Source of the DNA: Halovivax gelatinilyticus | Lineage (GTDB): Archaea; Halobacteriota; Halobacteria; Halobacteriales; Natrialbaceae | Reading direction: 5' to 3' | NCBI RefSeq assembly: GCF_024300625.1 | Contig: NZ_CP101322.1 | Span: 2,679,992 to 2,743,991 of the forward strand | Length of the DNA: 64,000 bases | Shown here: piece after piece, positions 1-64,000 of the stretch | Numbering within the stretch: position 1 is the stretch's first letter | Layout of the letters: every line of letters starts with the position of its first letter | The notes under the pieces: generated by a model | Databases searched by the model: none | Told to the model about the DNA's origin: nothing | The model's input: the letters and a program-made list of their open reading frames with translations, nothing else | Position numbers and translations under genes: made by a program

Positions 1-503
1 CAGAACGCGACCGTCGCCCCGAGGATCAGCCAGGGGTCGGTGACGCCCGCGAGAACAGCCGCGCCGAGGATCGTCGCCGCGAGCGTCGTCTGGACGCCCT
101 CGGTGAACTCGTCGGCGGTATCGTAGGCGGTGTAGAGGCCCAGGCGGGTGACCGCCATGCCGACGAAGAGGCCACAGACAAGTCCGATCCCGGCGAGTTC
201 GACGCTCCAGGCCGTCGAATCGATGTCGAAGCCCTCGGCGATGACGACGAACGCCAGGACGGCCGGTGCGATCGCGAACGACGCCACGTCGGCCAGCGAG
301 TCCAGGTGCGGGCCGACGGGCGTTCCGCCGTAGCGTCGCGCGACCACGCCGTCGAGTCCGTCGAGAACCGCTGCCAGCAGGACGATCCGTGCGGCCAGCT
401 GGACGTCGACGAAGGCCAGGACGACGGCGAGAAAGCCGACGACGGCGTTCGCGACCGTGACGACGTCGGCCGCGCCCAGGCGACCGACGAACCGGGGAAG
501 CAT
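1..503 (-). CDS. pssA: CDP-alcohol phosphatidyltransferase, PssA-like (3' end missing)
   Basis: Integral-membrane enzyme that would transfer a phosphatidyl (archaetidyl) group from a CDP-activated lipid to an alcohol such as serine. The ATG is at 503 and the frame stays open to the window edge (167 codons), so the C-terminus is missing. A CDP-alcohol signature is visible at about residues 52-74: LDGLDGVVARRYGG, then PHLDSLADVASFAIAPA. The DSLADVxSFxxAPA form is typical of the archaetidylserine synthase branch. Several hydrophobic segments follow. In Haloferax a PssA homologue works with PssD in lipid modification of archaeosortase substrates; that role is inferred here. Substrate is not settled by the sequence. 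Confidence 0.8.
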   Translation of the reverse strand, partial: MLPRFVGRLGAADVVTVANAVVGFLAVVLAFVDVQLAARIVLLAAVLDGLDGVVARRYGGTPVGPHLDSLADVASFAIAPAVLAFVVIAEGFDIDSTAWSVELAGIGLVCGLFVGMAVTRLGLYTAYDTADEFTEGVQTTLAATILGAAVLAGVTDPWLILGATVAF

Positions 504-646
504 ACTCCTCGATTGGCGGTCGGTCGACCTTACGTGTTTCCGTCTCCGCGCGGGTCCGTGCGACAGCGAACGCGTTCGGTGGTTCGATCGTCGAACCCGG
601 CCCCGGAATCGGGCCGGTTATACGATCTGCGCCCGAAGCCAAGTGT

Positions 647-1096
647 ATGCGACGGCGTGCGTTCCTCGCGACCGGCGGCTCGGCCGGCCTACTCGCCCTA
701 TCCGGCTGTACCGCAGTCGGCGACGCCGCGGACGCGCTCTTCGGCGGTGCGGAGTACGACATCGGGATGAGTCGTAACGCGTTCGATCCCGAACGCTACG
801 AAGCCACCGTCGGCGAGCGCGTCGTCTGGAAGAACACGAGCGAGTCGGTCCACACGATCACGGCCTACGAGAGCTCGATCTTCGACACGGCCGAGTACTT
901 CGCCTCGGGCGGCTACGAGAGCGAACAGGAGGCCAGAGACGCCTGGCACTCGACGGGTGGCGGCGGGTTCGACACCCGCGAAACGTACGCCCACACGTTC
1001 GAAACGCCAGGCGAGTTTCCGTACTGTTGTATCCCACACGAGTTCGACGGTAACGACGACGTTCGGATGGTCGGCACCGTCGTGGTCACCGAGTAG
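647..1096 (+). CDS. Halocyanin/plastocyanin-like copper lipoprotein
   Basis: Small blue-copper-type electron carrier predicted to be lipid-anchored outside the cell. The N-terminus has a twin-arginine start (MRRRAFLATGG) and a lipobox LSGC with the lipid Cys at residue 21. Type-1 copper ligands are all present: His69 in SVHTI, Cys127 or Cys128 and His131 in PYCCIPHE, and Met141 in RMVGTVVV. At 149 residues it holds one cupredoxin domain. A TATA-like TTATACGA lies about 25 bases before the ATG, which fits a leaderless transcript. The electron partner cannot be told. It is convergent with rps3ae. Confidence 0.9.
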   Translation: MRRRAFLATGGSAGLLALSGCTAVGDAADALFGGAEYDIGMSRNAFDPERYEATVGERVVWKNTSESVHTITAYESSIFDTAEYFASGGYESEQEARDAWHSTGGGGFDTRETYAHTFETPGEFPYCCIPHEFDGNDDVRMVGTVVVTE

Positions 1097-1229
1097 CGGA
1101 CTCTGAGCGACGGCTTCTCCGCCAACCCGCTCGTGTCGTCCGATGTGGGCGACGATCGGACCTTCTTATCGATATCCGCAACTCTGTCCGTTTCGACGTA
1201 CCGAAAATGATCGCGTCGCTCGCAGAAAC

Positions 1230-1871
1230 TCAGTCGTCGGCTTCGACGTCCGACTCGTCGACGTCGACGGCCGTCTCCTGTTCTTCGGCCACCTCGTCCG
1301 GGTGGGCTTCGAGCGTCGCCTTCTGGATCTCGACGCGTCGCAGTGGGTAGATTGTCTTCGCCTCACCGTAGATGGCAGAGGAGAGTCGGCCCTGGACGAC
1401 GCTGTCGATGACCTCCTCGAACGTGCGGTCCTCTGCGGCCGACTCGACCATCTCGACCATCGTCTCGCGGATGGCCTTCTCCTGGCTCGCGTCTGCACCC
1501 TTGGTGGTGAACGCGACGGGCTGGATCTGGACGCGGTAGTCGTCGGTCGTCAAGACCGTGACGTACGCCTCGATCTTCGAGGCACCGCGTCGAACCAGCG
1601 ATCGAAGGTAGTCGCGGGTGAGCGAGTGCGCTTCGAACTCCGTGTACGCGGCGTCGCTGCCGACGTCCGTGATGCGGAAGGTGAGCTTCGTGTTGTTCTC
1701 GCTCGCGTTGTTCGTCAACTCGCCGAGCGTCGTTTCGATCGTTCGGTCGAGTACCTGTTCTGGCTCGTCAGCGGGAGTTTCGCCGAGCTCCTGCCGGTCG
1801 AACTGCTCCGGTGCGAGCACGGTGTACCACCGCTTTTCCTGCTTTGCGCGTGAAACTGATCGTTCACTCAT
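1230..1871 (-). CDS. rps3ae: 30S ribosomal protein S3Ae (eS1)
   Basis: Archaeal/eukaryotic small-subunit ribosomal protein eS1. The 213-residue product has the family core: KRWYTVLAPEQFDRQELGET near the N-terminus, then LTFRITDVG, TRDYLRSLVRRGASKIEAYV, and IYPLRRVEIQKATLEAHPDE at the C-terminal end, followed by an acidic haloarchaeal tail. Its ATG overlaps the stop of pcc1 in an ATGA arrangement, so the two are translationally coupled. It is the last gene of a four-gene unit that starts with rps15. Confidence 0.97.
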   Translation of the reverse strand: MSERSVSRAKQEKRWYTVLAPEQFDRQELGETPADEPEQVLDRTIETTLGELTNNASENNTKLTFRITDVGSDAAYTEFEAHSLTRDYLRSLVRRGASKIEAYVTVLTTDDYRVQIQPVAFTTKGADASQEKAIRETMVEMVESAAEDRTFEEVIDSVVQGRLSSAIYGEAKTIYPLRRVEIQKATLEAHPDEVAEEQETAVDVDESDVEADD

Positions 1872-2185
1872 GTTTTATCGTTAGTGTTGTCTGTCGTCTG
1901 GTGGTTCGCATCCGCCGATCGGGCGGATGGGCTCGGTTCGGTTCTCGCCGCGTTCACGATTTGATCGGCAACCTCGAGGTTGACGATCGTGTCGTCGACC
2001 GTCGACTGCAACCCGTTCGTCGAATCGCGTTCGATCGTCGTGAGGACGACTCGGTCCGATCGATCGTCGTCGGTCGGGGCGGTCTCGACGCGCGTCTCCA
2101 TCTCGTCGGTGTTGTCCGGCGCAATCGACGCCGCGACAGTCTCCGGATCGGCGTGGCGCGTCCGAATCTCCGCGCGGGGCGTCAT
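1868..2185 (-). CDS. pcc1: KEOPS complex subunit Pcc1
   Basis: Dimerisation subunit of the KEOPS complex, which makes the t6A modification at position 37 of ANN-decoding tRNAs together with Kae1, Bud32 and Cgi121. The 105-residue protein has the Pcc1 pattern: a first strand with HADPETVAASIAPDN, a central TxIERDS, and a helix NGLQSTVDDTIVNLEVADQ. The C-terminal 25 residues are low-complexity and Asn/Thr/Asp-rich. It overlaps both neighbours by ATGA, placing tRNA modification in the same transcript as two ribosomal proteins. Confidence 0.9.
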   Translation of the reverse strand: MTPRAEIRTRHADPETVAASIAPDNTDEMETRVETAPTDDDRSDRVVLTTIERDSTNGLQSTVDDTIVNLEVADQIVNAARTEPSPSARSADANHQTTDNTNDKT

Positions 2186-3336
2186 CGCGACCCCCGCACG
2201 CGTTCGACGAGCACGTCGACGTCGATCCCGTCACCTTCGATGGTCCCGACGTTGGTTCCTGCATCCCACTGGTGATCGTCGGCGATCGAGCGACACAGCG
2301 GTCCGACCGGTTCTTCGTCCGTCGTGGCGACGGCGACGCGGTCGTCGCCGACGACGCAGACGACCGGCTCCGGCGTAATCGTCGCGGCGGCCAGTTCGGC
2401 CACCGACTCGATCGCCCTCCGTTGTGCGAGCACCGGTGTATCTGCGTGTAGTTTCAACACGAACGCCCCGTCGTGGCGCGCCGTCGACGCGGTATCGAGC
2501 GCGTCGTGGACGGCCAGACCGTGATCGCGCCAGGCCTCGACCGCGGCGTCGAAGACGGCGTGACCGATCGCCAGCGCGATCCCGATTCCGCGGGCCGTCC
2601 GGGCGGTCGCCGACAGGACGTCTGCGGTTCCCCCGAGCGTCTCGAACGGACCCGTCGGGGTTTCGTCCGGGTGGACGACCCGCCCGATCGTCTCTGCAGC
2701 GCGCTGGGTCGCGGTTTCGTGACCGACCGCGTCGATCGCGACCAGCGACGCCAGCGTTCGATCGTCGTCGGCGTCGCCGAGCGCCTCGTCGACGGCGTCG
2801 CGGTCGCCCGACCAGGGCGCGCGAACGAGCGTCGAGTGGACGAGTCCGTCCATCGAATCCGACGTCGGGACGGCGACGCCCGGGTTCGGCTCGAGTCGAC
2901 CCGCTTCGATCGCGATCTCTCGCGACTGGGCGGCCGGTCCGCTCGTCGGGTCGACGCCCGCGGCGATCGCGCCGGCCAGCGCCAGCACGTCGTCGGGCTC
3001 GTCGCCGAGGTCGCGGACGAGATCGGCCGCCTGCAGACCGAGCGGGCCATCGGTCGGATCGAGCGCGTAGATCGGATCGTCGCTCGTCGACTCGACATCG
3101 CCGAGCGGGCCGAGGGCGAGCGTTGCCGAGTCGTCCTCGGGCGAGGTGACTCGGGCCGTACGATCGGGCCGGCTCCCGACGCTCACCTGAAACGGCGTCC
3201 CTCGCGCCTCGAGCGCGCGAGCGAGGACGCCGGCTGCGGCGAGCGCGTCGCCGTCCGGGCGAACGAGGAGTTTGACGAAGCCGGCGCTCTCGATGGCGGC
3301 GGTTGTCGACTCCGTGGGCCGGCCCAGTTGACTCAT
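2182..3336 (-). CDS. DHH/RecJ-like phosphoesterase-family protein, active site degenerate
   Basis: A 384-residue member of the RecJ-like group that haloarchaea carry between rps15 and pcc1. The N-terminal VRPDGDALAAAGVLARAL matches the first DHH motif (a D-x-D pair followed by an Ala-rich helix), and PIYALDPTDGPLG could hold the second. I do not find a clear DHH or HHH triad after it, so nuclease activity is doubtful. The C-terminal half has a DHHA1-like GGTADVLSATARTARGIGIA and a Gly-rich end. It starts one base before the rps15 stop codon ends (abutting TAA/ATG) and overlaps pcc1 by ATGA. A structural or regulatory partner role is inference only. Confidence 0.7.
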   Translation of the reverse strand: MSQLGRPTESTTAAIESAGFVKLLVRPDGDALAAAGVLARALEARGTPFQVSVGSRPDRTARVTSPEDDSATLALGPLGDVESTSDDPIYALDPTDGPLGLQAADLVRDLGDEPDDVLALAGAIAAGVDPTSGPAAQSREIAIEAGRLEPNPGVAVPTSDSMDGLVHSTLVRAPWSGDRDAVDEALGDADDDRTLASLVAIDAVGHETATQRAAETIGRVVHPDETPTGPFETLGGTADVLSATARTARGIGIALAIGHAVFDAAVEAWRDHGLAVHDALDTASTARHDGAFVLKLHADTPVLAQRRAIESVAELAAATITPEPVVCVVGDDRVAVATTDEEPVGPLCRSIADDHQWDAGTNVGTIEGDGIDVDVLVERVRGSR

Positions 3337-3804
3337 TTACTCGTTGATGAGATCGACCGCGACGTCGTAGCTGTAGGTGAACTCGGGATCGATCTTGTCT
3401 CCCCGGTAGTACTCGACGAGCCGGCGGACTTTCGACTCCGTGTTCTGCAGTGAGCGCTTGTTCTGGTGGTCCTGCGGGTTCGCGCGAACGTGTTCGCGAA
3501 GTCGGACCGCACGCTTCATCAGGTTGTGAAGGTCTTCGGGCAGGTCCGGCGCGGCGTCGTGTTCGTCGAGAATCTCCGTCATCGACTTGCCGGTCGCGAG
3601 CGTCACGTCGGGTACGGGCGTGCCGGTCACGCCTTCGTCGCGTAGTTTCATGCCGATCTGGCTGGGTTCGTATCCCTGTTCGGCCAGCTCGACGACGCGG
3701 GCTTCGATATCGTCTGCGTCTACGTCACTCCACTCCGGTGGGTCGTCTGCCGTCGGCTTGTCCGAACCGGACGAGCCGCGACGGCGTGTGTGCATTCGTG
3801 CCAT
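3337..3804 (-). CDS. rps15: 30S ribosomal protein S15
   Basis: Archaeal uS15, 155 residues, in the long form that has an N-terminal extension before the bacterial-like core. Diagnostic stretches are MARMHTRRRGSSGSDKP at the start, QGYEPSQIGMKLRDEGVTG, LPEDLHNLMKRAVRLREH, and NPQDHQNKRSLQNTESKVRR leading to the C-terminus. It is the first gene of the operon rps15 - DHH protein - pcc1 - rps3ae; its stop codon directly abuts the next start. Confidence 0.97.
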   Translation of the reverse strand: MARMHTRRRGSSGSDKPTADDPPEWSDVDADDIEARVVELAEQGYEPSQIGMKLRDEGVTGTPVPDVTLATGKSMTEILDEHDAAPDLPEDLHNLMKRAVRLREHVRANPQDHQNKRSLQNTESKVRRLVEYYRGDKIDPEFTYSYDVAVDLINE

Positions 3805-4025
3805 TGTTCGAGGATTGAGCGCACCGACCGCGTCGTGGTCCGGCCACTGGCCGGGTGCACTTCCGCAATCTCGAGTCGCGCGTCGCGTCGAAGCTCGACA
3901 ACGAGGCGCGACGGGTCAGATTTGCGGCCGTGCGCTTCCCGACGAGTGATTGTGCGGTCGCGGTCAAAAGGGTTTCTAGACGCCCATCGTGTGAGCCGTT
4001 CTCGCTCGCTTCGAGCTTTCGAGAG

Positions 4026-4033
4026 GTTTATCT
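4026..4033 (+). promoter_or_regulatory. TATA-like box upstream of tRNA-Ala
   Basis: The sequence GTTTATCT is centred about 34 bases before the first base of tRNA-Ala, as expected for an archaeal promoter that makes a short 5' leader. It is assigned from position and base composition alone. Confidence 0.4.
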
Positions 4034-4063
4034 ACACCCGTCGGGAAACTACCGATGCGAAGC

Positions 4064-4135
4064 GGGCTCGTAGATCAGCGGTAGATCACTCCCTTGGCAT
4101 GGGAGAGGCCCCGGGTTCAAATCCCGGCGAGTCCA
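4064..4135 (+). tRNA. tRNA-Ala (anticodon GGC)
   Basis: The cloverleaf folds by eye. The acceptor stem is GGGCTCG with CGAGTCC (one G-T pair), the D arm is GATC/GATC around AGCGGTA, and the anticodon stem is CTCCC/GGGAG with loop TTGGCAT, giving anticodon GGC at 4096-4098. The T arm is CCGGG/CCCGG around TTCAAAT, and the discriminator base is A. The 3' CCA is not encoded. No intron is present. Confidence 0.96.
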
Positions 4136-4193
4136 TCAGAGCGAGCGAGTTCGAGCGAGCGTTTGGAGAGAGGCACGGAAAGACGGGTAGATG

Positions 4194-4203
4194 GTCTTAT
4201 ATA
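4194..4203 (+). promoter_or_regulatory. Likely promoter (TATA box) of the frameshifted lipoprotein gene
   Basis: TCTTATATAC is an AT-rich match to an archaeal TATA element in otherwise GC-rich DNA. It lies about 40 bases upstream of the ATG at 4240, so transcription would begin roughly 10-15 bases before the start codon. Confidence 0.4.
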
Positions 4204-4239
4204 CGGAGTCTATTGTACACCTTGGCAGGGTGTAATTAT

Positions 4240-4711
4240 ATGTCTGCTAATACGTCCAGGCGTTGGTTTATTGGTGCCATTTTACTGGGGTTATCCGGCA
4301 TACTCGCTGGGTGTCTCGAAAACGACCCGCCAGCTCGCTGTTCGGGACTCAGCGAGGGAAATATCGATGGTCCAATCAACCACGTCAAGATGCTCACCGG
4401 CGATGAAAAGGTATCACTCGGCACCCTCGTTTCTGCGGACGCGCCCATCAGATCCGAATACGATGCGATCGTCGTGCGTGACCGTGATGGTGGTCTGCTC
4501 GCCGACGTACCGCTGCGGAGAAACCGGGACAAGTCAGCTCGACCCTGATGCGGATCCTGCCCTGGACGAGGGAGAGTTGTACGCAGCGTCACTAGGGCCG
4601 CCACCGCAACACGGGAGCGTGAGCGTCGAAATCGTCGATGATGACGGTACTGTTGTCGAGACGTACACCTACCGGTACAATTGCTATGCGTACGAGGGAG
4701 ACCTTCCCTGA
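4240..4711 (+). pseudogene. Lipoprotein gene of unknown function, interrupted by a +1 frameshift
   Basis: From the ATG at 4240 a lipoprotein signal is read: SANTSRRWFIGAILLGLSG followed by lipobox LAGC. The frame continues sensibly to about 4512 (VVRDRDGGLLADVPL) and then runs to a TGA at 4548. The +1 frame takes over at 4514-4520 (CGETGTSQLDPDADPALDEG) and runs in a coherent, acidic, haloarchaeal style to a TGA at 4711. One extra base near 4510-4525 would explain this. The intact product would be about 156 residues. I do not recognise the family. The region is less GC-rich than its neighbours. A sequencing error or a genuine recoding site cannot be excluded. Confidence 0.6.
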
Positions 4712-5069
4712 ATAGTTTCTATCGCAGTACGACTTTCACGCGCGACGCTGAGGCAGCCCATCGCGATGGATAAATGCTGGTGTTCATTCGCCCATTGACT
4801 GGACGTCAGCGAGGGTGAGCGGACAGCCGCAGGGCCTGTCGAGGTGCGTGTGCTACCCCGTCGAGGTGCGTGTGCTACCCCGTCGAGGTGCGTGTGCGGC
4901 CCCGTCGAGGTGGCGTCGGTCACCGGGTAGTCACGGCGTGGGCAGGGTGGAAACGGGGCGTCGTCCGTATTCATGGGATTTTCCTTCACTTGAGTTAAAA
5001 TATTGAAACCATAGCCACGATGTCGGCCAGTTCCGAAGTAGTCAGCAATAAGTAGATTCAGTTGGACGG
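4712..5069. other. Gene-free stretch with a short tandem repeat
   Basis: No convincing coding frame is seen on either strand in these 358 bases. The stretch contains the 22-bp tandem repeat listed separately. Its right half (4975-5060) is AT-rich and probably carries the promoter of the lipoprotein gene at 5070. Confidence 0.5.
4838..4913. repeat. 22-bp tandem repeat, three copies plus a partial fourth
   Basis: The unit GTCGAGGTGCGTGTGCTACC(CC) occurs at 4838-4859 and 4860-4881 identically. It recurs at 4882-4903 with CTA changed to CGG, and then starts again at 4904. Copies touch with no spacers, so this is not a CRISPR. It lies in a gene-free stretch. Confidence 0.9.
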
Positions 5070-5681
5070 ATGGGTGTGAATCGGAGAACGTATCTTTGTG
5101 TCCTCGGTGCGGGAGCGTTCGGTAGTCTGAGCGGTTGTATCACAGAGTCGGAAGCAGACGATGCGGGTGATGACGCCGAATCCGAACCCGAATTCGCGGA
5201 TCCGGAGATTGCGGACGTAACGCATCCACAGCCGGACGCGATCGATATCGATAACGAACACGTCGGCGGCGACACGTACGACTTCTCCGTCGAAATTCAG
5301 AACAACGGCGAGAGCGGGTCCATCGAATACACGCTCGTGTGGCTGGACGATCAGTCGATGGATCCCTGGGATCCGAACGCGGTGGTGGACGTCACCCACG
5401 ACCGGTACTTCGACGACGGCGAGCGTCGGACCGTCTCTGTTACGGCCGAGGGTCGCGACGAGTTCGGCGGATACGGATTCCGCCTTCAACCGGCCGAAGT
5501 GACAGTCGCGGTGGAAAACGCCGGAGGCGACGGTCGCGTTTCGGTCCTCTTGCAAGAAGGAAGCGTCGTCGTCGACGAGGCGGAACTGGTGGTCGATGCC
5601 GGCCGAACCGAGTCGGTGACCTTCGGCATCGATGAAGACGTAGACTGGACCGAGATCGAATTCGATGTAGACGCGTCGTAA
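5070..5681 (+). CDS. Secreted lipoprotein, haloarchaeal family (paralogue of 10032-10640)
   Basis: The 203-residue product has a Tat-type N-terminus (VNRRTYLCVLGAG) and lipobox LSGC with Cys near residue 23, so it should be anchored on the outer face. An acidic linker (about 25-45) leads to a beta-rich domain with THPQPDAIDIDN, EIQNNGESGSIEYTLVWL, and YFDDGERRTVSVT. The same signatures appear in the lipoprotein at 10032-10640 (THPEPHVIDVE, FFDDGERRSVTVI), so the two are paralogues. The alternation of strands suggests a CARDB-like or Ig-like fold. Function is unknown. Confidence 0.8.
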   Translation: MGVNRRTYLCVLGAGAFGSLSGCITESEADDAGDDAESEPEFADPEIADVTHPQPDAIDIDNEHVGGDTYDFSVEIQNNGESGSIEYTLVWLDDQSMDPWDPNAVVDVTHDRYFDDGERRTVSVTAEGRDEFGGYGFRLQPAEVTVAVENAGGDGRVSVLLQEGSVVVDEAELVVDAGRTESVTFGIDEDVDWTEIEFDVDAS

Positions 5682-5903
5682 CTCGCCCGTTTTCTCGTCT
5701 CGCGTCTCGGGCTTATGGGTCGAACGACGGCGATTAGCTGCGACGTCCGCCCGGCGATCGATCCGTAAATTCCAGCATTCCCATCGCCGCTACGCAGTCC
5801 TGACAGCAGCGTCTCGTCGACTCGGCGTACCGATGGGCGAGCGTCTCCGGCGGTCGGCTCGGAACCCGAACGGTAGTATGGATCACTGACGTATCCTCCG
5901 ATC

Positions 5904-6869
5904 GTGTTCGCCCGTCCGTCCATCTGTGAGGCCGTCACCACCGTCTACGAGACGGAGGCATCGGTCGCGACCGTCTCCCCGATTCAACCCGGGAACAACC
6001 ACGCGTACCACGTGGTTCTCGAAGACGACACCGAACTGCTCTGCAAGGTCGGCACCCGTTTTCCGGAGGCGTTTCCGGCCGAATTGAAGACGGTGGAACG
6101 CGTCCGTCGCGAGACCGACGTCCCCGTCCCGCGAGTTTTCGGGAGCGGGACCGAGCCGCTCGACTACCCGTTTACGGTCTACGAGTACGTACCCGACGTG
6201 GGCGCCGAGTGGACCGGCGACCTGGACCCGACGGTCGCCGCGCAGCTCTGTCGGGAGGCCGGACGGTACCTCCGTGAGATCCACCGTCTCTCGTTCGACT
6301 CGTTCGGCCGAATCGGCCACGAGGGCGACGCGCTTTCCGTGACCGGCCCAATGCCGTACCGGGAGTTGCTCCGACGCTCGCTCGACCGCCAGCTCTCGGA
6401 GCTACGCGAGTCTCCGTTCGCAGCGCGCTGTGACGCGCTCGACGCGCTCGGAACCGAGCTGATCGCGGCGGTGGATCTCGATCGCGTTCGGCCGGCGCTC
6501 GTCCACGGAGACTATCGAATCGACAACCTCCGTCTCGATCCGACGGCCGAACAGGTCACTACTGCCGTGCTCGACTGGGAACTGCCCACGGCGGCCGACC
6601 CCCTCTGGGACGCGGTGATGGCGACGGCGCTGCTCGCTGACGGCTACCGGGTCGACCCCGACGCGAGGCGGTCGCTCCGGCACGCGTTCTGGGAATCCTA
6701 CGGGGGAGGTGCGGACGGAACCTCTCGCCGGCAGTGTTACGAACTACTCGCTCGGATTCGGCTGGCCCGCCACCTCGAACCGGAGATGCGCGGGGAGTCC
6801 GACGACGCCGTGGCCGCTCGGATCGCCGAGCACGAGGCGGCGTTCGACGCGTTGCTCGGTGACCGGTAG
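5904..6869 (+). CDS. APH-family phosphotransferase (aminoglycoside/choline kinase-like)
   Basis: Cytoplasmic small-molecule kinase of the aminoglycoside phosphotransferase fold, 321 residues. An N-lobe Lys48 in LLCKVG fits ATP binding. The catalytic loop is LVHGDYRIDNL at residues 199-209, giving Asp203 and Asn208, and the metal-binding Asp224 lies in VLDWE. DPLWDAVMATALL follows, as in typical APH proteins. The substrate cannot be read from the sequence; most haloarchaeal members are not known to act on antibiotics. It stands alone, with noncoding DNA on both sides. Confidence 0.88.
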   Translation: MFARPSICEAVTTVYETEASVATVSPIQPGNNHAYHVVLEDDTELLCKVGTRFPEAFPAELKTVERVRRETDVPVPRVFGSGTEPLDYPFTVYEYVPDVGAEWTGDLDPTVAAQLCREAGRYLREIHRLSFDSFGRIGHEGDALSVTGPMPYRELLRRSLDRQLSELRESPFAARCDALDALGTELIAAVDLDRVRPALVHGDYRIDNLRLDPTAEQVTTAVLDWELPTAADPLWDAVMATALLADGYRVDPDARRSLRHAFWESYGGGADGTSRRQCYELLARIRLARHLEPEMRGESDDAVAARIAEHEAAFDALLGDR

Positions 6870-7013
6870 CAAACGAGTGATCGCTGCGTCGGTCGGCGAG
6901 TGAATCAGCGACCGACACACCGTTCCCGTCGCCTCATACTATCAATACCAAACTGGCCCCCTCGTGGCGATGGTCGAGAGTTGCGTGACTGGTAGGCGTT
7001 CAACTGTATACGC

Positions 7014-7295
7014 TCACTCTTCGCCCGCGGAGACGGCCTCGCCACCCTCCATCGGCCACTCCAGTTCGATTTCGAGTTCGGCCTCGTCCGCCTCGACTTC
7101 GTATTCGACTTCGAGTTCGAAGCGTTCGGGTATCGTGGCAGCAAAGCCGCGCTCGCCCCCGACTTCGATCCGTCCGGTCTCGACGCCGTCGGCGATCTCC
7201 CGGAGGATCGATGCGCCGTCGGCCCGGCTCATCACGCGCTCTCCTTCGTGTTCTTCGTCGGATGGCCGTTCGGATTCATCTTCTTCGTCGTTCAT
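7014..7295 (-). CDS. Amphi-Trp domain protein
   Basis: Small acidic protein of about 93 residues when started at the ATG at 7295 (MNDEEDESERP); a shorter start at MSRADG is possible. The middle reads SRADGASILREIADGVETG and then a strand-rich C-terminus with FELEVEYEVEADEAELEIEL ending in EW, the alternating acidic/hydrophobic pattern with a terminal Trp that defines the amphi-Trp domain. The domain has no established function. A second copy of the family lies at 23526-23819. Confidence 0.7.
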   Translation of the reverse strand: MNDEEDESERPSDEEHEGERVMSRADGASILREIADGVETGRIEVGGERGFAATIPERFELEVEYEVEADEAELEIELEWPMEGGEAVSAGEE

Positions 7296-7407
7296 GAATC
7301 CAGGTACGACGTCCAACGCGTTAATCCCCGCCTTGCCTCGACAGGGTTCATCTTCGCGCCTCCGTTGCGGGTCACAACTATCCATCTCTTCGTGGAGGGT
7401 CGGTCCG

Positions 7408-8787
7408 ATGCGCTACGTCGAAATCGCGATTCCGTTCGGGAGGCGACAGGCGGTATTGTCCGTGCTCGACGACGCCGGGATCAACTACGTCATGAGCGAC
7501 GAAACGAGCGGGACCGAGTTCAGTTCGGTCGTCCGATTTCCGCTACCGACGAGCGCGGTCGAACCCGTTCTCGACTCGCTAGCGGCTGCCGATATCGATG
7601 AGGCCCACGTGGTCGTCGTAAACGCGGAAACCGTCGTCTCTGAGGCGTTCGACGACGTCCGCGATCAGTACGGTCGAAGCGGGGGCGGCGGGGCGCGCAC
7701 ATCGCGGCAGGTACTCCGAACCAAGGCCGAGGAGTTCACGCCCGTGCTATCGATCTACATCATCATGCTGCTGATCAGCGCGATCGTCGCGACCGCAGGG
7801 CTACTCGCCGATTCGCCGGCGGTCGTCGTCGGGTCGATGGTTATCGCGCCGCTGCTCGGCCCGGCGTTAGCGGCGAGCGTCGGTATCGTTACCGGGGATG
7901 AAACGCTCCGTCGGGCCGGATTTCGGTATCAGGCGCTCGGCGTGACCGTCGTGGTCGCGGCGTCGATCGCGCTCGCGTGGACCGCCCGACTGGCCGGGCT
8001 CGAACCGGCGGGCGTCGATATCGTTCTCGTCGCAGAACTCCAGGAGCGCGTCTCACCGAGCCTGTTCTCGATTCTCGTCGCGCTCGGGGCCGGCGTCGCG
8101 GGCATTCTGAGTCTCACCCGCGGATTCTCCGAGGCGATCGTCGGCGTGATGATCGCCGCCGCATTGATCCCGCCGTCGGCCGCCGTGGGAATCACCGTCG
8201 CCTGGGGCATGTACGGGGCGGCTCTGGGTGCGCTCGTTCTCGTTGTGGTGAACCTGCTGTCGATCAACATTGCGGCACTGGGGACGCTCTGGCTCGGTGG
8301 GTATCGACCGCAGGGTCCGTTCGAGGTTTCGCCGACCCGACGCTCGACGATGACGTACCTGGCCGTCTTCGGGGTCGCCCTGCTGGCGCTTTCCGCTCCG
8401 CTCGGTGGGGTCACGCTGAACGAGTTTCGGACGACCGAGCTGGAGGCCACGGCACAGGACGAGGTCGATTCGATCCTCGCGGAGGCGCAGTACGACGACG
8501 TGGCGGACGGTGAGGTTACGGTGGTGCTCGACGACGACTATCCGGTTCGATCGATCGACCGCGTGATCGTCGAACTCACCGGCATCGATCCCGGTCCGAA
8601 TCCGGCGCTGAGCGACCGTCTCTACGAGGCGATCAACGCACAGATCGACTCGCCGATCGTCGTCGAGGTCAGGTACGTAGTCGCAGAAGAGCGATCCGAT
8701 ACGCCCGTCGAAGCTGTGGCGGCTCCGTTCGATACGGTCCCGCAGACGGAGGCCGAGGAATCGATCGTCGGGGCCGCCTCGATATGA
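7408..8787 (+). CDS. DUF389 / TIGR00341 family membrane protein
   Basis: A 459-residue membrane protein. An N-terminal soluble domain (1-105, MRYVEIAIPFGRRQAVLSVL) precedes a DUF389 core of about six hydrophobic segments. The core holds SPAVVVGSMVIAPLLGPALA, where the family hallmark is SMxIAPLxGP, and IVGVMIAAALIPPSAAVGI. A soluble C-terminal domain (from about 365) follows. I start it at the ATG at 7408 because upstream codons in frame overlap the divergent amphi-Trp gene and look noncoding. Function of the family is unknown; transport is often suggested. Confidence 0.88.
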   Translation: MRYVEIAIPFGRRQAVLSVLDDAGINYVMSDETSGTEFSSVVRFPLPTSAVEPVLDSLAAADIDEAHVVVVNAETVVSEAFDDVRDQYGRSGGGGARTSRQVLRTKAEEFTPVLSIYIIMLLISAIVATAGLLADSPAVVVGSMVIAPLLGPALAASVGIVTGDETLRRAGFRYQALGVTVVVAASIALAWTARLAGLEPAGVDIVLVAELQERVSPSLFSILVALGAGVAGILSLTRGFSEAIVGVMIAAALIPPSAAVGITVAWGMYGAALGALVLVVVNLLSINIAALGTLWLGGYRPQGPFEVSPTRRSTMTYLAVFGVALLALSAPLGGVTLNEFRTTELEATAQDEVDSILAEAQYDDVADGEVTVVLDDDYPVRSIDRVIVELTGIDPGPNPALSDRLYEAINAQIDSPIVVEVRYVVAEERSDTPVEAVAAPFDTVPQTEAEESIVGAASI

Positions 8788-9416
8788 CGCACGTGACGGA
8801 AAATCACTCCGACGGTATCCGGTCACTTCGGGCTCGATTGAGTCGTGTCAGTGGCGTACGCGTGGTCGGACTCGTTCGAGGTCGTCTCGTGGTTGACGGC
8901 TTTGAATGGACGACGTTCTGCTTGCGCCGGACGTCGGGTATCGGAGCGGGGGTTCGGTGGGGTCAGTCGACCTGAGTTGCGGTGGCGCTGGGGACAGCGT
9001 CTCGCCGAAAGGGTGTACGGATTTGGAGAAACAGCCGGTAGGGTGGTGGGTTACCGAGCTGTGTATGGGTGGTATATCTCCTCGAGAGGTCGATCGGGTG
9101 CTGTGAGTGACGTCTGGTATCTCGAGGCGTGTGGTATTTCGATTCGTAATACATTGATCGTTTCGGTTCCTGCAATTCGGACCGATCGCAACGATTCGAC
9201 CGCTGGTGACCGACGGCGACGCTGGTTACGAGTGACTCACTAATGGGCGTCACGACCGCGTTTCGATCTATGGGGCGTCAGTGCGAACGCACGCACTGAC
9301 TGGAGAACGTCTCACAGCGGCAATGATGTCAGAGGCACGGCCAGGTGTGAGAACGATCGTACCTTCGTTGCTGACGTACATCGCCTTACTGGCTCAGCTG
9401 CTAGGGTCTTTATATA
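8788..9416. other. Gene-poor stretch, no recognisable gene
   Basis: These 629 bases are less GC-rich than the flanking genes. Open frames on both strands read as Arg/Ser/Gly-rich, non-acidic sequences with no family motif, unlike real haloarchaeal proteins. The only clear structure is a perfect 9-bp inverted repeat at 9277-9300 and an AT-rich TTTATATATT at about 9409-9418. It may be the decayed trace of an older insertion. Confidence 0.5.
9277..9300. repeat. Perfect inverted repeat (9-bp arms, 6-base loop)
   Basis: GTCAGTGCG at 9277-9285 is exactly complementary to CGCACTGAC at 9292-9300 across the loop AACGCA. No T-run follows, so a simple terminator is unlikely. It lies in gene-poor DNA and may be an operator or a leftover of a mobile element end. 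Confidence 0.6.
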
Positions 9417-9638
9417 TTAGACACGCCGATCCGTCGAGTCCGATTCCGGGCCGGCGTTCGTCGCGAAACCGATCGGTTCCGACGGTAGATCACCGAGTTC
9501 CTCGGCTTCGAGCTGTGCGACGATGTCCGATACCTGTTCGAACTGATCGTGGTCGCGAATCTGGTGCCGTTCAAAGTCGCCATCCGCCTCGATCGACTGG
9601 GTATACGCCGGACAGGAGATTGGCGGTTTTGTGGCCAC
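9417..9638 (-). CDS. Possible small acidic protein, unknown
   Basis: A 73-codon frame starts MATKPPISCPAYTQSI and has a mixed, acidic composition (QFEQVSDIVAQLEAEELGDL) closer to haloarchaeal coding style than its surroundings. There is no motif I recognise and no strong promoter upstream, so it may equally be a decayed fragment. It lies just downstream of the zinc-ribbon gene on the same strand. Confidence 0.3.
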   Translation of the reverse strand: MATKPPISCPAYTQSIEADGDFERHQIRDHDQFEQVSDIVAQLEAEELGDLPSEPIGFATNAGPESDSTDRRV

Positions 9639-9704
9639 GGCTACAATTTCGCGATATCGGAAGAAATGGGTCTCGCCGGTCCGACCGGTTCGAGTTCGAC
9701 CCGG

Positions 9705-9911
9705 TTACGCGCTATCGTCGAGGACTTCCGGTTCGTCGAACTCGGTCTCGAGTTCGACCTCGGCTTCCACGAAATCGGTGTGACCACACGGACAGCCGTT
9801 CGAGATGCCGATCGGTTCGATAGTTCCATCCGGACCGCGTTCGGCAGCGTAGATTGACCCGCAGCTGGGACAGTGGGCGATCGTTCGGTCGGGGCCGTTC
9901 GTCCTGGACAT
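9705..9911 (-). CDS. Zinc-ribbon microprotein
   Basis: From the ATG at 9911 the product is 68 residues: an N-terminal CPSCG (Cys14, Cys17) and a second knuckle NGCPCGH (Cys40, Cys42), followed by an acidic tail. The four cysteines can hold one zinc. Haloarchaea have many such CPxCG microproteins, some shown in Haloferax to affect motility, biofilm or stress growth. The upstream in-frame codons are Arg/Leu-rich, so I rejected the longer form. Confidence 0.7.
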   Translation of the reverse strand: MSRTNGPDRTIAHCPSCGSIYAAERGPDGTIEPIGISNGCPCGHTDFVEAEVELETEFDEPEVLDDSA

Positions 9912-10031
9912 TGCCAGTCCCGGGGAGACAAGGAGGTATAAGCGTCGCTGTTCGGTGGTATATTGCCGGAACACCGAACGGAGAGCGTGTGAGACGATCG
10001 TTCGTGGCTGACAGTCCGTGCCGCGGATCGG

Positions 10032-10640
10032 TCAGATCGCCTCCGCGACGATCTCGTACTCGACCCCGCTCGGGATGACGACGTCGAACGTCACTTCGAC
10101 GTCCTGATCGGCGCCGACGGTCTGGCGCTGAACGGGCGGTTCGGTGAGCGAGTAGGGCTCCGGGTCGACGTACGAAAGCGAGAATTCGACGTCACCCGTT
10201 GCGCCGGAGTTCGTGAAGATCGCGCCGTACGTCGCCGGAACGGGGTAGATGCCGAACTCGCGGTCGTCCCACTCGGGCGTTTGATCTGACGAGATGACGG
10301 TGACTGATCGTCGCTCGCCGTCGTCGAAGAAGAACTCGTCGGCGCGGTCGAACGTCCGACCGGGGATGTCCGACGCGTCGAACAAGCTCGAAACTTCGGG
10401 GTCGGGAACGGTCGAATCCCGAAAGAACCAGAGTTCGGCTCTGATTCGCCCGGCGTCGCCGCGGTTGTTCACCGTCGCGTGGTACTCCCGGTCCGTCGTC
10501 TCGACGTCGATGACGTGTGGCTCCGGGTGTGTCATTCGGCGGAATTCGAGGTCGACGTCGTCTGTTAACAGGCCAGCGCAACCGGCGATCGAACAGAGGC
10601 CGACAGTTGCGGTGGTGGCGAGAACACTTCGTCGTCGCAT
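10032..10640 (-). CDS. Secreted lipoprotein, paralogue of 5070-5681
   Basis: The product is about 202 residues from the ATG at 10640 (MRRRSVLATTA), which gives a Tat motif and lipobox SIAGC. A further in-frame TTG upstream would add eight residues but is not needed. The beta-rich body has THPEPHVIDVETTDREYH, NRGDAGRIRAELWFF and FFDDGERRSVTVI, matching the lipoprotein at 5070-5681. A C-terminal domain with a conserved-looking DQDVEVTFDV ends the protein. It is an extracytoplasmic protein of unknown function. Confidence 0.8.
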   Translation of the reverse strand: MRRRSVLATTATVGLCSIAGCAGLLTDDVDLEFRRMTHPEPHVIDVETTDREYHATVNNRGDAGRIRAELWFFRDSTVPDPEVSSLFDASDIPGRTFDRADEFFFDDGERRSVTVISSDQTPEWDDREFGIYPVPATYGAIFTNSGATGDVEFSLSYVDPEPYSLTEPPVQRQTVGADQDVEVTFDVVIPSGVEYEIVAEAI

Positions 10641-10827
10641 GGCGACCGGGATACATCTAGTCAATATAGAATCTCCGATTGTGTTGCCGTCGGTCGAATC
10701 GGCGCGATCAGTGATCGTTCGTCAGGGGTTGCGTGCACCGACTCGTTTCGTTACAGCTCCGTTTACATTCGTCGCGAATGGGGTGATCCCGTTTGGCAGA
10801 ACTGACCAGTAGGACGTCTGAAAGTGA

Positions 10828-10837
10828 ATTATTTATC
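10828..10837 (+). promoter_or_regulatory. Likely TATA box of the 10909 cassette
   Basis: TTATTTATCG is the best TATA match in the 268-base gap before the two-gene cassette. It lies about 75 bases before the ATG at 10909, so the transcript would have a leader of some 45-50 bases, unlike the leaderless genes elsewhere in the window. Confidence 0.35.
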
Positions 10838-10908
10838 GCTACGGCTGGTGGGGATCGCTGATAGTATTCTTCTCGGCGGAAGGATACCGTAATCATGGTG
10901 TACTCAGT

Positions 10909-13182
10909 ATGAGCCCCGACGAATCCACCGCCAACGATGCACCGCCGCTCGTCAGCTTCGATCCCGAAGGACGGGCCCCGATCGTCAGCTACAACGTCCC
11001 CGAACCGACCGCCTACGCCGGTCGCAGTTACGTCGAACTCGACGTCGACCCAGATCACTTCAGCGAGGATGCCCGCGAGGGCACCACGTTCGACGAATGG
11101 GTGACCTCGATTATTCCGCCTCGGGAGGCCCCGGAGGACCCGATAGACGACGAAGAACCGGTTCCCATCGAAGATGACGATGAAGCCGATATCGACGACG
11201 ATCTTGACGTAGACGAGCCCGACGATGAGGACCTAGACGTCGACGAGCCGGATGTGGAAGAACCGGATGTCGACGAACCGGACGCAGACGATGACGTTCA
11301 CGTCGACGAGCCGGATGTGGAAGAACCGGATGTCGACGAACCGGACGTAGACGATGACGTTCACGTCGACGAACCGGACGACGACGTCGAGGTCCAGCGT
11401 GAAGATGGTCTCCACGAGGACGTTCTGGACGACGTGGACGAAGAGGATCTCCACGAGTTCGTCCCAGGCGATTCCAACACGACCACCGCTCACGCGGCAC
11501 TGACGGCGATCCTCGAATCGCAGTTCGTACAGGGAGAGAGCGGCCCCATCGTCGGGGCGGTCGATCGACGGATCGAGGAGTCGGTCGCCGCCGTGGGGAA
11601 CGCGACGAAGCTGATGCGCGAGCCGTCGCTTGCTCGCTCGAAACCCGTCTTCGAAGAGACGGCTGAGGGCGGACAGATAATCGACACTCAGCCGCAAGAC
11701 GAGCTGCTCTCGGAGGTCCACAGTTCGATCAAGCCGAACCTCTACGCGACGGAATCGCTTTCGCGGTCGGGGTCGAACGCCGCCGAACTCGCTTCGGACA
11801 TGATGGCGGACGTCTCGCAGAAGGCGAAGCTCGACGTCGACGTCATGCACGCGATCCAGCCCGAGGTGATGGCCAGGGAGATGCTCGACGGTCGTCACCC
11901 CATCGTCCGCTACACTATGGGTGGTCGACCAACGGTCGAGTATGCGGTCGCGCCGCCGGTGATCGAACCGCGCCTGTTTCTCGTCGAGCGCTATCGCCTC
12001 TCGACGTTTCTCGGCAACTACGGCGCCGGCCGGACGCTAAAGACGTTCTCGTTGCTTCCGGGTGAGCAGACGACGATTAGCATCGAGACCTTCCGCAAGA
12101 CCGAAGAACAGCGAACGGAGTCCTCGAGTATCCTCGATTCGTACACGACCGAGACGGCAGAAGAGTTCGAGGAGACGGTCAAGGCAGAGCAGTCCCAGAA
12201 AAACGAACACGAGGAGTCGTTCGCGTACAACGCCGAGGCCAAGGCCGAGGCGAGCTGGGGATTCGGAAGCGCGTCGGCCAGCGGCGGCGTCGAGGGCGGT
12301 ACGAACGCCGCCCGCGAGGAGATTGCGAAAAACGTCTCGAACGCGACGTCGAAACACGCCGCCGAAGCCTCGAGCAAGCGCCAGGTCGAGATCGATACCG
12401 ATTACGAAATCTCCGAACAGACCGGCGAGGAGACATCCATCGAGCGCTCGCTCGAGAACATCAACCTCAGTCGAACCCTCAACTTCGTTTTCAAGCAGAT
12501 GAACCAGGAGTTCATCACGCTCATGCACCTCGTCGACGTCCGCGTCGGCTTCACCAACAATGGATTCGACGTACGAGATCGTTCCGACACGCTCGGGGGC
12601 GTCGACTATCGCGAGGTCTCCCTTCCGGAACTCGACGCGCTCCTGGCGGACGTCATCGACGAGGACCATCGGGCGGACGTCCGCGAACGGATCGTCGGCG
12701 AACTTTCGACGATCTTCGACTATCGGGGCGACGTTCGATCGATCGTCGAAGAAGTCGAGTTGCCCGGTTCTGACGGCGAAGCGACCTACCTTCGCGTCGA
12801 TCCCGACCTCCGTACGACCTACACGGACGAGACCGGCAACGAGATAACCGTTCCCGGGCTCGTTCTCTCGGCTGAGACGAACGTCATGCGGACCGAGGGC
12901 GTGGTGGTCGAAGCGTTGCTCGGCGGCGGGAACGCCCTCGATGACTACGCCATGTCGCTCCAGGACGAAGAGGTCAGAAAGCGACTCACCGAAAACGACG
13001 AACGCGAGGTCGCTACCGAACGCGAGCGTCTCGCCCAGTCGCTCGTCTCCGACGGCGACGACGAGTCCGTCGGCAGGTTCGAACGACTCTTCGCGACGCT
13101 CGAAGCGTCCGAAGAAGAAAAGATCGAGGTTCCCGTCGAACCCGCGCCCGAACCGACTCCGGCGCCGGAAGACGGGGAGTGA
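10909..13182 (+). CDS. Large acidic-repeat protein with a coiled-coil domain; partner of the OmpA protein
   Basis: A 757-residue protein without a signal peptide or membrane segment. Residues 1-60 are ordinary, about 75-185 are an Asp/Glu-rich repeat built on DVDEPDVEEPDVDEP with a 21-residue period, and about 330-560 form the best conserved-looking part. That part has FLVERYRLSTFLGNYGAGRT and LKTFSLLPGEQTTISIETF, then a long Ala/Glu/Ser coiled coil (SILDSYTTETAEEFEETVKA), a Gly/Ser patch WGFGSASASGGVEGG, and ENINLSRTLNFVFKQMNQEF. The C-terminal third is charged and ends in a Pro/Glu tail. I know of no function. I recall similar domain sequences in bacteria, which suggests lateral transfer. 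It ends six bases before the OmpA-domain gene. Confidence 0.85.
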   Translation: MSPDESTANDAPPLVSFDPEGRAPIVSYNVPEPTAYAGRSYVELDVDPDHFSEDAREGTTFDEWVTSIIPPREAPEDPIDDEEPVPIEDDDEADIDDDLDVDEPDDEDLDVDEPDVEEPDVDEPDADDDVHVDEPDVEEPDVDEPDVDDDVHVDEPDDDVEVQREDGLHEDVLDDVDEEDLHEFVPGDSNTTTAHAALTAILESQFVQGESGPIVGAVDRRIEESVAAVGNATKLMREPSLARSKPVFEETAEGGQIIDTQPQDELLSEVHSSIKPNLYATESLSRSGSNAAELASDMMADVSQKAKLDVDVMHAIQPEVMAREMLDGRHPIVRYTMGGRPTVEYAVAPPVIEPRLFLVERYRLSTFLGNYGAGRTLKTFSLLPGEQTTISIETFRKTEEQRTESSSILDSYTTETAEEFEETVKAEQSQKNEHEESFAYNAEAKAEASWGFGSASASGGVEGGTNAAREEIAKNVSNATSKHAAEASSKRQVEIDTDYEISEQTGEETSIERSLENINLSRTLNFVFKQMNQEFITLMHLVDVRVGFTNNGFDVRDRSDTLGGVDYREVSLPELDALLADVIDEDHRADVRERIVGELSTIFDYRGDVRSIVEEVELPGSDGEATYLRVDPDLRTTYTDETGNEITVPGLVLSAETNVMRTEGVVVEALLGGGNALDDYAMSLQDEEVRKRLTENDEREVATERERLAQSLVSDGDDESVGRFERLFATLEASEEEKIEVPVEPAPEPTPAPEDGE
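11239..11400 (+). repeat. 63-bp in-frame tandem repeat (21 residues)
   Basis: The unit starts at GTCGACGAGCCGGATGTGGA at 11239 and again at 11302, with near-identical bases through GACGATGACGTTCAC. A third partial copy begins at 11365. The period is a multiple of three, so copy-number change alters the acidic linker length without a frameshift. Confidence 0.9.
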
Positions 13183-13188
13183 TCCCCG

Positions 13189-14268
13189 ATGAGTGCTGGG
13201 AGATCGAGAGAGCGCGCCGTCGAGGAGCCAAAACGCAGAGCCCTCGCCGACAACGCAACGGGTCCGGTCGAGGGTATCACCAACTTCGCCCAGGAACGCC
13301 ACGAGCGAGCGCTCGAACGCGCCGACGACGGAATCGACGAAACTGACTGCGCCATCGGCCGACCGACGCACGAAGACCTTCGACGGACGAGATCGTGGGC
13401 GATATCGGCCGATTTCAGCGCCGACGTTAGCTGGAGGGGACCCGGGATCGGCGCGGAGATATTCGAACTGGTCAACCGCGAGACCGGGCGGGCCCACGAG
13501 ATCAGAATGATACCGCTGGGCGTCGGCTTCGATATCTCCCCAATCGGCCTCTCTTCCGGCCCGCCAAACTACACCCTGTTCAGGACGGACGAACCGGTCA
13601 ACTTCACCGATTTCCACGGCGTCGGGGCGCGAGTGACGGGGATGCGGGCGCTCGTCGGGTCCGTCACGTACCTCACGCTCTGGGGGGATATGGCGTACTT
13701 TTCGGATCGGTTGGCGTACGTCCGGATGAGCGGCTGGGGACTCAACACGGCCGGACCGAGCCTGGCTCACGGCGTCACCAGACTGTGTTACGGCGACGGC
13801 GAACCGACCGGGCTCGTCCCCCGAGTGCTCAACCTGCCGCCTCGCGATCCGCCGCGACCGCCACGCGAACCGCACTTTCGCGTCCCAGCGATGGAAGACG
13901 AGCGGATCGACGTTCCGAACGACGTCCTCTTCGCGTTCGACTCCGCCGAACTCTCTTCCGGTGCCGACGATACGCTCACGCATCTCGCCGATCTCCTCAA
14001 CAACCGCCTCCGCAAGCCCGTCGACATCGAGGGTCACACCGACTCGATCGGCGATCCCGATTACAATATGGATCTATCGATACGGCGCGCCGAGGCGGTC
14101 AAAGCGTGGTTCGTCGATGACGAAGTCTACGGCGCCGAAGCGTTCACGGTCCGCGGAAAGGGAGAAACCGACCCGGTCGCCCCGAACACCCACGACGACG
14201 GGTCGGACAACCCCGAAGGGCGAGCGAAGAATCGACGCGTGACGATACGGGCGGTCTGGAACGTCTGA
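13189..14268 (+). CDS. OmpA-domain (OmpA-C-like) protein
   Basis: A 359-residue protein with no signal peptide. The first 65 residues are charged. A middle domain (about 65-215) is beta- and Gly-rich (SADFSADVSWRGPGIG; VGFDISPIGLSSGPPNYTLF). A Pro/Arg linker leads to a full OmpA-C domain (about 240-359): DVLFAFDSAELSSGADDTL, VDIEGHTDSIGD, and MDLSIRRAEAVKAWF. The Asp and Arg that bind diaminopimelate of peptidoglycan in bacteria are kept, although haloarchaea lack peptidoglycan. It follows the 757-residue protein by six bases, so the two form one transcript. Bacterial origin is inferred. Confidence 0.88.
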   Translation: MSAGRSRERAVEEPKRRALADNATGPVEGITNFAQERHERALERADDGIDETDCAIGRPTHEDLRRTRSWAISADFSADVSWRGPGIGAEIFELVNRETGRAHEIRMIPLGVGFDISPIGLSSGPPNYTLFRTDEPVNFTDFHGVGARVTGMRALVGSVTYLTLWGDMAYFSDRLAYVRMSGWGLNTAGPSLAHGVTRLCYGDGEPTGLVPRVLNLPPRDPPRPPREPHFRVPAMEDERIDVPNDVLFAFDSAELSSGADDTLTHLADLLNNRLRKPVDIEGHTDSIGDPDYNMDLSIRRAEAVKAWFVDDEVYGAEAFTVRGKGETDPVAPNTHDDGSDNPEGRAKNRRVTIRAVWNV

Positions 14269-14269
14269 C

Positions 14270-15490
14270 CTACTCGGACAGCCACCAGCCATACATTCGG
14301 GCAATCTCCTCGTCGTCGACCGGTTTCTTGCTCTCGCCGTAGGTTTTCCCCTCCAGGATCTGGCGTTCGATCGCGTTCAGCGCGAGCGAGAACGCGTGGC
14401 GATCGCCGTAGCCAGTGTCGGAGGCGACGAACAGTCCTTTGTCGGTGTACAGCCGGATGCGGACGTGGATCTGCGGAACCCCGCGAAGGCGTTCTTTGTG
14501 TTCGTTGACGTGGACCTTCGCCTCGAGAACGCGCATCGCGCCGTACTTGCGCGCGACGTCGTCGATCCGCTCGGCCATCGTCTCGTGGGTCAGTTCGGTC
14601 ACGTAATCGGTACCGAACACCTGTATCGGTCGACCGCCTTCTTCGGTCCACGTCAACGCGTCCAGAAGGTCGGTCTTGGTGACGATGCCCGCGAGCACAC
14701 CGTCGTCGAGAACGATCGAGGAGGAGGCTTCGAACTCGAGCATGGTGTCGAGGGCGGCGTCGAGCGATTCGTCCAGCGTGGTCGTTCCGACCGTCTCGAC
14801 CATCACGTTCCGTACCGGCAGGTCGAGTAAGTCCGCACTCTCACCGCTCCGATCGCCGAATCCGCCGTGATCGCCGCCCTGTGCCGTGACGTGCGCCGAC
14901 GGATCGCCGCCCTGCTGTCGCGTAAGCTCCCGAGTGACGAACTGGATGACGTCGAGCAGGCTGACGATGCCGACGACGTTCTCGCCGTCCTCGTCGGCCA
15001 CCACCGGCAGGTGCTCGATGCGCTTCTCGCGGAACGTAGCGAGCGCCTTTCCGAGCGTCGTCTCGGGTTCGACGGTGACAACCTCGAGCGTGGCGACGTC
15101 CTCGGTGTCGAGCACCGAGAGATACGGCTGGACGTGTCGAAGGAGGTCGTCAGCGCGAACCACGCCCACGACGTCCCCTGATTCCGCCTCGGGATCGTCC
15201 ATCACGGGGAGCACTCTCGTGTCGCCCGCGATCATGAGGCGGGCGGCCTCCCGGAGGTCTTCGTGGCGGCCGATCCTCGGCACTGGTCGAACGAGCGACC
15301 GTGCCTTTCGCGAGTTCTTCTCGTGCGACGAGATCGCGTCGCGTCGCGTGACGATCCCGTCGAACTCGCCGCCGGCCGTGACGAGCAGTGCCTTCTGGGC
15401 CGACCCTTCGAACGCACCTCGGAGCTTCGAGACGGGCGTCTCCTCGTCGACCGTGTCGTACGTATCGTCGATGACGTCGGTTACGTCCAT
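14270..15490 (-). CDS. Four-CBS protein with HPF-like C-terminal domain
   Basis: Cytoplasmic 406-residue protein. Four CBS motifs are readable: around 15-65 (GGEFDGIVTRRDAI), 75-130 (VVGVVRADDLLRHV), 140-190 (NVVGIVSLLDVIQFV), and 230-285 (VLAGIVTKTDLLDAL). A Gly/His-rich linker sits between the third and fourth. The last 100 residues (ERIDDVARKYGAMRVLEAKV; VHVNEHKERL; LYTDKGLFVASDTGYGDRHA) resemble the hibernation-promoting-factor/S30EA fold. CBS domains usually sense adenine nucleotides, so an energy-sensing ribosome-binding protein is a reasonable inference. Its stop lies one base past that of the convergent OmpA gene. Confidence 0.8.
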   Translation of the reverse strand: MDVTDVIDDTYDTVDEETPVSKLRGAFEGSAQKALLVTAGGEFDGIVTRRDAISSHEKNSRKARSLVRPVPRIGRHEDLREAARLMIAGDTRVLPVMDDPEAESGDVVGVVRADDLLRHVQPYLSVLDTEDVATLEVVTVEPETTLGKALATFREKRIEHLPVVADEDGENVVGIVSLLDVIQFVTRELTRQQGGDPSAHVTAQGGDHGGFGDRSGESADLLDLPVRNVMVETVGTTTLDESLDAALDTMLEFEASSSIVLDDGVLAGIVTKTDLLDALTWTEEGGRPIQVFGTDYVTELTHETMAERIDDVARKYGAMRVLEAKVHVNEHKERLRGVPQIHVRIRLYTDKGLFVASDTGYGDRHAFSLALNAIERQILEGKTYGESKKPVDDEEIARMYGWWLSE

Positions 15491-15663
15491 ACGCCACCTT
15501 CTATCTGCAGTTACTTACTGGCTGTCGGTCGTTCCCAGGCGAGGGGATGAGCCGAAAGCTGTCCGCGACGCGTCTTATAAATGGCGTGAAAGTACGATTG
15601 AGGGCGGATTAGACCGACCGGACGCCAGCATAATAGAGCGATATCGAGTCTCCCGGCCGGTGG

Positions 15664-16035
15664 CTACTCGTTTAGATGCGAGCGATAGCCCTTCGGTTCG
15701 AATCCGCGGCGACAAATAATGTCCTGACGACCGACCGTGATGGCACTCACCTGGTTGTCCGCTTCCATCTCCGTGACGACGGTATCTAAGTGGTCGGCCG
15801 ACCACCCCGTTTTCTCGATGACGGTCTCGCGATCGACGCGGCCCCCGCGTTTTACGAGCAGCCGGAGAACGACGTCTTCGTCCGCAAGTTCCCGTTCGTC
15901 GACGCCGTACTCGACCTGTTCGGCGTAACTGAGCGTCTCTTCGTCGTCCGATTCGTCATCGGTCGACTCGGCTTCGTCGACCGCGGCCGAGTTGAACCGG
16001 GTTGATAACTGTGACCAGAGCGTTTTGAATACCAT
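15664..16035 (-). CDS. Winged-helix domain protein
   Basis: A 123-residue protein with an acidic N-terminal half (ESTDDESDDEETLSYAEQ) and a winged helix from about residue 52: DEDVVLRLLVKRGGRVDRET, VIEKTGWSADHLDTVVTEME, and wing DNQVSAITVGRQDIICRRGF. The arrangement matches small haloarchaeal DNA-binding regulators of the MarR/IclR-like winged-helix type. It has no linked operon partner, so no target can be suggested. Confidence 0.7.
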   Translation of the reverse strand: MVFKTLWSQLSTRFNSAAVDEAESTDDESDDEETLSYAEQVEYGVDERELADEDVVLRLLVKRGGRVDRETVIEKTGWSADHLDTVVTEMEADNQVSAITVGRQDIICRRGFEPKGYRSHLNE

Positions 16036-16222
16036 GTGAGTGGATCACCGTCTATTCGTTTGATCGTCCTACGACGCCCTCCTACCAAGATGTTGTGCTT
16101 CGACGGGTGACGGTTCGGCAGGAGCCTGGCGCTGTCTACCTGTGTGTCTGCTCTCCATCCTCATAAATCAGCGGCCCGCTTGCTGACTCAGGTGAAAATC
16201 GATTGACTCCGGCTCCGCTCGG

Positions 16223-17047
16223 TCACTCGTTCGTTCGCTCGCTCGCCGATTTCCGTCCCCTGGAGCGGGGATACGCCTCCGCGAGCGCCTCGAGCTGCGC
16301 TTGTGATCCCGTCGTGTGCGGGGCGACCAGCGGCGAGACGCTCACCTGCCCTTCGACGACTGCGCGTCGATCGGTGCCGGGCGGATCGGGAATTGTCTCC
16401 GGATCCATCGTCTCCCAGACGCCGTCCTCGACGGTGATCGTCGATCCGTTGCGGGTCGCGTCCATCTCGTATCGCTTCGACGGTCGGGTGACGACCATCG
16501 GCGGCTCCCGTCCGCCGTTCATCGGGACGTTCACGTTGAGGTAGGAGGCGTCCTCGAAGACGCCGGCCGAGAGCGCGTGCTCGACCAGGTAGCGGGTCGC
16601 GCGCGTCGCCTCGGCGAAGTCCGCGGGCGTCGTCTCGACGTCCTCGAACGCGAGGTCGCCGACCGGAACGTACATCGAGGTGGCGATCGCGGGCACGTCG
16701 AAGAATGCGGCCTCGACGGCGGCACTGATCGTCCCCGACCGTCCGAGAACGTAGGCGCCGAGGTTCGCTCCCTCGTTACAGCCCGCGACGACGAGGTCCG
16801 GATCGGGGGCGAACTCGGAGAGGCCGGCGACGACGCAATCGGCGGGGGTCCCCGTAATCGCGTAGCCGTCGTCGCGCTCGTCGACGGTCACTTCGTTCGA
16901 GATCGCTCGCCCGCAGGCGCTCTGGTCGGTCGCGGGGGCGACGACGGTGACGTCTGCGATCTGCGAGAGTTCCTCGCCCATGGCGACGATTCCCGGCTCG
17001 CCGTAGCCGTCGTCGTTGGTCAGCAATATTGATAGCCGGTCGTCCAT
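16223..17047 (-). CDS. surE: 5'/3'-nucleotidase SurE
   Basis: Metal-dependent phosphatase that removes phosphate from nucleoside 5' or 3' monophosphates. The 274-residue protein shows the SurE landmarks: LLTNDDGYGEPGI at residues 8-20, with Asp12 and Asp13 as metal ligands; QSACGRAIS with Ser43; GTPADCVV; and GCNEGANLG with Asn91 and Asn95. It lies 42 bases downstream of the Rsm22-like methyltransferase on the same strand. Confidence 0.95.
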   Translation of the reverse strand: MDDRLSILLTNDDGYGEPGIVAMGEELSQIADVTVVAPATDQSACGRAISNEVTVDERDDGYAITGTPADCVVAGLSEFAPDPDLVVAGCNEGANLGAYVLGRSGTISAAVEAAFFDVPAIATSMYVPVGDLAFEDVETTPADFAEATRATRYLVEHALSAGVFEDASYLNVNVPMNGGREPPMVVTRPSKRYEMDATRNGSTITVEDGVWETMDPETIPDPPGTDRRAVVEGQVSVSPLVAPHTTGSQAQLEALAEAYPRSRGRKSASERTNE

Positions 17048-17089
17048 ACCGATTGCCTTCGCGTCGAACGCGAAAAGTTCGTCGGAGTG

Positions 17090-18562
17090 TTACCCGAGCG
17101 GATCGACCACGGTCTCTTCGTCGACGACCAGGTTGTACGCCTCCTCGTCGTCGTTCCAGAGCGCCAGCGCCGACTCGAACGCGAGGAGGTCCCCGTACCC
17201 GGCGTCGAGTAGCGGTCGGTTCAACGCCGTCTCGTTCGTCACCACCGCGTAGTGATCGACCGCTTCGCTCCCGTCGCTGACCTTGAAGAGCGGATTCGAC
17301 GGCTCCTCTCCCGTCGACCCGCTGGCCTCCTCACTTCGATCGACGAGCGAGCGGCTCACCTTCGCCGCGACGAGGTCGATCCGGTTCGAGACGTGGCGTT
17401 CCATCTCCGCCATCTTCGCCCAGCGGGCCGTATCGAGCGAGACGTCGTGACGTCGGGTCCCGTCGAGTCGAAGCATCGAGTGTGAAAACTGGACGTCGAC
17501 GTTGACGAACTCGCCCGGCCGGTGGTCTGGATCCGTCGCCGCCTCGTCGAGTCGCGATTGCACGTCCGGGACCGCGAGGTCGGGACGGACGTCGAACGAC
17601 CAGCCCCGATCGCTCGGCCGCTCGCCCGCCCAGAGTCTGACCAACGGTCCGTAGACGGTGACCGTGCGCTCGGTACCGTCGGCACTCGAAACTGCGGTGT
17701 CCTCCACCGCTCGCTCGACCTCTCGCAGGCCGATGCTCGTCTCCCGGTCGGCCGGCGCCATCGCCAGCAGCGAGCCGTCGTCCGCGAGCATCGAGAGGTA
17801 GCGCTGACAGACGGAGACCGGGTCATCGAGTTCACTCAGGACGTTACACAGCAAGATGAGGTCGAACGGTTCGCCGTCCGGTTCGAAGGCCTCGGCGGTC
17901 GTGCGGTGGACGTCCCAGTGGACGTTCCGCCCGGTTTCGGCGAGCACCGTTTCGAGGACGTCCGCGGCCGCGCTCGGTTCGAGCGCGTGGTACTCGACGA
18001 GCCCGTCGTCCGGGAGATATTCACACAGTCCCAGTGCGGGGCCGCCGACCCCGGCGCCCACGTCGAGGACTCGGAGGTTCCGACCGAGTAAGTCCCGCTC
18101 GGCCAAATCGTCGAGTGCGTACTGCACCGCGGCGTAGTAGCCCGGCAGGTGGTAGATCGCGTACCCGGCGGCGACGTCCTCGTCGTAAGAGACGGCGTCG
18201 CCCGCCAGGTACTGGGCTTTCGTTCGACGCAGCGTCGACCGGAGAACGTCGCCCGACGCCCCGTCGTACCAGTGTGGCCCGTACCGTTCGACGAGCCAGT
18301 CTTCGAGGGCGTTCTCGTAGGTTCGGGGGAACCTCTCGACCGGTTCGAAGCGCGCCTCGACTGGTTCTTCGGAGACGGGAACGAACGTTCCGTCCTCGCG
18401 CTCGACGAGTCCGAGCGTGACGGCGTCCTCGCGCAGGTACTGGCGGACCACCGCCGGGTGCGGCTCGCCCTCGACGTATTCGAAAATTTCTTCCGGATCG
18501 ATCGGTCGGACGTTCCGCAGGTACAACGCGTTCTCCCGGACCGCCTCGCGCTGGTCGGTCAT
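17090..18562 (-). CDS. Rsm22-like SAM-dependent methyltransferase
   Basis: A 490-residue class I methyltransferase. An N-terminal domain (1-110) unrelated to the catalytic fold has DPEEIFEYVEGEPHPAVVRQ. The core has YHLPGYYAAVQYALDDLAER and the SAM loop RVLDVGAGVGGPALG, then LEPS and LLCNVLSELDD, as in the Rsm22 family tied to small ribosomal subunits. A C-terminal section with HSMLRLDGTRRHDVSLDTA follows. The start at 18562 overlaps the tyrA stop by ATGA; longer in-frame extension upstream runs through tyrA and is not coding. The rRNA target is inferred only from family resemblance. Confidence 0.7.
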   Translation of the reverse strand: MTDQREAVRENALYLRNVRPIDPEEIFEYVEGEPHPAVVRQYLREDAVTLGLVEREDGTFVPVSEEPVEARFEPVERFPRTYENALEDWLVERYGPHWYDGASGDVLRSTLRRTKAQYLAGDAVSYDEDVAAGYAIYHLPGYYAAVQYALDDLAERDLLGRNLRVLDVGAGVGGPALGLCEYLPDDGLVEYHALEPSAAADVLETVLAETGRNVHWDVHRTTAEAFEPDGEPFDLILLCNVLSELDDPVSVCQRYLSMLADDGSLLAMAPADRETSIGLREVERAVEDTAVSSADGTERTVTVYGPLVRLWAGERPSDRGWSFDVRPDLAVPDVQSRLDEAATDPDHRPGEFVNVDVQFSHSMLRLDGTRRHDVSLDTARWAKMAEMERHVSNRIDLVAAKVSRSLVDRSEEASGSTGEEPSNPLFKVSDGSEAVDHYAVVTNETALNRPLLDAGYGDLLAFESALALWNDDEEAYNLVVDEETVVDPLG

Positions 18563-19353
18563 CGATCCGGCACACCCCCGGACGCGGTCGATGATCGGCT
18601 CGTCTCGCGTCGGTCGTCGACCCACGTCGCCGTCGCGTCCTCGATCAGCGAGACGAGTTCGTCGTGATCTGCCTCCGCGATTCGTCCGGCGGCCTCGGCG
18701 ACGGCGTCGGCGCCGTCGAACCGATCTTGGACGTCCGCGTACACGCGCGGCGTTCCCGCACCGATCCGTTCGACCTGCTCGCGTAGGCCCTCGTACAGCG
18801 GCGTTTCGAACGCTTCGGGGACCGGCTCTGCGGCCGCCGCGAACGCCAGGACCGCCGCGTGGGCTGCCGCCTGCACGCGTTCCATCGCGCCGTCGTGCTC
18901 GGCCGGCGTCGTCTCGACGAGCTCGTTTTCGGCGGTCTCTAGGTCTGCGAGAATCGCCCGGGTCGCCGGACCCGCCGACCGGGTCACGACGGCGATCGAT
19001 CCCGGAGCGCGTTCTGGTGCGAACAGCGGGTGCAGACTGCAGTGTTCCACAGCGGGTGCGTACTCGTCCATCGCGGTGAGGACGGGTTCCATCACGCCCG
19101 CGACGTCGACGATCGCGCCGTCGACTCGGACCGCCTGCGTCGCGATCGCCGCCTCGACCTCGCCCATCGGAACGGCGAGGCAGACGGCGTCGTAGGTGTC
19201 GCCGTCGGGTTCCAGCGGGACCGTCCGGCCACCGACGGCGGCGGCCGTCTCGCGCGCTCTCGTCTCGTCGACGTCGGCGATCGCGAGGTCGGCGTCGAGC
19301 GTCTCGGCGAGCCATCGCCCCATCGCACCGGCGCCGACGATACACACCTCCAT
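18559..19353 (-). CDS. tyrA: Prephenate dehydrogenase
   Basis: Oxidative decarboxylation of prephenate to 4-hydroxyphenylpyruvate, the tyrosine branch of aromatic amino-acid synthesis. The 264-residue protein starts MEVCIVGAGAMGRWLAETLD, an NAD(P) Rossmann loop. It has AVPMGEVEAAI, DVAGVMEPV and SLHPLFAPERAPGSI, the family HPMFGP region with its catalytic His. It overlaps the methyltransferase gene by ATGA. AroA of the same pathway is encoded nearby at 20750-22036 on the other strand. Confidence 0.92.
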   Translation of the reverse strand: MEVCIVGAGAMGRWLAETLDADLAIADVDETRARETAAAVGGRTVPLEPDGDTYDAVCLAVPMGEVEAAIATQAVRVDGAIVDVAGVMEPVLTAMDEYAPAVEHCSLHPLFAPERAPGSIAVVTRSAGPATRAILADLETAENELVETTPAEHDGAMERVQAAAHAAVLAFAAAAEPVPEAFETPLYEGLREQVERIGAGTPRVYADVQDRFDGADAVAEAAGRIAEADHDELVSLIEDATATWVDDRRETSRSSTASGGVPDR

Positions 19354-19431
19354 CGCTGCTCACTATCGGGCGCCGTCGCAAAAGGAGTTCGATCGATCGG
19401 GTACGAATCAAGTCGGCAACGGTCGTCCGGC

Positions 19432-20616
19432 TTACCGACGATCCTGCGGTTCGATCGAGATGGGGTAGTCGGTGAGGTTCTCGTAGCCGTCCTCGGTGAC
19501 GACGACGAGGTCCTCGATGCGGACGCCGCCTACCTCCGGATCGTAAATGCCGGGTTCGACGGTGATCACGTGGCCGGGTTCGAGTTCGTCGCCGCCGAAC
19601 GAGAGGCTCGGCCCCTCGTGGATGTCGAGGCCGACGCCGTGGCCGGTGCCGTGGATGTAGCCCGTGCTGGTCTCTGGGTCGCTCCGGAGCGTCTCGTAGC
19701 CGGCGTCTTCGATGACGTCGCAGACGATTCCGTGGATCTCGTCGCCGGCGACCCCAGGTTCGATGGCGTCGAGGGCAGCCTCGAAGGCCTCGTGTGTCAC
19801 CTCGTACCGTCGGCGTAGTTCGTCGCTTGGCTCGCCGCGAACGAACGTCCGGGTCATGTCGCCGAAGTAGCAGGTTTCCTTATCGCGCGGGAAGATGTCG
19901 ATCACGATCGACTCGCCGGCGTGGATCGGGCCGCTCCCGCGGTCGTGGGGATCGGCGGCGTTCGCACCCGAGGCGACGATCGTCTCGTCGAGCGCGCAGC
20001 CGTCGCGCAGCAGGGCGATCTCGATCTCGGTCGTGACGCGCTCGCTCGTGAGCACCTCGTCGTCGTGATAGAGGACGCCGTCGCGCACCTCGGCGGTCGC
20101 GATAAGCGACTCGGCGACGGCCATCGCGCGCTGGTTGGCAGCCTGGGTCGCGCGGACGTGTTCGATCTCAGCGTCGGTCTTCGTCTCGCGCAGTTCGCCG
20201 ACGACGCCGTCGGCGTCGACCGAGACGGCGATCCCCTGCTCGCGGAGTCCGTCGGCGGTGCCGACGCGACAGTTTTCGGGAACGGCGACCGATTCGACGC
20301 CGTGGTCGGCCAGAAACGCCGCGAGCAGTCGGTGTTTCGCTTCGCGCGGGCCGTACTCTTCGCGAAGTTCGTGATAGTCGTAGGCGGCGGTGTTGGTCAC
20401 GCTGTCGGCGTCGGATTCGGTCTGGGCGCGGCCGTACTCGAGCCCGGACACAAGCAGGTGGACGCCGTCGGCCGTCACGATCGTCTGGAACGGGTCCGGC
20501 GCGGAAAAGCCAGAGATGTAGCGCTGGTTCGCGTCGGTGCCGTCGGCGTCGATCAGATAGGCGTCCAGGTCGTGCTCGGCGAGGTGGTCGGTCAGCGGTC
20601 GGCGCGTTTCGTTCAT
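19432..20616 (-). CDS. M24-family Xaa-Pro aminopeptidase
   Basis: Metallopeptidase of the pita-bread fold, 394 residues, with a creatinase-like N-terminal domain (1-150) and a catalytic domain. The five dinuclear metal ligands are readable: Asp in IVIDIFPRD, Asp in YFGDMTRTF, His in [15 protein letters not shown], Glu in ITVEPGIYD, and Glu in GVRIEDLVV. It would remove N-terminal residues before proline in the cytoplasm. It is divergent from aroA. Confidence 0.92.
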
Positions 20617-20749
20617 GTACGCCCGTTCCGAGGGGCGTTACATAATTGCACCTTTCCCGGCGAGAGACGTGCCGACTCGCTGGACACGACCGACGGTCAA
20701 TCCGGACGGGACCGGTACCGTCATAGGCGAACCCGCAGTCAGTGTGCGT

Positions 20750-22036
20750 ATGAACGTCACGCTCGCTCCGGCGACCGTCGACGGTGTCGTCAGTGCACCT
20801 CCGTCGAAGAGTTACACGCATCGGGCGATCCTCGCGGCTGGCTGTGGCGAATCGAGTCTGGTCGAGTCTCCCCTCTGGAGTGCGGACACGCAGGCGACGA
20901 CGCGCGCGGTCGAGGCGTTCGGCGGCTCGGTCAGCCGCCGATCTGACGGCGCGCTCGCGATCGACGGGTTCGACGGCCAGCCGGCCATCCCCGACGACGT
21001 GATCGACTGTGCGAACAGCGGGACGACGATGCGCCTCGTCACCGCCACCGCCGCGCTCGTCGACGGAACCACGGTCCTGACTGGCGACGCGTCGCTCCGG
21101 TCGCGTCCACAGGGGCCGTTGCTCGACGCACTCGCCGACCTCGGCGCGACCGCCAGGAGCACGCGGTCGAACGGCCAGGCGCCGCTCGTGATCGACGGTC
21201 CGATCGACGGCGGTCGCGTCTCGATTCCGGGCGACGTCTCCTCGCAGTACGTTTCCGCCCTGTTGATGGCCGGGCCGCTCACCGACGGAGGCGTCGAGGT
21301 CGAGCTCGAAACGACGCTGAAATCCGCACCGTACGTCGACGTCACGCGCGAAGTGCTCGATGCGTTCGGCGTCGAGACTCGCGAGACCGACGCTGGCTTC
21401 GCCGTCGACGGCGGCCAATCCTACCGCGTAGCTGACGGCTCGTACGCCGTCCCCGGCGACTTCTCCTCGATCTCGTACCTGCTGGCGGCCGGTGCGATCG
21501 CCGGCGAGGTCGAAATCGAGGGCGCACACCCGAGCGCGCAGGGCGACCGCGCGATCGTCGATCACGTCGAGGCGTTCGGGGCGCCCGTCGAGTGGAACCG
21601 CGAGGCCGGTCGCCTCTCCGTCGAACGCGCCCCGCTGTCGGGTATCGAGGTCTCCGTCGCCGACACGCCCGATCTCCTCCCGACGCTGGCCGCCCTCGGC
21701 GCCGTCGCCGACGGGGAGACCCGAATCCTCGACGCCGAACACGTCCGGTACAAGGAGACCGACCGGGTGAGCGCGATGGCCGAGGAACTCGATACGATGG
21801 GCGTCGAGACGACCGAAGAACGCGACGCGCTGATCGTCCACGGCGACCGGTCGACGCTCAGTGGCGCGCGCGTCGACGGTCGCGGCGACCACCGTATCGT
21901 GATGGCGCTGGCGGTCGCCGCGCTCGCCGCCGACGGCGAGACGACGATCGATGGGGCCGAACACGTCGACGTCTCCTTTCCGACGTTCTTCGAGACGCTC
22001 ACGGACCTCGGCGTCGAGGTAACGCGATCCGAGTGA
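20750..22036 (+). CDS. aroA: 3-phosphoshikimate 1-carboxyvinyltransferase (EPSP synthase)
   Basis: Shikimate-pathway enzyme that joins phosphoenolpyruvate and shikimate-3-phosphate. The 428-residue protein starts [20 protein letters not shown] with Lys20 in SKSYTHRA. It also has [70 protein letters not shown] and [15 protein letters not shown]. The ATG at 20750 gives the usual family start; the in-frame codons upstream overlap the M24 gene region and are not needed. Confidence 0.97.
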
Positions 22037-22127
22037 CCTCGAACCGGCACGTCGTGGTCGGTGGTTTTCGCCCGCTCTGTTCTCGTTCACCGAAACGATT
22101 AGGGGATTCCTTCGAATCTCTTACCGC

Positions 22128-23405
22128 ATGTCCCGTCGGGAGATAGAAGAGCGGGTGGGCGCGAACCGGGAGCGAGACGCGGTCGTCGAGCCGGACTACG
22201 GCGGGTACTGCGTCTCGAACGTCGTCGAATCGCTACTCGGGCTCCTCGATTCCCGATTCGACGCGCCGATGCCAGAAGACGTCTTTCGGGGCGTCGACAC
22301 GGACGTCGAAACCGTGGTGTTCGTCCTGCTGGACGGTCTCGGCTACGACGAGTGGACTCGCTTCGAGTCCCGGTCGACGTTGGCCCGGCGGTTCGCCGCG
22401 GACGGGACGGTGAGTCCGCTCACCTCGATCTTTCCGTCGGAGACGGCCGCGGCGTTCACCTCGATCGCGACGGGGACCGATCCGATCGAGCACGGGCTCC
22501 TCGGGTGGTTTCAGTACCTGGGGGCGATCGAGCGCGACGTGGTCACGCTCCCGTTTACCACGCTAACCGAAACGCCGATTGGAGACGTCGATCCGACGCT
22601 CGACGGGTCCGCGCTGTTCGACGCGACGGCGCTGTCGGCCAGGACGGCCGAGACGGATCTCTCGTTCGAAGCAGTCCTGCCGTCGTCGATCGTCGAATCG
22701 CCCTACAGTAGGGCGATATTCGACGGTGCAGCGCGGACCGGGTTCGACGAACGCGAGTCGTTCGCGCGACGGCTTCGCGATTCGGCCGAGTCGGCCGACG
22801 GGCCGACGTTCGTCTTCGGGTACGAGCCCTCGATCGACGCCGCTGCCCACGAGGACGGGTTGCGAAGTCGCGCAACCAGATCGACGGCGACCGACGTCCT
22901 CGCTCACCTCCAGTCCGGATTCGTCGAGCGCCTGTCGGACGACGCGGCCGCGAAGACGCTGCTCGTCGTCTCGGCCGATCACGGTATCGTGGATACGGTT
23001 CCGGCCGAAAACGTCGACGTAACCGACTGGCCGAGCTGGCCCGACGTGCGGCGCTGGCTTCGAAGGGACCGGTCGAACGAACCGCGGAGACCGACCGGCA
23101 GTCCGCGAAATATGCACCTTCACGTCGATCCCGATCACGTTGCCGACGTCAACGCCCGACTGGCGGAGGCGGTCGACGGGCGCGTCTACACCCGTTCGGA
23201 GGCGGTCGACGCCGGGCTCTTCGGGGAGGCCTCGCCGTCTGCGCTGTTCGAACGACGCTGTGGCGACCTCCTGGCGGTGCATCGAAATCGCGGCCTTTGC
23301 TGGATCGATCGCGATCTGAACGAAATCGGTATGCACGGCGGACTCACTCGCGAAGAGATGCTCGTTCCGTTCGCGGTCGGTCGCGTCGAGGATCTTCGAG
23401 GGTGA
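22128..23405 (+). CDS. Alkaline-phosphatase-superfamily phosphodiesterase/pyrophosphatase-like protein
   Basis: A 425-residue cytoplasmic hydrolase of the nucleotide pyrophosphatase/phosphodiesterase type. Metal and nucleophile sites are visible: VFVLLDGLGYDEW (Asp), TSIFPSETAAAFTSIATG (Thr or Ser nucleophile), EPSIDAAAHEDG (Asp and His), VSADHGIVDT (Asp-His) and MHGGLTREEMLVPF (His). It carries no signal peptide. The substrate is not known. It follows aroA on the same strand with a 91-base gap. Confidence 0.85.
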   Translation: MSRREIEERVGANRERDAVVEPDYGGYCVSNVVESLLGLLDSRFDAPMPEDVFRGVDTDVETVVFVLLDGLGYDEWTRFESRSTLARRFAADGTVSPLTSIFPSETAAAFTSIATGTDPIEHGLLGWFQYLGAIERDVVTLPFTTLTETPIGDVDPTLDGSALFDATALSARTAETDLSFEAVLPSSIVESPYSRAIFDGAARTGFDERESFARRLRDSAESADGPTFVFGYEPSIDAAAHEDGLRSRATRSTATDVLAHLQSGFVERLSDDAAAKTLLVVSADHGIVDTVPAENVDVTDWPSWPDVRRWLRRDRSNEPRRPTGSPRNMHLHVDPDHVADVNARLAEAVDGRVYTRSEAVDAGLFGEASPSALFERRCGDLLAVHRNRGLCWIDRDLNEIGMHGGLTREEMLVPFAVGRVEDLRG

Positions 23406-23525
23406 CGATCGCTCGCCCGACAGCGCGCCCGCCGTGGGGGTCCAAGCTGTTCACCCGTTGCCCGTTTGTACGTCCCGTCACATGCACGCCGCAGCGATTT
23501 ACATACGACCGCCGATTGGAAGGGT

Positions 23526-23819
23526 ATGGTCGAACGAACGGACGACGCGCGCGAACTCGGGCGAAAGAACGTCGCTGCACTGTTGCGCGACCTCGCCGAC
23601 GAGTTCGAGCGCGGCGGCGAGCGAATTTCCGTCCCGGTAGGGAACAAGACCGTGACGTTGAATCCACCCGACGAGTTCACGACCGAGGTCGAGGTCCTCG
23701 AACGATCGGGCGTCTTTCGCGGCGCGCAGGAACGGGTTCGAATAGATCTGCGCTGGAAGCCGGCGGACGCCAGGGAGGAAGCGCCGCGCGAGGCGGCTCC
23801 TGATCAGCCCGAATCCTGA
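23526..23819 (+). CDS. Amphi-Trp domain protein
   Basis: A 97-residue protein from the ATG at 23526. It starts MVERTDDARELGRKNVAALL, has ISVPVGNKTVTLNPPDEFTT, and ends a strand-rich segment with RVRIDLRWKP, the amphi-Trp pattern of alternating charged and hydrophobic residues before a Trp. It is the second amphi-Trp member here (the other is at 7014-7295). Function is unknown. Confidence 0.65.
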   Translation: MVERTDDARELGRKNVAALLRDLADEFERGGERISVPVGNKTVTLNPPDEFTTEVEVLERSGVFRGAQERVRIDLRWKPADAREEAPREAAPDQPES

Positions 23820-23915
23820 TCACGACGGTAATTCCAGCCGGTGGCCGATCGAGTGTACCAATCGAACCGGGGGAGATCAGTACTCTTTTCGCCACAGCCC
23901 GTTCAGAAAGAGCCA

Positions 23916-25001
23916 ATGAACCAGGAGGTCGTCGACGATCGCGGATCTCCACGCGCCGAGCGATCGGCGTCTCTCTCGAAATCGTCGGTTTGCGTGTTGC
24001 TTCCGACGCTCGACGAAGCGGCGACGATCGGCGACGTCATCGATTCGTTCAGACGCCGCGGTTACGAGAACGTCCTCGTCGTCGACGGCGGCTCGACCGA
24101 CGGAACGCGCGAGATCGCCGCCGATCGCGGCGTGCGGGTGATGACCCAGTCAGGAACCGGCAAGGGCCAGGCCGTGCGGGAGGCGGTCGAACGCATCGAC
24201 GTTCCGTACGTCCTGATGCTCGACGGCGACGGAACGTACGACCCGGACGACGCAGAGCGGATGCTCGAGCCGCTCGCAGAGGGCTCCGAACACGTCATCG
24301 GCGATCGATTCGCCGACATGGAAGACGGGGCGATGACGCGGCTCAACCGGTTCGGCAACCGCGTGATCAACCGAGCCTTCGAGACGATCCACGGCGAACC
24401 GTACGTCGACATCCTCTCGGGCTATCGCGCCTTTACGACCGATTCGTTCGAGCAGTGTGGACTGACGGCCGACGGCTTCACCATCGAGACCGAACTCGCC
24501 GTCGAGTGCGTAAAGCAGGGAATCGACACGACGGTCGTCCCGGTCAGTTACGCCGAGCGACCGGACGAGTCGGAGACCAACCTCCATCCGATTCGCGACG
24601 GCGGTCGGATCATCGTCGCGCTGTACTCACTCGCGCGAACGAGCAATCCGCTCTTTTACTTCGGTACCCTCGGCGTCGGGAGCATCATCGCCGGCGGGCT
24701 CGTCGCGACGTACGTCCTCTACCAGTGGGTCGCCTACGGAATCGGACACAACATCCTGGCGCTGGTCTCCGCGGCGGCGATCCTTCTCGGGGTGCAGTTG
24801 CTGATGTTCGGCGTCCTCTCGGACATGATCGTCTCGCTCCACCGCGATCAGCGACGCCGGCTGGAACGGTTCGGTGAATCGGTCCGGGCGCGAGAGCGCC
24901 ACCACGTCGACGAAGAAACGCTCTCGCTCGACGATTCGAGCGACGTGACGCCCGCCGCCCCCTCGGAGTACGCATCGGACGACGAGCGCGACCGATCCTG
25001 A
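23916..25001 (+). CDS. GT2 glycosyltransferase, AglJ-like
   Basis: A 361-residue family-2 glycosyltransferase. The GT-A domain has VLLPTLDEAATIGDVIDSFR and VVDGGSTDGT. The DxD region is MLDGDGTYDPDD, and GYRAFTTDSFEQCGLTADGF and ETELAVECVKQGI follow. Two hydrophobic segments (NPLFYFGTLGVGSIIAGGLV; ILALVSAAAILLGVQLLMF) anchor the C-terminus. The pattern is that of dolichol-phosphate sugar transferases and of AglJ, which adds the first sugar in haloarchaeal S-layer N-glycosylation. I use the ATG at 23916; an upstream in-frame ATG at 23841 adds 25 residues of doubtful composition. Confidence 0.8.
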   Translation: MNQEVVDDRGSPRAERSASLSKSSVCVLLPTLDEAATIGDVIDSFRRRGYENVLVVDGGSTDGTREIAADRGVRVMTQSGTGKGQAVREAVERIDVPYVLMLDGDGTYDPDDAERMLEPLAEGSEHVIGDRFADMEDGAMTRLNRFGNRVINRAFETIHGEPYVDILSGYRAFTTDSFEQCGLTADGFTIETELAVECVKQGIDTTVVPVSYAERPDESETNLHPIRDGGRIIVALYSLARTSNPLFYFGTLGVGSIIAGGLVATYVLYQWVAYGIGHNILALVSAAAILLGVQLLMFGVLSDMIVSLHRDQRRRLERFGESVRARERHHVDEETLSLDDSSDVTPAAPSEYASDDERDRS

Positions 25002-25043
25002 TCGCTCTGAGAGTATCGACCGGACGCGACCGATCTCGACCGC

Positions 25044-25373
25044 TCAGAAGGGGAGCATCGACCGGACGCGACCGAACACGCTGGCGGTATGAGTGGCCCG
25101 GTACTCCTCGAAGACGTCGTGAAGCTCGTTCATCAGGTGCTGGCGCGAGTCGAACCGATCCAGCCCCGTCTCAGCTAGCGCATCGTCGACGGACACGCTG
25201 TTTCCGCTGGCGTCGAACGGGATCGGCCGCGGCCCGAGTCGTTGCTCGACCCGAGCCACATCCGCGGGAAACGTCAGGTCCGTCTCCTTCAACCGCGCGT
25301 CGACGGCGGCGATCCCGAACTCGATCGTCTCCGGCTCGCTGTCGTCGTTGTTCGTCGGTGGCCGAACGCCCAT
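25044..25373 (-). CDS. Conserved haloarchaeal-type hypothetical protein
   Basis: A 109-residue soluble, acidic protein with no family I can name. Visible parts are TIEFGIAAVDARLKETDLTF, ARVEQRLGPRPIPFDASGNS and LMNELHDVFEEYRATHTASV. Base composition and codon style match the neighbours. It is convergent with the glycosyltransferase gene. Confidence 0.6.
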   Translation of the reverse strand: MGVRPPTNNDDSEPETIEFGIAAVDARLKETDLTFPADVARVEQRLGPRPIPFDASGNSVSVDDALAETGLDRFDSRQHLMNELHDVFEEYRATHTASVFGRVRSMLPF

Positions 25374-25520
25374 GACCGGCTAGTCGACCCGCGGAACAAA
25401 AAACCGCTACGGGATCGATCCGCGCGTCGTGGTACGGCTTGGAATTACACGTTCGCCCGTGCGGCCGGGACTCGGGGCGGTGGCGATGGGCCTTTGAGCG
25501 ATCACCCCGTTGTCGGCGGT

Positions 25521-25730
25521 ATGACCGAGTACACGACCGTTTCGATCCCGAAGGAGCTGGCCGGCCGGGTCGAGGAGACGATCGAAGGGACGAGTTTCAC
25601 CTCGACGAGCGACCTGGTTCGCTTTCTGCTTCGCAGCATCGTCATCCAGCACCAGCGCTCGGGCGAACTCACCGAAGCCCAGTTCGAGGAGATTACCGAT
25701 CAGCTCCGGACGCTGGGGTATCTGGAGTGA
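25521..25730 (+). CDS. Ribbon-helix-helix (CopG/Arc-type) regulator
   Basis: A 69-residue protein beginning MTEYTTVSIPKELAGRVEET, a beta-strand then helix, followed by GTSFTSTSDLVRFLLRSIVI. This is the ribbon-helix-helix DNA-binding pattern; such proteins bind DNA as dimers through the first strand. The C-terminus (LTEAQFEEITDQLRTLGYLE) is probably dimer-supporting. The target is unknown. Confidence 0.75.
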   Translation: MTEYTTVSIPKELAGRVEETIEGTSFTSTSDLVRFLLRSIVIQHQRSGELTEAQFEEITDQLRTLGYLE

Positions 25731-25742
25731 GTCGGGTCGGCG

Positions 25743-26204
25743 TCAGGATTCGGTCTCGAACGACCGCTCGGGTGGCGCGGCGTCGAGTTCGAACAGCGAG
25801 AGCCGTTCGCCGCTCCGGTCGAACGCGGCGAGCGTCTCGTCGTCCGTCCGCCAGGGCGGAACCGCCACGATCACGACCTCCGCGAGATCGTCTCTGAGCG
25901 TCAGCTCGAGTTCGCCCGACGGGTGTGAGATGAACCGCCCCTGCGCGTTTCGGTTCGGCGTCGAGAGTTCGACGCCGAAGACGTGCGTGAGCGAGTTTCC
26001 GGGGTCGGGAAGCAGGTACTCGGCGAACACCGGCGTCTCCTCGGGAACGGCGTCCGCGTCTTCGCCCTCTAACTCCGCCGCCGGAACCGTCGAGATCGCC
26101 GTCGAGACGCCGTCGGGGTGGTTCTCGCTCGCCAGTTCGAGCAATGCTCTGAGCAGGCCCTCGGTCGCGTACACCGACCTGGGGTGTGAGTCTGGAGCGG
26201 TCAC
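25743..26204 (-). CDS. JAMM/MPN-fold-like protein with degenerate metal site
   Basis: A 153-residue acidic protein. VYATEGLLRALLELASENHP near the start, and RFISHPSGELELTLRDDLAE with VVIVAVPPWRTDD later, follow the layout of the JAMM/MPN+ fold, where HxHPxG...SxxD binds zinc. Here the first His is Ile, the Ser is absent, and the upstream Glu is not seen, so it is probably not an active deubiquitinase-like peptidase. It may be a scaffold or a SAMP-binding pseudo-enzyme; that is inference. Confidence 0.45.
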   Translation of the reverse strand: MTAPDSHPRSVYATEGLLRALLELASENHPDGVSTAISTVPAAELEGEDADAVPEETPVFAEYLLPDPGNSLTHVFGVELSTPNRNAQGRFISHPSGELELTLRDDLAEVVIVAVPPWRTDDETLAAFDRSGERLSLFELDAAPPERSFETES

Positions 26205-26294
26205 GGGTCTACGAGTACGTTGGTCGCCCCGGATAGTAATCGTTCGGCTCTCGAACGGGTTCGACCGCGGTCGTGGCCGACGTCTCCCGCGACC

Positions 26295-27275
26295 TCAGCC
26301 CGACCACTCCTCGAACGAGCGGTAGATTCCCTTCGAGAGGTATCGTTCGCTGGAGTCGGGAAAGACGGTCACGACGCTGTCGTGGGGGACGTCGAGTTCG
26401 CCAGACGCGATCCGGTCTGCGACGTCACCGGCCGCCACGCTCGCCGCGCCGGCGCTGGAGGCGACGAGGTGGCCCTCCTCGGCGGCCAGCCGCGCGAGTT
26501 CCTCGTGGGCCCGCTCGTCGGGAACGGGGACGAACTCGTCGACCAGTTCGGGTTCGAACAGCTCGTTCGTCTCGGTGTCGTGCGTCCCGATCCCCTCGAT
26601 CTTGTACTCGCCCTCCTCGCGCGACTCGCCGAGAAATTCGCCGTAGAGCGAGCCCTCTGGTTCGACGCCAACCACGTGGATCTCCGGGTTCCGTTCGAGC
26701 GCATACCGGGCGAGCCCCATGAGCGTCCCGGCGGTGCCACAGCCGGCGACGATCGCCCCGACCTCGCCGTCTAGCGCCTCGAAGATCTCGGGCGCCGTCG
26801 TCTCGTAGTGGGCTTCCGTGTTGAGCGGATTGGCGAACTGCTGGGGAACGACGGCGTTGTCGAGCGTCTCCGCGAGTTCGTGGGCTCGTTCGATCGCGCC
26901 GCCCATCCCGTCGTCCGTCGGGGTGTTGATGACGCGCGCGCCGAGTGCGTCCATCAGCTGTTGCTTCTCGACGCTGAATCGTTCCGGGACGACGAAGATC
27001 GCTTCGAGACCGAACTGTCTGGCCGCGATGGCGAATCCGATCCCCGTGTTTCCGGCCGTCGGCTCGATCACCGTTCCGCCGGGTTCGACGTCGCCGCGCT
27101 CTAGCATCGCCTCCACCATGTAGGCGCCGATACGGTCTTTGACGCTCGCTCCCGGGTTGAACGACTCGAGTTTCGCGTAGATCGGAACGTCGGACGGGGC
27201 GGCCTGAATCGACACGAGCGGGGTCTTCCCGATCGTTTCGAGCACGGACGGCAGCGGGCGATCGTGCGTGGTCAT
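26295..27275 (-). CDS. cysK: Cysteine synthase family, PLP-dependent
   Basis: Pyridoxal-phosphate enzyme of the O-acetylserine sulfhydrylase/cystathionine beta-synthase family, 326 residues. The PLP Lys is in SFNPGASVKDRIGAYMVEAM, the phosphate/substrate loop is EPTAGNTGIG, and the PLP-phosphate clamp is AGCGTAGTLMG. EGIGTHDTETNELFEPELVD follows in place of the strict CysK ending. The exact acceptor (sulfide or homocysteine) cannot be settled, so cysK is a working symbol. It is followed by a 92-base gap to a coiled-coil gene on the same strand. Confidence 0.85.
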   Translation of the reverse strand: MTTHDRPLPSVLETIGKTPLVSIQAAPSDVPIYAKLESFNPGASVKDRIGAYMVEAMLERGDVEPGGTVIEPTAGNTGIGFAIAARQFGLEAIFVVPERFSVEKQQLMDALGARVINTPTDDGMGGAIERAHELAETLDNAVVPQQFANPLNTEAHYETTAPEIFEALDGEVGAIVAGCGTAGTLMGLARYALERNPEIHVVGVEPEGSLYGEFLGESREEGEYKIEGIGTHDTETNELFEPELVDEFVPVPDERAHEELARLAAEEGHLVASSAGAASVAAGDVADRIASGELDVPHDSVVTVFPDSSERYLSKGIYRSFEEWSG

Positions 27276-27367
27276 AGTTGTGGCAAGGTTTGGGCCTGGT
27301 GATAGGTGTTATTATCGAACTGATCGACTGGGCCGATCGAGGTCGATCCCGACGCGCGAGTGGAGAC

Positions 27368-27745
27368 TTACTCGTCCGGGTTTGCCCCGTCTTTCGTGCC
27401 GTTTCCGTCCCCACCGCCGTCCGTCTCTGTGCCGTCCGCTCCATCGTTCGCCGCTGTTCTGTCTGCTTCGCCGCCAGTCTCATCGTCGTCCGCCTCCTCG
27501 GCTTCCTGAATCGCCGCCTCGGCCAGGATGGATTCGGCGTCCAGTCCCTGTTCTTCGGCGATGGCCGTGAGCAGCGCCCGCTGCTCGGCGAGGTCGTGAT
27601 CCAGTTTCTTTACCGTGTCGTGGGTGTCGTCTACTTCCTCTTCGAGGTTGATGATCCGGCCCTGCAGCTCCTGGACCTGTTTGTACATCTGTTCGGCCTT
27701 GTCCGAAATTCCCTGAATCTTTTTCGTCGTCGAACCGAGTCCCAT
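27368..27745 (-). CDS. DUF5798-type coiled-coil protein
   Basis: From the ATG at 27745 the 125-residue product starts MGLGSTTKKIQGISDKAEQM and forms one long coiled coil (YKQVQELQGRIINLEEEVDD; LDHDLAEQRALLTAIAEEQG). A Gly/Asp/Thr-rich acidic tail follows. The MGLGSTxKKI start and the EQRALLxAIAEEQG block are as I recall the haloarchaeal DUF5798 family. Function is unknown. Upstream in-frame codons are rejected as noncoding. Confidence 0.65.
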   Translation of the reverse strand: MGLGSTTKKIQGISDKAEQMYKQVQELQGRIINLEEEVDDTHDTVKKLDHDLAEQRALLTAIAEEQGLDAESILAEAAIQEAEEADDDETGGEADRTAANDGADGTETDGGGDGNGTKDGANPDE

Positions 27746-27941
27746 ACCCGAGGGATGGTGGGGCCAGATAGTTGGCTCTTTCCACTCGGTACCGGGCTGT
27801 AACTGTCCCGGCCGACTGTCGATCTGTGATAGCTTCTCCGTCTTCGCACGCGATACCACCAAGAACGAAGGCTGTAGACGGTGTGGAATTCCCATGAGTC
27901 TCGCAGGAACGTTCGCCGTCGAACCCCGCGACGGGTAACGG

Positions 27942-29582
27942 ATGACGACCGACCTCCGCCGCCGACTCGTCGTCTACGTGACGTCGTTGCTCGTCCTGAT
28001 TGCGGTATACAGCGCCGCCTATCGCTGGGGAATGGCCGCGTTCGAAGAGGAGTCGCGAACCTGGTTCGGCGCGATGGATGTCGTCGTTCAGTCGATGACG
28101 ACGACCGGGTACGGACAGGACGCCCCGTGGACGTCGGTCGAGATGACGCTCCTCATGGTATTGATTCAGGTGACTGGAATCGCCTACATCTTCGTCGCGT
28201 TTCCCGCGTTCGTCGTTCCGTGGCTCGAACGGCTCGTTCGGCCGGCCCCACCCGGAGAGATCGGCACGGTGACCGACCACGTGATCGTCGTCGGTTACAC
28301 CTCGCTGTGTCGAACACTCGTCGACGAACTCGAGGCGACGGGAACGGGGTACGTGATCGTCGAACCGGACGAAGAGCGGGCACGATCGCTATTCGAGGCG
28401 GACTTTTCGGTCACTCACGGCGATCCATCGTCGGCGGGGACGCTGGCCGACGTACAACTCGACGACGCGAGGGCCGTCGTCGTCGACGCCTCTAATCGCG
28501 AGCACATCGGCTCGATCGTCGAGATCGATCGACTCGACGTCGACGCCGACGTCTTCGCGATCGTCGCGGACCCGGAGCGCGCCAGGTACCTCCGCTACGC
28601 CGGCGTCGACGAAGTCCTCTCGCCGAAACACCGTCTCGGAAAGGCGCTCGCTGACAAGCTTCGCAGCGTCGTCGATACCGACGGCGTCGAGTTCGGCGAC
28701 GGGTTCGATTGCTACGAGTTTCAGATCGGCTCGGGGAGCGACCTCCTCGGCGACCCCCTGGTCGCCGCCCGCCGCGTCGAATCCGACGGAGCGACGGTGC
28801 TCGGTGCGTGGGTGCGCGGCGACTTCTTCCCGACGTTGCCCTCCGACCTCAGGATCGATCGCAACACGACGCTGCTCGTCGCCGGCGCGACCGAATCGCT
28901 CGAACGCGTCGAGTCGCTCACTCGAACGGACGGACGGCCCTACCGCCCGGAGCGGACGCCGGCGGTCGTCGTCGGAACGGGCATCGTCGGCTCGGCGGCG
29001 ATCGGCACGCTCGAACGAGCCGACCTCGAGTGGGTCGCCGTAGACCTCGAGGACGGTCCTTTCGTCGACGTCGTCGGCGACGCGACCGAAGAGGCGGTGC
29101 TTTCTGCGGCCGGCGTCGACGACGCCGGATCGATCATCCTCGCGCTCGACGAGGATCGCGAGGCGCTCGTCACCTCGCTCGTGGCACGGGCGCTCAACCC
29201 GGACGTTTCGTGTCTCGTCGGTGCCAACCTCGACGGAAACGTCGAACGGTTCACCACGGCCGGCGCCGACTACGTCCTCGCACTCCCGAGCGTGGCCGGT
29301 CGAATGCTCACGGAGGCGATCTTCGAGCGCGAGGCGATGACGTTCGCCGACAGCGTCCACGTTCGGTCGACCGACGTGCCCGGGTGGCTGGCGGACGACT
29401 TCGACCGCAGCCGCGTCCGCGAGCGGACCGGTTGCTCGCTCGTAGCGATCGAGCGACACGGTCGCTACTACTCCCCGACCGACGACCTCGCCGTCGTTTC
29501 GGACGACCGGTTAGTCGTTGCCGGAACGGAATCGCGGATCGACGCGTTCGGAGACGAGTTCGACGCGGACGCCGACGCGTGA
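27942..29582 (+). CDS. Two-TM potassium channel with two RCK domains
   Basis: Membrane K+ channel of 546 residues. Two hydrophobic segments (about 9-27 and 66-92) flank the pore with selectivity filter TTTGYG at about residue 53. The first RCK/TrkA-N domain starts near 107 (HVIVVGYTSLCRTLVDELEA), followed by a TrkA-C-like part. A second RCK pair begins near 340 (TPAVVVGTGIVGSAAIGTLE) with its own TrkA-C end. The twin RCK set on one chain resembles Ca2+- or nucleotide-gated channels. It fits potassium-based osmotic balance in a halophile. Confidence 0.9.
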   Translation: MTTDLRRRLVVYVTSLLVLIAVYSAAYRWGMAAFEEESRTWFGAMDVVVQSMTTTGYGQDAPWTSVEMTLLMVLIQVTGIAYIFVAFPAFVVPWLERLVRPAPPGEIGTVTDHVIVVGYTSLCRTLVDELEATGTGYVIVEPDEERARSLFEADFSVTHGDPSSAGTLADVQLDDARAVVVDASNREHIGSIVEIDRLDVDADVFAIVADPERARYLRYAGVDEVLSPKHRLGKALADKLRSVVDTDGVEFGDGFDCYEFQIGSGSDLLGDPLVAARRVESDGATVLGAWVRGDFFPTLPSDLRIDRNTTLLVAGATESLERVESLTRTDGRPYRPERTPAVVVGTGIVGSAAIGTLERADLEWVAVDLEDGPFVDVVGDATEEAVLSAAGVDDAGSIILALDEDREALVTSLVARALNPDVSCLVGANLDGNVERFTTAGADYVLALPSVAGRMLTEAIFEREAMTFADSVHVRSTDVPGWLADDFDRSRVRERTGCSLVAIERHGRYYSPTDDLAVVSDDRLVVAGTESRIDAFGDEFDADADA

Positions 29583-29720
29583 GCGGCCGTCGACCGGTTC
29601 GGCCGAGCCGTTTCGGTCTCGGGATCCGCGGTGATCGGGTCGGGTCGTCCTCCGAGGCCCGCCGGTCGGACTCGCGTTCGACCCCCCAAAGACCGTTGTC
29701 GCTGACGGCGTACGTAGAAC

Positions 29721-30434
29721 ATGTCCGATTCCGGCGACGCGACCGACTTCGACCCGGAGTCACCCGAAGAGCGCGAAATCGGTCGCGAGATGGTCGATCA
29801 GAGCACCGGGCTCGGCTCGGTCGCCGCCCACCTCTACCGCGGCGAGATGGAACGGACCGTCGAGTGGCGCGGTCGGCTCGACACCACGACCAACTGGGCG
29901 GTGACGGTCATGTCGGCGATCGTCGCCTACTCCTTCTCGGGTGAGGTATCCCACGCGGTGATCCTGGCCGGCATCATGATGGGGACGGTGTTTCTCTTCA
30001 TCGAGGCGCGTCGCTTCCAGAGCTACGATATCTGGCGATCCCGGGTTCGGACGCTCCAGGAGAACCTCTTCGCGAACGCGCTCGACCCGTCGGCCGGGGT
30101 CGAACACGAGGCCTGGCGGGCCGAACTCAGTCACGATTACCGCGACCCGCGGGCGAAGATCTCATACCGCGGTGCGTTCGCCCACCGACTCCGTCGCGTC
30201 TACCTGCCGCTCATCACCGCCATGCTCGCCGGCTGGCTCTTTCACCTGTGGGCGTTCGTCCCCGAGCAACCGTTCCCACAGAGCGCATCACTTCCCGGAA
30301 TAAGCGGCTGGGTAGTTGCGACTATCGTCGGCACCTACTACGTCGCGCTGCTCGTACTCGCGATTCCCCTCTCTCCGAAGGAACGCGGCGAGGCGGGAGC
30401 TGCGGATCACGGCGACCTCGACGAGGTGGAGTGA
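29721..30434 (+). CDS. DUF2270 membrane protein
   Basis: A 237-residue protein with an acidic N-terminus and four hydrophobic segments. The first pair (NWAVTVMSAIVAYSFSG; HAVILAGIMMGTVFLFIEAR) precedes RRFQSYDIWRSRVRTLQENL, and the second pair lies at 160-235. The ARRFxxYDxWRxRxRxLxEN motif is that of DUF2270. No function is established. The SRP RNA follows on the same strand. Confidence 0.8.
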   Translation: MSDSGDATDFDPESPEEREIGREMVDQSTGLGSVAAHLYRGEMERTVEWRGRLDTTTNWAVTVMSAIVAYSFSGEVSHAVILAGIMMGTVFLFIEARRFQSYDIWRSRVRTLQENLFANALDPSAGVEHEAWRAELSHDYRDPRAKISYRGAFAHRLRRVYLPLITAMLAGWLFHLWAFVPEQPFPQSASLPGISGWVVATIVGTYYVALLVLAIPLSPKERGEAGAADHGDLDEVE

Positions 30435-30547
30435 GTCGTCCCGAACCGCCCGTCGATGCGTTCGACCGTTCGTCTCAGCGGTGGCCAACCGCTCGCCCGA
30501 CCCCGCGGCGCTCAACCGCACGCCGTCTCCGACCTCAGGCGAAAGCC

Positions 30548-30555
30548 CCTTAAGG
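30548..30555 (+). promoter_or_regulatory. TATA-like box of the SRP RNA gene
   Basis: CCTTAAGG is centred about 25 bases before the proposed 5' end of the 7S RNA, as expected of an archaeal TATA element. The match is short and palindromic, and the RNA 5' end is itself approximate. Confidence 0.4.
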
Positions 30556-30575
30556 GCGAGTCGAGTACAGTCAAC

Positions 30576-30883
30576 CGGACTAGGTCGGGCAGTTAGGCCC
30601 TGCTCGTAACCCGCCCTATGGCCTTTAGCGGGGACCGAACACCGCGGGCGTCCGGTCAGACCGACCGGGGCCCCGGGAGCCAACGCAGAAGCCTCGTCCG
30701 TCGGGGACAGCGGTCCGCGGCGACCGTCCGCAGGGACGACTCGTCTCGGTTAACCGGCGACAGCCCATCAGGCGCGGAAGCGAGCAGTGGACCGTCGGAC
30801 ACCTGTCGCTCGACGGGTCGCGGGGTGGAGGAGGCAACCGGGACTCCCCCGGACGGAACGCCGGGCAATCGCGGCCGTCCGCA
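30576..30883 (+). ncRNA. 7S signal recognition particle RNA
   Basis: Recognised from the SRP54-binding helix 8, GGCGCGGAAGCGAGCAG at about 30771-30787, and from the haloarchaeal body GAGCCAACGCAGAAGCCTCG at about 30678-30697. The 5' end has the archaeal CTAGGTCGGGC...GCTCGTAACC arrangement. The 5' CCGGAC region can pair with the 3' GTCCGC near 30877 to close helix 1. The length of about 308 nt matches haloarchaeal 7S RNA. Ends are estimated to within about five bases. The RNA targets ribosomes making membrane and secreted proteins together with SRP19 and SRP54. Confidence 0.9.
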
Positions 30884-31016
30884 TTCATACCGTTATTTCA
30901 CCGCGAGTGACGACGCCGACGGGCGGTCGGACCGATCGATTCGCTCGTCCCGACTCGCGCCGTGTGACCGGGAGGCGGTCAACGGAGGGAAAAATGGCCG
31001 TGATCGCAACCTGATT

Positions 31017-31802
31017 ATGAGCGCAGCCCGGACCCTCTCTATGATCGGGCTCGGACTCTCCGTCCGTCAGCGCGATTGCCCGCTGAGCGCGGCGAGCGAG
31101 CGCAACGACGTGGCGTTCGTCACGCCACACTGGCACTACCACCACGAGACGGGAACGCTGGAGATGCGCGTCCTCGCGGAGGGTGGCTCCCGAGCTGACG
31201 TCGAACGCGGCCTGTCGGTGATTCGCGAACACGAATCGGTCAGTCGCTTCGAATTGCTGGCCAAGGACGGGCCGGCCGCGAGGGCGAGAGTGACGATGGG
31301 GACGACGGACGTCATGGCCACCGTGCTCGCGAACGACGGCTATCTCACCGGCCCGTTCGAGAACGTCGGGGGATACGAGCGCTGGGCGATCGGCTTCGAC
31401 GACGAGTCCGACGCGGAGGCCGCGCTCTGTCACCTGGACGACCAGCCAGAAGCCTACGAGGTTCACTCGCGGACGCGTCTGGATCCCGCGACGGTCCTCG
31501 AGAACCTTCGTGCAGACGCCGTGGGGACGACGGTGTTAGACGGGTCACGACGAGTGACGCCGACCGAACGAGAGACGATTCGCCTCGCCGTCGAGAGCGG
31601 CTATTACGAGGTCCCGCGCGAGGCGACCCTCGGCGACCTCGCGACGACCCTCGACGTCTCCGATGCGGCGATCTCGAAGACGCTCCGGCGCGCCGAGCGA
31701 AAACTTCTCGCGCCGACCGTCGCGGCGCTGGCCGCAACTGACGACGTGAACAGGCCGACTCCGACGGGCGGACTGGGAAGGTGGCTCGACGACGCGCAGT
31801 GA
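31017..31802 (+). CDS. Bat-type HTH transcription regulator
   Basis: A 261-residue regulator of the bacterio-opsin activator (HTH_10) class. The N-terminal domain (WHYHHETGTLEMRVLAEGGS; ERWAIGFDDESDAEAALCHL) is the usual Bat-associated sensor fold. The C-terminal HTH is readable in TPTERETIRLAVESGYYEVP, LGDLATTLDVSDAAISKTLR and RAERKLL. I chose the ATG at 31017; a second at 31041 is possible. Longer in-frame extension runs through the SRP RNA and is not coding. No N-terminal ligand site is visible. Confidence 0.82.
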   Translation: MSAARTLSMIGLGLSVRQRDCPLSAASERNDVAFVTPHWHYHHETGTLEMRVLAEGGSRADVERGLSVIREHESVSRFELLAKDGPAARARVTMGTTDVMATVLANDGYLTGPFENVGGYERWAIGFDDESDAEAALCHLDDQPEAYEVHSRTRLDPATVLENLRADAVGTTVLDGSRRVTPTERETIRLAVESGYYEVPREATLGDLATTLDVSDAAISKTLRRAERKLLAPTVAALAATDDVNRPTPTGGLGRWLDDAQ

Positions 31803-31832
31803 CACGTCGCGTTCGCACGCGTACTATCCTGG

Positions 31833-31975
31833 TGGCCTGGTTACGTGTCGGTCCTCAAGCGATTGGTTACGTGTCGGTTCTGTGGCCTGGTTACGTGTTG
31901 GTCCTCAAGCAATTGCTTGCGTATCAGTCCTGGCGGCTTAGGCAAGCGTCGATCCTGGTGGCTTGGTTAACATCC
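31833..31975. repeat. Degenerate ~50-bp tandem repeat
   Basis: GTGGCCTGGTTACGTGT starts at 31833 and recurs at 31883 with the same downstream GGTCCTCAAGC(A/G)ATTG, giving a 50-bp period. A third, more diverged copy begins near 31933. The half-unit GGTTACGTGTCGGTTCT also recurs internally at about 31866. It fills the gap between the Bat-type regulator and the EamA transporter. Confidence 0.8.
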
Positions 31976-32017
31976 TAACGACCAGGCACACGCCCGTCGA
32001 TCGCGTTACATTCGAGT

Positions 32018-33178
32018 ATGGAAACTGGGTGGATTCCGGACCGATGGATACGATACGGCTACGTGCTGGCCCCGCTGTCTGCGGCCGCGCTGTGGGGCGG
32101 ACTGTACGTCGTGAGCAAGTGGGGATTCGACGCGATTCCGCCGATGACGCTCGCGTTTTCTCGGATCGCGATCGGGGCGATCGCGCTGCTCGTCGTCGTT
32201 CGGCTGTGGTACCCTCGACGATCGTTCTCTCGCGGAGACCAGTTCGGATTCGGGATTCTCGGTGTCGTCGTCGCCCTCTCGATCGTCACCCAGTTTCTGG
32301 GGACGGCGCTGACGACGGCGAGTCAGGGCTCGCTCGTCACCGTCCTGACGCCGATCTTCACCGTCGCCCTCGGCGTCTCGTTGCTCGGCGAGCGACTCAC
32401 TCGTCGGCTGCTCGTCGGTATCGCCCTCGCGACGATCGGGACGATCGTCATCGTCGTCGGCCAGTACGACGCGTCGAGTTTCACCGGCGGCGCGATCGCG
32501 GGACTGCTCGCCCTGCTGGTCGCCAGCGCGACCTGGGCGCTGTACACCGTCTGGGGAAAACCGCTCGTCGAACGCTACTCCGCCCTCGAAACGGCAACCT
32601 ACTCGTGTCTCGTCGCCGTTCCCGTCACGGCAGCGTTCGTTCCTGTCGAGTTCGCGCTCACCGACGCCACGCTAACGGACGTCACGCCCACGCCCGCGCT
32701 CTTCGGCGCTGTCTTCTACCTCGGTATCGGTGGAACGGCCGCCGCCTGGTACCTCTGGTACAAGGGACTGGAAGTCGTCGACGCGAGCGTCCTCGCGGCG
32801 TTCTTCTTCGCCCAGCCGATCGTCGGCGCGCTCCTGGGCGTCTCGTTACTCGGCGAGTCGCTGGGGTCACTCTTCATCGTCGGCGGTGTCGTCCTTTCCG
32901 TCGGCGTCTACCTCGCCTCCTCGAGCGGCGCACCTCGCGACGAACCCGATACGAACTCACCTGCAACCGCTTCGGACGACGTCTCACTCGACGACTCGGA
33001 TAGCCTCCCACCGTCCGACGATCTTGACGACCACCACCTCACCGATGGCTCGGACGAAACCTCGGCATCCAGCAATAGGTCGCCGTCAGATTGCAGATTC
33101 GGGACGAACGAGTCGACGCGTCGACCGACCGACGATCGTCCGGCCTCGAGCGGTTCGCCGCACGCGGCCGACGATTGA
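32018..33178 (+). CDS. EamA/DMT-superfamily transporter
   Basis: Drug/metabolite-type exporter of 386 residues with about ten hydrophobic segments in two EamA repeats. The first is LSAAALWGGLYVVSKWGFDA through LVTVLTPIFTVALGVSLLGE; the second is LVASATWALYTVWGKPLVER through FFFAQPIVGALLGVSLLGES. The last 75 residues are a Ser/Asp-rich soluble tail, unusual for the family. The substrate is unknown. Confidence 0.88.
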   Translation: METGWIPDRWIRYGYVLAPLSAAALWGGLYVVSKWGFDAIPPMTLAFSRIAIGAIALLVVVRLWYPRRSFSRGDQFGFGILGVVVALSIVTQFLGTALTTASQGSLVTVLTPIFTVALGVSLLGERLTRRLLVGIALATIGTIVIVVGQYDASSFTGGAIAGLLALLVASATWALYTVWGKPLVERYSALETATYSCLVAVPVTAAFVPVEFALTDATLTDVTPTPALFGAVFYLGIGGTAAAWYLWYKGLEVVDASVLAAFFFAQPIVGALLGVSLLGESLGSLFIVGGVVLSVGVYLASSSGAPRDEPDTNSPATASDDVSLDDSDSLPPSDDLDDHHLTDGSDETSASSNRSPSDCRFGTNESTRRPTDDRPASSGSPHAADD

Positions 33179-33208
33179 TCGTGCTCGGCTCCCGAGAACG
33201 TTTCTACG

Positions 33209-33460
33209 CTACCGCCGGTACAGTACGGACGTATGTCCCCGCGTCTCGACGAGTTCGGCGTCGACCTGCGCTGCTAACTCGGTTGCGAGTTCGTCGGTCT
33301 CGGTCCGACCGCGGGCCGCTCGCAGAAACTTTACTTTCACCAGGTCATTCGAGCCCAGTTGATCGTCGAGTTCGTCGACGACGGCATCGACGCCGCTCTT
33401 TCCGACCCAGACGGTGACGTCCAGATCGTGAGCGCGAGCCTTGCGTTCGTGTTCGTCCAT
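33209..33460 (-). CDS. CRM-domain (YhbY-type) RNA-binding protein
   Basis: An 83-residue protein starting MDEHERKARAHDLDVTVWVG. The GKSGVDAVVDELDDQL motif and LVKVKFLRAARGRTETDELA, with the closing VETRGHTSVLYRR, give the IF3-C-like CRM fold that binds RNA. It is 62 bases downstream of RNase P component 4 on the same strand, supporting an RNA-processing role. The start is the ATG at 33460; longer in-frame extension is not needed. Confidence 0.85.
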   Translation of the reverse strand: MDEHERKARAHDLDVTVWVGKSGVDAVVDELDDQLGSNDLVKVKFLRAARGRTETDELATELAAQVDAELVETRGHTSVLYRR

Positions 33461-33522
33461 ACGGGCAGGTGGGCGAGGAAGGGTTTGAATCTCCCGCATC
33501 CACGCCACGTCGGTCGGCGAGT

Positions 33523-33798
33523 TCACTCGTAGGGATACCGACTGTGGTGACCACACGAACACGTGATGACGACGTGACCGTCGCGGAGCCTGACCCGGGC
33601 GTTGTCTCCCGGTCGCAGGTACGCGTCGCAGCGATCACACGTGGCGCGGGTGAACGACCGTGGAAGCTCGAGCCGGTTGCGCTCTGCGATCCGTCTGGCC
33701 AGTCTGACGTACTCGCGCGCTCGGTCGTGTTCGTCGTCGGCCGCCGCCGTGCGAGCTAGTTGCTGAAGCCGATCGATTCGCTCCTCGGCGACCGTCAT
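33523..33798 (-). CDS. rnp4: Ribonuclease P protein component 4 (Rpp21)
   Basis: A 91-residue RNase P protein that with Rpp29 helps the RNA subunit cut 5' leaders from pre-tRNA. Two N-terminal helices contain AEERIDRLQQLARTAAADDE and RAREYVRLARRIAERNRLEL. A zinc ribbon follows with Cys pairs in RATCDRCDAYLRPGDNARVR and VVITCSCGHHSRYPYE. It pairs with the CRM protein gene downstream. Confidence 0.93.
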   Translation of the reverse strand: MTVAEERIDRLQQLARTAAADDEHDRAREYVRLARRIAERNRLELPRSFTRATCDRCDAYLRPGDNARVRLRDGHVVITCSCGHHSRYPYE

Positions 33799-34051
33799 TG
33801 TCGCCCATTTCGTCGGCGGTCAAATCGGTGTTTCGTTTACTCTGGGGTAACGGGTGACCTCGGAACTAGCCTGAACGAATAAATCCGAGTCGTATTTACG
33901 CGTCACTGGCGAGGAGTAGTTAGGATTCCGATGATTGACGTCTATGCGTTCGACCACGGCCGTCTTCCCCGAGAGCAGCGTGCGAACGGGATGCCGGTCA
34001 TCAGTCATAATATAGTTATATGAGCGAGTACGCCATTCCCAGTAGAGACTG

Positions 34052-35791
34052 ATGTCTGGTTGGACGGATCGTCGAGTGACCCGAAGAGCCCTCCTCGCCT
34101 CGGGAGCTGTCGGTGGGGTCGTCGCAACGGCGGGATGTGCCGATCTAGTCGATCGTCTCTCGCCTGGAAGCGGCGACCAGCTCTCGGTCACCATCACGGC
34201 CGTTCCGGACGACGATGACCGGCAGGTAAACGGCATTTTCTCGATTCTCGAGTCAAATCTCGAAACCGTCGGAATCGACGTGCGCATCGACCTCCGCTCG
34301 CCGCACGACTTTCACGAGCAGATTCTGATGGAAAACGACTTCGACATGTACGTCGGTCACCACCCGGGCGGACGGTCACTCGATTATCTCTATACGTTGT
34401 GTCACTCCGCGTTCGAGAACGATCCCGGCTGGCAGAATCCGTTCGGGTTGACGAATATCGAACTCGACGAACTGCTCGAATTGCAGCGATCGAGTTCCGG
34501 CTCGACGCGACGGGATGCGATCGACGACATCTTGCACACGCTCCTCGTCGAGAAGCCGTTCGTTCCGATCTGTGAACCGATCGAACACCGGCTGGTTAAT
34601 CCAACGAGCTTCGAGGGCTGGATCCCGGACCGATTGGACGACCAGATCGGCTATCTCGATCTCGAACCGATCGGATCGGATGATCGGTTGACCGGGACCG
34701 TAACGGACGCTCGTCCGACGCAGAACGTCAACCCGCTCGCCGTCTATTACCGACGACGAGGCACGATAACGAGCTTACTGTACGACTCGCTCGGCGTTTA
34801 TCTCGATGGAACGTTGACGCCGTGGCTCGCGAGCGACTGGGACGACGGCGGTGATGCGATAACCGTCGAGCTTCGACCGAACAGTCTCTTTCACGACGGC
34901 GAACCGGTAACCGCAGACGACGTCGTCTTTACGTACGACCTGCTGGCCGACCTCTCGCTCGGCCGAACCGAGTCTCCCGTCCCGTCACCGCGGTTTCGAC
35001 GCGAACGATCGCTCGTCGAATCGATCGAGGAGATCGACGCGTCGACCGTCGAACTGACCCTCGATACGAGGGGGCCCCACGCCCCCGATGCGTTGACGAT
35101 ACCGATACTGCCGAAACACGTCTGGCAACCGGTCGTGACCGACCTGGACGAGGAGACGGCGAGCACGGAAGAGTGGCTCAGAGAGGAACTTCTCTCGGAC
35201 GACGTCGATCGAATCGGGAGCGGTCCGTACCAGTATGAGAGCCGGTCGCAAGGAGATCGGTTGACGCTCACTCGGTTCGACGAGCACTTCACGCTAGATG
35301 AGTGGCTCTCGTTACCGGAACCGACTGTCCCGGAGATTCGAGTGCGAAACGTTTCGAACAGCCCGTTGGCCGTCGATCAGGTGGATGGCGGGTCCGCGGC
35401 GGTGACGATGTACCCGCTCGAATCACACGCCGTCCCCGACCAGTCGGAACTGGAACAGGCGGACCTGATCAGTTCGAACGCCCGGTCGTTCTACCACGTC
35501 GGATTCAACGTCAGGCGGTGGCCGTTTACGAACCCTCACTTCCGTCGAGCGGTGGCGTCGTTGATCGACCGCGAGTGGATCGTCTCGTCCGTCTTCGATG
35601 GCCACGCCGAACCGATCTCCGTCCCTCGGTCGGACCGCATCGAAACCGAATACGATTCGTGGGACGGGTCGGATCCGGAGACGCCGTTCGTCGGCGAGGA
35701 TGGCGAACTCGACGAGTCGGCGGCGCGAGACCTCTTCGCAGATACCGGGTTGCGCTACGACGAATCGGGGCGGCTGGTGGTGAACCACTGA
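34052..35791 (+). CDS. Solute-binding lipoprotein (SBP family 5), circularly permuted, copy A
   Basis: A 579-residue extracytoplasmic binding lipoprotein: Tat motif RRALLAS and lipobox ATAGC with Cys29. Residues 44-205 match what is normally the C-terminal lobe of SBP_bac_5 proteins (SVTITAVPDDDDRQV; DFDMYVGHHPGG; NIELDELLELQRSS; EKPFVPICEP). Residues 213-579 match the normal N-terminal and central parts (GTVTDARPTQNVNPLAVYY; LFHDGEPVTADDVVFTYDLL; FYHVGFNVRRWPFTNPHFRR) and stop where the C-lobe would usually follow. The gene overlaps its PAP2 partner by one base (TGATG). No permease or ATPase gene is nearby. Confidence 0.85.
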   Translation: MSGWTDRRVTRRALLASGAVGGVVATAGCADLVDRLSPGSGDQLSVTITAVPDDDDRQVNGIFSILESNLETVGIDVRIDLRSPHDFHEQILMENDFDMYVGHHPGGRSLDYLYTLCHSAFENDPGWQNPFGLTNIELDELLELQRSSSGSTRRDAIDDILHTLLVEKPFVPICEPIEHRLVNPTSFEGWIPDRLDDQIGYLDLEPIGSDDRLTGTVTDARPTQNVNPLAVYYRRRGTITSLLYDSLGVYLDGTLTPWLASDWDDGGDAITVELRPNSLFHDGEPVTADDVVFTYDLLADLSLGRTESPVPSPRFRRERSLVESIEEIDASTVELTLDTRGPHAPDALTIPILPKHVWQPVVTDLDEETASTEEWLREELLSDDVDRIGSGPYQYESRSQGDRLTLTRFDEHFTLDEWLSLPEPTVPEIRVRNVSNSPLAVDQVDGGSAAVTMYPLESHAVPDQSELEQADLISSNARSFYHVGFNVRRWPFTNPHFRRAVASLIDREWIVSSVFDGHAEPISVPRSDRIETEYDSWDGSDPETPFVGEDGELDESAARDLFADTGLRYDESGRLVVNH

Positions 35792-36675
35792 TGCTCGTTT
35801 CGATCCTCTCACGCGTCGCCGTCGTCGTCGCGTTCCTCCTCGTGATCAGCGTGCCGACGATCATCGGTATCGACCGGCTCAAAGCCGCCCTCATCGATTG
35901 GCGAGCACGCGTCCGCGCGGCCATCCCGATCGCGCTCGTGTTGATTCCGGTGTTGCTCATAAACAGCGTGAGTCGCCAGGAGCTCGTCTCGTTCTCCGAG
36001 GAGTACGGCGTCCGGGCGGGTGGGTGGTTTTACTACGTCGAAGGCGAATTCATCCTCGTTTTCCAGGAGTTCGCGAACACGCCGATCACTCAGTACTTTT
36101 CGTTCATATATATCTACGCGTACGTCTTCTTGCTCGTCTTTCCGGTAATCGCGTACTTCACGCTCAGGGAAACGAAGACCCTCCGAATGCTGCTTGCAGC
36201 CTACACGCTGAACTACACGATCGGTGCGATTCTCTACGTCGCCTTCCACGCGTTCGGTCCGCGACAGTACCTCGGTGTCGAAGTAGAGCACATGCTGTAT
36301 GACTTCCAGCCGGCCTACCAGACGTTGACGAGTGAAGTAAACGACTACACGAACGTCTTTCCGTCGTTACACACGTCACTCTCGGCGACGGTGATGATCT
36401 ACGCGCTCCGGACACGTGCCGAATTTCCGCTGTGGGCACCGATCGCGTCGATCATCGCCGTCAGCGTCTGGATCTCGACGATGTATCTCGGGATCCACTG
36501 GGCGATCGACGTCGTCGCCGGACTCGCTCTGGCGGTCTCGTGCGTCGCGATGGCCGACTGGTTGATCGATAGCGGAACATCCGCTCGTCTCGTCGAACCG
36601 ATCACCGCCCGGGTCGAACCACTCTACGACCGCATCGACGGGGCGGATCCGTCGAGCCGCGATCGTAATTCGTGA
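35791..36675 (+). CDS. PAP2-family membrane phosphatase, copy A
   Basis: A 294-residue membrane protein with about six hydrophobic segments. The catalytic motifs are VFPSLHTSLSATV (PSxH-like) and STMYLGIHWAIDVVAG (SxxYxxxHWxxD), as in the Aur1/PAP2_3 branch of acid phosphatases. The usual first KxxxxxxRP motif is not clear. Its ATG overlaps the stop of the binding-protein gene (TGATG), so the two are translated together. Lipid phosphate or polyprenyl phosphate are plausible substrates by family only. Confidence 0.88.
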   Translation: MLVSILSRVAVVVAFLLVISVPTIIGIDRLKAALIDWRARVRAAIPIALVLIPVLLINSVSRQELVSFSEEYGVRAGGWFYYVEGEFILVFQEFANTPITQYFSFIYIYAYVFLLVFPVIAYFTLRETKTLRMLLAAYTLNYTIGAILYVAFHAFGPRQYLGVEVEHMLYDFQPAYQTLTSEVNDYTNVFPSLHTSLSATVMIYALRTRAEFPLWAPIASIIAVSVWISTMYLGIHWAIDVVAGLALAVSCVAMADWLIDSGTSARLVEPITARVEPLYDRIDGADPSSRDRNS

Positions 36676-36790
36676 GAACGATCCGGACCCGAAAACGGTT
36701 CGTCGACCGACACGAACCGGGTTGCTGTGGGGTTCTCGAAGACAATACTGTTATACGGCGCGTGACGAAGGTTCCATACCTCGGTTCGAA

Positions 36791-38530
36791 ATGAGCACGG
36801 CACCCTCCGATTCGCGCCTCACCCGTCGGTCCCTCCTCGCGTCCGCCGCAGCGGGCGGTCTGGCCGTCACGAGCGGGTGCGTCAGAGAAGTACGAAACAT
36901 CGTCCGACGCTCGCCGGATCACAACCTCTCGCTTTCGATCGCGACGGTTCCCGAAGACGACGATCCGCAGGCGACCCAGCTCGCGATGGCCTTAGAGGAG
37001 TCGCTCCAGACGGTCGGGATCGAAACCGACCTCTCTTTTCTCTCGCGAGTCGAGTTCTATCGAGAGATACTGATCAATCACAACTTCGAGCTCTTCGTCG
37101 GTCGACATCCGGGCGGAGGCGATCCGGATTTTCTCTACGAATCGCTCCACTCTCGGTTCTCCGACGAGTGGGGCTGGCAGAACCCGTTCGGATTTACGAA
37201 CATCACGTTCGACGAGCGACTCGATGAGCAACGGAACGCGAACGGCGAAGATCGGGAACGGGCCGTTAACGACCTCCTACTGGCGATCGGCAACGAACAA
37301 CCGTTCACGCCGATCTGTCGGCCCCGCGAGTTGCGACTCGCGGATACGGACGCGTTCGAGGGCTGGGGCCGCTACGCGTTCTCCAACCGATTGACCTACA
37401 GCGGGCTCTCCGCCGACGAGGACGGTTCCGAACTTCGAGGCCTCGTAACTGACGCGCGGCCGACGCAGAACCTGAACCCGCTGTCCGTCGAGTATCGGGA
37501 TCGACAGCTGTTCGTCGATCTGATTTACGACTCGCTCGCCGCCGTAGACGATGGCGAACGAACGCCGTGGCTGGCTGAATCCTGGGAGTGGGATGGATCG
37601 ACGGCGACCGTCAGGCTGCGATCGACGGACTGGCACGACGGGCAGCCGGTGACGGCAGCCGACGTCGCGTTCACGTTCGAACTGCTCAGGGACACCTCGC
37701 TCGGCGAATCGGACGTACCGTCGCCGGCACCGATCTACCGCGGGCGCGCCACTGCCATCGATGGGGTCGACGTGATCGACGACGACGAGCTGGAACTCAC
37801 CGCCGCCGGCGAAGCCGACGCCGCTGAGAGCGCCTTCACCATCCCGGTCCTGCCGGAACACGTCTGGTCCGACCGGACGGAAGAGGCTTCGATCACCGGA
37901 ATCGACACGGCCGAAGGGACGACGACGGCGGTGGTCACGGACAACGTTCCGCCGATCGGAAGCGGCCTATACGAATTCGCCGATCGATCGGAACGTTCTT
38001 CGATCGAACTGACCAGATTCGACGAACACTTCACGTCGAGGTCGCCGGAACTCGACGCGCCGTCGATCGAGACGCTCCGGTTCGACGTCGTTGCGTCGAC
38101 CGGTGCGGCGGTCGAGGCGATCGCCGACGACCACGCCGATTTCACCGCCACGCCGATCAACCCGCTCGTCGTCGACGACCTGGACGTGCCGGAGAACGCA
38201 TCACTCATCGAGCAATCGTCGGAGGGGATGTACGTCGTCGGTTACAACACGCGAATCTCGCCGCTCGGAAATCCCTACTTCCGACAGATTCTGGCGTCGC
38301 TGATCGACAAAGCACACCTCGCCGAGACCGTCTTCGACGGCTACGCCGACCCCGTCGCATCACCGCTCGGCGAGCCCTGGATTCCCAGTGCGCTCCAGTG
38401 GCGAGGTCGAGATCCGGTAACGCCGTTCGTCGGAACCGACGGCGAGTTGAACGAGGCGGCAGCTCGTCAGTCGTTCGAGGACATCGGCTACCGCTTCGAC
38501 GAGGACGGCAACCTCCTGGTTCGGAACTGA
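36791..38530 (+). CDS. Solute-binding lipoprotein (SBP family 5), circularly permuted, copy B
   Basis: A 579-residue paralogue of the protein at 34052-35791, with Tat motif LTRRSLLAS and lipobox TSGC (Cys30). It has the same permuted order: C-lobe-like first (SLSIATVPEDDDPQ; FELFVGRHPGGGDPDFLY; NITFDERLDEQRNA; QPFTPICRPREL), then LVTDARPTQNLNPLSVEYRD, WHDGQPVTAADVAFTFELL, MYVVGYNTRISPLGNPYFRQ and a C-terminus near FEDIGYRFDEDGNLL. Equal length and shared motifs show tandem duplication with the A module. It is followed after about 180 bases by PAP2 copy B. Confidence 0.85.
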   Translation: MSTAPSDSRLTRRSLLASAAAGGLAVTSGCVREVRNIVRRSPDHNLSLSIATVPEDDDPQATQLAMALEESLQTVGIETDLSFLSRVEFYREILINHNFELFVGRHPGGGDPDFLYESLHSRFSDEWGWQNPFGFTNITFDERLDEQRNANGEDRERAVNDLLLAIGNEQPFTPICRPRELRLADTDAFEGWGRYAFSNRLTYSGLSADEDGSELRGLVTDARPTQNLNPLSVEYRDRQLFVDLIYDSLAAVDDGERTPWLAESWEWDGSTATVRLRSTDWHDGQPVTAADVAFTFELLRDTSLGESDVPSPAPIYRGRATAIDGVDVIDDDELELTAAGEADAAESAFTIPVLPEHVWSDRTEEASITGIDTAEGTTTAVVTDNVPPIGSGLYEFADRSERSSIELTRFDEHFTSRSPELDAPSIETLRFDVVASTGAAVEAIADDHADFTATPINPLVVDDLDVPENASLIEQSSEGMYVVGYNTRISPLGNPYFRQILASLIDKAHLAETVFDGYADPVASPLGEPWIPSALQWRGRDPVTPFVGTDGELNEAAARQSFEDIGYRFDEDGNLLVRN

Positions 38531-38713
38531 CGACGCGACCGAAATCGACGATCAACTGGCGACAATCGTCGATGTCGACGCGAAGACCCAGCGCGTGCGA
38601 GCCGGCCGAACACTGAATATCGCACCCGTCGTATTCGATACGAATTCGCGAGCGAGCAGATCGTGCTGGCGATCCGCTCGTCGAAACTCCGAATCACGAC
38701 AGGTGTCGCCTCG

Positions 38714-39550
38714 ATGTTACTACCCGTCCTCGTTCAGCTCGTGGCCGTACTCGCGGCGATGATCGCGATCGCTGCAGCGGTGTTTTTCGATCGGCGGCGG
38801 CTGGTTCAGACCAGAGCGGAGCTCCCGGCGCGCCTTCGCGTCGTCGCGCCGGTGACGGTCGTGTTGATCGCGGTGCTCCTCCTGAATAGCATCATCCGCC
38901 AGTACATTCCGGACATCTCCTGGATTATCGGCTGGGAACTCACCTGGACGTTTTATCAGCTCGAGGGCGACTTCATCGGCTGGATTCAGTCGTTTCAGAC
39001 GCCGATCGCGACGGCGTTCTTTTCGTTCGTCTACGTCTACGGCTACGCGTTCTTGCTCGTCTTTCCGGTGATCGCCTACCTGTTTCTCTCCGATACTCGG
39101 CCGTTGCGGCTCCTGTTGACCGCGTACACGCTAAACTATACGATCGGACCGCTGCTCTACGTCTTTTTCATCGTGTACGGACCGCGAAACTTCGCGGCAG
39201 AGGGGCTACTCTACGACGTTTATCCGCGGTATCAACACCTCACCGGTGAGATAAACCGAAACACGAACGTCTTTCCGTCGCTACACGTCTCGCTCGCGGT
39301 CACCGTCGCGGCGATCGCCTACTCGACCAGGGATACGTATCGAGGCTGGTACTACCTCGCCGCCTTCGGCGCGCTCAGCGTCTCCGTCTCGACGATGTAT
39401 CTCGGCATCCACTGGGCGATCGACGTCGTCGGCGGTCTCGGCCTGGCGGCCGTGAGCGTCTACCTCGCCCACCTGTTCGTCGGTCGGTGGTCAGTGACCG
39501 AACGGATTTGGGTGCTGTATCGTCGGTTCGTCGAACCGACCATCCGCTAA
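38714..39550 (+). CDS. PAP2-family membrane phosphatase, copy B
   Basis: A 278-residue paralogue of 35791-36675. It has the same membrane layout and active-site motifs VFPSLHVSLAVTV and STMYLGIHWAIDVVGG, plus shared VYVYGYAFLLVFPVIAYLFL and YTLNYTIGPLLYV. I start it at the ATG at 38714 (MLLPVLVQL) to match copy A; an in-frame GTG upstream at 38663 is possible. Unlike copy A it is not overlapped with its binding-protein gene. Confidence 0.87.
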   Translation: MLLPVLVQLVAVLAAMIAIAAAVFFDRRRLVQTRAELPARLRVVAPVTVVLIAVLLLNSIIRQYIPDISWIIGWELTWTFYQLEGDFIGWIQSFQTPIATAFFSFVYVYGYAFLLVFPVIAYLFLSDTRPLRLLLTAYTLNYTIGPLLYVFFIVYGPRNFAAEGLLYDVYPRYQHLTGEINRNTNVFPSLHVSLAVTVAAIAYSTRDTYRGWYYLAAFGALSVSVSTMYLGIHWAIDVVGGLGLAAVSVYLAHLFVGRWSVTERIWVLYRRFVEPTIR

Positions 39551-39581
39551 CACGTATCGATCTCGACAACCGAGCGTCGGG

Positions 39582-39911
39582 CTACTCGTCTTCGAGTGCG
39601 TCTGCGATCCGCTGAAGCTGTCGCGTGGCGTCTCTGACTTCGTCCCGGAGCTGACGGACTTCCCGGGCAAGTTCCTCGTTTCCGCCTCCCGACGCGGCTC
39701 CCGGTCCGCCGCCCATCATGCCGCCCATCATCTGTGCGAACGGATTTCCGCCGCCCATCCCGCCGCCCATTCCGGGGCCGCCACCGCCGAACGGGTCGCC
39801 GCCTTCTTCTCCTTCCTCGGCTCGCTTCTCGCGGATCTCTTCGACGCGTTCTCTGAACGACTTCTCCTCGCCGTCTTCGCCCGCGTCGTCGTCGGCTGGC
39901 TCTTCAGGCAT
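39582..39911 (-). CDS. Conserved small protein with Gly/Met-rich middle
   Basis: From the ATG at 39911 the product is 109 residues: acidic start (MPEEPADDDAGEDGEEKSFR), a charged helix, a Gly/Met stretch (GGGMGGGNPFAQMMGGMMGG), and a C-terminal coiled coil (LAREVRQLRDEVRDATRQLQ). No function is known. It ends next to the convergent PAP2 gene. Confidence 0.6.
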   Translation of the reverse strand: MPEEPADDDAGEDGEEKSFRERVEEIREKRAEEGEEGGDPFGGGGPGMGGGMGGGNPFAQMMGGMMGGGPGAASGGGNEELAREVRQLRDEVRDATRQLQRIADALEDE

Positions 39912-39972
39912 GTCTTCGTCTTCACCTGCGGTTCGGAAAAGGGTTGTTATGGCGGCCGATCGATAGGTGCGC

Positions 39973-40740
39973 TCACTCGCTCGTGCCGAACGAATCGAGC
40001 GACGTTTGGAGCCGTTTCTCCGACCCATCGGAATCTGTGTGGTAGCCGACCAGGTCGCGCATGTCGACCGCGTAGTTCGTTCCACCCTGTTCGACGACGA
40101 GCACGCGCCCTTTGATCCCGACGACCGCTCCAGAGGCGATCGTCTCGCGAACCGGTCGCACCTCGAGGTCGAATCCGTAGTCGAAGCGATGCTGCGCGAT
40201 CACGTCGAACGGTTCTAGCGCGTCCGTCCAGATCGCCTCGTCGACCGTCTCCGCGAGACCGGCGACCTTCCGATCGGTGCCGACGCGGTCGGTGTGCCGG
40301 GTCGCGATTTCGGCTTCGAGTTCGCGGGCGATTCGGCCGTTCGACACCGTGTGAACGTGTGCGCCACGGTCGGCACCCTGCTCGCGTAGACGGGTTTCGA
40401 GTCGTTCGAGTCGCGTTACACCGACTTTGACGACGTCGGGGGCGAATCCGGCCAGGTAGACGGCGTGATCGTCGAAACAGTCCATCTCGTCTTTGAGGCA
40501 GGTACCCGTACAGCGCGCACAGACCCACGTCGAGGCGTGGTCGTCGCAGTAGGGGACGCTCGTCCGGTCGCAGGCGACGTGGCGTCCCGTTTCGCGATCG
40601 ACGACGCCGGCACACCGTCGCGCTCCGAGGGCGTACTCGAGCCGGTCGCCCGGTTCGATCGCGCGACGGCTGACCGAGCCGTCGTCGCTCTCGAGTAACG
40701 CGGGCCCGCGTGCCGTCGGTTCGTACCCAACCAGTTGCAC
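39973..40740 (-). CDS. DUF2797 family protein
   Basis: A 255-residue protein from a GTG at 40740 (VQLVGYEPTARGPALLESDD). A zinc-binding region has RRCAGVVDRETGRHVACDRT, YCDDHASTWVCARCTGTCLK, followed by VYLAGFAPDVVKVGVTRLER, a GIY-YIG-like strand-helix. The C-terminus carries EAIWTDALEPFDVIAQHRFD. The longer in-frame ATG start at 40998 lies antisense to the BsuPI-domain gene and is rejected. Function is unknown; nuclease relation is suggested by the GIY-YIG resemblance only. Confidence 0.75.
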   Translation of the reverse strand: MQLVGYEPTARGPALLESDDGSVSRRAIEPGDRLEYALGARRCAGVVDRETGRHVACDRTSVPYCDDHASTWVCARCTGTCLKDEMDCFDDHAVYLAGFAPDVVKVGVTRLERLETRLREQGADRGAHVHTVSNGRIARELEAEIATRHTDRVGTDRKVAGLAETVDEAIWTDALEPFDVIAQHRFDYGFDLEVRPVRETIASGAVVGIKGRVLVVEQGGTNYAVDMRDLVGYHTDSDGSEKRLQTSLDSFGTSE

Positions 40741-40864
40741 GCGAAGACGTTGGGCGAGCGCAACGAAAGGTGTGGCGTTGTGTATCCGTTTCGTCGGATC
40801 GACGGCCGCCGTTGCACGGTCGTCGGGGGAAAGAATTAGGTTACGTTCGAACGAATCGACGCGT

Positions 40865-41197
40865 ATGTCACTCACCGGGTCGCTCGAAACGGCGCGCGAC
40901 GAAGACGGGATCACGTTCACGCTGGTCGTCACGAACGAGGGAGACGAACCGATCACCGCGCGGTTTTCGAACGGCTGTCGCGTCGACGTCGCCGTCACCG
41001 ACGACGGCGGCGAGATCTGGCGCTACACCGACGGGCGAATGTTTACGCAGGTGCTCGGCGAGGAGACGTTCGAACCGGGCGAATCGCGACGGTTCGACGT
41101 CCAGTGGCGTGACCCAGAGCCGGGGTCTTACGCGGCCGACGGTGAACTGACGGCCCAGAACCGGACCTGCACGGCGACGACCGAGTTTTCCGTCTGA
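40865..41197 (+). CDS. BsuPI-domain protein
   Basis: A 110-residue protein that is one BsuPI-like immunoglobulin-fold domain: ITFTLVVTNEGDEPITARFS, GCRVDVAVTDDGGEIWRY, FTQVLGEETFEPGESRRFDV and PGSYAADGELTAQNRTC. In Bacillus the founding member inhibits an intracellular protease; that activity is not assured here. It has no signal peptide. It is divergent from the DUF2797 gene. Confidence 0.82.
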   Translation: MSLTGSLETARDEDGITFTLVVTNEGDEPITARFSNGCRVDVAVTDDGGEIWRYTDGRMFTQVLGEETFEPGESRRFDVQWRDPEPGSYAADGELTAQNRTCTATTEFSV

Positions 41198-41297
41198 ACT
41201 GGTCACTGGTCTCCCGGTCGGCTTCGTTCCCGATCGTTCAGCGTTTCGCGAACGAAACTACAAACAATTATGAGAGATGGCCCAAATTTCAGCGCGT

Positions 41298-42152
41298 ATG
41301 CAGCTACTCGATCGCCTGAAAACGGGTCTCGTGCTGACGAAAGACGCGATACTGGTGTTGCGCCACCACCCGCGACTGGTGATCTTCCCCGTCGTGAGCG
41401 CCATCACCGGATTGGCCTTTCTCGCGCTGTTTCTCGGCGTGACGTTCGGCCTGATGGCCATCGATCCCCAGGGGGCGATGCTCGTCGGCCTCGGGGCGGC
41501 GTACCTCGTGTTGACGTTCGTCTCCTCGTTTTTCGCCGCCGGGCTGGTTCACCAGACGCGCGAGGCACTCGCCGACAACGAGCCGTCGCTGAAAGCGGGG
41601 ATGAACGCCGCCTGGGAGGTAAAGGGCCAACTCTTCGTCTGGGCGCTCATCAGTGCGACAATCGGCGTGCTCATCAACGCGCTCGAAAACTCCGACTCGC
41701 GACTAGCCCGACTGTTCGGAACGATATTCGGCGTCGCCTGGACGCTCATGACCTTCTTCATCATCCCCGTCATCGTCTTCGAGCGAACCTCGATCACGGG
41801 AATGTTCAAAGAGAGCGCGGGAACGTTCAAGGAACTCTGGGGCGAGACGCCAGTGAGCCTGATCGCCGTTCAGGTGATCGGCTTTCTCGTCGTTTTGCCG
41901 TTCGTCGTCATCGGCTACGCGCTGTACCCGATCGATCCCATCTTCACCATCGGGGCGGTGCTCACCGGCGTCCTGCTCTCCTTCCTGATCGGACAGACGC
42001 TCCAGGGCGTCATCAAGACCACGCTGTACCTCTACGCGACCGAGGGTAAGCGCGCCGAAGAGTTCGACGACGTGGACCTGGACGCGCTCACCAGCGATCG
42101 ATCCGCCGAGAAGAAGTCGGCGAGTCCACCGAAGACGGGCGGATTCCACTAG
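41298..42152 (+). CDS. DUF6159 membrane protein
   Basis: A 284-residue protein with about six hydrophobic segments. It begins MQLLDRLKTGLVLTKDAILV and has LRHHPRLVIFPVVSAITGLA, AAGLVHQTREALADNEPSLK and FFIIPVIVFERTSITGMFKE, the pattern of DUF6159. The ATG at 41277 would add seven residues; I prefer 41298 because the AT-rich ACAATTATGA lies about 28 bases upstream, fitting a leaderless start. No function is known. Confidence 0.75.
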   Translation: MQLLDRLKTGLVLTKDAILVLRHHPRLVIFPVVSAITGLAFLALFLGVTFGLMAIDPQGAMLVGLGAAYLVLTFVSSFFAAGLVHQTREALADNEPSLKAGMNAAWEVKGQLFVWALISATIGVLINALENSDSRLARLFGTIFGVAWTLMTFFIIPVIVFERTSITGMFKESAGTFKELWGETPVSLIAVQVIGFLVVLPFVVIGYALYPIDPIFTIGAVLTGVLLSFLIGQTLQGVIKTTLYLYATEGKRAEEFDDVDLDALTSDRSAEKKSASPPKTGGFH

Positions 42153-42300
42153 CAACTCGTTCGGATCCATACCCGTCGGTGCGGTTTGGCCGACGTTCAT
42201 TGGCGGAGCCGTTGTGTCGTCTCCGGTAACTGGACGGTCCTCTCGAACACGCGCCCGGAGTGAGAAAGCATATATCGTTGCTCTCCCGCCATCCGGCACG

Positions 42301-42510
42301 ATGAGTTCACACACGGTGGCCGACGTTCTCGATCGAGTCGCCGAACGACGGCGGGCAAAACGCTGTCCCGCGTGTGCCGGCGTCGTCTCGATCCGCGGGT
42401 TCAACGGCGAGTACGCCTGGCGTTGCATCGACTGTGAGGCGGTCGGAATCGGCTACGACACCCGCGCGGCCGCGCTCGACGGTGTCAAGCGGGCCCGTTC
42501 TCGACGGTGA
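42301..42510 (+). CDS. Zinc-ribbon microprotein
   Basis: A 69-residue protein, MSSHTVADVLDRVAERRRAK, with two cysteine pairs in KRCPACAGVVSIRG and WRCIDCEAVGIG. It can bind one zinc. A TATA-like GCATATATCG lies about 25-30 bases upstream, so the transcript is probably leaderless. It belongs to the large group of haloarchaeal zinc-finger microproteins. Confidence 0.72.
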   Translation: MSSHTVADVLDRVAERRRAKRCPACAGVVSIRGFNGEYAWRCIDCEAVGIGYDTRAAALDGVKRARSRR

Positions 42511-42585
42511 CATTTCCTCGGCGCATCTTGCAACGGCCGGCACGGCGGTTTTGTGACCTATCGTGGTAGCGGTGACCGAATCGCT

Positions 42586-43002
42586 ATGACGCTAACAGAG
42601 ATCGCAACGACGGACGTTGTAACGGTCGATCCCGACACGGAGATCAGAGCGGTACTCACCCAGATGGACGAGCGACACGTCGGCAGCGCCGTCGTGACCG
42701 ACGGCGACGACCCGACGGGAATCATCACCGATCGAATGATCGCGATGGCGTTTCGCGAGACCGACTCGGTGACCGACCTGGTTGCGAGCGACGTCATGAC
42801 CGACGATCTCGTGACGACGTCCGAAGATCGGACTCACTACGAGGTGCTGGAGACGATGCGGGACGAGGGGATCAGGCGACTCCCGATCGTCTCAGACGGG
42901 ACGCTCTCTGGAATCATCACACTCGACGACCTCCTGATGGTCACGGCCGCTGAGCTGTCGAACGCCTCCGACGTGATCGAACGTCAGGCGAGCGGATCGT
43001 AG
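42586..43002 (+). CDS. Two-CBS-domain protein
   Basis: A 138-residue protein that is a single CBS pair: VVTVDPDTEIRAVLTQMDER, GIITDRMIAMAFRETDS, VMTDDLVTTSEDRTHYEVLE and GIITLDDLLMVTAAELS. CBS pairs usually bind adenosyl ligands. The ATG at 42586 is used rather than the longer in-frame one. It stands alone, so its partner is unknown. Confidence 0.88.
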   Translation: MTLTEIATTDVVTVDPDTEIRAVLTQMDERHVGSAVVTDGDDPTGIITDRMIAMAFRETDSVTDLVASDVMTDDLVTTSEDRTHYEVLETMRDEGIRRLPIVSDGTLSGIITLDDLLMVTAAELSNASDVIERQASGS

Positions 43003-43086
43003 CGACGAAGGCTGTCCGAGAAACCGGTAGGCTCTGCCGGAACTGGGTGGAAACACCTAACCGTCACCGCTCGACAGCATCGACCG

Positions 43087-43338
43087 ATGACTACCCCAAT
43101 CCCGACCGGTCGATCGAACGTCGACGTTCGGCGACGTCGGCTCGGCGGACTCGCGCTCGCGTTCTGCGTGTTCGTCCTCGCCGTTGGTCACCTGTTCGTC
43201 CTCCGGTTCGTCTCCGGGCTAACCGTCGGTATTCCGAACTGGCTCTGGGTGCAGTTGGGCGTACTTTGCGTGATGTTCGCGCTGGCGTGGGCGGCCGTCC
43301 GGTTGTGGCGAACGAACGCGCCGGGGGGCCGGCGATAA
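43087..43338 (+). CDS. DUF3311 membrane protein (symporter subunit)
   Basis: An 83-residue protein with two hydrophobic segments (LGGLALAFCVFVLAVGHLFV; WVQLGVLCVMFALAWAAVRL). Its stop overlaps the symporter start by one base (TAATG). Short DUF3311 proteins are regularly encoded before sodium:solute symporters and may be accessory subunits. Confidence 0.8.
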   Translation: MTTPIPTGRSNVDVRRRRLGGLALAFCVFVLAVGHLFVLRFVSGLTVGIPNWLWVQLGVLCVMFALAWAAVRLWRTNAPGGRR

Positions 43339-44804
43339 TGCTGTCGCTCGCGCAACTGACCTTCCTGAGTTACCTCGTCTTCGTGCTCCTGGTGGGGCTC
43401 TACGCCGGCAGATTTACCGAGAAGACGCCCGCCGATTTCTACCTGGCCGGCCGAACCATCGGACCGATCACCCTAGCGCTGACGCTGGCGGCGACCGTTC
43501 TGAGCGCGTTCACCGTCTTCGGGATCGGCGAAGACGTCGTCGGTGGCGGCCTCGGCGTCTTCTCGTTTCTCGCGATCGCGGCCGTCTTCTACACGTTCGT
43601 CTTCGCGACCGTCGGCGTCGCGCTCTATCGTATCGGCCGTGAACGAGACGTCCTCACCCCCTCGGAGTACGTCCGGGAGCGCTACGACAGTCCCCTGCTC
43701 GGGCTGTGCTATCTCGTCGTCACCGGCGTCTTCATGGTCGCCATGATCGCCGGCCAGCTGATCGGCGGCGGCGTCGCGCTGGAGACGCTCGTCGACGTCC
43801 CCTACGAGTACGCGATCCTGGCGATGGCGGCTTTCATGATCGTCTACGTCCACGTGGCGGGCTATCGCGGCGTCGTCTGGTCGGACGTGATTCAGTCGAC
43901 GGTCCTGCTCGTGATCCTCGCGAGCGTCGTCGGTTACGTGCTCTTCGGCCTCGACGGTTCGGCCATCGCGGCGGATGCGGTCGAAACCCAGCCGGGACTG
44001 TTCGACGTAACCGGGCCATTGGAACTGTGGACCCCGCTGTTCGTCGTGACGGCGGCGCTCGCCTTTACGGTCGGCGTTCCCGGCTATCCACACACCATCC
44101 AGCGCTACTTCTCGGCGACCGACGAGTCGACGATGGTCAGTTCCGGATTTCTCTTCGCGGCGATCGCGATTCCGATCTACCTCTTCGGCGCGTTACTCGG
44201 CGCGTGGGCGCTCGGGGTCATTCCGATGCCGGAGAACCCGGAGTACGTGATCCCGCTGTTCGTCGAGGCGCTGTTACACCCCGTGGTCTTCGGTGTCGTC
44301 ATGGCGGCGGCGACGGCGGCGATCATGTCGACGGCCGACTCGGTCGCGCTGACGATGAGTTCGATGATCAGCCGGGACGTCTACGCCACGTTCGTCGATC
44401 CCGACGCGAGCCCGCGGGTCGAAGTTCGAGTCACGCAGGTGCTGTTGATCGCGATCGTCTGCGCGTCGGTCGGCCTCGCCCTGGTCCGGCCGGCCGGTAT
44501 CTTCGCTCTCATCGAACTGGCGGTCGTCGGATTTGCTGCGACCACGGCACCGGTTTTTCTCGGCGCCTACTGGCGGCGAGCAACCGCTCCGGCGGGCGTC
44601 GCCTCCTTGCTCTGCGGTCCCGGGGTCACCGTCCTGTTCTCGACGGGTACGATCCCTGGGGCGTACACGTTCGGTATGCACTACGGGTTCGTCGGCGTCC
44701 TCGTCGCCTACGCGATTTTCGTCGGGGTTAGCCTCACGACGAGCGCGCCGTCGACCGACGCCATCTCGACTCACTCGCGTCGATTCTTACAGCGCGGCGA
44801 GTGA
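43338..44804 (+). CDS. Sodium:solute symporter
   Basis: A 488-residue SSS-family carrier with about 13 hydrophobic segments. Family parts include LAGRTIGPITLALTLAATVL, SPLLGLCYLVVTGVFMVAMI, GVVWSDVIQSTVLLVILAS, GYPHTIQRYFSATDE and AAATAAIMSTADSVALTMSS. The TAATG overlap with DUF3311 supports a two-component carrier. Solute (for example pantothenate, acetate or proline) is not decidable. Confidence 0.92.
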   Translation: MLSLAQLTFLSYLVFVLLVGLYAGRFTEKTPADFYLAGRTIGPITLALTLAATVLSAFTVFGIGEDVVGGGLGVFSFLAIAAVFYTFVFATVGVALYRIGRERDVLTPSEYVRERYDSPLLGLCYLVVTGVFMVAMIAGQLIGGGVALETLVDVPYEYAILAMAAFMIVYVHVAGYRGVVWSDVIQSTVLLVILASVVGYVLFGLDGSAIAADAVETQPGLFDVTGPLELWTPLFVVTAALAFTVGVPGYPHTIQRYFSATDESTMVSSGFLFAAIAIPIYLFGALLGAWALGVIPMPENPEYVIPLFVEALLHPVVFGVVMAAATAAIMSTADSVALTMSSMISRDVYATFVDPDASPRVEVRVTQVLLIAIVCASVGLALVRPAGIFALIELAVVGFAATTAPVFLGAYWRRATAPAGVASLLCGPGVTVLFSTGTIPGAYTFGMHYGFVGVLVAYAIFVGVSLTTSAPSTDAISTHSRRFLQRGE

Positions 44805-44856
44805 CCGCCACGAGCGATACCAACTATCTTTTACCGTCGTTTCGTAGCCGGTCTCA

Positions 44857-45450
44857 ATGAGTGAGGACGCCGATCGAGACGAGACGACCCGGGCGATCAT
44901 GGAAGGGACCTACCGGGCGCTCTGTGAACACGGCTATCCCGAAACCACGATCTCGAAGATCGCAGACGAGTTCGGCCGGAGCCGATCGCTGTTGTACTAC
45001 CACTACGAGGACAAAGACGAACTCCTCACCGACTTTCTTCGGTTTCTGATCGACCGAGTCGAGTCCGATCTCGACACGGAGGCGCTCGACGACCCTGCGG
45101 AGGAACTCACCCAGTCGATCGATCGGTTCGTCCCCGAACCGATGGACGACGATCAGCTCAACTTTCGCCAGGCGTACTTCGAAATTCGCTCGCAGGCGCC
45201 GCACAAACCAACCTACCGGGCGCTGATCGGCGAAACCGACGCGCTCATCATCGACCACCTGGCCGACACGATCGAACGGGGGATCGAGGACGGGACGTTT
45301 CGCGCGGTCGACGCCGAGGCGACGGCGTCGTTTCTCTACTCGTCGATGTACGGGACCATGGTCCGCGGGGTGACGCTCGAGGAGCAATCGCTGATCCGAC
45401 GGAACCGGGAGACGCTTTTCGACTACGTCGATCGCCACCTGCGTTCGTGA
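44857..45450 (+). CDS. TetR-family regulator (first)
   Basis: A 197-residue repressor. The N-terminal HTH is readable in YRALCEHGYPETTISKIADE, RSRSLLYYHYEDKDELLTDF; the all-helical ligand-binding domain follows to YSSMYGTMVRGVTLEEQSLI. It lies directly before the prenyl-synthase-like gene, whose promoter has a 14-bp palindrome (45507-45520), and close to a second copy of the site at 46464-46477. It is therefore the likely reader of these sites; the ligand is unknown. Confidence 0.9.
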   Translation: MSEDADRDETTRAIMEGTYRALCEHGYPETTISKIADEFGRSRSLLYYHYEDKDELLTDFLRFLIDRVESDLDTEALDDPAEELTQSIDRFVPEPMDDDQLNFRQAYFEIRSQAPHKPTYRALIGETDALIIDHLADTIERGIEDGTFRAVDAEATASFLYSSMYGTMVRGVTLEEQSLIRRNRETLFDYVDRHLRS

Positions 45451-45506
45451 GCTCGATCCGGACGACCCCGGCCTGCGCCGGTTTCAACACATTCTTATCG
45501 CCTCTG

Positions 45507-45520
45507 ACTGAACGGTCAGT
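45507..45520. promoter_or_regulatory. Palindromic operator before the prenyl-synthase-like gene
   Basis: ACTGAACGGTCAGT (one mismatch from a perfect palindrome) sits directly before the TATA-like AGTATAAC. It is embedded in CTGACTGAACG(G/T)TCAGTATA, which recurs with one difference at the promoter of 46509. The position next to the TATA box fits repression by a TetR dimer. Confidence 0.7.
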
Positions 45521-45576
45521 ATAACACGCTGAATCGGTCGAGGGAATCGAACCGTTCCGGCGGGTGGCGATCGGCG

Positions 45577-46407
45577 ATGAACGAGACGATAACACGCAGA
45601 CGATCACAGATCGAAGATGAACTGAGAGCGACGGTTCCGTCGTGGGTGTTCGAATCCAGCGCACTCGCCGAGGACGGCTCTGCCGTCGACGATGGTACGT
45701 TCGGCCCCCGAACTCGAGCGCAGGTGTTCTACGCGGTGAGCGACGCGCTCTCTAAGATACCGTTCGAACCATCCCGGTTCGTCCCCGTCGCTGTCGCCCT
45801 GGAACTCGCACACGTCCACCTCGAGGTTCACCAGCGGGCGGCCGTGCAACTGTCTGCGTCCGTCGACGAGTACGACCCGACGATGGACATCCTCCGCGGT
45901 GACGTGCTCCTCTCGCGGGCGTTCGAACAGTTCGGTTCGGTCGACCTTCCCGCCGATCGGACGAAGGCCTGTCTCTCCGAGCTGAGCCGGGCCTGTCGAC
46001 GCGCACAAGAGGCGTACGCGATGGTAGCCGCCGACGACTTGGTCGATTCCGTCGACGGCTCGACCGATTTCGGTGTCGTCTCCGGGAAACTCGAATCCCG
46101 GCTGGGTGCGCTGGTCGGGTGTGCCGGCGCCGTTGGCGGTCTCGTCGCCGGCGTCGATCTCGACGAGATAGTACCGCTGCGCGAGCACTCGACGCGCCTC
46201 GGGTCGCACCTTCGCTTCGCCCGGTTGCTGGATCTGGACGGATCGCGCCTCGTTCCGGTCTCGGCGTTCGGAACGCCGAAATCGATCGATCGATGCGTAG
46301 AGGGGGTGGTCGAGTGCTTCCCACCCGAGCGACGGGAAACTGGACGGGCCGCTCTCGCCGCGATCGTCGATGCGTCGCTCGCTCCGACCGAGCATCACGA
46401 GTCCTGA
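45577..46407 (+). CDS. Polyprenyl-synthetase-like protein lacking the aspartate motifs
   Basis: A 276-residue all-helical protein. VPVAVALELAHVHLEVHQRA and DILRGDVLLSRAFEQFGSVD follow the layout of isoprenyl diphosphate synthases around their first Asp-rich motif and the GD(Y/V)LL helix. The DDxxD that binds the magnesium-diphosphate is absent, and I see no second DDxxD. It is therefore probably not a working synthase; it could be a regulatory subunit or a lipid-binding remnant. A TetR-type operator lies about 57 bases upstream. Confidence 0.55.
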   Translation: MNETITRRRSQIEDELRATVPSWVFESSALAEDGSAVDDGTFGPRTRAQVFYAVSDALSKIPFEPSRFVPVAVALELAHVHLEVHQRAAVQLSASVDEYDPTMDILRGDVLLSRAFEQFGSVDLPADRTKACLSELSRACRRAQEAYAMVAADDLVDSVDGSTDFGVVSGKLESRLGALVGCAGAVGGLVAGVDLDEIVPLREHSTRLGSHLRFARLLDLDGSRLVPVSAFGTPKSIDRCVEGVVECFPPERRETGRAALAAIVDASLAPTEHHES

Positions 46408-46463
46408 TACGTTCTCTCGGTGTCTAGCAATGCCCGGTCACGCATCGACCACCTCTGGGGCTG

Positions 46464-46477
46464 ACTGAACGTTCAGT
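46464..46477. promoter_or_regulatory. Palindromic operator at the promoter of the small membrane protein
   Basis: ACTGAACGTTCAGT is a perfect 14-bp palindrome. It overlaps the upstream edge of TATA-like GTATATGTT, which lies about 29 bases before the ATG at 46509, so bound repressor would block TBP/TFB. It matches the site at 45507-45520 in 13 of 14 bases. Confidence 0.75.
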
Positions 46478-46508
46478 ATATGTTTCTGGGGCGCGTACCA
46501 CTGGAGCG

Positions 46509-46802
46509 ATGAATCGCACCCGTCCGTCGATTCGAACCGACCTTGCCAACGCCCGAGACTCGTCCGCGTTCTACTTTTGGGGGGCGGTCGTGAGTGGGCC
46601 CCTTTCGCTGATCGTTCCGATCCTCGGAATCGTCGCGGCCTACACCGGTTACCAGTTGACCAAAGTAATGACCAGGCGGTGGGTGGGAGTTTTCATCGCC
46701 GTTCTGGGGGCGTTGAACTTCCTGTTCTGGCTCTATCTCATCGTTTTCGTCCCAGAGATTCTACTGGAGGTCGCCCGTTTCGTCCACGGCTCGGTCGTAT
46801 AG
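46509..46802 (+). CDS. Small two-TM membrane protein, unknown
   Basis: A 97-residue protein with two or three hydrophobic segments (FYFWGAVVSGPLSLIVPILG; IVAAYTGYQL; WVGVFIAVLGALNFLFWLYL). The transcript should be leaderless, with the TATA box and operator directly upstream. It shares its operator with the prenyl-synthase-like gene, so the two are probably induced together. Family not recognised. Confidence 0.7.
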   Translation: MNRTRPSIRTDLANARDSSAFYFWGAVVSGPLSLIVPILGIVAAYTGYQLTKVMTRRWVGVFIAVLGALNFLFWLYLIVFVPEILLEVARFVHGSVV

Positions 46803-46850
46803 GTACCTCTCGTCGTGCGTGTCCGTCACTCACGGGGTTTCGAACCGAAA

Positions 46851-46861
46851 CCCCTTTTAGG
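46851..46861 (+). promoter_or_regulatory. TATA-like box of the TetR2-MATE operon
   Basis: CCCTTTTAGGC is centred about 29 bases before the GTG at 46885, the spacing for a leaderless archaeal transcript. The 22-bp palindrome at 46865-46886 starts directly after it. Confidence 0.45.
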
Positions 46862-46864
46862 CTA

Positions 46865-46886
46865 ACTGACTAACTGGTTAGTCAGT
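46865..46886. promoter_or_regulatory. Perfect 10-bp-arm palindrome over the start of the TetR2 gene
   Basis: ACTGACTAAC and GTTAGTCAGT are exact inverted copies around TG. The site covers the region between the TATA element and the GTG at 46885 and includes its first two bases. A repressor here would block transcription start. Autoregulation by the product of 46885-47580 is the simplest reading. Confidence 0.8.
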
Positions 46887-47580
46887 GACCGACGACGCCC
46901 GCGATGCGATCATGCTCGCCACCTACGAAGCGCTCCGTGCTGAGGGCTACAGCGAGCTGACCGCACAGTCTATCGCCGATCGGACGGACAAGAGCAAGGC
47001 GGCGCTCTTCTACCACTACGAGTCGAAAGACGAGCTGATCGGGGCGTTCATCGACTACCTCGTCGAAGGGTTCGAAGCGCGGATCGAGCGGACCAGTGAT
47101 CAACGGCCGGTCGACCGACTGGCCGCGTTCGTCGAGTGGTGGTGCGGTCCCGCCGCGGCGGAGGAGACGGGATACCTCTCGGCGATGCTCGAACTCAGGG
47201 CGCAGGCGCCGTACAACGAGACCTACCGGGAGAAATTGCGCGCCAGCGACGATCAGCTTCGGTCGGCGCTGGTAGAGATCCTAGAAGACGGGATGGATTC
47301 TGGTGAATTTCGGCCACACGACGCCGAGGTGGTCGCCGATCTGCTCCTCGCGGCCGCAGACGGCGCTCGAATCCGCCAGCTGACGATCGGACGAGATTCC
47401 TACAGCGAGACGGTTCGCGACGGCCTCGTCGCCCATCTGCTCGCCGATCTCCTCGAACCCGAGACGGCCTATCCCGCCGATCCGTCCATTTCGATCCCGC
47501 CGGACGAGCGACTCGACGGGGTCGAAACGAGCGACGAAGCGGAGGGATCGGTGCGAACGGACGGTGAGGAGACCGAATGA
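46885..47580 (+). CDS. TetR-family regulator (second), MATE-linked
   Basis: A 231-residue repressor starting at GTG. The HTH reads AEGYSELTAQSIADRTDKSK and AALFYHYESKDELIGAFIDY. The ligand domain includes WWCGPAAAEETGYLSAMLEL. The last 35 residues are an acidic tail. The GTG overlaps its own operator, and its stop overlaps the MATE start by ATGA, so repressor and pump share one transcript. Confidence 0.9.
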   Translation: MTDDARDAIMLATYEALRAEGYSELTAQSIADRTDKSKAALFYHYESKDELIGAFIDYLVEGFEARIERTSDQRPVDRLAAFVEWWCGPAAAEETGYLSAMLELRAQAPYNETYREKLRASDDQLRSALVEILEDGMDSGEFRPHDAEVVADLLLAAADGARIRQLTIGRDSYSETVRDGLVAHLLADLLEPETAYPADPSISIPPDERLDGVETSDEAEGSVRTDGEETE

Positions 47581-49055
47581 GCGGCGGTACTGACCGATCG
47601 GTCAACGTCACCGACGGCGAACTGTTCAAACCGTTGATGGTGCTGTCGGCGCCGATCGTCGCCTCGCAGGTGTTAAACGTCGGCTACAACTTAGCCGATA
47701 CCTACTGGGTCGGTCGATTGGGCGGCGACGCTATCGCCGCGATGTCGTACTCGTGGGCGGTCGTCTTCCTGATGATCAGCGTCGGTGGCGGGCTCACCGT
47801 CGCGGGAACGGTACTGATCGCCCAGAACAAGGGCGCCGGAAACTACGCTCGCTCTAGCCACGTCGCCGGCCAGACGCTCTCGTTCGTGACGATCGTCGCG
47901 GTCGCGTTAGCCGCGGTCGGTTACGTCCTGACGCCGTGGTTGATGCGAATGGTCGGGGCGGATCCGGGTGGCGACGCCTACGCGTACGCCGTGGGATACA
48001 CGCGGATCATGTTCCTCGGCATCGCCTTCATGTTCTGGTTTTTCATCTTCGACGCGCTCTCTCGCGGCTGGGGCGACACGCGAACGCCGCTGTACCTGAT
48101 GGCGATCAGCGTCACGCTCAACGTGATCATCGACCCATTCCTGATCCTCGGCTTCGACGGCAATCCGCTGTTCGCCTGGGTCGGCGCGACCGGTCTCGAG
48201 TCGACCCTGTACGCCGCGACCGGATTCGACGGCTGGGGGGTCGACGGGGCGGCGATCGCGACGATCATCTCACGGGCGCTCGCCGCGGCGATCGGCCTCT
48301 ACTTGCTCTTTACGGGGAAGGTCGGCCTCGATCCATCGCTCTCGGATCTCTGGCTCGACCGCGCGACGGTTCGAAAGATCATCGACATCGGCGCGCCGGT
48401 GGCGACCGAGCAGGGCGTGCGGGCGTTCGGCATCACCGTGTTGACGGCCGTAATCGCGCTCGCCGGGACCGAAGCCGTCGCCGCCTACGGGATCGTCACC
48501 CGACTCTCGTCGCTTTTGTTCATGCCGGCGCTCGGGCTCGCCCGGGGAACCGAAACCGTCGTGGGCCAGAACCTCGGCGCCGACCAGGTCGACCGGGCCA
48601 AGCAGGCCGTCAAACTGAGTTCGATCGTCATCGTCTCCGCGTTCGTCGTAGTCGTCGCGCTCGCGTACCCCTACGCGGAGACCATTACGGGTATCTTCAT
48701 CGAGTCCGGCACCGAGGACGCAGCGCAGGTGGTCGAGTACGCCGCCGCCTACGTGTTCATCGCCGGGCCGTCCTACGTCATGCTCGGGGTGTTTCAGATC
48801 ATGCTCGGCGGGCTGCGCGGCAGCGGTTCGACTCGCGCCGCGATGGTGCTCTCGATCCAGGAGCTGTGGCTCTGGCGGATCCCGATCGCCCTCGTAGCCG
48901 TCGTATGGCTCGATATGGGCGTCTACGGCGTCTGGTACGCCGTCGCGATCTCGTACGTCGCCTCGGCGATCATCACCGCCGCCTGGTTCCTCCGGGGAAC
49001 CTGGACCGAAAACGTCATCGAGGACGACATCGGTCACCACGTTCCCGGAGACTGA
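47577..49055 (+). CDS. MATE-family efflux transporter
   Basis: A 492-residue membrane protein with about 12 hydrophobic segments. MATE features include LMVLSAPIVASQVLNVGYNL, ADTYWVGRLGGDAIAAMSYS, GAGNYARSSHVAGQTLSFVT and, in the second half, ARGTETVVGQNLGADQVDRA. Such pumps expel cationic compounds using Na+ or H+. Overlap with tetR2 points to substrate-induced expression. Confidence 0.93.
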   Translation: MSGGTDRSVNVTDGELFKPLMVLSAPIVASQVLNVGYNLADTYWVGRLGGDAIAAMSYSWAVVFLMISVGGGLTVAGTVLIAQNKGAGNYARSSHVAGQTLSFVTIVAVALAAVGYVLTPWLMRMVGADPGGDAYAYAVGYTRIMFLGIAFMFWFFIFDALSRGWGDTRTPLYLMAISVTLNVIIDPFLILGFDGNPLFAWVGATGLESTLYAATGFDGWGVDGAAIATIISRALAAAIGLYLLFTGKVGLDPSLSDLWLDRATVRKIIDIGAPVATEQGVRAFGITVLTAVIALAGTEAVAAYGIVTRLSSLLFMPALGLARGTETVVGQNLGADQVDRAKQAVKLSSIVIVSAFVVVVALAYPYAETITGIFIESGTEDAAQVVEYAAAYVFIAGPSYVMLGVFQIMLGGLRGSGSTRAAMVLSIQELWLWRIPIALVAVVWLDMGVYGVWYAVAISYVASAIITAAWFLRGTWTENVIEDDIGHHVPGD

Positions 49056-49091
49056 ACGACGCGAGAATTCGACACGAGCCCGCCCCGCTCG

Positions 49092-50447
49092 TTACCACGT
49101 CGTAAGCGCCCGGGGTCCGTGGAACCAGAGAAGCACGGCGAGGAACGTGAGGGCCCCGGTCAGCGCGAACGCGCCGCCGAGGAAGAACACAGACGACATT
49201 CCCACCTCTACCATGAGCCAGCCACCGAGCAACGGAGCGATGACGCTTCCCGGCCGCCAGACGAGTTCCCGGATACCGAAACTCGACGCGACGCCACCCT
49301 CTTCAGTTCCCTCGTCGGCGAACAGGGCCATGCTCGCCGGCTCCCGAAAGCTGTCGGCGACGCCGAGGAGCCCGGAGATGACGACCAGCGGCACGAACGC
49401 CGGAGAGACGTCGCGGACGATGGTCAGCTGGTGTGGGATCGTCTCGACTGGAACGAGCGCAGGAAGGCTGATGCCGGCGAGTATCGCCGGGACGGTGATG
49501 ATGAGATCGCTCGGCATACCGAGTGCCGATCCGATCGCCGGCGAGAAGGGAACCGTCAGCGCGATGAGGCCGTAGGCGAGGCCGCCCGCGAAGACGAAAG
49601 CCGCGCGGCCGTAGCCGTCGGAGAGCCGCCCGGTGAACGGCTGACAGCACATGTTGGTGAACTTCTCGGCCGTCACGGTGAGCGCGACGGCGAATCCACC
49701 GTAGGCCAGGCCACCCTCCGCGGCGGCGACGCCGGCGAAGATGGGGATCCACGTTCTCACGAGCGTGACCGAAAACGCGTACTGGATACGAAAGGTTGAG
49801 AGCGTCACGATCCGGCGATTGAGCGCGAGATCGGTGAACGGAAAGCCCTCGATGCGCGTCTCGTCCGGATCGAGGTAGACGAACGTCCCGATCCAGGCGA
49901 CGAACATGATGACGACGATGATGGCGAAGATGGGGCCGAAACCGAAGGCGTCGTAGAGGCTCCCGGCGCTGACACTTCCGATGATCGACGCGCCGAAGCT
50001 CGCGGCGTTGGCCTTGCCGATGTGATTCGCCCGGGTGCCCGCGTGGGCGATCTGGCCGACGAGCGAGAGTGTCATCAGGCCCGCGCCGGTGACCGCGATG
50101 CCCTGAAGGGCTCGAATCGCGATGAACGAGCCGCTCGAATCGACTATCGGAAACAGCGCGTAGGCGCCGATCCCGATCGCAAGGACGACGAGGAGGACGG
50201 TCCGCTTATCGAACCGGTCGCCGCCCCAGGCGAGCGGGACGATCGCCGCCGTCTGCGCGAGCGTAAACCCTGTCGTGTACATCCCGATGACGAGCCCGGC
50301 GCTGATCGTCACGCCGAGGATCGTCGTCCCCGACGGATCGAGATCGTTGATGTAGTACGGCAACAGCGTGATCAGCGTGATGAACCCGAACCCTTCGGCG
50401 AACCGGGTGAGATACAGCGCTCGAAACTGCGCCCTGTTTTCGCTCAC
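49092..50447 (-). CDS. Major facilitator superfamily transporter
   Basis: A 451-residue MFS carrier from a GTG at 50447 (VSENRAQFRALYLTRFAEGF). About 12 hydrophobic segments are visible, with the loop GGDRFDKRTVLL between TM2 and TM3 and TGRLSDGYGRAAFVFAGGLA in the second half. A longer TTG start would add a short charged leader. Substrate is unknown. It converges with the MATE gene, with 36 bases between stops. Confidence 0.85.
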   Translation of the reverse strand: MSENRAQFRALYLTRFAEGFGFITLITLLPYYINDLDPSGTTILGVTISAGLVIGMYTTGFTLAQTAAIVPLAWGGDRFDKRTVLLVVLAIGIGAYALFPIVDSSGSFIAIRALQGIAVTGAGLMTLSLVGQIAHAGTRANHIGKANAASFGASIIGSVSAGSLYDAFGFGPIFAIIVVIMFVAWIGTFVYLDPDETRIEGFPFTDLALNRRIVTLSTFRIQYAFSVTLVRTWIPIFAGVAAAEGGLAYGGFAVALTVTAEKFTNMCCQPFTGRLSDGYGRAAFVFAGGLAYGLIALTVPFSPAIGSALGMPSDLIITVPAILAGISLPALVPVETIPHQLTIVRDVSPAFVPLVVISGLLGVADSFREPASMALFADEGTEEGGVASSFGIRELVWRPGSVIAPLLGGWLMVEVGMSSVFFLGGAFALTGALTFLAVLLWFHGPRALTTW

Positions 50448-50816
50448 ACCTGTCGGTTCGAGTCGGCGGGGGTATACATTTCGAATCGAAACTGCTTCGT
50501 CCGATTCGATACTGGTCAACCCGACCCGGGTCCGTCTGACGCGCGTCTGCCAAACATTTATTCACTATTACCACCGATTACTTTCTGGCCGAATCGTCCC
50601 AGGCCCGCATTCCCATTCCCTTGCCCGACCTGGGCGTCGGCTCCGGTGAGTGACTTGCGTCGATCCCCTGTCGGCAGCGACACACCCGCTCGCCGGTCTC
50701 CGCACGATTTGACCACCGGTGGGCCAGTTCGGTGCCCATTCGAACCCACCGGTTTTCCCGATAGAGCAGGCGACCGACGGCGCGTCGCTATCCGTCTCCG
50801 ACCCCTAGGGACGCCG
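50448..50816. other. Intergenic stretch between MFS and a zinc-ribbon gene
   Basis: These 369 bases contain no convincing gene. An AT-rich AACATTTATTCACTATTACC near 50553-50572 could hold a promoter for either divergent gene. Open frames on both strands are Arg/Pro-rich and unlike haloarchaeal proteins. Confidence 0.5.
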
Positions 50817-50963
50817 ATGGAGCCTGGAAAACACGAACGGCGACCGTTCTTCGCCTGTGAATCGTGTGCCGTCGTCGTCGCGCGCACGGAACCGCCGCGC
50901 TCGTGTCGGCTGTGCGAGAGCGATCTCTTTACCGAAGTGATGCCGCGAGAGGTGGCCCAGTAA
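50817..50963 (+). CDS. Zinc-ribbon microprotein
   Basis: A 48-residue protein starting MEPGKHERRPFFACESCAVV, with a second cysteine pair in RSCRLCESDLF. Four cysteines in CxxC pairs can bind one zinc. The frame is open far upstream, but only the last 48 codons have protein-like composition, so I start at the ATG at 50817. Confidence 0.65.
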   Translation: MEPGKHERRPFFACESCAVVVARTEPPRSCRLCESDLFTEVMPREVAQ

Positions 50964-50987
50964 CGCCGACGATTCGATCTCGAGAAC

Positions 50988-51263
50988 TTACTCGACCTGC
51001 GTTGTGCGCGCTCGGCCGAAACGGTGGGTAAAACAGTCGAGGACCTCCCAGAGGTGTTCTTCGGTCCGGATTTCCCAGCCGTGGCTGGTCAGGACGGTAC
51101 TCGATTCGTCCTGGACGGTGAACGTCCAGACGGTCCGTGACTCGAGTTCGTATTCCACCGCGGCAGAGAGCCTGAGTCCGTCGTCCCGACGAAGTTCGAT
51201 CCACCGATCGTCGGCCGTCTCCAGGCGCCAGGTCATACGCGGTGCTTCAGACCGATCGCTCAT
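50988..51263 (-). CDS. Small hypothetical protein
   Basis: A 91-residue protein (MSDRSEAPRMTWRLETADDR) rich in Trp and charged residues, with strand-like LSAAVEYELESRTVWTFTVQ and helix EEHLWEVLDCFTHRFGRA. Composition is haloarchaeal. No family is recognised. An internal start at MTWRLET is possible. Confidence 0.55.
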   Translation of the reverse strand: MSDRSEAPRMTWRLETADDRWIELRRDDGLRLSAAVEYELESRTVWTFTVQDESSTVLTSHGWEIRTEEHLWEVLDCFTHRFGRARTTQVE

Positions 51264-51372
51264 AGTACTCGCGATTAGCCCTCGGATCTGTAGCGGGTGA
51301 GGACACCGCCCTCTTCTCGAACGGGATCGACGAGGACGGAGCCTACACGCCGTAAGGATGTGTTACGTCGGA

Positions 51373-52101
51373 TCAGAACGCCGTCCACCCACCATCGACC
51401 GGAATGTTCGCGCCGGTGATGTACGACGCCCCGTCGGAGGCGAGAAAGACGGCGAGTGGGGCGATTTCATCGGGCTCGGCTGCACGCTCCATCGGTGTGC
51501 GCTGGACGACGTACCTGTAGAAACTGTCGTCTTCGAGCACGTCGTCCGTCATCGGCGTGTGAACGAATCCCGGACAAATTCCGTTGACGCGGACGCCTTC
51601 GGCGGCGTAGTCGACGGCCACCTGTTGGGTGAAGTTGATCGTGCCTCCTTTGGCCGCCGAGTAGGCGGTCGCCCCTTTGCCGCCGCGCAACCCGTAGATG
51701 GATTCGATATTGATGACGCTGCCCTGCGTCTCGCGGAGGTGGGCCATCGCAGCCTTCGTCCCTCGCATCACGCCGCCCAGATTGACGTCGACGACGGTCT
51801 CCCACTCGTCTACGTCCATCTCCTCGATGCCGGTCGTACTCCCGATTCCGGCGTTGTTCACCATCACGTCGAGCCCGCCGTAGTCCTCGGCCACGCCGTC
51901 GACGAGCGTCCGAACGCGGTCCCAGTCGCGAACGTCGACGGATCTGAACTCGGCACCGATCTCGTCTGCGACCGACGTGCCGTCCGCCTCGTCCCGACTC
52001 GCGATCACGACCTCGGCGCCGGCGTCGACGTACGCTCGCGCGATGGCCTTGCCGATCCCTTTCGTTCCGCCAGTAACGATCGCTCGTTTTCCATCGAGCA
52101 T
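51373..52101 (-). CDS. SDR-family NAD(P)-dependent oxidoreductase
   Basis: A 242-residue classical short-chain dehydrogenase. The cofactor loop is AIVTGGTKGIGKAIARAYVD, NNAG is in VMVNNAGIGSTTG, the catalytic Ser is in INIESIYGLRGG, and YxxxK is AYSAAKGGTINF. ASYITGANIPVDGGW ends the protein as in 3-oxoacyl reductases and polyol dehydrogenases. Substrate is unknown. Confidence 0.92.
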   Translation of the reverse strand: MLDGKRAIVTGGTKGIGKAIARAYVDAGAEVVIASRDEADGTSVADEIGAEFRSVDVRDWDRVRTLVDGVAEDYGGLDVMVNNAGIGSTTGIEEMDVDEWETVVDVNLGGVMRGTKAAMAHLRETQGSVINIESIYGLRGGKGATAYSAAKGGTINFTQQVAVDYAAEGVRVNGICPGFVHTPMTDDVLEDDSFYRYVVQRTPMERAAEPDEIAPLAVFLASDGASYITGANIPVDGGWTAF

Positions 52102-52228
52102 AGCGTCGATACGCCGGTCGGAGCCATAATGCTGGGGCGTACACGTTGTAAAATGTGACCGTTTCCCCCTTCCATTACGGTAACCCTTGTCGTAGGGACC
52201 CGCCGTGCCCGGGACCGAAGCGCAGACG

Positions 52229-55060
52229 ATGGCGGTATCCGACGAGATCGACCGGCCACACGCCGAGCCGATCGAGTCGCTCTACGAGCGGCTGGAAACG
52301 GGTCCGGAGGGCCTGGACCGCGCCGAGGCGAAACGACGGTTCGACCGGTACGGACCGAACGAGATCGAAACGGGCGAGGGCGTCTCCGTCTGGCAGATTC
52401 TCGCCGAGCAATACACCTCGGCGCTCATCTGGGTACTGATCGTCGCTGCGGCCGTGATGGGCGCTGTCGGTCACACGCTCGACGCGGCCGTCATCGCTGG
52501 CATCGTCGTGTTCATCACCCTGTTCGGATTCGTCCAGGATTACCGGGCCGAACAGAGCATCGCCGCGCTGGCCGAACTCTCGACGACGCGAGCGATCGTC
52601 CGACGCGACGGAGAAACCGTCGAAATCGACGCCAGGCGGGTCGTCCCGGGCGACGTCGTCTCCGTGGAGTCTGGCGACATCGTCCCAGCGGACGCGCGTC
52701 TCGTCTCCGAATCGAATCTCAGCGTCGACGAATCGGCCCTGACCGGCGAGAGCGTCGGCGTCTCGAAGGAACCCGGAACGGTCGATCCGGAGACGTCGAT
52801 CGCCGAGCGAACGAACGCGATTTACAAGGACACGGTGGTCGAGCGCGGTTCCGGGACGGCCCTGGTAGTCGGGACGGGCGGGGCGACTGAGATCGGCGAG
52901 ATCGCCGCGGCGCTCGAAACGGCCGAGGAACGCGATACGCCGTTCCAGGCCGAGATGGACCGGCTAGGAAAGGTGATCGCCGTCGGCGTCGTCGCCATCG
53001 TCGCGGTCATCGCCGTCACCGAACTCCTCATCGGCGACACGGCGCCGCTTGCGGTCTTCTTGACGGCCGTCGGGATCGCCGTTTCCGCCGTCCCGGAGGG
53101 CCTCCCTGCGGTCGTCACCCTGTCGCTGGCGCTCGGGGCACGACGGATGGCCGAGCAGAACGCGCTCGTTCGTCGACTCCCGATCGTCGAAGCGCTCGGG
53201 TCCGTCGACGTCATCTGTACCGACAAGACTGGGACGCTCACCGAAGAGGAGATGACCGTCACGCGGCTGTTCGCCGACGACGAGACGTTCGACGTGACCG
53301 GGTCGGGATTCGATCCCCGCGGCGAGTTTCGTCGGGATGGTGAGACCGTCTCGCCGGATCGGTTCGCGACACTGTTTCGCTGTGGAATGTTGTGTAACAA
53401 CGTCGACATCGGCCGACGCGAAACCGACGACGAGTCAGCCGTTGAGAACGACCCCAACGTGGCCGACGGCGGCGTTGCACCGACGGGCGAGCGCGCCGTC
53501 CCGTCGGAGGGGGATGCGGGACCGGAGTCGCAGGTTTACCTCGGCGATCCGACCGAGATCTCGCTGTTCGTCGCGGCGGAGAAAGCCGGACTGGACCGCC
53601 GCGAATTGACGGAGCGATATCCCCGGATCGGCGAGGTGGACTTCACCTCCGATCGAAAGCGGATGACGACGCTACACCGGACCCCCGAGGGCGACCGTGT
53701 CGCCTACATGAAGGGCGCTCCGGAAACCGTCTTGGAGCGGTGTGACCGCGAACTGGTCGACGGTGAGGTCGTTTCTCTCACCGACGAGCGCCGGGCCGAG
53801 ATCGAAGCCACGAACGAGGCGTTCGCCGAGGACGCCCTGCGCGTGATGGCGTTCGCGTCCAAATCGAACGCGCCGGCGGAGGCGGCCGAGGCGATCGAAG
53901 ACGAGATGATCTTTCTCGGCCTGCAGGGAATGCTCGACCCGCCCAGAGACGAGGTGCCGGCCGCGATCGACGCCTGCCAGCGCGCTGGTATCGATGTCGT
54001 GATGGTGACCGGCGACAACGCGGTGACGGCGCGCGCCATCGGCGAGGCGGTCGGTATCGATTCGCCCTCGGTGGTCACGGGCCCGGAACTGGAGGAGGCG
54101 AGCGACGCGGAACTTGTCGACCTGCTCGCGGAGGTGGACATCTTCGCGCGCACCTCGCCGGCGCACAAGACGCGGATCTTACAGACGCTACAAGGTCAGG
54201 GCCACACGGTCGCGATGACGGGTGACGGCGTCAACGACGCGCCTGCGGTCAAGAACGCGGACGTCGGCATCGCGATGGGTATCCGCGGAACGGACGTCAC
54301 CGAGCAGGCGTCGGACATCGTCTTGCTGGACGATAACTTCGCGACGATCCGCGACGCGGTCCACGGCGGCCGGCGCATCTTCGACAACGTCAGAAAGTTC
54401 GTCAACTATCTGCTGTCTGGCAACGGCGGCGAGGTGACGATGATCTTCACCGGATCGATGGCCGGGCTCGGACTCGTCATCACGCCGATCCAGATTCTCT
54501 GGATCAACGTCGTCACCGACGGCATCCCGGCGCTGTCGATGGGCGTCGACCCGGCGGCGCCGGACATCATGGATCGCGAGCCTCGAAAGCGTTCGGAGGG
54601 CGTGATCACGACGCGTATCGTCACCTCCGTCGTCGGAATTGCCCTCTTCATGACGATCTGTCTCCTGCCGCTCTTTACGTTTAACTTCACCGGGCAGGTG
54701 ATTCCTGGCTACGACCTGGTGGGGACGGTGACCGACTGGGAACCGGGGTACGAGCCGAGCCGCGACCTCGCACAGACGATGGTCTTCACCGGCTTCGTCG
54801 TCATGGAAATCGTTCGTATCCAGGCGATTCGCTTTCGGTACGGACTCGGTATTTTCTCGAATCGCTGGCTCGTCCTTGCGGTCTTCGTCGCCGTGGGGCT
54901 GCAGTTACTCGTACTGTACACACCGGCCGGTCAGCTCCTGTTCGACGTCGAACCGCTCGCACTCGTCCACTGGGTTCAGATCGGGATAGCGGCGGGGGTC
55001 TTCGCCGTGTTGATGGCAATTTTCGTGAAAGTTCAAGACCGTTACTTCGATCGGTACTGA
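52229..55060 (+). CDS. P-type cation ATPase, Ca2+-transporter type (P2)
   Basis: A 943-residue pump. It has the cation-ATPase N-terminal domain ([20 protein letters not shown]), the actuator TGES in [12 protein letters not shown]4 with [20 protein letters not shown], the phosphorylation site [15 protein letters not shown], nucleotide-domain [12 protein letters not shown], and hinge [20 protein letters not shown]. The C-terminal six TM segments place it in the P2 (Ca2+- or Na+-type) group. Ion specificity is inferred from TM4 only. A GTG eight codons upstream is an alternative start. Confidence 0.93.
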
Positions 55061-55086
55061 GACGATCCGATCCCGATTCGAACCGA

Positions 55087-57069
55087 TTACCCGACGTGCT
55101 CGTCCAGGAAGTCGACGATGCGCTCGAACTGCTCGATCCGGTTCTCGCGCGAGGTGGTGTGGTGGCCCTCGTCCTCGAAGATACACGTCTCGACGGGGAT
55201 ACCGCGTTCCGCGACGGCGTCGGCGATCTGGCGCGCCTCGTCGACCGGCACTCGCGGGTCGTTCTCGCCGTGCTGGACGAACAGCGGACACTGGATTCGA
55301 TCGACCCGGTGGATGGGACTGATCGACTCGAGGAATTCGCGGTCGTCTTTGAGCGAACCGTACTCGGCCTCGCGATGCGATCGGCGGTACGCTCCGGTGT
55401 TTTCGAGGAACGTGACCCAGTTTGCGATGCCGACGAAATCGACGGCGGCCGCCCAGTGTTCAGGATACTCGGTAATTGCCGCTAGAACCATGAACCCGCC
55501 GTAGGACCGGCCGTAGCAGACCAGCCTGTCCTCGTCGACCATCGGGTGATCGGCGAGCCAGTCGACCGCCGCATCGATGTCGCGGACGGAGTCCATCCGC
55601 TTTTCGACGTCGTCGAGAGCGGCGTAGGTCTTGCCGTAGCCGGTCGAGCCGCGGACGTTCGGCTCGAACAGCGCGTAGCCCGCATCGAGGAAGTACTGCC
55701 TGATCGGGCGGTTGCGCCAGGAGGGGCGTCGCTGGGCGGCCGGTCCGCCGTGGATGTCGACGATCACGGGCGTCTCGCCCGGTTTGGCGTCTTCGGGGAG
55801 GGTGAAGAACGCGGGAATCTCCCCAGCGCGAGCGGAAGCCTCGCGAGCAGACTTGCCTACCCCGTCGACGTCGAACGTCTCGTAGCGGATCAATTCCGGT
55901 TCGTGATACTGGTCGAGCGTCACGCCGCCAGTAGAGGGGACCGTCCAGCGCGTCGTTTCTGGGGCGGCTTCACCGACGTCGGTGGCGTCGGCGACGTAGA
56001 TCGAGTAGTTCAGGTTCGTCGCGGAGACGGTCATCGCAACCCGTTCACCGTTGGGACCGATCGATAGCTCCGAGACGACCCCGGTCGGGTGTTCGAGGGG
56101 GACGGCCGCGACGTCAGTTGCGCTGGCGAGGCGGCCGACGGCGGCCACGGAGTAGCCCTCGACGTTACGGGTGTAGGCGAGCCGGCCCGATTCGGCGTCG
56201 AGAACGAAGTCATCGATCGGCCAGGCGGGATGATCGTGGGTACTACCGCGTGCGTGTTCGGCGTCGTCCGTGTGGACGGCTTCGACCGACTCGGGGAGCG
56301 TTTCGGCGACGTCGAGGACGCCGTCTTCTGCGTCGACGACCGTTTCGACGTCGAGCGAGTCGACGTCGATGCGGACGAGTTCGCGACCGTCGGCGTTCGC
56401 GTCGGAGAGGCAGTAGACGCCGCCGTCGGGTCCGAACGCGGCGTGCGTGTACAGAACGTGGCCGTCGTGTGGCGTGACGTGGCGACGCTCGCCGGATTCG
56501 ATATCGACGACGAACAGGTCGGTGTCCGAACTCGCGTGGGCGGTGCTGACGAGGAGACGGTCGCCGTCCGGGCTCCAGTCGTCGATCGCGTAGAATCCGC
56601 CCTCGCCCTCGGAAACGACCGCCGGGTCGTCCGGTTTCCCCGATTGTGGATCTGCGACGACGTCGGCGACGTCCATCACGTGAACGTCGAACGTGCTCCG
56701 GTCGCGCCGGTTGGCGGTGAACGCGATCCGGTCGCCGTCGGGGCTCCAGCCGCCCCAGAGGTGGATCGCGTCGGGGTCGTCGGTCAGTTGGGCGATCGCG
56801 TTGGTCTCCGGATCGAGACAGAACAACTGGTCGTGTTCGTCCGCACCGGCGTCCTTTCCGAAGGCGAGGACGCCGTCGGGCGACCAGTCGGCGAACGAGA
56901 CGCGGTTGTCGTATGCCGTCCGCTGGACTGGCCACCGTCGGGGCGCTTCTACCGTCCACACTTGCATCGTTCCCGTCGTGTCGGCGAGAAACGCCAGCCG
57001 GCCGTCTGGTGCAATCGATGGCGCTCGCGTGGCGTGCGCCGCGAGGTACTCGCGAAGCGGTCGGGTCAT
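55087..57069 (-). CDS. S9-family serine peptidase (prolyl oligopeptidase type)
   Basis: A 660-residue enzyme: a beta-propeller with repeated WSPDGDRI-type motifs (about 50-390) and a C-terminal alpha/beta hydrolase. The nucleophile is Ser in YGRSYGGFMVLAAI, the Asp is in GENDPRVPVDEA, and the His is in EDEGHH. There is no signal peptide from the ATG at 57069, so it acts in the cytoplasm on oligopeptides. The in-frame extension upstream overlaps a GC-rich noncoding region. Confidence 0.9.
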   Translation of the reverse strand: MTRPLREYLAAHATRAPSIAPDGRLAFLADTTGTMQVWTVEAPRRWPVQRTAYDNRVSFADWSPDGVLAFGKDAGADEHDQLFCLDPETNAIAQLTDDPDAIHLWGGWSPDGDRIAFTANRRDRSTFDVHVMDVADVVADPQSGKPDDPAVVSEGEGGFYAIDDWSPDGDRLLVSTAHASSDTDLFVVDIESGERRHVTPHDGHVLYTHAAFGPDGGVYCLSDANADGRELVRIDVDSLDVETVVDAEDGVLDVAETLPESVEAVHTDDAEHARGSTHDHPAWPIDDFVLDAESGRLAYTRNVEGYSVAAVGRLASATDVAAVPLEHPTGVVSELSIGPNGERVAMTVSATNLNYSIYVADATDVGEAAPETTRWTVPSTGGVTLDQYHEPELIRYETFDVDGVGKSAREASARAGEIPAFFTLPEDAKPGETPVIVDIHGGPAAQRRPSWRNRPIRQYFLDAGYALFEPNVRGSTGYGKTYAALDDVEKRMDSVRDIDAAVDWLADHPMVDEDRLVCYGRSYGGFMVLAAITEYPEHWAAAVDFVGIANWVTFLENTGAYRRSHREAEYGSLKDDREFLESISPIHRVDRIQCPLFVQHGENDPRVPVDEARQIADAVAERGIPVETCIFEDEGHHTTSRENRIEQFERIVDFLDEHVG

Positions 57070-57195
57070 GTAGGGGTGCGCGGACGCTGACGGTTTGAAG
57101 CTGTGGGTTTCAGCTCCGGCCGGCGCGCGTTCTCGGCGGCGGAATTTGGATGGACAAACGGTTACTCGAACCCCGTGGTACCGTGACTCTCGCAA

Positions 57196-57204
57196 GTCTT
57201 ATAC
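57196..57204 (+). promoter_or_regulatory. TATA-like box of the cold-shock gene
   Basis: GTCTTATAC is centred about 31 bases before the ATG at 57231. The spacing allows an almost leaderless transcript. Confidence 0.4.
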
Positions 57205-57230
57205 GCAAATGACCTGTACGTTTGGTTGCA

Positions 57231-57425
57231 ATGGCAAACGGTAAAGTTGATTTCTTCAACGACACAGGCGGCTACGGTTTCATTTCGACGGACGACGAGG
57301 ACGATGACGTGTTCTTCCACATGGAAGACGTTGGCGGCCCCGACCTAGAGGAAGGAACTGAGATCGAATTCGATATCGAACAGGCCCCCAAAGGCCCCCG
57401 CGCGACGAACGTCGTCCGCAACTAA
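57231..57425 (+). CDS. Cold-shock-domain protein
   Basis: A 64-residue single CSD that binds single-stranded nucleic acid. GYGFIS is the RNP1-like motif and DVFFHM the RNP2-like motif; it begins MANGKVDFFNDTGGYGFIST. The C-terminus APKGPRATNVVRN is typical. T-rich DNA (ATTCTCTCTTTC) follows the stop and may end transcription. Confidence 0.93.
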   Translation: MANGKVDFFNDTGGYGFISTDDEDDDVFFHMEDVGGPDLEEGTEIEFDIEQAPKGPRATNVVRN

Positions 57426-57609
57426 ATTCTCTCTTTCACGGTCGCCTGACGGCGATTCTGAACGAGTATTTTCAGCAGATGTGGAGCGGGTGCACTACCC
57501 GGTTACCGCTGTATACCAGTCACAGCGTAGCGGATACCCTGGACGGTCGTGAATCGATCGGCAATCGAACAGTCTCCAGTGACGTATACTCTTCAGAACG
57601 AAGCAGCTC

Positions 57610-57792
57610 TCACTCTTTGTTATCCTTAATCTCCTGGAGCTGCCCGAGGAGATCGTCGGTCGACGCACCAGTTTCCACCGACATCTCTCCATCGTGATCG
57701 TTTTCGTGGACGTCCACCGTTGTCCCAGTCTCGTCTTCGTCTCCCACGTCCGGTTGCTGTTGCTCCGACTCGTCGTAGCTTCCAAAACCCAT
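57610..57792 (-). CDS. DUF5786-type small acidic protein
   Basis: From the ATG at 57792 the 60-residue product reads MGFGSYDESEQQQPDVGDED, a Thr/Val/His middle, and the C-terminus GASTDDLLGQLQEIKDN. The MGFGSYDESEQ start and the STDxLLxxLxEIKD end are as I recall DUF5786. A TATA-like AAATAAAAG lies about 25 bases upstream, fitting a leaderless start. Function is unknown. Confidence 0.75.
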   Translation of the reverse strand: MGFGSYDESEQQQPDVGDEDETGTTVDVHENDHDGEMSVETGASTDDLLGQLQEIKDNKE

Positions 57793-57998
57793 AACACAAC
57801 ACTCACCGGTCTGGCTTTTATTTGCATCGGTTCTCTCGTGAGTATGACTCGCTCTCGACACGAACCGACTCGTCGATTCGATGGTCGATTCTTCGAACTC
57901 ATCGGGTCGCTGGACGCGTGCGGTGGCGACTGGTCCGCTCGGTGTGTGTTCGACTCTGTTAGTTCGGCAACCGGTACCCGGTCGCGCGAACCGTCACG

Positions 57999-59912
57999 TT
58001 ACAAGAGCCGGAACGTTTCGAGGTTCTTCGGCTGGTGGGTCCGGACGTCGAACTTCTGATACAGCGCCGAGGAGAGGTGATTCGTCGCCTGCTCGTCGCC
58101 GTGGACACAGAGGATCCGCTCCGGTCGCGGGTTCATCTCCTTGACGAAGGCTTCGAGCCCCGCCCGGTCGGCGTGGCCGGAAAATCCGCTCACCGACTCG
58201 ATGCGCATCGACAGGGTCACGCGCGACGTCCGACCGTTGCTCCCGGTGAGTTCCATCTCCCGCCGTCCGCTCTGGATTCGTCTTCCGAGGGTCCCTTCGG
58301 CCTGGTAGCCGACGAACAGGAGCGTGTTGTCCGGATTCGGCCCGAGCAATTCCAGCCACGACATGATCGGTCCGCCGGTCACCATCCCCGACGTCGAGAG
58401 GATCACCGAGGGGTCGTCGCTCGCGATCTCTTCTCGCATCTCGTCTCCGCCGTCGACCTGCTGGAACTGATCTGCGACGAACGGATTGTCGTCTTCGTGG
58501 AGGATCCGATCGCGGAGCCCGTCGCGCAGGTACTCGGGATAGGCCGTGTGTATCGCCGTCGCCTCGCGGATCATGCCGTCCAGGTAGACCGGCATCGTGG
58601 GGATCTCGCCCTCGGCCATCGCCTCTTCTAACACGAGCATCAACTCCTGTGACCGACCCACCGCGAATGCGGGGATCACGACCGTTCCGCCCTGGTCGTA
58701 GGTCTCCCGAATTATCTGGTGGACGTTCGCCTCGCTTTCTGCCGTCTCCGTCTGGTAGTCGTTTTTCCGACCGTACGTCGACTCCATGATCATCGACTCG
58801 GCGCGCGGGAAGTCGTTGACTGCGCCGTTGAACAGGCGCGTGGGTTCGTAGTGGATGTCGCCCGAGAAAACGACGTTGTGATCGCCGGATCCCACGTGGA
58901 AGTGAGCGATCGCGCTTCCCAGAATGTGACCGGCGTTGTGGAGCGTGAGTTTGATGTCCGGGGCGATGTCCGTGACGTTCCCGTACTGGACCGGGATCGT
59001 GTGCTTGATCGCCTCTCGCACCTGTTCTGACTCGTACGGCGGCTTCCGACCCTCTTTCGCGGCGACGTCCAGATAGTCGAGGGTGAGCAGCCCCATCAGG
59101 TCGCGCGTCGGTTCCGTCGTGTAGATCGGCCCGTCGTAGCCGTACTTGAAAATGAGCGGGAGCAACGCGCTGTGATCCAGGTGGGCGTGGGTCAGGACGA
59201 CTGCGTCGAGGTCTGTTAGCGGCATCGCCTCCTCGGCGTGTAAGTAGGGCACTTCGCCTTCCGCGCCGGGCTTGTCGCCACAATCGATGAGGATGCGCGT
59301 GTTCGGCGTGTGCAAGACGAAGCTGGCTCGTCCGACCTCGCGACAGCAGCCGAGCGTCGTCACTCGAACCCAGTCGACGTCGTTCTGGGGCTGGCCGTGA
59401 ATCGACTCCCCGACGCGTCGAAGAAAGTCGCGTCGTTCCCCGCGCTCTTGCTTGAGGTAGTTTCTGACGTTCGAGACCGTCGTCGACTCCATCGGCGGCG
59501 TTCGGACGACGTCGGCCTGCCAGCCGACTTCCTGGGTAATTTCGCGTAACGTCTCACCGCGTCGGCCGATTACGAGGCCCGGCTTCTCCGCCTCGATGAT
59601 GGCTTCGCCGACCGAAGGGTGAAAGTCGACGTTTTTGATCTCGGCTTCGTCGGGGACGGTATCGTGAATAATCGCCTCGGCTTCGGAGCGACTCGATTGC
59701 GTGCCCTCTGCCGGACGGATCGTCAGTCGTTTGCGTAGCGTGCGCGCCAACCGACCGAGGATGTCGCCGTCCTCGGCGAACTCCCGGGGCGTCGTCGAAT
59801 AGATGACGAGATTTGGTCCCTCGTACTGAACGTCGGTCACGTCCAGTTGATCGGAGACCTCGTTGCGGACGCGAGTGAGTAGATCGTCGTGTGTCGTGTC
59901 GTCGGTGCTCAT
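57999..59912 (-). CDS. aCPSF1-type beta-CASP ribonuclease
   Basis: A 637-residue archaeal homologue of CPSF73, with activity in mRNA 3'-end formation and transcription termination in archaea. N-terminal KH domains include KPGLVIGRRGETLREITQEV. The metallo-beta-lactamase motif is LTHAHLDHSALLP. The beta-CASP part has GTVVIPAFAVGRSQELMLVL and STSGMVTGGPIMSWLEL. The C-terminus has SGFSGHADRAGLEAFV and LCVHGDEQATNHLSS. The upstream 90 bases hold its promoter. Confidence 0.96.
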   Translation of the reverse strand: MSTDDTTHDDLLTRVRNEVSDQLDVTDVQYEGPNLVIYSTTPREFAEDGDILGRLARTLRKRLTIRPAEGTQSSRSEAEAIIHDTVPDEAEIKNVDFHPSVGEAIIEAEKPGLVIGRRGETLREITQEVGWQADVVRTPPMESTTVSNVRNYLKQERGERRDFLRRVGESIHGQPQNDVDWVRVTTLGCCREVGRASFVLHTPNTRILIDCGDKPGAEGEVPYLHAEEAMPLTDLDAVVLTHAHLDHSALLPLIFKYGYDGPIYTTEPTRDLMGLLTLDYLDVAAKEGRKPPYESEQVREAIKHTIPVQYGNVTDIAPDIKLTLHNAGHILGSAIAHFHVGSGDHNVVFSGDIHYEPTRLFNGAVNDFPRAESMIMESTYGRKNDYQTETAESEANVHQIIRETYDQGGTVVIPAFAVGRSQELMLVLEEAMAEGEIPTMPVYLDGMIREATAIHTAYPEYLRDGLRDRILHEDDNPFVADQFQQVDGGDEMREEIASDDPSVILSTSGMVTGGPIMSWLELLGPNPDNTLLFVGYQAEGTLGRRIQSGRREMELTGSNGRTSRVTLSMRIESVSGFSGHADRAGLEAFVKEMNPRPERILCVHGDEQATNHLSSALYQKFDVRTHQPKNLETFRLL

Positions 59913-60506
59913 ATATGTGATCGTTAACCTGCACGAATTCGGAAAGTCAACTCGATCGGATGGGGTTCGTCGTCTGTGATCTCCCCGTCGAATCGACGTA
60001 TCGGAACCGGTCTCGTACCCGTCGGGGTAAAATCACCGATCGAACGTCGAATCAACGCCACCGAGAGCGACTACGCCGTTGGCGCTACTTTCCCGGGAGG
60101 GATCAAAAGCCTTCCCACACAGGCGAAGGCGTGGGCGCGCTGAATAGCCGCAACTGCTACGGTTTCGTGGTAAATGTCGGCCTTGAAAGACTATCGTAGT
60201 AGATGTCGGCCTTGAAAGACTATCGTAGTAGATGTCGGCCTTGTAACACTTTCGTGGTGCATACCGACCCTGCTTCGGTGTCGTCGTACCGCGACTGCTG
60301 TATACACCGCCTACCCGATCGGACCGGCTCACCGACCGACGGCTCACATGTCGCCGTCAGCAGGCGCCACAACCCGCTGTCGTGTGATCGACGTCGCGGT
60401 GGTGCTCATCGTGCAATCGGTACGAACGAAAGTCATCCACGACGGGTGGCGTTTCTCGGCGCTCATCGAGATTCCCGCTCTACCTCCCACCGGATCTCTG
60501 TGCCGA
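59913..60506. other. Gene-free stretch with hairpin and tandem repeats
   Basis: No coding frame of haloarchaeal composition is present. The stretch holds a hairpin (GCCTTC at 60109-60114 with GAAGGC at 60125-60130) and the 29-bp repeats at 60174-60260. The left 90 bases are probably the promoter of the aCPSF1 gene. The rest shows nothing I can name. Confidence 0.5.
60174..60260. repeat. 29-bp tandem repeat, about three copies
   Basis: The unit starts ATGTCGGCCTTGAAAGACTA and continues TCGTAGTAG; copies begin at 60174, 60203 and 60232 with a 29-bp period. The third copy is diverged (CTTGTAACACTTTCGTGGTG). The preceding CTACGGTTTCGTGGTAA looks like an eroded copy. There are no spacers. Confidence 0.85.
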
Positions 60507-60754
60507 TCAGTCGTCCCGTTCGACCGCCTCGTCCGGTTCGCTGAGGACACGCAGTGCTGGATCGTCACACGCGCAGAGAGACGGGCCACCGACCGGTTCG
60601 ATTCGCCCGGACGGCCAGACCCGCGCCGGACCGATCGTTTCGCAGGTATCGCACCGGACGGCCAGACCCGCGCCGGACCGATCGTTTCGCAGGTATCGCA
60701 CCGGACGGCTACGCGATCTTTTTTCTCCGTTTCGTCCGCGCAGCTATTGTCCAT
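60507..60754 (-). pseudogene. Zinc-ribbon protein gene broken by a 47-bp tandem duplication
   Basis: The ATG at 60754 reads MDNSCADETEKKDRVAVRCD, then TCETIGPARVWPSG, and then shifts to noncoding sequence. In the +1/-1 related frame the same RCDTCETIGPARVWPSG is read again and continues RIEPVGGPSLCACDDPALRV to a stop at 60507. The cause is an exact 47-bp duplication. With one copy the product would be about 67 residues with CxxC and CxC pairs. A GTG at 60701 could still start a shortened product. Confidence 0.75.
60607..60700. repeat. 47-bp direct tandem duplication inside a gene
   Basis: CCGGACGGCCAGACCCGCGC starts at 60607 and again at 60654, with the whole 47 bases through TTTCGCAGGTATCGCA matching, and CCGGACGG restarts at 60701. 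Identity suggests a recent event. The length is not a multiple of three. Confidence 0.9.
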
Positions 60755-60989
60755 GTGAGTGTACTCACCGTCACCGTCGAATCAGGTCTTCTTGCTGCCT
60801 GCAGGGATCATCGGTTCGGTGGCGAGCGCCCGACCGCCGTCGATCGATTTCACGACCGACCACCTACGTGGTGTGTGTATGTGATATCTCGGACGAACGG
60901 ACGCGGGTAGTCGATCGAGCGATAGCCTCATCGATCACGAGGCACGGGTACGGAGGAACCGATCGGTAACCGCCCGCGGTCGGGTGACC

Positions 60990-61133
60990 TTAGTCGGTGT
61001 AGGAGTCGATGATATCGTCCAGCGTTTTCTCGTCGTCCGATGGTGAGACGTCGGATTCGGGTGTCGCCGGTTCGCCCTCGTCGTCCGGCTCTTCGGTTTC
61101 CGCTTTCCCGATGGCACGAACACGGTGTTGCAT
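60990..61133 (-). CDS. Leaderless small acidic protein (47 residues)
   Basis: From the ATG at 61133 the frame reads MQHRVRAIGKAETEEPDDEG and ends SPSDDEKTLDDIIDSYTD before TAA at 60990-60992. The protein is strongly acidic, as haloarchaeal proteins are. GTATTATATCG (complement of 61155-61165) is a strong TATA element centred 27 bases before the ATG, typical of a leaderless gene. The C-terminal TLDDIIDSY looks like a conserved short helix. Family not recognised. Confidence 0.65.
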   Translation of the reverse strand: MQHRVRAIGKAETEEPDDEGEPATPESDVSPSDDEKTLDDIIDSYTD

Positions 61134-61154
61134 GGATGTCGGTACGCCGCTATT

Positions 61155-61165
61155 CGATATAATAC
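61155..61165 (-). promoter_or_regulatory. TATA box of the small acidic protein gene
   Basis: Read on the minus strand the sequence is GTATTATATCG, a near-ideal archaeal TATA. It is centred 27 bases before the ATG at 61133, giving a leaderless start. In the other direction the same AT-rich stretch is 140 bases from the next gene. Confidence 0.6.
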
Positions 61166-61301
61166 CTGTTATACGTATCTGGGATAGGGCCCACGTACCT
61201 GTACACGACTATCTACGTTCATCCGGCGAGCTCGTCGAACGCGAGGTGGCCAACCTCCCGACTCCGCTGCGCTAAAGGTCGCCCCGGCCCTCGTTCGAGC
61301 C

Positions 61302-62471
61302 ATGGTGGCCGACACGATCGAACGCGTCGCGGTCCTCGGTGCGGGACGTATGGGTCACGGCATCGCCGAGGTGGCGGCGATCGCCGGCGACGAGGTCGTT
61401 CTTCGGGACGTCGATCCCGACAAGCTAGCGGAGGGCTACGAGACCGTCGAGTGGAGTCTGGGCAAACTGGCCGAGAGCGGCGCACTCGAGGAGTCGCCCG
61501 CGGCCGTTCTGGACCGAATCGAGCCGACGACCGACCTCGCCGACGCGGCCGACGCGGATCTGGTAATCGAAGCGATCCCCGAACGGCTCGCGCTGAAACG
61601 GGAGACGTTCGAACGGCTCGAAGACGTGACGGACGAGGGGACCCTGCTCGCCTCGAACACGTCGAGCCTGCCGATCACGGCTATCGCGTCCGCGACGGAT
61701 CGACCCGAACGGGTTCTCGGGTTGCACTTTTTCAACCCGCCGGTCAGGATGGACGCGGTTGAGGTGATCGCCGGCGATGCCACGACGAACGAGGTTGTAG
61801 ATCGGGCTCAGGCGTGGGTCGAGTCCATCGACAAGCGTCCGATCCGCGTGGAAACGGACGTTCGCGGCTTCGTCGTCAATTCGGTTCTCGGCCCGTACAT
61901 CGACGAACCCGCCTGGATGGTCTCGGCGGGCGAGGCGACGATCCGTGAGGCGGATGCCGCGATGGTTCACCGGCGCGGGTATCCGATGGGTCCGTTCGAA
62001 CTCGCCGACCTCACCGGCATCGACGTGGGATATCGAATCAGGCGAGAGTGGGGGATCGACGTCCCGCCGATCATGGAACGGGCGGTCGAGGCGGGAGACT
62101 TCGGTCGAACGTCGGGTCGTGGCTACTACGACTACGAAACCGGTTCCGGGCCGGATTACGAAACCGGGGCGGGCGCGGACTTCGATACGCTTCGGGTCGA
62201 AGCGAGGATGGTAAACCGCGCCGCGTCGCTCGTCGGCGGCGAGGTCGCCACGGTCGAGGACGTCGACGCGGGCGTTCGACTCGGATTGAATTTCCCCGAG
62301 GGAATCTGCCGGCGAGCTGATAACATCGGGCTGGATGTCGTTCTCTCGAAGCTACGAGATGTCCACGAGGAGACGGGTGCTGACCGGTACGACCCGCACC
62401 CGCACCTCGAATTACTCGTCGAACGGGGCCACGTCGGTGTCAACGCCAGTCGCGGGTTCTACGAGTATTGA
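61302..62471 (+). CDS. 3-hydroxyacyl-CoA dehydrogenase
   Basis: A 389-residue NAD-dependent enzyme of fatty-acid degradation or related acyl-CoA chemistry. The Rossmann loop is VAVLGAGRMGHGIAEVAAIA. The catalytic region reads LASNTSSLPIT, LGLHFFNPPVRMDAVEVI with His and PMGPFELADLTGIDVG with Glu-linked Asn positions. A second C-terminal half-domain (residues about 300-389) ends GFYEY. It lacks the enoyl-CoA hydratase domain found in some archaeal fusions. Confidence 0.93.
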   Translation: MVADTIERVAVLGAGRMGHGIAEVAAIAGDEVVLRDVDPDKLAEGYETVEWSLGKLAESGALEESPAAVLDRIEPTTDLADAADADLVIEAIPERLALKRETFERLEDVTDEGTLLASNTSSLPITAIASATDRPERVLGLHFFNPPVRMDAVEVIAGDATTNEVVDRAQAWVESIDKRPIRVETDVRGFVVNSVLGPYIDEPAWMVSAGEATIREADAAMVHRRGYPMGPFELADLTGIDVGYRIRREWGIDVPPIMERAVEAGDFGRTSGRGYYDYETGSGPDYETGAGADFDTLRVEARMVNRAASLVGGEVATVEDVDAGVRLGLNFPEGICRRADNIGLDVVLSKLRDVHEETGADRYDPHPHLELLVERGHVGVNASRGFYEY

Positions 62472-62528
62472 CGCGACCGGATACGCCGACGGAAGACGCC
62501 CGGCGGTGACGAGGGCCCGCTGTCGTTC

Positions 62529-63815
62529 TCAACAGTCTGTCCCGCACGCACACTCGACCCGACAGAACGTCGTCTCGTACTCCAGGGATCGCCCGTTCGA
62601 TGATCGCACGCCCTCGATCACACGGTCGGCCGGTCTGAGGCGGGCGGCGGTCGCGCCGTAGGGTGCGTCGCCGACCTCGATCGTCGTCACGACCGTTCGG
62701 GTGCCGGCGTCGATCACGGCGACGGTATCTGTGGTCTGTACCGGAACGTACAGCTTCTCGCGGGCCGGGTCCCAGGTTCCGGTGAACGCTGATCCTCCGA
62801 GGTCGAGTCGGTCCACGACCGTACGTGCCGCCAGATCGACCACGCTCACGTCGTCCGTTCCGGGCGTAAAGACGTAGCCGACATCTGCGTCCGGTCCGAT
62901 CTCGCTGGTGAGGGGACTATCGCCGAGGCCGTCGTCGGGCCCGAGGCGTGCGACTTCGACGGGCGCCGCCGGGTCGGTAACGTCCCAGATACTCTCGCTA
63001 CCGGACTCGCCGCCGTCGTTTTCGACGAGCAGGTGCTCGCCGTCCCAGGCGGCGGTCGCCATGTACGGCGCCGGCGGCTCTCCGTCATCGGTCGGTTCGA
63101 CGTCGATCTGCGCGTCGATCTCGAACGACTCGACGTCGACGACGGTGAGCGTATCGCCGTACAGGTCGGGAACGTACGCGTACCGTCCGTTCGGGTGGAC
63201 AGTGACGTCGCAGGGGCCGGGTCCGTCGTGCTCGTCGCGACCGCCCTCGGGACGTCGATCGATCTCGCCGGTGACCTCGCCGAACCGCTCGGCCGTCGGA
63301 TCGGCGTCGATTCGATACTGGCGGTGGATCGGCTCGCGAGCGCTGACGACGAGGTACGTTCCATCGGGGGTTAGCTCCTGCCAGTTCGCGCCGGAACCGG
63401 TCTCGAGGCCGGTCGCCGGTTCCAACGACCCGATCGAGACTGCGCGGACCCCATCGTCGACGTTACACCAGAGGAGATCGTCCGCGGTTTCGACGAGTCG
63501 CGGCGAGAACTGATTCGAGGGGAACGATGCGGTCAGTCCGATCGGGACGGTCGCGATTGCCTCGTCCGTCTCGACGTCGATCACGGTGACGCTCCCGTCG
63601 CCGGTGTTGAAGACGACGACCGTCGGTCTCTCGACGACGTCGGTCGATCCGTCTCCGACGGGTCGATCGATCCCGCGGAGGGGTATGCGGCTCGATGCGG
63701 CGCCCGCGAGCCCCAAGCACCCGCCGGCTACGAGAAATCGTCTGCGAGTGAGCGGTCGCTCGAACCCGGGGGCTCGTTCAGGATCGATCGATCGGGCTGC
63801 GGTTCGTTCGTCCAC
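62529..63815 (-). CDS. Tat-exported YncE-like beta-propeller protein
   Basis: A 428-residue protein with a twin-arginine signal LTRRRFLVAGGCLGLAGAAS and no clear lipobox. The rest is a seven-blade-type propeller with YVTN-like repeats: VVVFNTGDGSVTVIDVETDE, YVPDLYGDTLTVVDVESFEI, YVFTPGTDDVSVVDLAART, YVPVQTTDTVAVIDAGTRTV. The C-terminus is Cys-rich (CRVECACGTDC), perhaps a metal site or disulphide. It acts outside the membrane; ligand is unknown. Confidence 0.85.
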   Translation of the reverse strand: MDERTAARSIDPERAPGFERPLTRRRFLVAGGCLGLAGAASSRIPLRGIDRPVGDGSTDVVERPTVVVFNTGDGSVTVIDVETDEAIATVPIGLTASFPSNQFSPRLVETADDLLWCNVDDGVRAVSIGSLEPATGLETGSGANWQELTPDGTYLVVSAREPIHRQYRIDADPTAERFGEVTGEIDRRPEGGRDEHDGPGPCDVTVHPNGRYAYVPDLYGDTLTVVDVESFEIDAQIDVEPTDDGEPPAPYMATAAWDGEHLLVENDGGESGSESIWDVTDPAAPVEVARLGPDDGLGDSPLTSEIGPDADVGYVFTPGTDDVSVVDLAARTVVDRLDLGGSAFTGTWDPAREKLYVPVQTTDTVAVIDAGTRTVVTTIEVGDAPYGATAARLRPADRVIEGVRSSNGRSLEYETTFCRVECACGTDC

Positions 63816-63849
63816 GGGAAACTAGTACGCTGACCGGCGTCTTATTCCC

Positions 63850-63869
63850 GACCCACGCTCCGGTGGGTC
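63850..63869. terminator. Perfect hairpin between two minus-strand genes
   Basis: GACCCAC at 63850-63856 and GTGGGTC at 63863-63869 are exact complements around GCTCCG. The hairpin overlaps the stop of the partial gene at 63868 and lies before the beta-propeller gene, so it may end the upstream transcript. There is no long T-run on the minus strand. Confidence 0.5.
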
Positions 63870-64000
63870 AGTAGGTCGATTCGAGGTAGTTGATGAGCGA
63901 TCTCACCCGATCGGGTTCGTCCGTCCAGAAGCCGTAATACGACCCCTCGGCGCGTTCTTCGGCGAGTAGCCCGGACGCGTTAAGATCGCTGCGGCCGCCG
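63868..64000 (-). CDS. C-terminal end of an unrecognised protein (partial)
   Basis: The minus-strand frame is open from the window edge and reads GGRSDLNASGLLAEERAEGS and YYGFWTDEPDRVRSLINYLE before a TGA at 63868-63870. The 43 visible residues show an acidic, helix-ending protein. I do not recognise the family from this fragment. Confidence 0.6.
   Translation of the reverse strand, partial: GGRSDLNASGLLAEERAEGSYYGFWTDEPDRVRSLINYLESTY

Follow-up and report, generated by a model that had tools for sequence, protein, structure and literature searches.

Substrate-binding proteins (SBPs) of the very large SBP_bac_5 family, among them the peptide and nickel binders DppA, OppA, AppA and NikA, belong to cluster C of the SBP classification. 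In the related protein AliD, domains I and II form lobe 1, and domain III (residues 297-582) forms lobe 2 (PMC11192437). A natural SBP with a permuted chain has been described in cluster B: this is TpMglB-2 (Tp0684), a glucose-binding protein of Treponema pallidum that undergoes a conformational change and for which a 'cluster Bc' was proposed (PMC4990184). It was the single natural precedent that we found, and it comes from another SBP cluster than the one considered here; no publication on permuted SBP_bac_5 proteins was found in a search that covered a minority of the papers in subscription journals. In databases, permuted members of the family (whose proteins are called SBP5s below) are labelled as ordinary substrate-binding proteins.

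The locus and the order of the fold pieces

The DNA analysed, hereafter the window, is a stretch of 64,000 nucleotides (positions 2679992-2743991) of the 3.70 Mb chromosome of the haloarchaeon Halovivax gelatinilyticus. It carries two SBP genes, A and B, whose products are both lipoproteins of 579 residues and are 42% identical. A preliminary description had reported the two open reading frames on the + strand, and both are present as described; it had left out a PAP2 gene that lies between them, inside the span that it covered. The features, in window coordinates, are as follows.

34052..35791, + strand: protein A, SBP_bac_5 lipoprotein of 579 aa, circularly permuted (ORF; PF00496, 149.9 bits; permuted order)
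34052..34138, + strand: A residues 1-29, twin-arginine signal peptide with lipobox Cys29 (from sequence)
34178..34633, + strand: A residues 43-194, end-of-fold segment placed first, i.e. second half of domain III and last strand (hhalign to DppA 373-523)
34634..34672, + strand: A residues 195-207, linker that joins the former C- and N-termini (lies between the mapped pieces)
34673..35779, + strand: A residues 208-576, start-of-fold segment placed last, i.e. domains I and II and first part of domain III (hhalign to DppA 26-374; structure match to 1dpp 1-347)
35791..36675, + strand: PAP2_3 gene of the membrane phosphatase/transferase type, after A (PF14378, 2.2e-16; its ATG overlaps the stop codon of A, TGATG)
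36791..38530, + strand: protein B, SBP_bac_5 lipoprotein of 579 aa from the ATG, circularly permuted (ORF; PF00496, 129.5 bits; permuted order)
36791..36880, + strand: B residues 1-30, twin-arginine signal peptide with lipobox Cys30 (from sequence)
36947..37327, + strand: B residues 53-179, end-of-fold segment placed first (profile positions 379-506)
37412..38518, + strand: B residues 208-576, start-of-fold segment placed last (profile positions 34-378)
38663..39550, + strand: second PAP2_3 gene, partner of B (PF14378, 2.9e-15; alternative ATG at 38714)

The frame of B could be extended upstream to a TTG start at 36722. The PF00496 scores of A and B are to be compared with a curated cut-off of 32.4 bits, and those of the two PAP2 genes (60.7 and 57 bits for PF14378) with a cut-off of 27 bits; SBP_bac_5 is the sole Pfam family found in A and B. 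Positions 33209-41197 of the window are syntenic with a plasmid of Natronorubrum bangense, the common genes being ribonuclease P component 4, YhbY, SBP-PAP2-SBP-PAP2, a hypothetical gene and DUF2797.

The order of the fold pieces was read with a profile built from 12 SBP5s of normal order (nine from the H. gelatinilyticus genome, plus DppA, OppA and NikA of Escherichia coli), which gives one continuous match in each of its 12 source proteins. In A the match is split, with profile positions 374-512 at residues 45-183 followed by positions 44-377 at residues 216-575; in B, positions 379-506 at residues 53-179 are followed by positions 34-378 at residues 208-576. Two other proteins of the same genome, L010 and L013, also have the end piece first and the start piece last by the same profile. 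Against single sequences the first piece scores weakly (4.3 and 9.8 bits). With family profiles on both sides, the first piece of A was placed by hhalign on DppA 373-524 with an E-value of 7e-20 and a probability of 99.2%, the next placement having an E-value of 0.55. In that comparison, A 43-194 aligns with DppA 373-523 and A 208-576 with DppA 26-374; together, the two pieces make up DppA 26-523 (of 535), nothing being missing or present twice. Two pieces that abut without loss are the signature of a circular permutation. All parts of the SBP_bac_5 fold are thus present in A and B, and their order along the chain departs from the canonical one. Judged from their sequences, A and B are genuine natural circular permutants of the cluster C fold, in which the original termini have been joined to each other and the newly created start of the chain carries the export signal.

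A circular permutation is what the preliminary description had proposed, on the ground that the segment right after the lipobox corresponds to the end of a normal SBP5, and this reading is borne out by hhalign for A and by the profile split for both proteins. Residues 44-205, far from being an unrelated domain, correspond by homology to the last part of the fold, and no full normal-order fold exists outside them, the stretch from 208 to 579 covering only DppA 26-374. That the permutation preceded the local duplication also holds, as the same tandem is found in synteny in N. bangense and the whole clade is permuted. An assembly artefact is ruled out by the occurrence of the same order in many independent genomes.

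The AlphaFold models of A (pLDDT 83.7, pTM 0.84) and of L058, a Halomonas relative (pLDDT 88.0, pTM 0.83), are of good confidence along most of the mature chain. In both, the second part resembles the first two thirds of DppA-, AppA- and NikA-type structures: A 203-579 aligns with AppA 18-357 (1xoc; Z 21.9, 329 residues, 3.0 Å) and A 211-579 with DppA 1-347 (1dpp; Z 20.3), and the best structural match of L058 is AppA (Z 25.8). Foldseek and VIA, which align in chain order, gave no alignment for the first part of either model; this is what a permuted chain should produce. The structural and Pfam matches listed all belong to SBP_bac_5 or cluster C, and no solved structure with the permuted order was among the 60 best matches listed. 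Profile homology and the confident model together point to the equivalence of the first 205 residues with the end of the fold, and the fold and its two-lobed cleft are probably retained in A and B.

The break corresponds to position 373/374 of the DppA precursor (about 358 in mature OppA), after the helix with the AAR..L motif. Domain III of OppA spans residues 271-486 or so, which places the OppA/DppA cut inside it. The chain had been said to end exactly where the C-lobe would normally follow, which is slightly off: the break lies within domain III, i.e. lobe 2. That the lipid anchor had been relocated is supported and can be refined by the mapping, which would put it on lobe 2 instead of lobe 1. 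Anchoring was also considered as a general cause of permutation and rejected, because most bacterial permuted relatives examined have no lipobox: L058, L059, L060, L061, L063 and L071 carry signal peptides without a recognised one and look like soluble periplasmic proteins.

Spread and independent origins of the permutation

Four of the 13 SBP5s of the H. gelatinilyticus genome are permuted. Among haloarchaeal genomes, and in a set with one genome for each species, an automatic test called at least 52 ORF entries permuted; a few of these are one gene present in two loci, and the bacterial spread that they describe is a lower bound. Permuted SBP5s occur in haloarchaea and in Halomonas, Pararhodobacter, Aliihoeflea, Rhodophyticola, Roseibium and others, and one was also found in an archaeal genome of the window's phylum but outside its class. 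Among plasmids, 44 records have one place covering at least 80% of a permuted query, the carriers including Nitratireductor, Ketogulonicigenium, Roseomonas, Microvirga and Neorhizobium; in the plasmid matches listed, the annotated genes are named only 'ABC transporter substrate-binding protein'. The chain ends at a nearly identical place in almost all permuted proteins. The permutation is widespread, being present in both haloarchaea and Pseudomonadota, and the operons concerned are for the most part ordinary SBP-permease-ATPase ones. As to the clade of A and B, full-length colinear matches were found in 126 of the 194 haloarchaeal genomes sampled (48 of 65 genera), PF00496 is matched by 17 of 17 members, and many residues, including GWQNP, are invariant.

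In a tree built after the sequences had been re-ordered, all permuted proteins but one (46 of 47) group in a single clade (SH-aLRT 91), which divides into an importer-linked subclade (support 98) and the A/B subclade (support 100). The remaining protein, L013, lies outside, and its own relatives show both orders. A further case is provided by L151 and L152, which are permuted, and L161, which is of normal order, all from one genus. The two pieces of L151 and L161 are 66% and 67% identical and their signal peptides 67%, so that the pair displays a clean permutation, with a break in L151 about one helix earlier. L151/L152 are sister to L161 (support 100/99) and nested in normal-order proteins. 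AU tests were run on a set of 29 sequences. A single clade of all permuted proteins was rejected (p 1e-99), as were the union of L151/L152 with the ancient clade (p 2e-6) and that of L151/L152 with L013, L143 and L144 (p 1e-32); the last three together were acceptable (p 0.56). Long branches are present in these data, and the tests share the limits of the tree model. Tree placement and AU tests support at least three independent origins of the permutation. Three such events, one of them recent (66-67% identity, matching operons), would amount to a natural experiment on chain order and tether position in a Venus-flytrap protein, and L151, L152 and L161, as a recent natural permutation, are suited to direct comparison.

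Two other accounts of these observations were weighed. A single event, later spread by transfer or locally reverted, would explain why all the breaks fall in the same short region and why one large clade gathers nearly all permuted proteins on the first tree, but it is very unlikely in view of the three AU rejections, of the sister relationship of L151/L152 to a normal-order protein and of the displaced break of L151. That there is no permutation at all, A and B being truncated SBP folds behind an unrelated domain, could be argued from the best single Pfam stretch, which covers only residues 255-568 of A (profile positions 2-279) and 258-568 of B (3-279), and from the sequential structure alignment, limited to residues 203-579; this we consider negligible, since A 43-194 has its own hhalign match in DppA 373-523 (probability 98.8-99.2%) and since the L151/L161 relatives show the exchange directly at 66-67% identity.

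Gene neighbourhoods and the proposed PAP2 partner

In the importer-linked clade, the permuted SBP gene comes first in SBP-permease-permease-ATPase operons, and two further independent permutants also stand first in complete operons of this type. L010 and L013 head complete five-gene importer operons (L015, 2754-8856; L016, 7177-13864). The operon of L151 matches that of L161, its sister of normal order in the same genus, from which it is very likely that the permuted proteins still act as importer receptors. Genes for a creatininase, an M20 peptidase or a D-aminoacylase are found near some of the importer-linked operons.

The neighbourhood of the A/B clade is of another kind. A PAP2_3 gene comes directly next in 38 of 46 genes, and ABC genes are found downstream of none of the 46, whereas in the importer-linked sister clade PAP2 is next in none of 18 cases and ABC genes are present in 15 of 18. 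A permease and an ATPase in the operon, the mark of an ABC importer, are thus found in the sister clade and are lacking for A and B. Seven of the eight A/B-clade genes without PAP2 next occupy the second SBP position in a Natrinema-like SBP-PAP2-SBP tandem; L043 has no PAP2 gene directly downstream. The frequency of the PAP2 pairing, together with the lack of ABC genes, is suggestive of selection on the link itself. No BPD_transp_1 permease was found in the 64-kb window, the nearest lying more than 100 kb away.

Some variants of the pair were observed. In L136, L138, L139, L140 and L141, it lies beside an arylsulfotransferase gene and a gene annotated as hypothetical or as glycosyltransferase family 39, and in some of these genomes glmM or glmS is close to it. 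In L141 (6568-7681, Salinigranum rubrum) the annotation splits the permuted SBP, which looks broken, into two fragments, the PAP2 gene being annotated as normal.

We consider the following account, taken as a whole, quite probable: A and B are cluster C permutants of a branch that has no importer pump and would have been re-used as the partner of a PAP2-type enzyme. By the likeliest mechanism for such a former importer subunit working without a pump, the permuted SBP would capture a solute or lipid head group outside the cytoplasm, on the membrane's outer face, and the captured ligand would be presented to, or sensed for, the PAP2-type phosphatase/transferase. Taken alone, this capture step and what follows it have about an even chance of being right, and contact between the SBP and the PAP2 protein is suggested by gene order only. 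We are evenly divided over a broader proposition: that cluster C SBPs permute repeatedly at one permissive place in domain III while keeping import, and that one ancient event gave rise to a widespread ABC-free haloarchaeal module made of a lobe-2-anchored SBP and a PAP2-type enzyme. Present in about two thirds of the sampled haloarchaeal genomes, the pair suggests a role in the envelope; our search found no study of this role, and the pair is possibly a new surface module.

Against re-use by the PAP2-type enzyme, it could be held that A and B, though permuted, are orphan SBPs which dock on Dpp/Opp-type permeases encoded elsewhere, PAP2 being in the operon for other reasons. The genome does contain 33 BPD_transp_1 matches and the sister permuted clade carries its importer in the operon, but a remote importer is somewhat unlikely given the absence of ABC genes downstream of all 46 clade members and the 38 directly adjacent PAP2 genes. 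Loss of the ABC link would also suit proteins that have ceased to bind a small ligand and whose permuted fold now serves the PAP2 enzyme as a partner in structure or assembly. The ligand residues R383 and D436 of DppA are not conserved in A, which goes in the same direction, but these positions are variable among normal SBP5s too, and many residues of the clade, among them GWQNP, are invariant; such a purely structural role appears improbable. Loss or charge reversal at R383 and D436 was dropped as a functional clue, these positions varying in normal-order proteins.

Comparison with known systems

A and B resemble DppA, OppA, AppA and NikA in having homologous pieces over DppA 26-523 and in belonging to the same Pfam family, and their sister clade is found in the same type of operon. 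They differ in that the two pieces are exchanged, the new N-terminus and its anchor would lie in lobe 2, and the A/B clade has no ABC genes downstream. The PAP2 neighbours belong, by Pfam score, to the PAP2_3 (PF14378) phosphatases and inositol phosphorylceramide synthase-like transferases and retain the PSLH and GIHW...D motifs; what sets them apart from that family is their conserved pairing with a permuted SBP.

TpMglB-2 is, like A and B, a natural, lipid-anchored and circularly permuted SBP, and it retains ligand binding and the conformational change (PMC4990184). A and B share with it the permuted topology and, as predicted, an intact fold. TpMglB-2 has another cut site than A and B and, unlike them, ABC transporter genes in its cluster; its fold is the sugar-binding one of cluster B (PMC4990184).

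Follow-up and report, generated by a model that had tools for sequence, protein, structure and literature searches.

The two pairs of genes at 34052–39550 of the window (the whole stretch of 64 000 nt of Halovivax gelatinilyticus DNA analysed here) probably represent two copies of an envelope module free of ABC components, in which a repurposed solute-binding protein (SBP) lipoprotein is combined with an outward-facing enzyme of lipid phosphates. The SBPs of both pairs belong to family 5 but have a circularly permuted sequence; in their branch the pairing with PAP2 genes is conserved, the partners co-occur and co-diverge, their motifs are retained and no permease is found in the window. The permuted binding protein has apparently parted from its usual importer and accompanies a membrane enzyme instead; the data suggest a bipartite system, so far unrecognised, by which haloarchaea build or repair the cell envelope.

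The two consecutive lipoprotein + PAP2 pairs have all four genes on the forward strand (Table 1). The initial annotation had described tandem modules with lipoproteins of 579 residues each, a TGATG overlap and no transporter subunits nearby, and this description was borne out: the start ATG of PAP2-A falls inside the stop codon of SBP-A, and none of the 33 matches to BPD_transp_1 in the genome lies within the window (contig positions 2679992–2743991). Neither permease nor ATPase genes stand alongside SBP-A and SBP-B; PAP2 genes are directly downstream instead. The two SBPs are 42% identical, the two PAP2 proteins 48% identical over 252 columns. For PAP2-B the start at GTG 38663, given earlier, is possible, but the family alignment favours ATG 38714.

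Table 1. Features of the two SBP–PAP2 gene pairs (window coordinates)
Feature	Coordinates	Strand	Description
SBP-A	34052..35791	+	circularly permuted family-5 solute-binding lipoprotein, 579 aa; Tat-like RR signal, lipobox TAGC
SBP-A residues ~46-193	34187..34630	+	counterpart of canonical family-5 C-terminal lobe, now N-terminal
SBP-A residues ~214-570	34691..35761	+	counterpart of canonical SBP N-terminal part, now C-terminal
TGATG, SBP-A stop / PAP2-A start overlap	35789..35793	+	read in sequence
PAP2-A	35791..36675	+	PAP2_3 (Aur1-like) membrane enzyme; motifs GPR, FPSLH, HWAID
SBP-B	36791..38530	+	circularly permuted family-5 lipoprotein, 579 aa; Tat-like RR signal, lipobox TSGC
SBP-B residues ~43-204	36917..37402	+	transposed C-terminal-lobe segment
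SBP-B residues ~213-575	37427..38515	+	canonical SBP N-terminal part
PAP2-B	38714..39550	+	PAP2_3 (Aur1-like) membrane enzyme; start ATG 38714 from family alignment

Assignment of the lipoproteins to family 5 stood (SBP_bac_5 scores of 149.9 and 129.5 bits for SBP-A and SBP-B, with a curated cut-off of 32.4); what had been overlooked is their circular permutation. In a 2 × 2 segment test with hhalign, the N-terminal segment of the permuted family (∼160 residues) matched the canonical C part with probability 98.8 (E-value 7.7e-17) and the canonical N part with probability 0.2, while the remainder matched the canonical N part with E-value 9.5e-53 and the C part with probability 0.1. When either the permuted or the canonical family was rotated, the score rose from 392 to 484–494 and the alignment became single and continuous. 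The transposed segment was matched in SBP-A (residues 48–195 of the L108 ORF, E-value 4e-6), and SBP-B (residues 118–279 of the L109 ORF) matched the profile of the permuted-family segment with E-value 1e-70; likewise, residues 38–177 of P0001 match residues 458–599 of the canonical L017. Independent phmmer matches to bacterial SBPs agree with the swapped order. A misreading of one divergent pair is thus ruled out by the segment test, the rotation controls and the phmmer matches. The canonical order, with the N part first and the C-terminal lobe last, is found in neither SBP of the window.

The predicted SBP structure aligns with NikZ, AppA and DppA (Z 18–20), residues 211–543 of SBP-B being aligned with residues ∼1–330 of NikZ/DppA. 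Residues 47–205 of the model had no direct match in the structure library, where one domain filled the list of matches; by sequence profiles they are the counterpart of the canonical C-terminal lobe. The matches are to family 5 / cluster C chains, with no cluster B (type I) fold among them.

Among 142 family-5 ORF rows the segment order was permuted in 92, canonical in 18 and undecided in 32. The transposed segment is N-terminal in 27 of the 32 undecided rows and was not seen in the other five (L105, L104, L054:4575, L110 and L194, the last two being the same gene of the Halovivax genome). Natural circular permutation is widespread among archaeal family-5 binding proteins, which are annotated simply as ‘ABC transporter substrate-binding protein’. 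A single clade of all 72 permuted rows, as a test of single versus multiple origin of the permutation, gave an AU p-value of 0.0547.

The permutation is not a mark of coupling to PAP2. SBPs of ABC operons are permuted as well, in the Halovivax genome itself, in other haloarchaea and in four f21-family genomes outside the order (L215–L218). Since permuted SBPs serve ordinary ABC operons, a permuted sequence is in itself neither a sign that transport has been lost nor the adaptation to PAP2. The pairing would have been put in doubt by homologues usually located beside ABC permeases or by PAP2 genes not conserved next to these SBPs; neither is seen in the PAP2-linked branch, although close relatives of the same permuted architecture do adjoin ABC permeases.

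Within this branch a PAP2 gene is directly downstream of the SBP in 99 of 106 cases and not adjacent in seven, so the survey of homologue neighbourhoods, proposed along with the claim of a lipoprotein–PAP2 unit without ABC subunits, found the pairing conserved. A stop/start overlap (TGATG, TAATG or TAGTG) occurs in 38 of the 52 pairs of the first set examined. The paired SBPs have the RR signal in 99/99 cases and the lipobox in 98/99; in their PAP2 partners motifs of FPSLH, GPR and HW..D type are each present in 99/99. Recurrence of the pair across the order, with the SBP detected in 173 of 293 genomes at E-value ≤1e-25, and the conserved motifs together rule out chance or artefact ORFs. Counting against the module, besides the seven SBPs above, are the 19 of 56 PAP2 rows that do not adjoin an SBP. 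Likewise, three of the four genomes of the same genus as the window (L084–L086) keep SBP-B without PAP2-B.

Of 69 genomes from the order, 39 contain the SBP as well as the PAP2 gene; the SBP alone is present in one, PAP2 alone in none, and neither in 29 (Fisher p 1e-18, a value that ignores kinship and overstates independence because the genomes are related). Divergence of the SBP correlates with that of its cognate PAP2 (r 0.90 over 99 pairs), as would be expected anyway for pairs inherited as blocks. At 15 loci with two pairs, the cognate correlation (r 0.853) exceeded all 2000 within-locus swaps (mean 0.336, maximum 0.837). It is highly improbable that the pairing reflects operon inheritance alone, the two products having no functional link: inheritance of tandem blocks alone does yield correlated divergence, but the genes flanking the pair change between families while the pair stays constant, and presence and absence agree even in those five of the 39 genomes in which the two genes are far apart, as well as in all 10 sampled genomes of three genera that hold both states (g45, g52 and g55).

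The initial annotation had called the membrane proteins PAP2 phosphatases. Membership in the PAP2 superfamily was confirmed (PAP2 scores of 38.6 and 40.3 bits, cut-off 27.2), with PAP2_3 the best Pfam family for both (60.7 and 57 bits, cut-off 27). The PAP2 alignment (A3) contains GPR, FPSLH and STMYLGIHWAID. The full PAP2 signature is KX6RP - PSGH - SRX5HX3D; here the catalytic histidines and Asp are kept, and motif 1 lacks its Lys and motif 3 its Arg. A Foldseek search with the PAP2 model gave no match at E-value ≤0.001. Fold matches among IPC synthase/Aur1-Kei1, LpxE and YodM/PgpB range from Z 14.9 to 11.2; the nearest were IPC synthase (14.9) and Aur1-Kei1 (14.4), with LpxE and SMSr close at 13.3. 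One relative is already annotated as ‘inositol phosphorylceramide synthase’. Aur1/IPC-synthase-like PAP2 proteins can be transferases. Because the Pfam assignment and the fold prediction both lean towards this side of the superfamily, ‘phosphatase’ may be too narrow a name. The enzyme probably acts on lipid phosphates. Known Aur1/IPC synthase, LpxE and YodM/PgpB proteins, which share the PAP2 fold, perform outward lipid-phosphate chemistry; we know of no SBP-type partner lipoprotein for any of them. To our knowledge haloarchaea make no sphingolipids, and the substrate must therefore differ from that of Aur1/IPC synthase.

For the module we infer a physical partnership, an active-site orientation, a glycan or lipid substrate and a reaction direction along these lines. 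The lipoprotein, which would derive from a family-5 ABC binding protein of permuted order and is presumably exported by Tat, would sit at the external surface of the membrane, where it would cooperate with the outward-facing, Aur1/IPC-synthase-like PAP2_3 integral-membrane enzyme. The latter would move or remove a phosphorylated head group, either on a lipid or on a glycan linked to one; the SBP may capture and present, or sense, the soluble or head-group portion of the reactants. LpqW, discussed below, is a precedent for this reading, and the GT-C, arylsulfotransferase or ‘WPY’ neighbours outside the window's family speak for it.

An orphan SBP could, on the other hand, feed an ABC permease encoded elsewhere, with PAP2 only stripping phosphate from an extracellular nutrient ahead of its import. 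In favour are the 33 permease-domain matches and numerous Dpp-type operons of the genome, as well as the SBP fold of the PAP2-linked proteins, which is complete although permuted. Yet we think this unlikely: with two unlinked rows among them, these SBPs form one supported group of their own on a long stem (length 0.87, SH-aLRT 100), the permuted SBPs of ABC operons fall in other groups, and the PAP2_3 protein is a membrane enzyme whose relatives act on lipids. Still less probable, in our estimate, is that the SBP is a ligand sensor switching the membrane enzyme on and off, with no delivery of substrate. The conserved 1:1 pairing fits such control, as do two described precedents of binding proteins controlling membrane partners. 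One is LpqW, a lipoprotein described as regulating mycobacterial PIM, lipomannan and LAM; it (2grv) is a fold neighbour of the SBP model (Z 17.7), though with different partners, and we know of no permutation or PAP2 pairing in it. The other is GlnH-GlnX of Corynebacterium, described as a binding protein coupled to a non-ABC membrane protein (PMC9769921), which differs in signalling to a kinase and in having no PAP2. However, the PAP2_3 proteins have no obvious signalling domain, and present evidence does not separate sensing from substrate presentation.

Compared with the Dpp/Opp/Nik SBPs of cluster C, to which sequence family and structure alignment relate them, the SBPs of the window differ in permuted order, in lacking a nearby permease or ATPase and in having a PAP2_3 partner. 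Titles and abstract openings of the open-access papers searched for permuted SBPs, for an SBP–PAP2 link and for PAP2 in haloarchaea or Haloferax reported neither the family-5 permutation nor the link to PAP2. A precedent for the permutation is MglB-2 (Tp0684, ‘type Ic / cluster Bc’) of Treponema pallidum, described as a natural circularly permuted SBP and tethered lipoprotein (PMC4990184). MglB-2 shares the rotated order and lipoprotein nature, but it is a cluster B sugar-binding protein of another fold class and is considered part of an ABC importer.

One SBP branch has apparently parted from ABC importers and follows a lipid-phosphate membrane enzyme through the haloarchaea. Should the partnership prove real, many proteins now annotated as nutrient importers would be subunits for envelope building, and the module would offer a handle on the finishing of haloarchaeal glycolipids or the recycling of lipid carriers outside the cell. 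A more specific reading, which we offer tentatively, is a membrane enzyme complex of a new kind, in which the permuted SBP has become an extracytoplasmic lipoprotein subunit dedicated to an Aur1-like transferase. This transferase would make or modify phosphoglycolipids, or sulfated glycans linked to lipids, at the external surface of haloarchaeal membranes; we know of no enzyme assigned to such a step there. Clustering of neighbours of PAP2-linked loci found no third conserved partner spanning families. With strict criteria, at loci outside family f1, GT-C glycosyltransferase, arylsulfotransferase or ‘WPY’ genes are neighbours at 17 of 41 PAP2-linked loci outside the family of the window, but, against the proposed module, GT-C/arylsulfotransferase surroundings are all but missing from that family itself (2 of 51).

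The tandem arrangement described in the initial annotation was confirmed: the four genes follow one another in a row on the same strand, and both family-5 solute-binding lipoproteins (SBP-A and SBP-B) have 579 residues. The two SBPs are 42% identical end to end and the two PAP2 proteins 48% identical across 252 columns; Pfam assigned the former to SBP_bac_5 and the latter to PAP2_3, both far above cut-off. PAP2-A overlaps SBP-A at TGATG, its start codon beginning within the SBP-A stop. For PAP2-B the ATG at 38714 is a more likely start than the GTG at 38663, because relatives start at that point of the alignment. The statement that ABC transporter subunits are absent nearby held as well, as none of the 33 permease-domain matches in the genome (3.70 Mb; haloarchaeal, as are its named relatives) fell within the window. 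By eye, TATA-like stretches were noticed at a distance of 30-45 bp in front of both SBP-A and SBP-B, an arrangement suggesting that the two modules could be transcribed separately.

Features of the SBP-PAP2 modules and of related loci
Feature	Position	Strand	Remark
SBP-A	34052-35791	+	
PAP2-A	35791-36675	+	
SBP-B	36791-38530	+	
PAP2-B	ending 39550	+	
TATA-like stretches	34008-34022, 36748-36760		
Third permuted family-5 SBP of the same genome	L088 8749-10356 (G000:C1:989 kb)	-	heads DppB, C, D, F operon
636-aa family-5 protein	L194 6162-8069 (G000:C1:2907 kb)	+	adjoins ABC permeases
PAP2-linked SBP without lipobox cysteine	L071 8624-10411	-	
WPY proteins	L156:14403-15587, L138:9992-11110, L146:10100-11362		WPYTSR motif
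GT-C loci	L140, L143, L144, L149, L151, L154, L156, L158, L159, L233, L234, L236		arylsulfotransferase in 10 of 12

Within the family, 119 of 125 genomes and all 29 genera carry the SBP (E ≤ 1e-15); across the order it was found in 173 of 293 genomes, representing 62 of 87 genera (E ≤ 1e-25). Flanking sequence was first retrieved for 57 SBPs: a same-strand PAP2 gene followed 52 of them, and in 38 of these 52 pairs the PAP2 start falls within the SBP stop codon. A survey of homologous neighbourhoods bore out the conserved pairing: 99 of 106 SBPs of the branch (84 loci) had a PAP2 gene downstream. Of the seven exceptions, five are the second of two tandem SBPs (at L068 and L084-L087), and the other two are the SBPs of L140 and L165. 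Among 69 genomes drawn from the order, 39 had both proteins, 29 had neither, none had PAP2 only and a single one had SBP only (G138, 76% complete); since related genomes are not independent, the Fisher p-value overstates the strength of this co-occurrence. At least one adjacent pair was present in 34 of the 39 genomes with both proteins; the genes were far apart in the other five (G146, G148, G159, G174 and G181). In three genera showing both states (g45, g52 and g55) presence of SBP and PAP2 agreed in all 10 sampled genomes, and such co-occurrence is the strongest sign of a shared function. Further PAP2 copies of the same family, located away from any branch SBP, were seen in G060, G050, G062, G075, G151, G176, G137, G165, G128 and G155 (∼40-43% identical to PAP2-B).

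Evolutionary distances of SBPs and PAP2s correlated with r = 0.90 (99 pairs). At 15 loci with two pairs the cognate correlation (0.853) exceeded all of 2000 random within-locus swaps (mean 0.336, maximum 0.837), thus the A partners and the B partners have stayed together; this constancy would also be expected from inheritance of the pair as a block.

Judged by the order of their segments, SBP-A and SBP-B are circular permutants of family-5 SBPs. The main Pfam-matched stretch (residues 255-568 and 258-568, profile positions 2-279 and 3-279 of 368) sits at the C-terminal end of both proteins, with the missing end of the family in front. Residues 255-572 of the SBP-A query (P0001) match residues 175-454 of a canonical SBP (L017), while residues 38-177 match its residues 458-599; the same swap was seen against L018, L019 and L022. 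Comparison of the canonical and natural permuted family profiles gave two blocks in swapped order (E-values 9e-50 and 4.5e-13), and rotation gave one block of 456 columns (E-value 4e-63). Rotating the canonical family instead produced an equal gain (score 484 versus 392), and with both families rotated the gain was lost (393). The transposed segment matched the canonical C part (E-value 7.7e-17) and not the N part (probability 0.2%); the remaining part matched the N part (E-value 9.5e-53) and not the C part (0.1%). The cut falls just ahead of the segment of the C-terminal lobe (canonical columns 382-390), so that the permuted protein begins close to the position of the hinge in canonical SBPs. 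In the predicted structure (pLDDT 74.8, pTM 0.76) residues 211-543, a stretch exclusive of the transposed segment, could be aligned with NikZ, AppA and DppA over roughly the N-terminal 330 residues of these proteins (Z 18-20).

A test of segment order on 142 family-5 ORF rows (including repeats of some genes from the window's genome) called 92 permuted and 18 canonical and left 32 undecided; no PAP2-linked SBP was among those called canonical. When the transposed segment was searched for with its own profile, it lay in front in all 92 permuted rows and in 27 of the 32 undecided ones. Permuted SBPs are also first genes of complete ABC operons in the window's genome, in other haloarchaea, where they are common, and in four genomes of f21 (L215-L218), a family that belongs to the same phylum but not to the order; nine other loci of this phylum (L219-L227) were canonical. 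The 636-aa protein of L194, with a recognisable N part at residues 310-629, may be permuted as well, its front segment having diverged.

A quick tree was built from 101 of 153 rows, with PAP2-linked rows thinned (at random for the window's family). It placed 54 PAP2-linked rows and the unlinked L140 and L165 in one group (SH-aLRT 100, long stem of 0.87); nine permuted haloarchaeal ABC-operon rows formed a separate group (SH-aLRT 89), and seven other permuted ABC rows were elsewhere. The permutation may have arisen once or more often (AU p = 0.0547 for a single origin). The tree is most simply read as one recruitment of a permuted importer SBP to PAP2 in haloarchaea. Within the genus of the window, the B module appears to be in decay: the gap between SBP-B and PAP2-B is 132-183 bp in the window and 321 bp in a further genome (G031), and at L084, L085 and L086 SBP-B is not followed by PAP2.

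The FPSLH, GPR and H-W/L/F/Y-x-x-D motifs were each present in all 99 partner PAP2s (84 fit a stricter S-x-x-H-type expression). The classical PAP2 signature has Lys in motif 1 and Arg in motif 3; the alignment of the partner PAP2s shows neither. The predicted PAP2 fold (pLDDT 77) was nearest to IPC synthase (9vj4, Z 14.9) and Aur1-Kei1 (9ivc, 14.4), followed by LpxE and SMSr (13.3) and YodM (12.0); placement near IPC synthase/Aur1 is tentative, because Foldseek returned no hits for the model at E ≤ 0.001. For the pair in Haloarcula sp. JP-L23 the existing annotation reads 'ABC transporter substrate-binding protein' for the SBP and 'inositol phosphorylceramide synthase' for PAP2. By the positive-inside rule, applied by eye to the PAP2 alignment, the active-site loops would face outward, on the same side as the anchored Tat lipoprotein; all 99 SBPs carry RR, and 98 of them have a lipobox. 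The SBP of L071, which lacks the lipobox cysteine, is probably held in the membrane by its signal helix.

Neighbours of the pair are housekeeping genes in a named relative from the window's family (e.g. RNase P component 4, YhbY). Outside this family a GT-C, arylsulfotransferase or 'WPY' neighbour occurred at 17 of 41 PAP2-branch loci (GT-C, PMT_2-like, at 12; arylsulfotransferase at 10; WPY at 8), the first two mostly on the strand opposite to SBP. Within the window's family such context was present at 2 of 51 loci, and elsewhere at 1 of 26 other loci, apparently L088, itself the source of one WPY query. Pfam support for GT-C is modest (29.9 bits at L236 against a cut-off of 26.1; 25.4 at L143), with no PMT_2 match at L233 and L234. 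WPY proteins (∼370-420 aa) had no Pfam/NCBIfam match in the one member tested; a WPY relative lies ∼6 kb from the L088 importer operon. GT-C and arylsulfotransferase enzymes transfer glycans and sulfate outside the cytoplasm, which suggests loci for such transfer at the outer surface and, for PAP2, a lipid-linked glycan or glycolipid as a possible substrate.

The envelope system proposed initially is partly supported, by the conserved pairing and co-occurrence, and was extended; the function of the module is putative. Most likely, the lipoprotein would capture a head-group or glycan at the outer face and hand it to the PAP2_3 enzyme, or gate the enzyme, which would transfer or remove lipid phosphate. 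In the open-access literature searched (mostly titles and abstract openings) neither the permuted family-5 architecture nor the strict PAP2 partnership appears to have been reported. LpqW, among the fold neighbours of the predicted SBP model and likewise a lipoprotein of binding-protein type, is described in two reports as able to control lipid-glycan synthesis (PMC12421883, PMC3229680). In MglB-2, according to its report, a permuted SBP retained ligand binding, and the authors wondered if permutation suits membrane-tethered proteins (PMC4990184); the permuted SBPs described here are predicted lipoproteins too.
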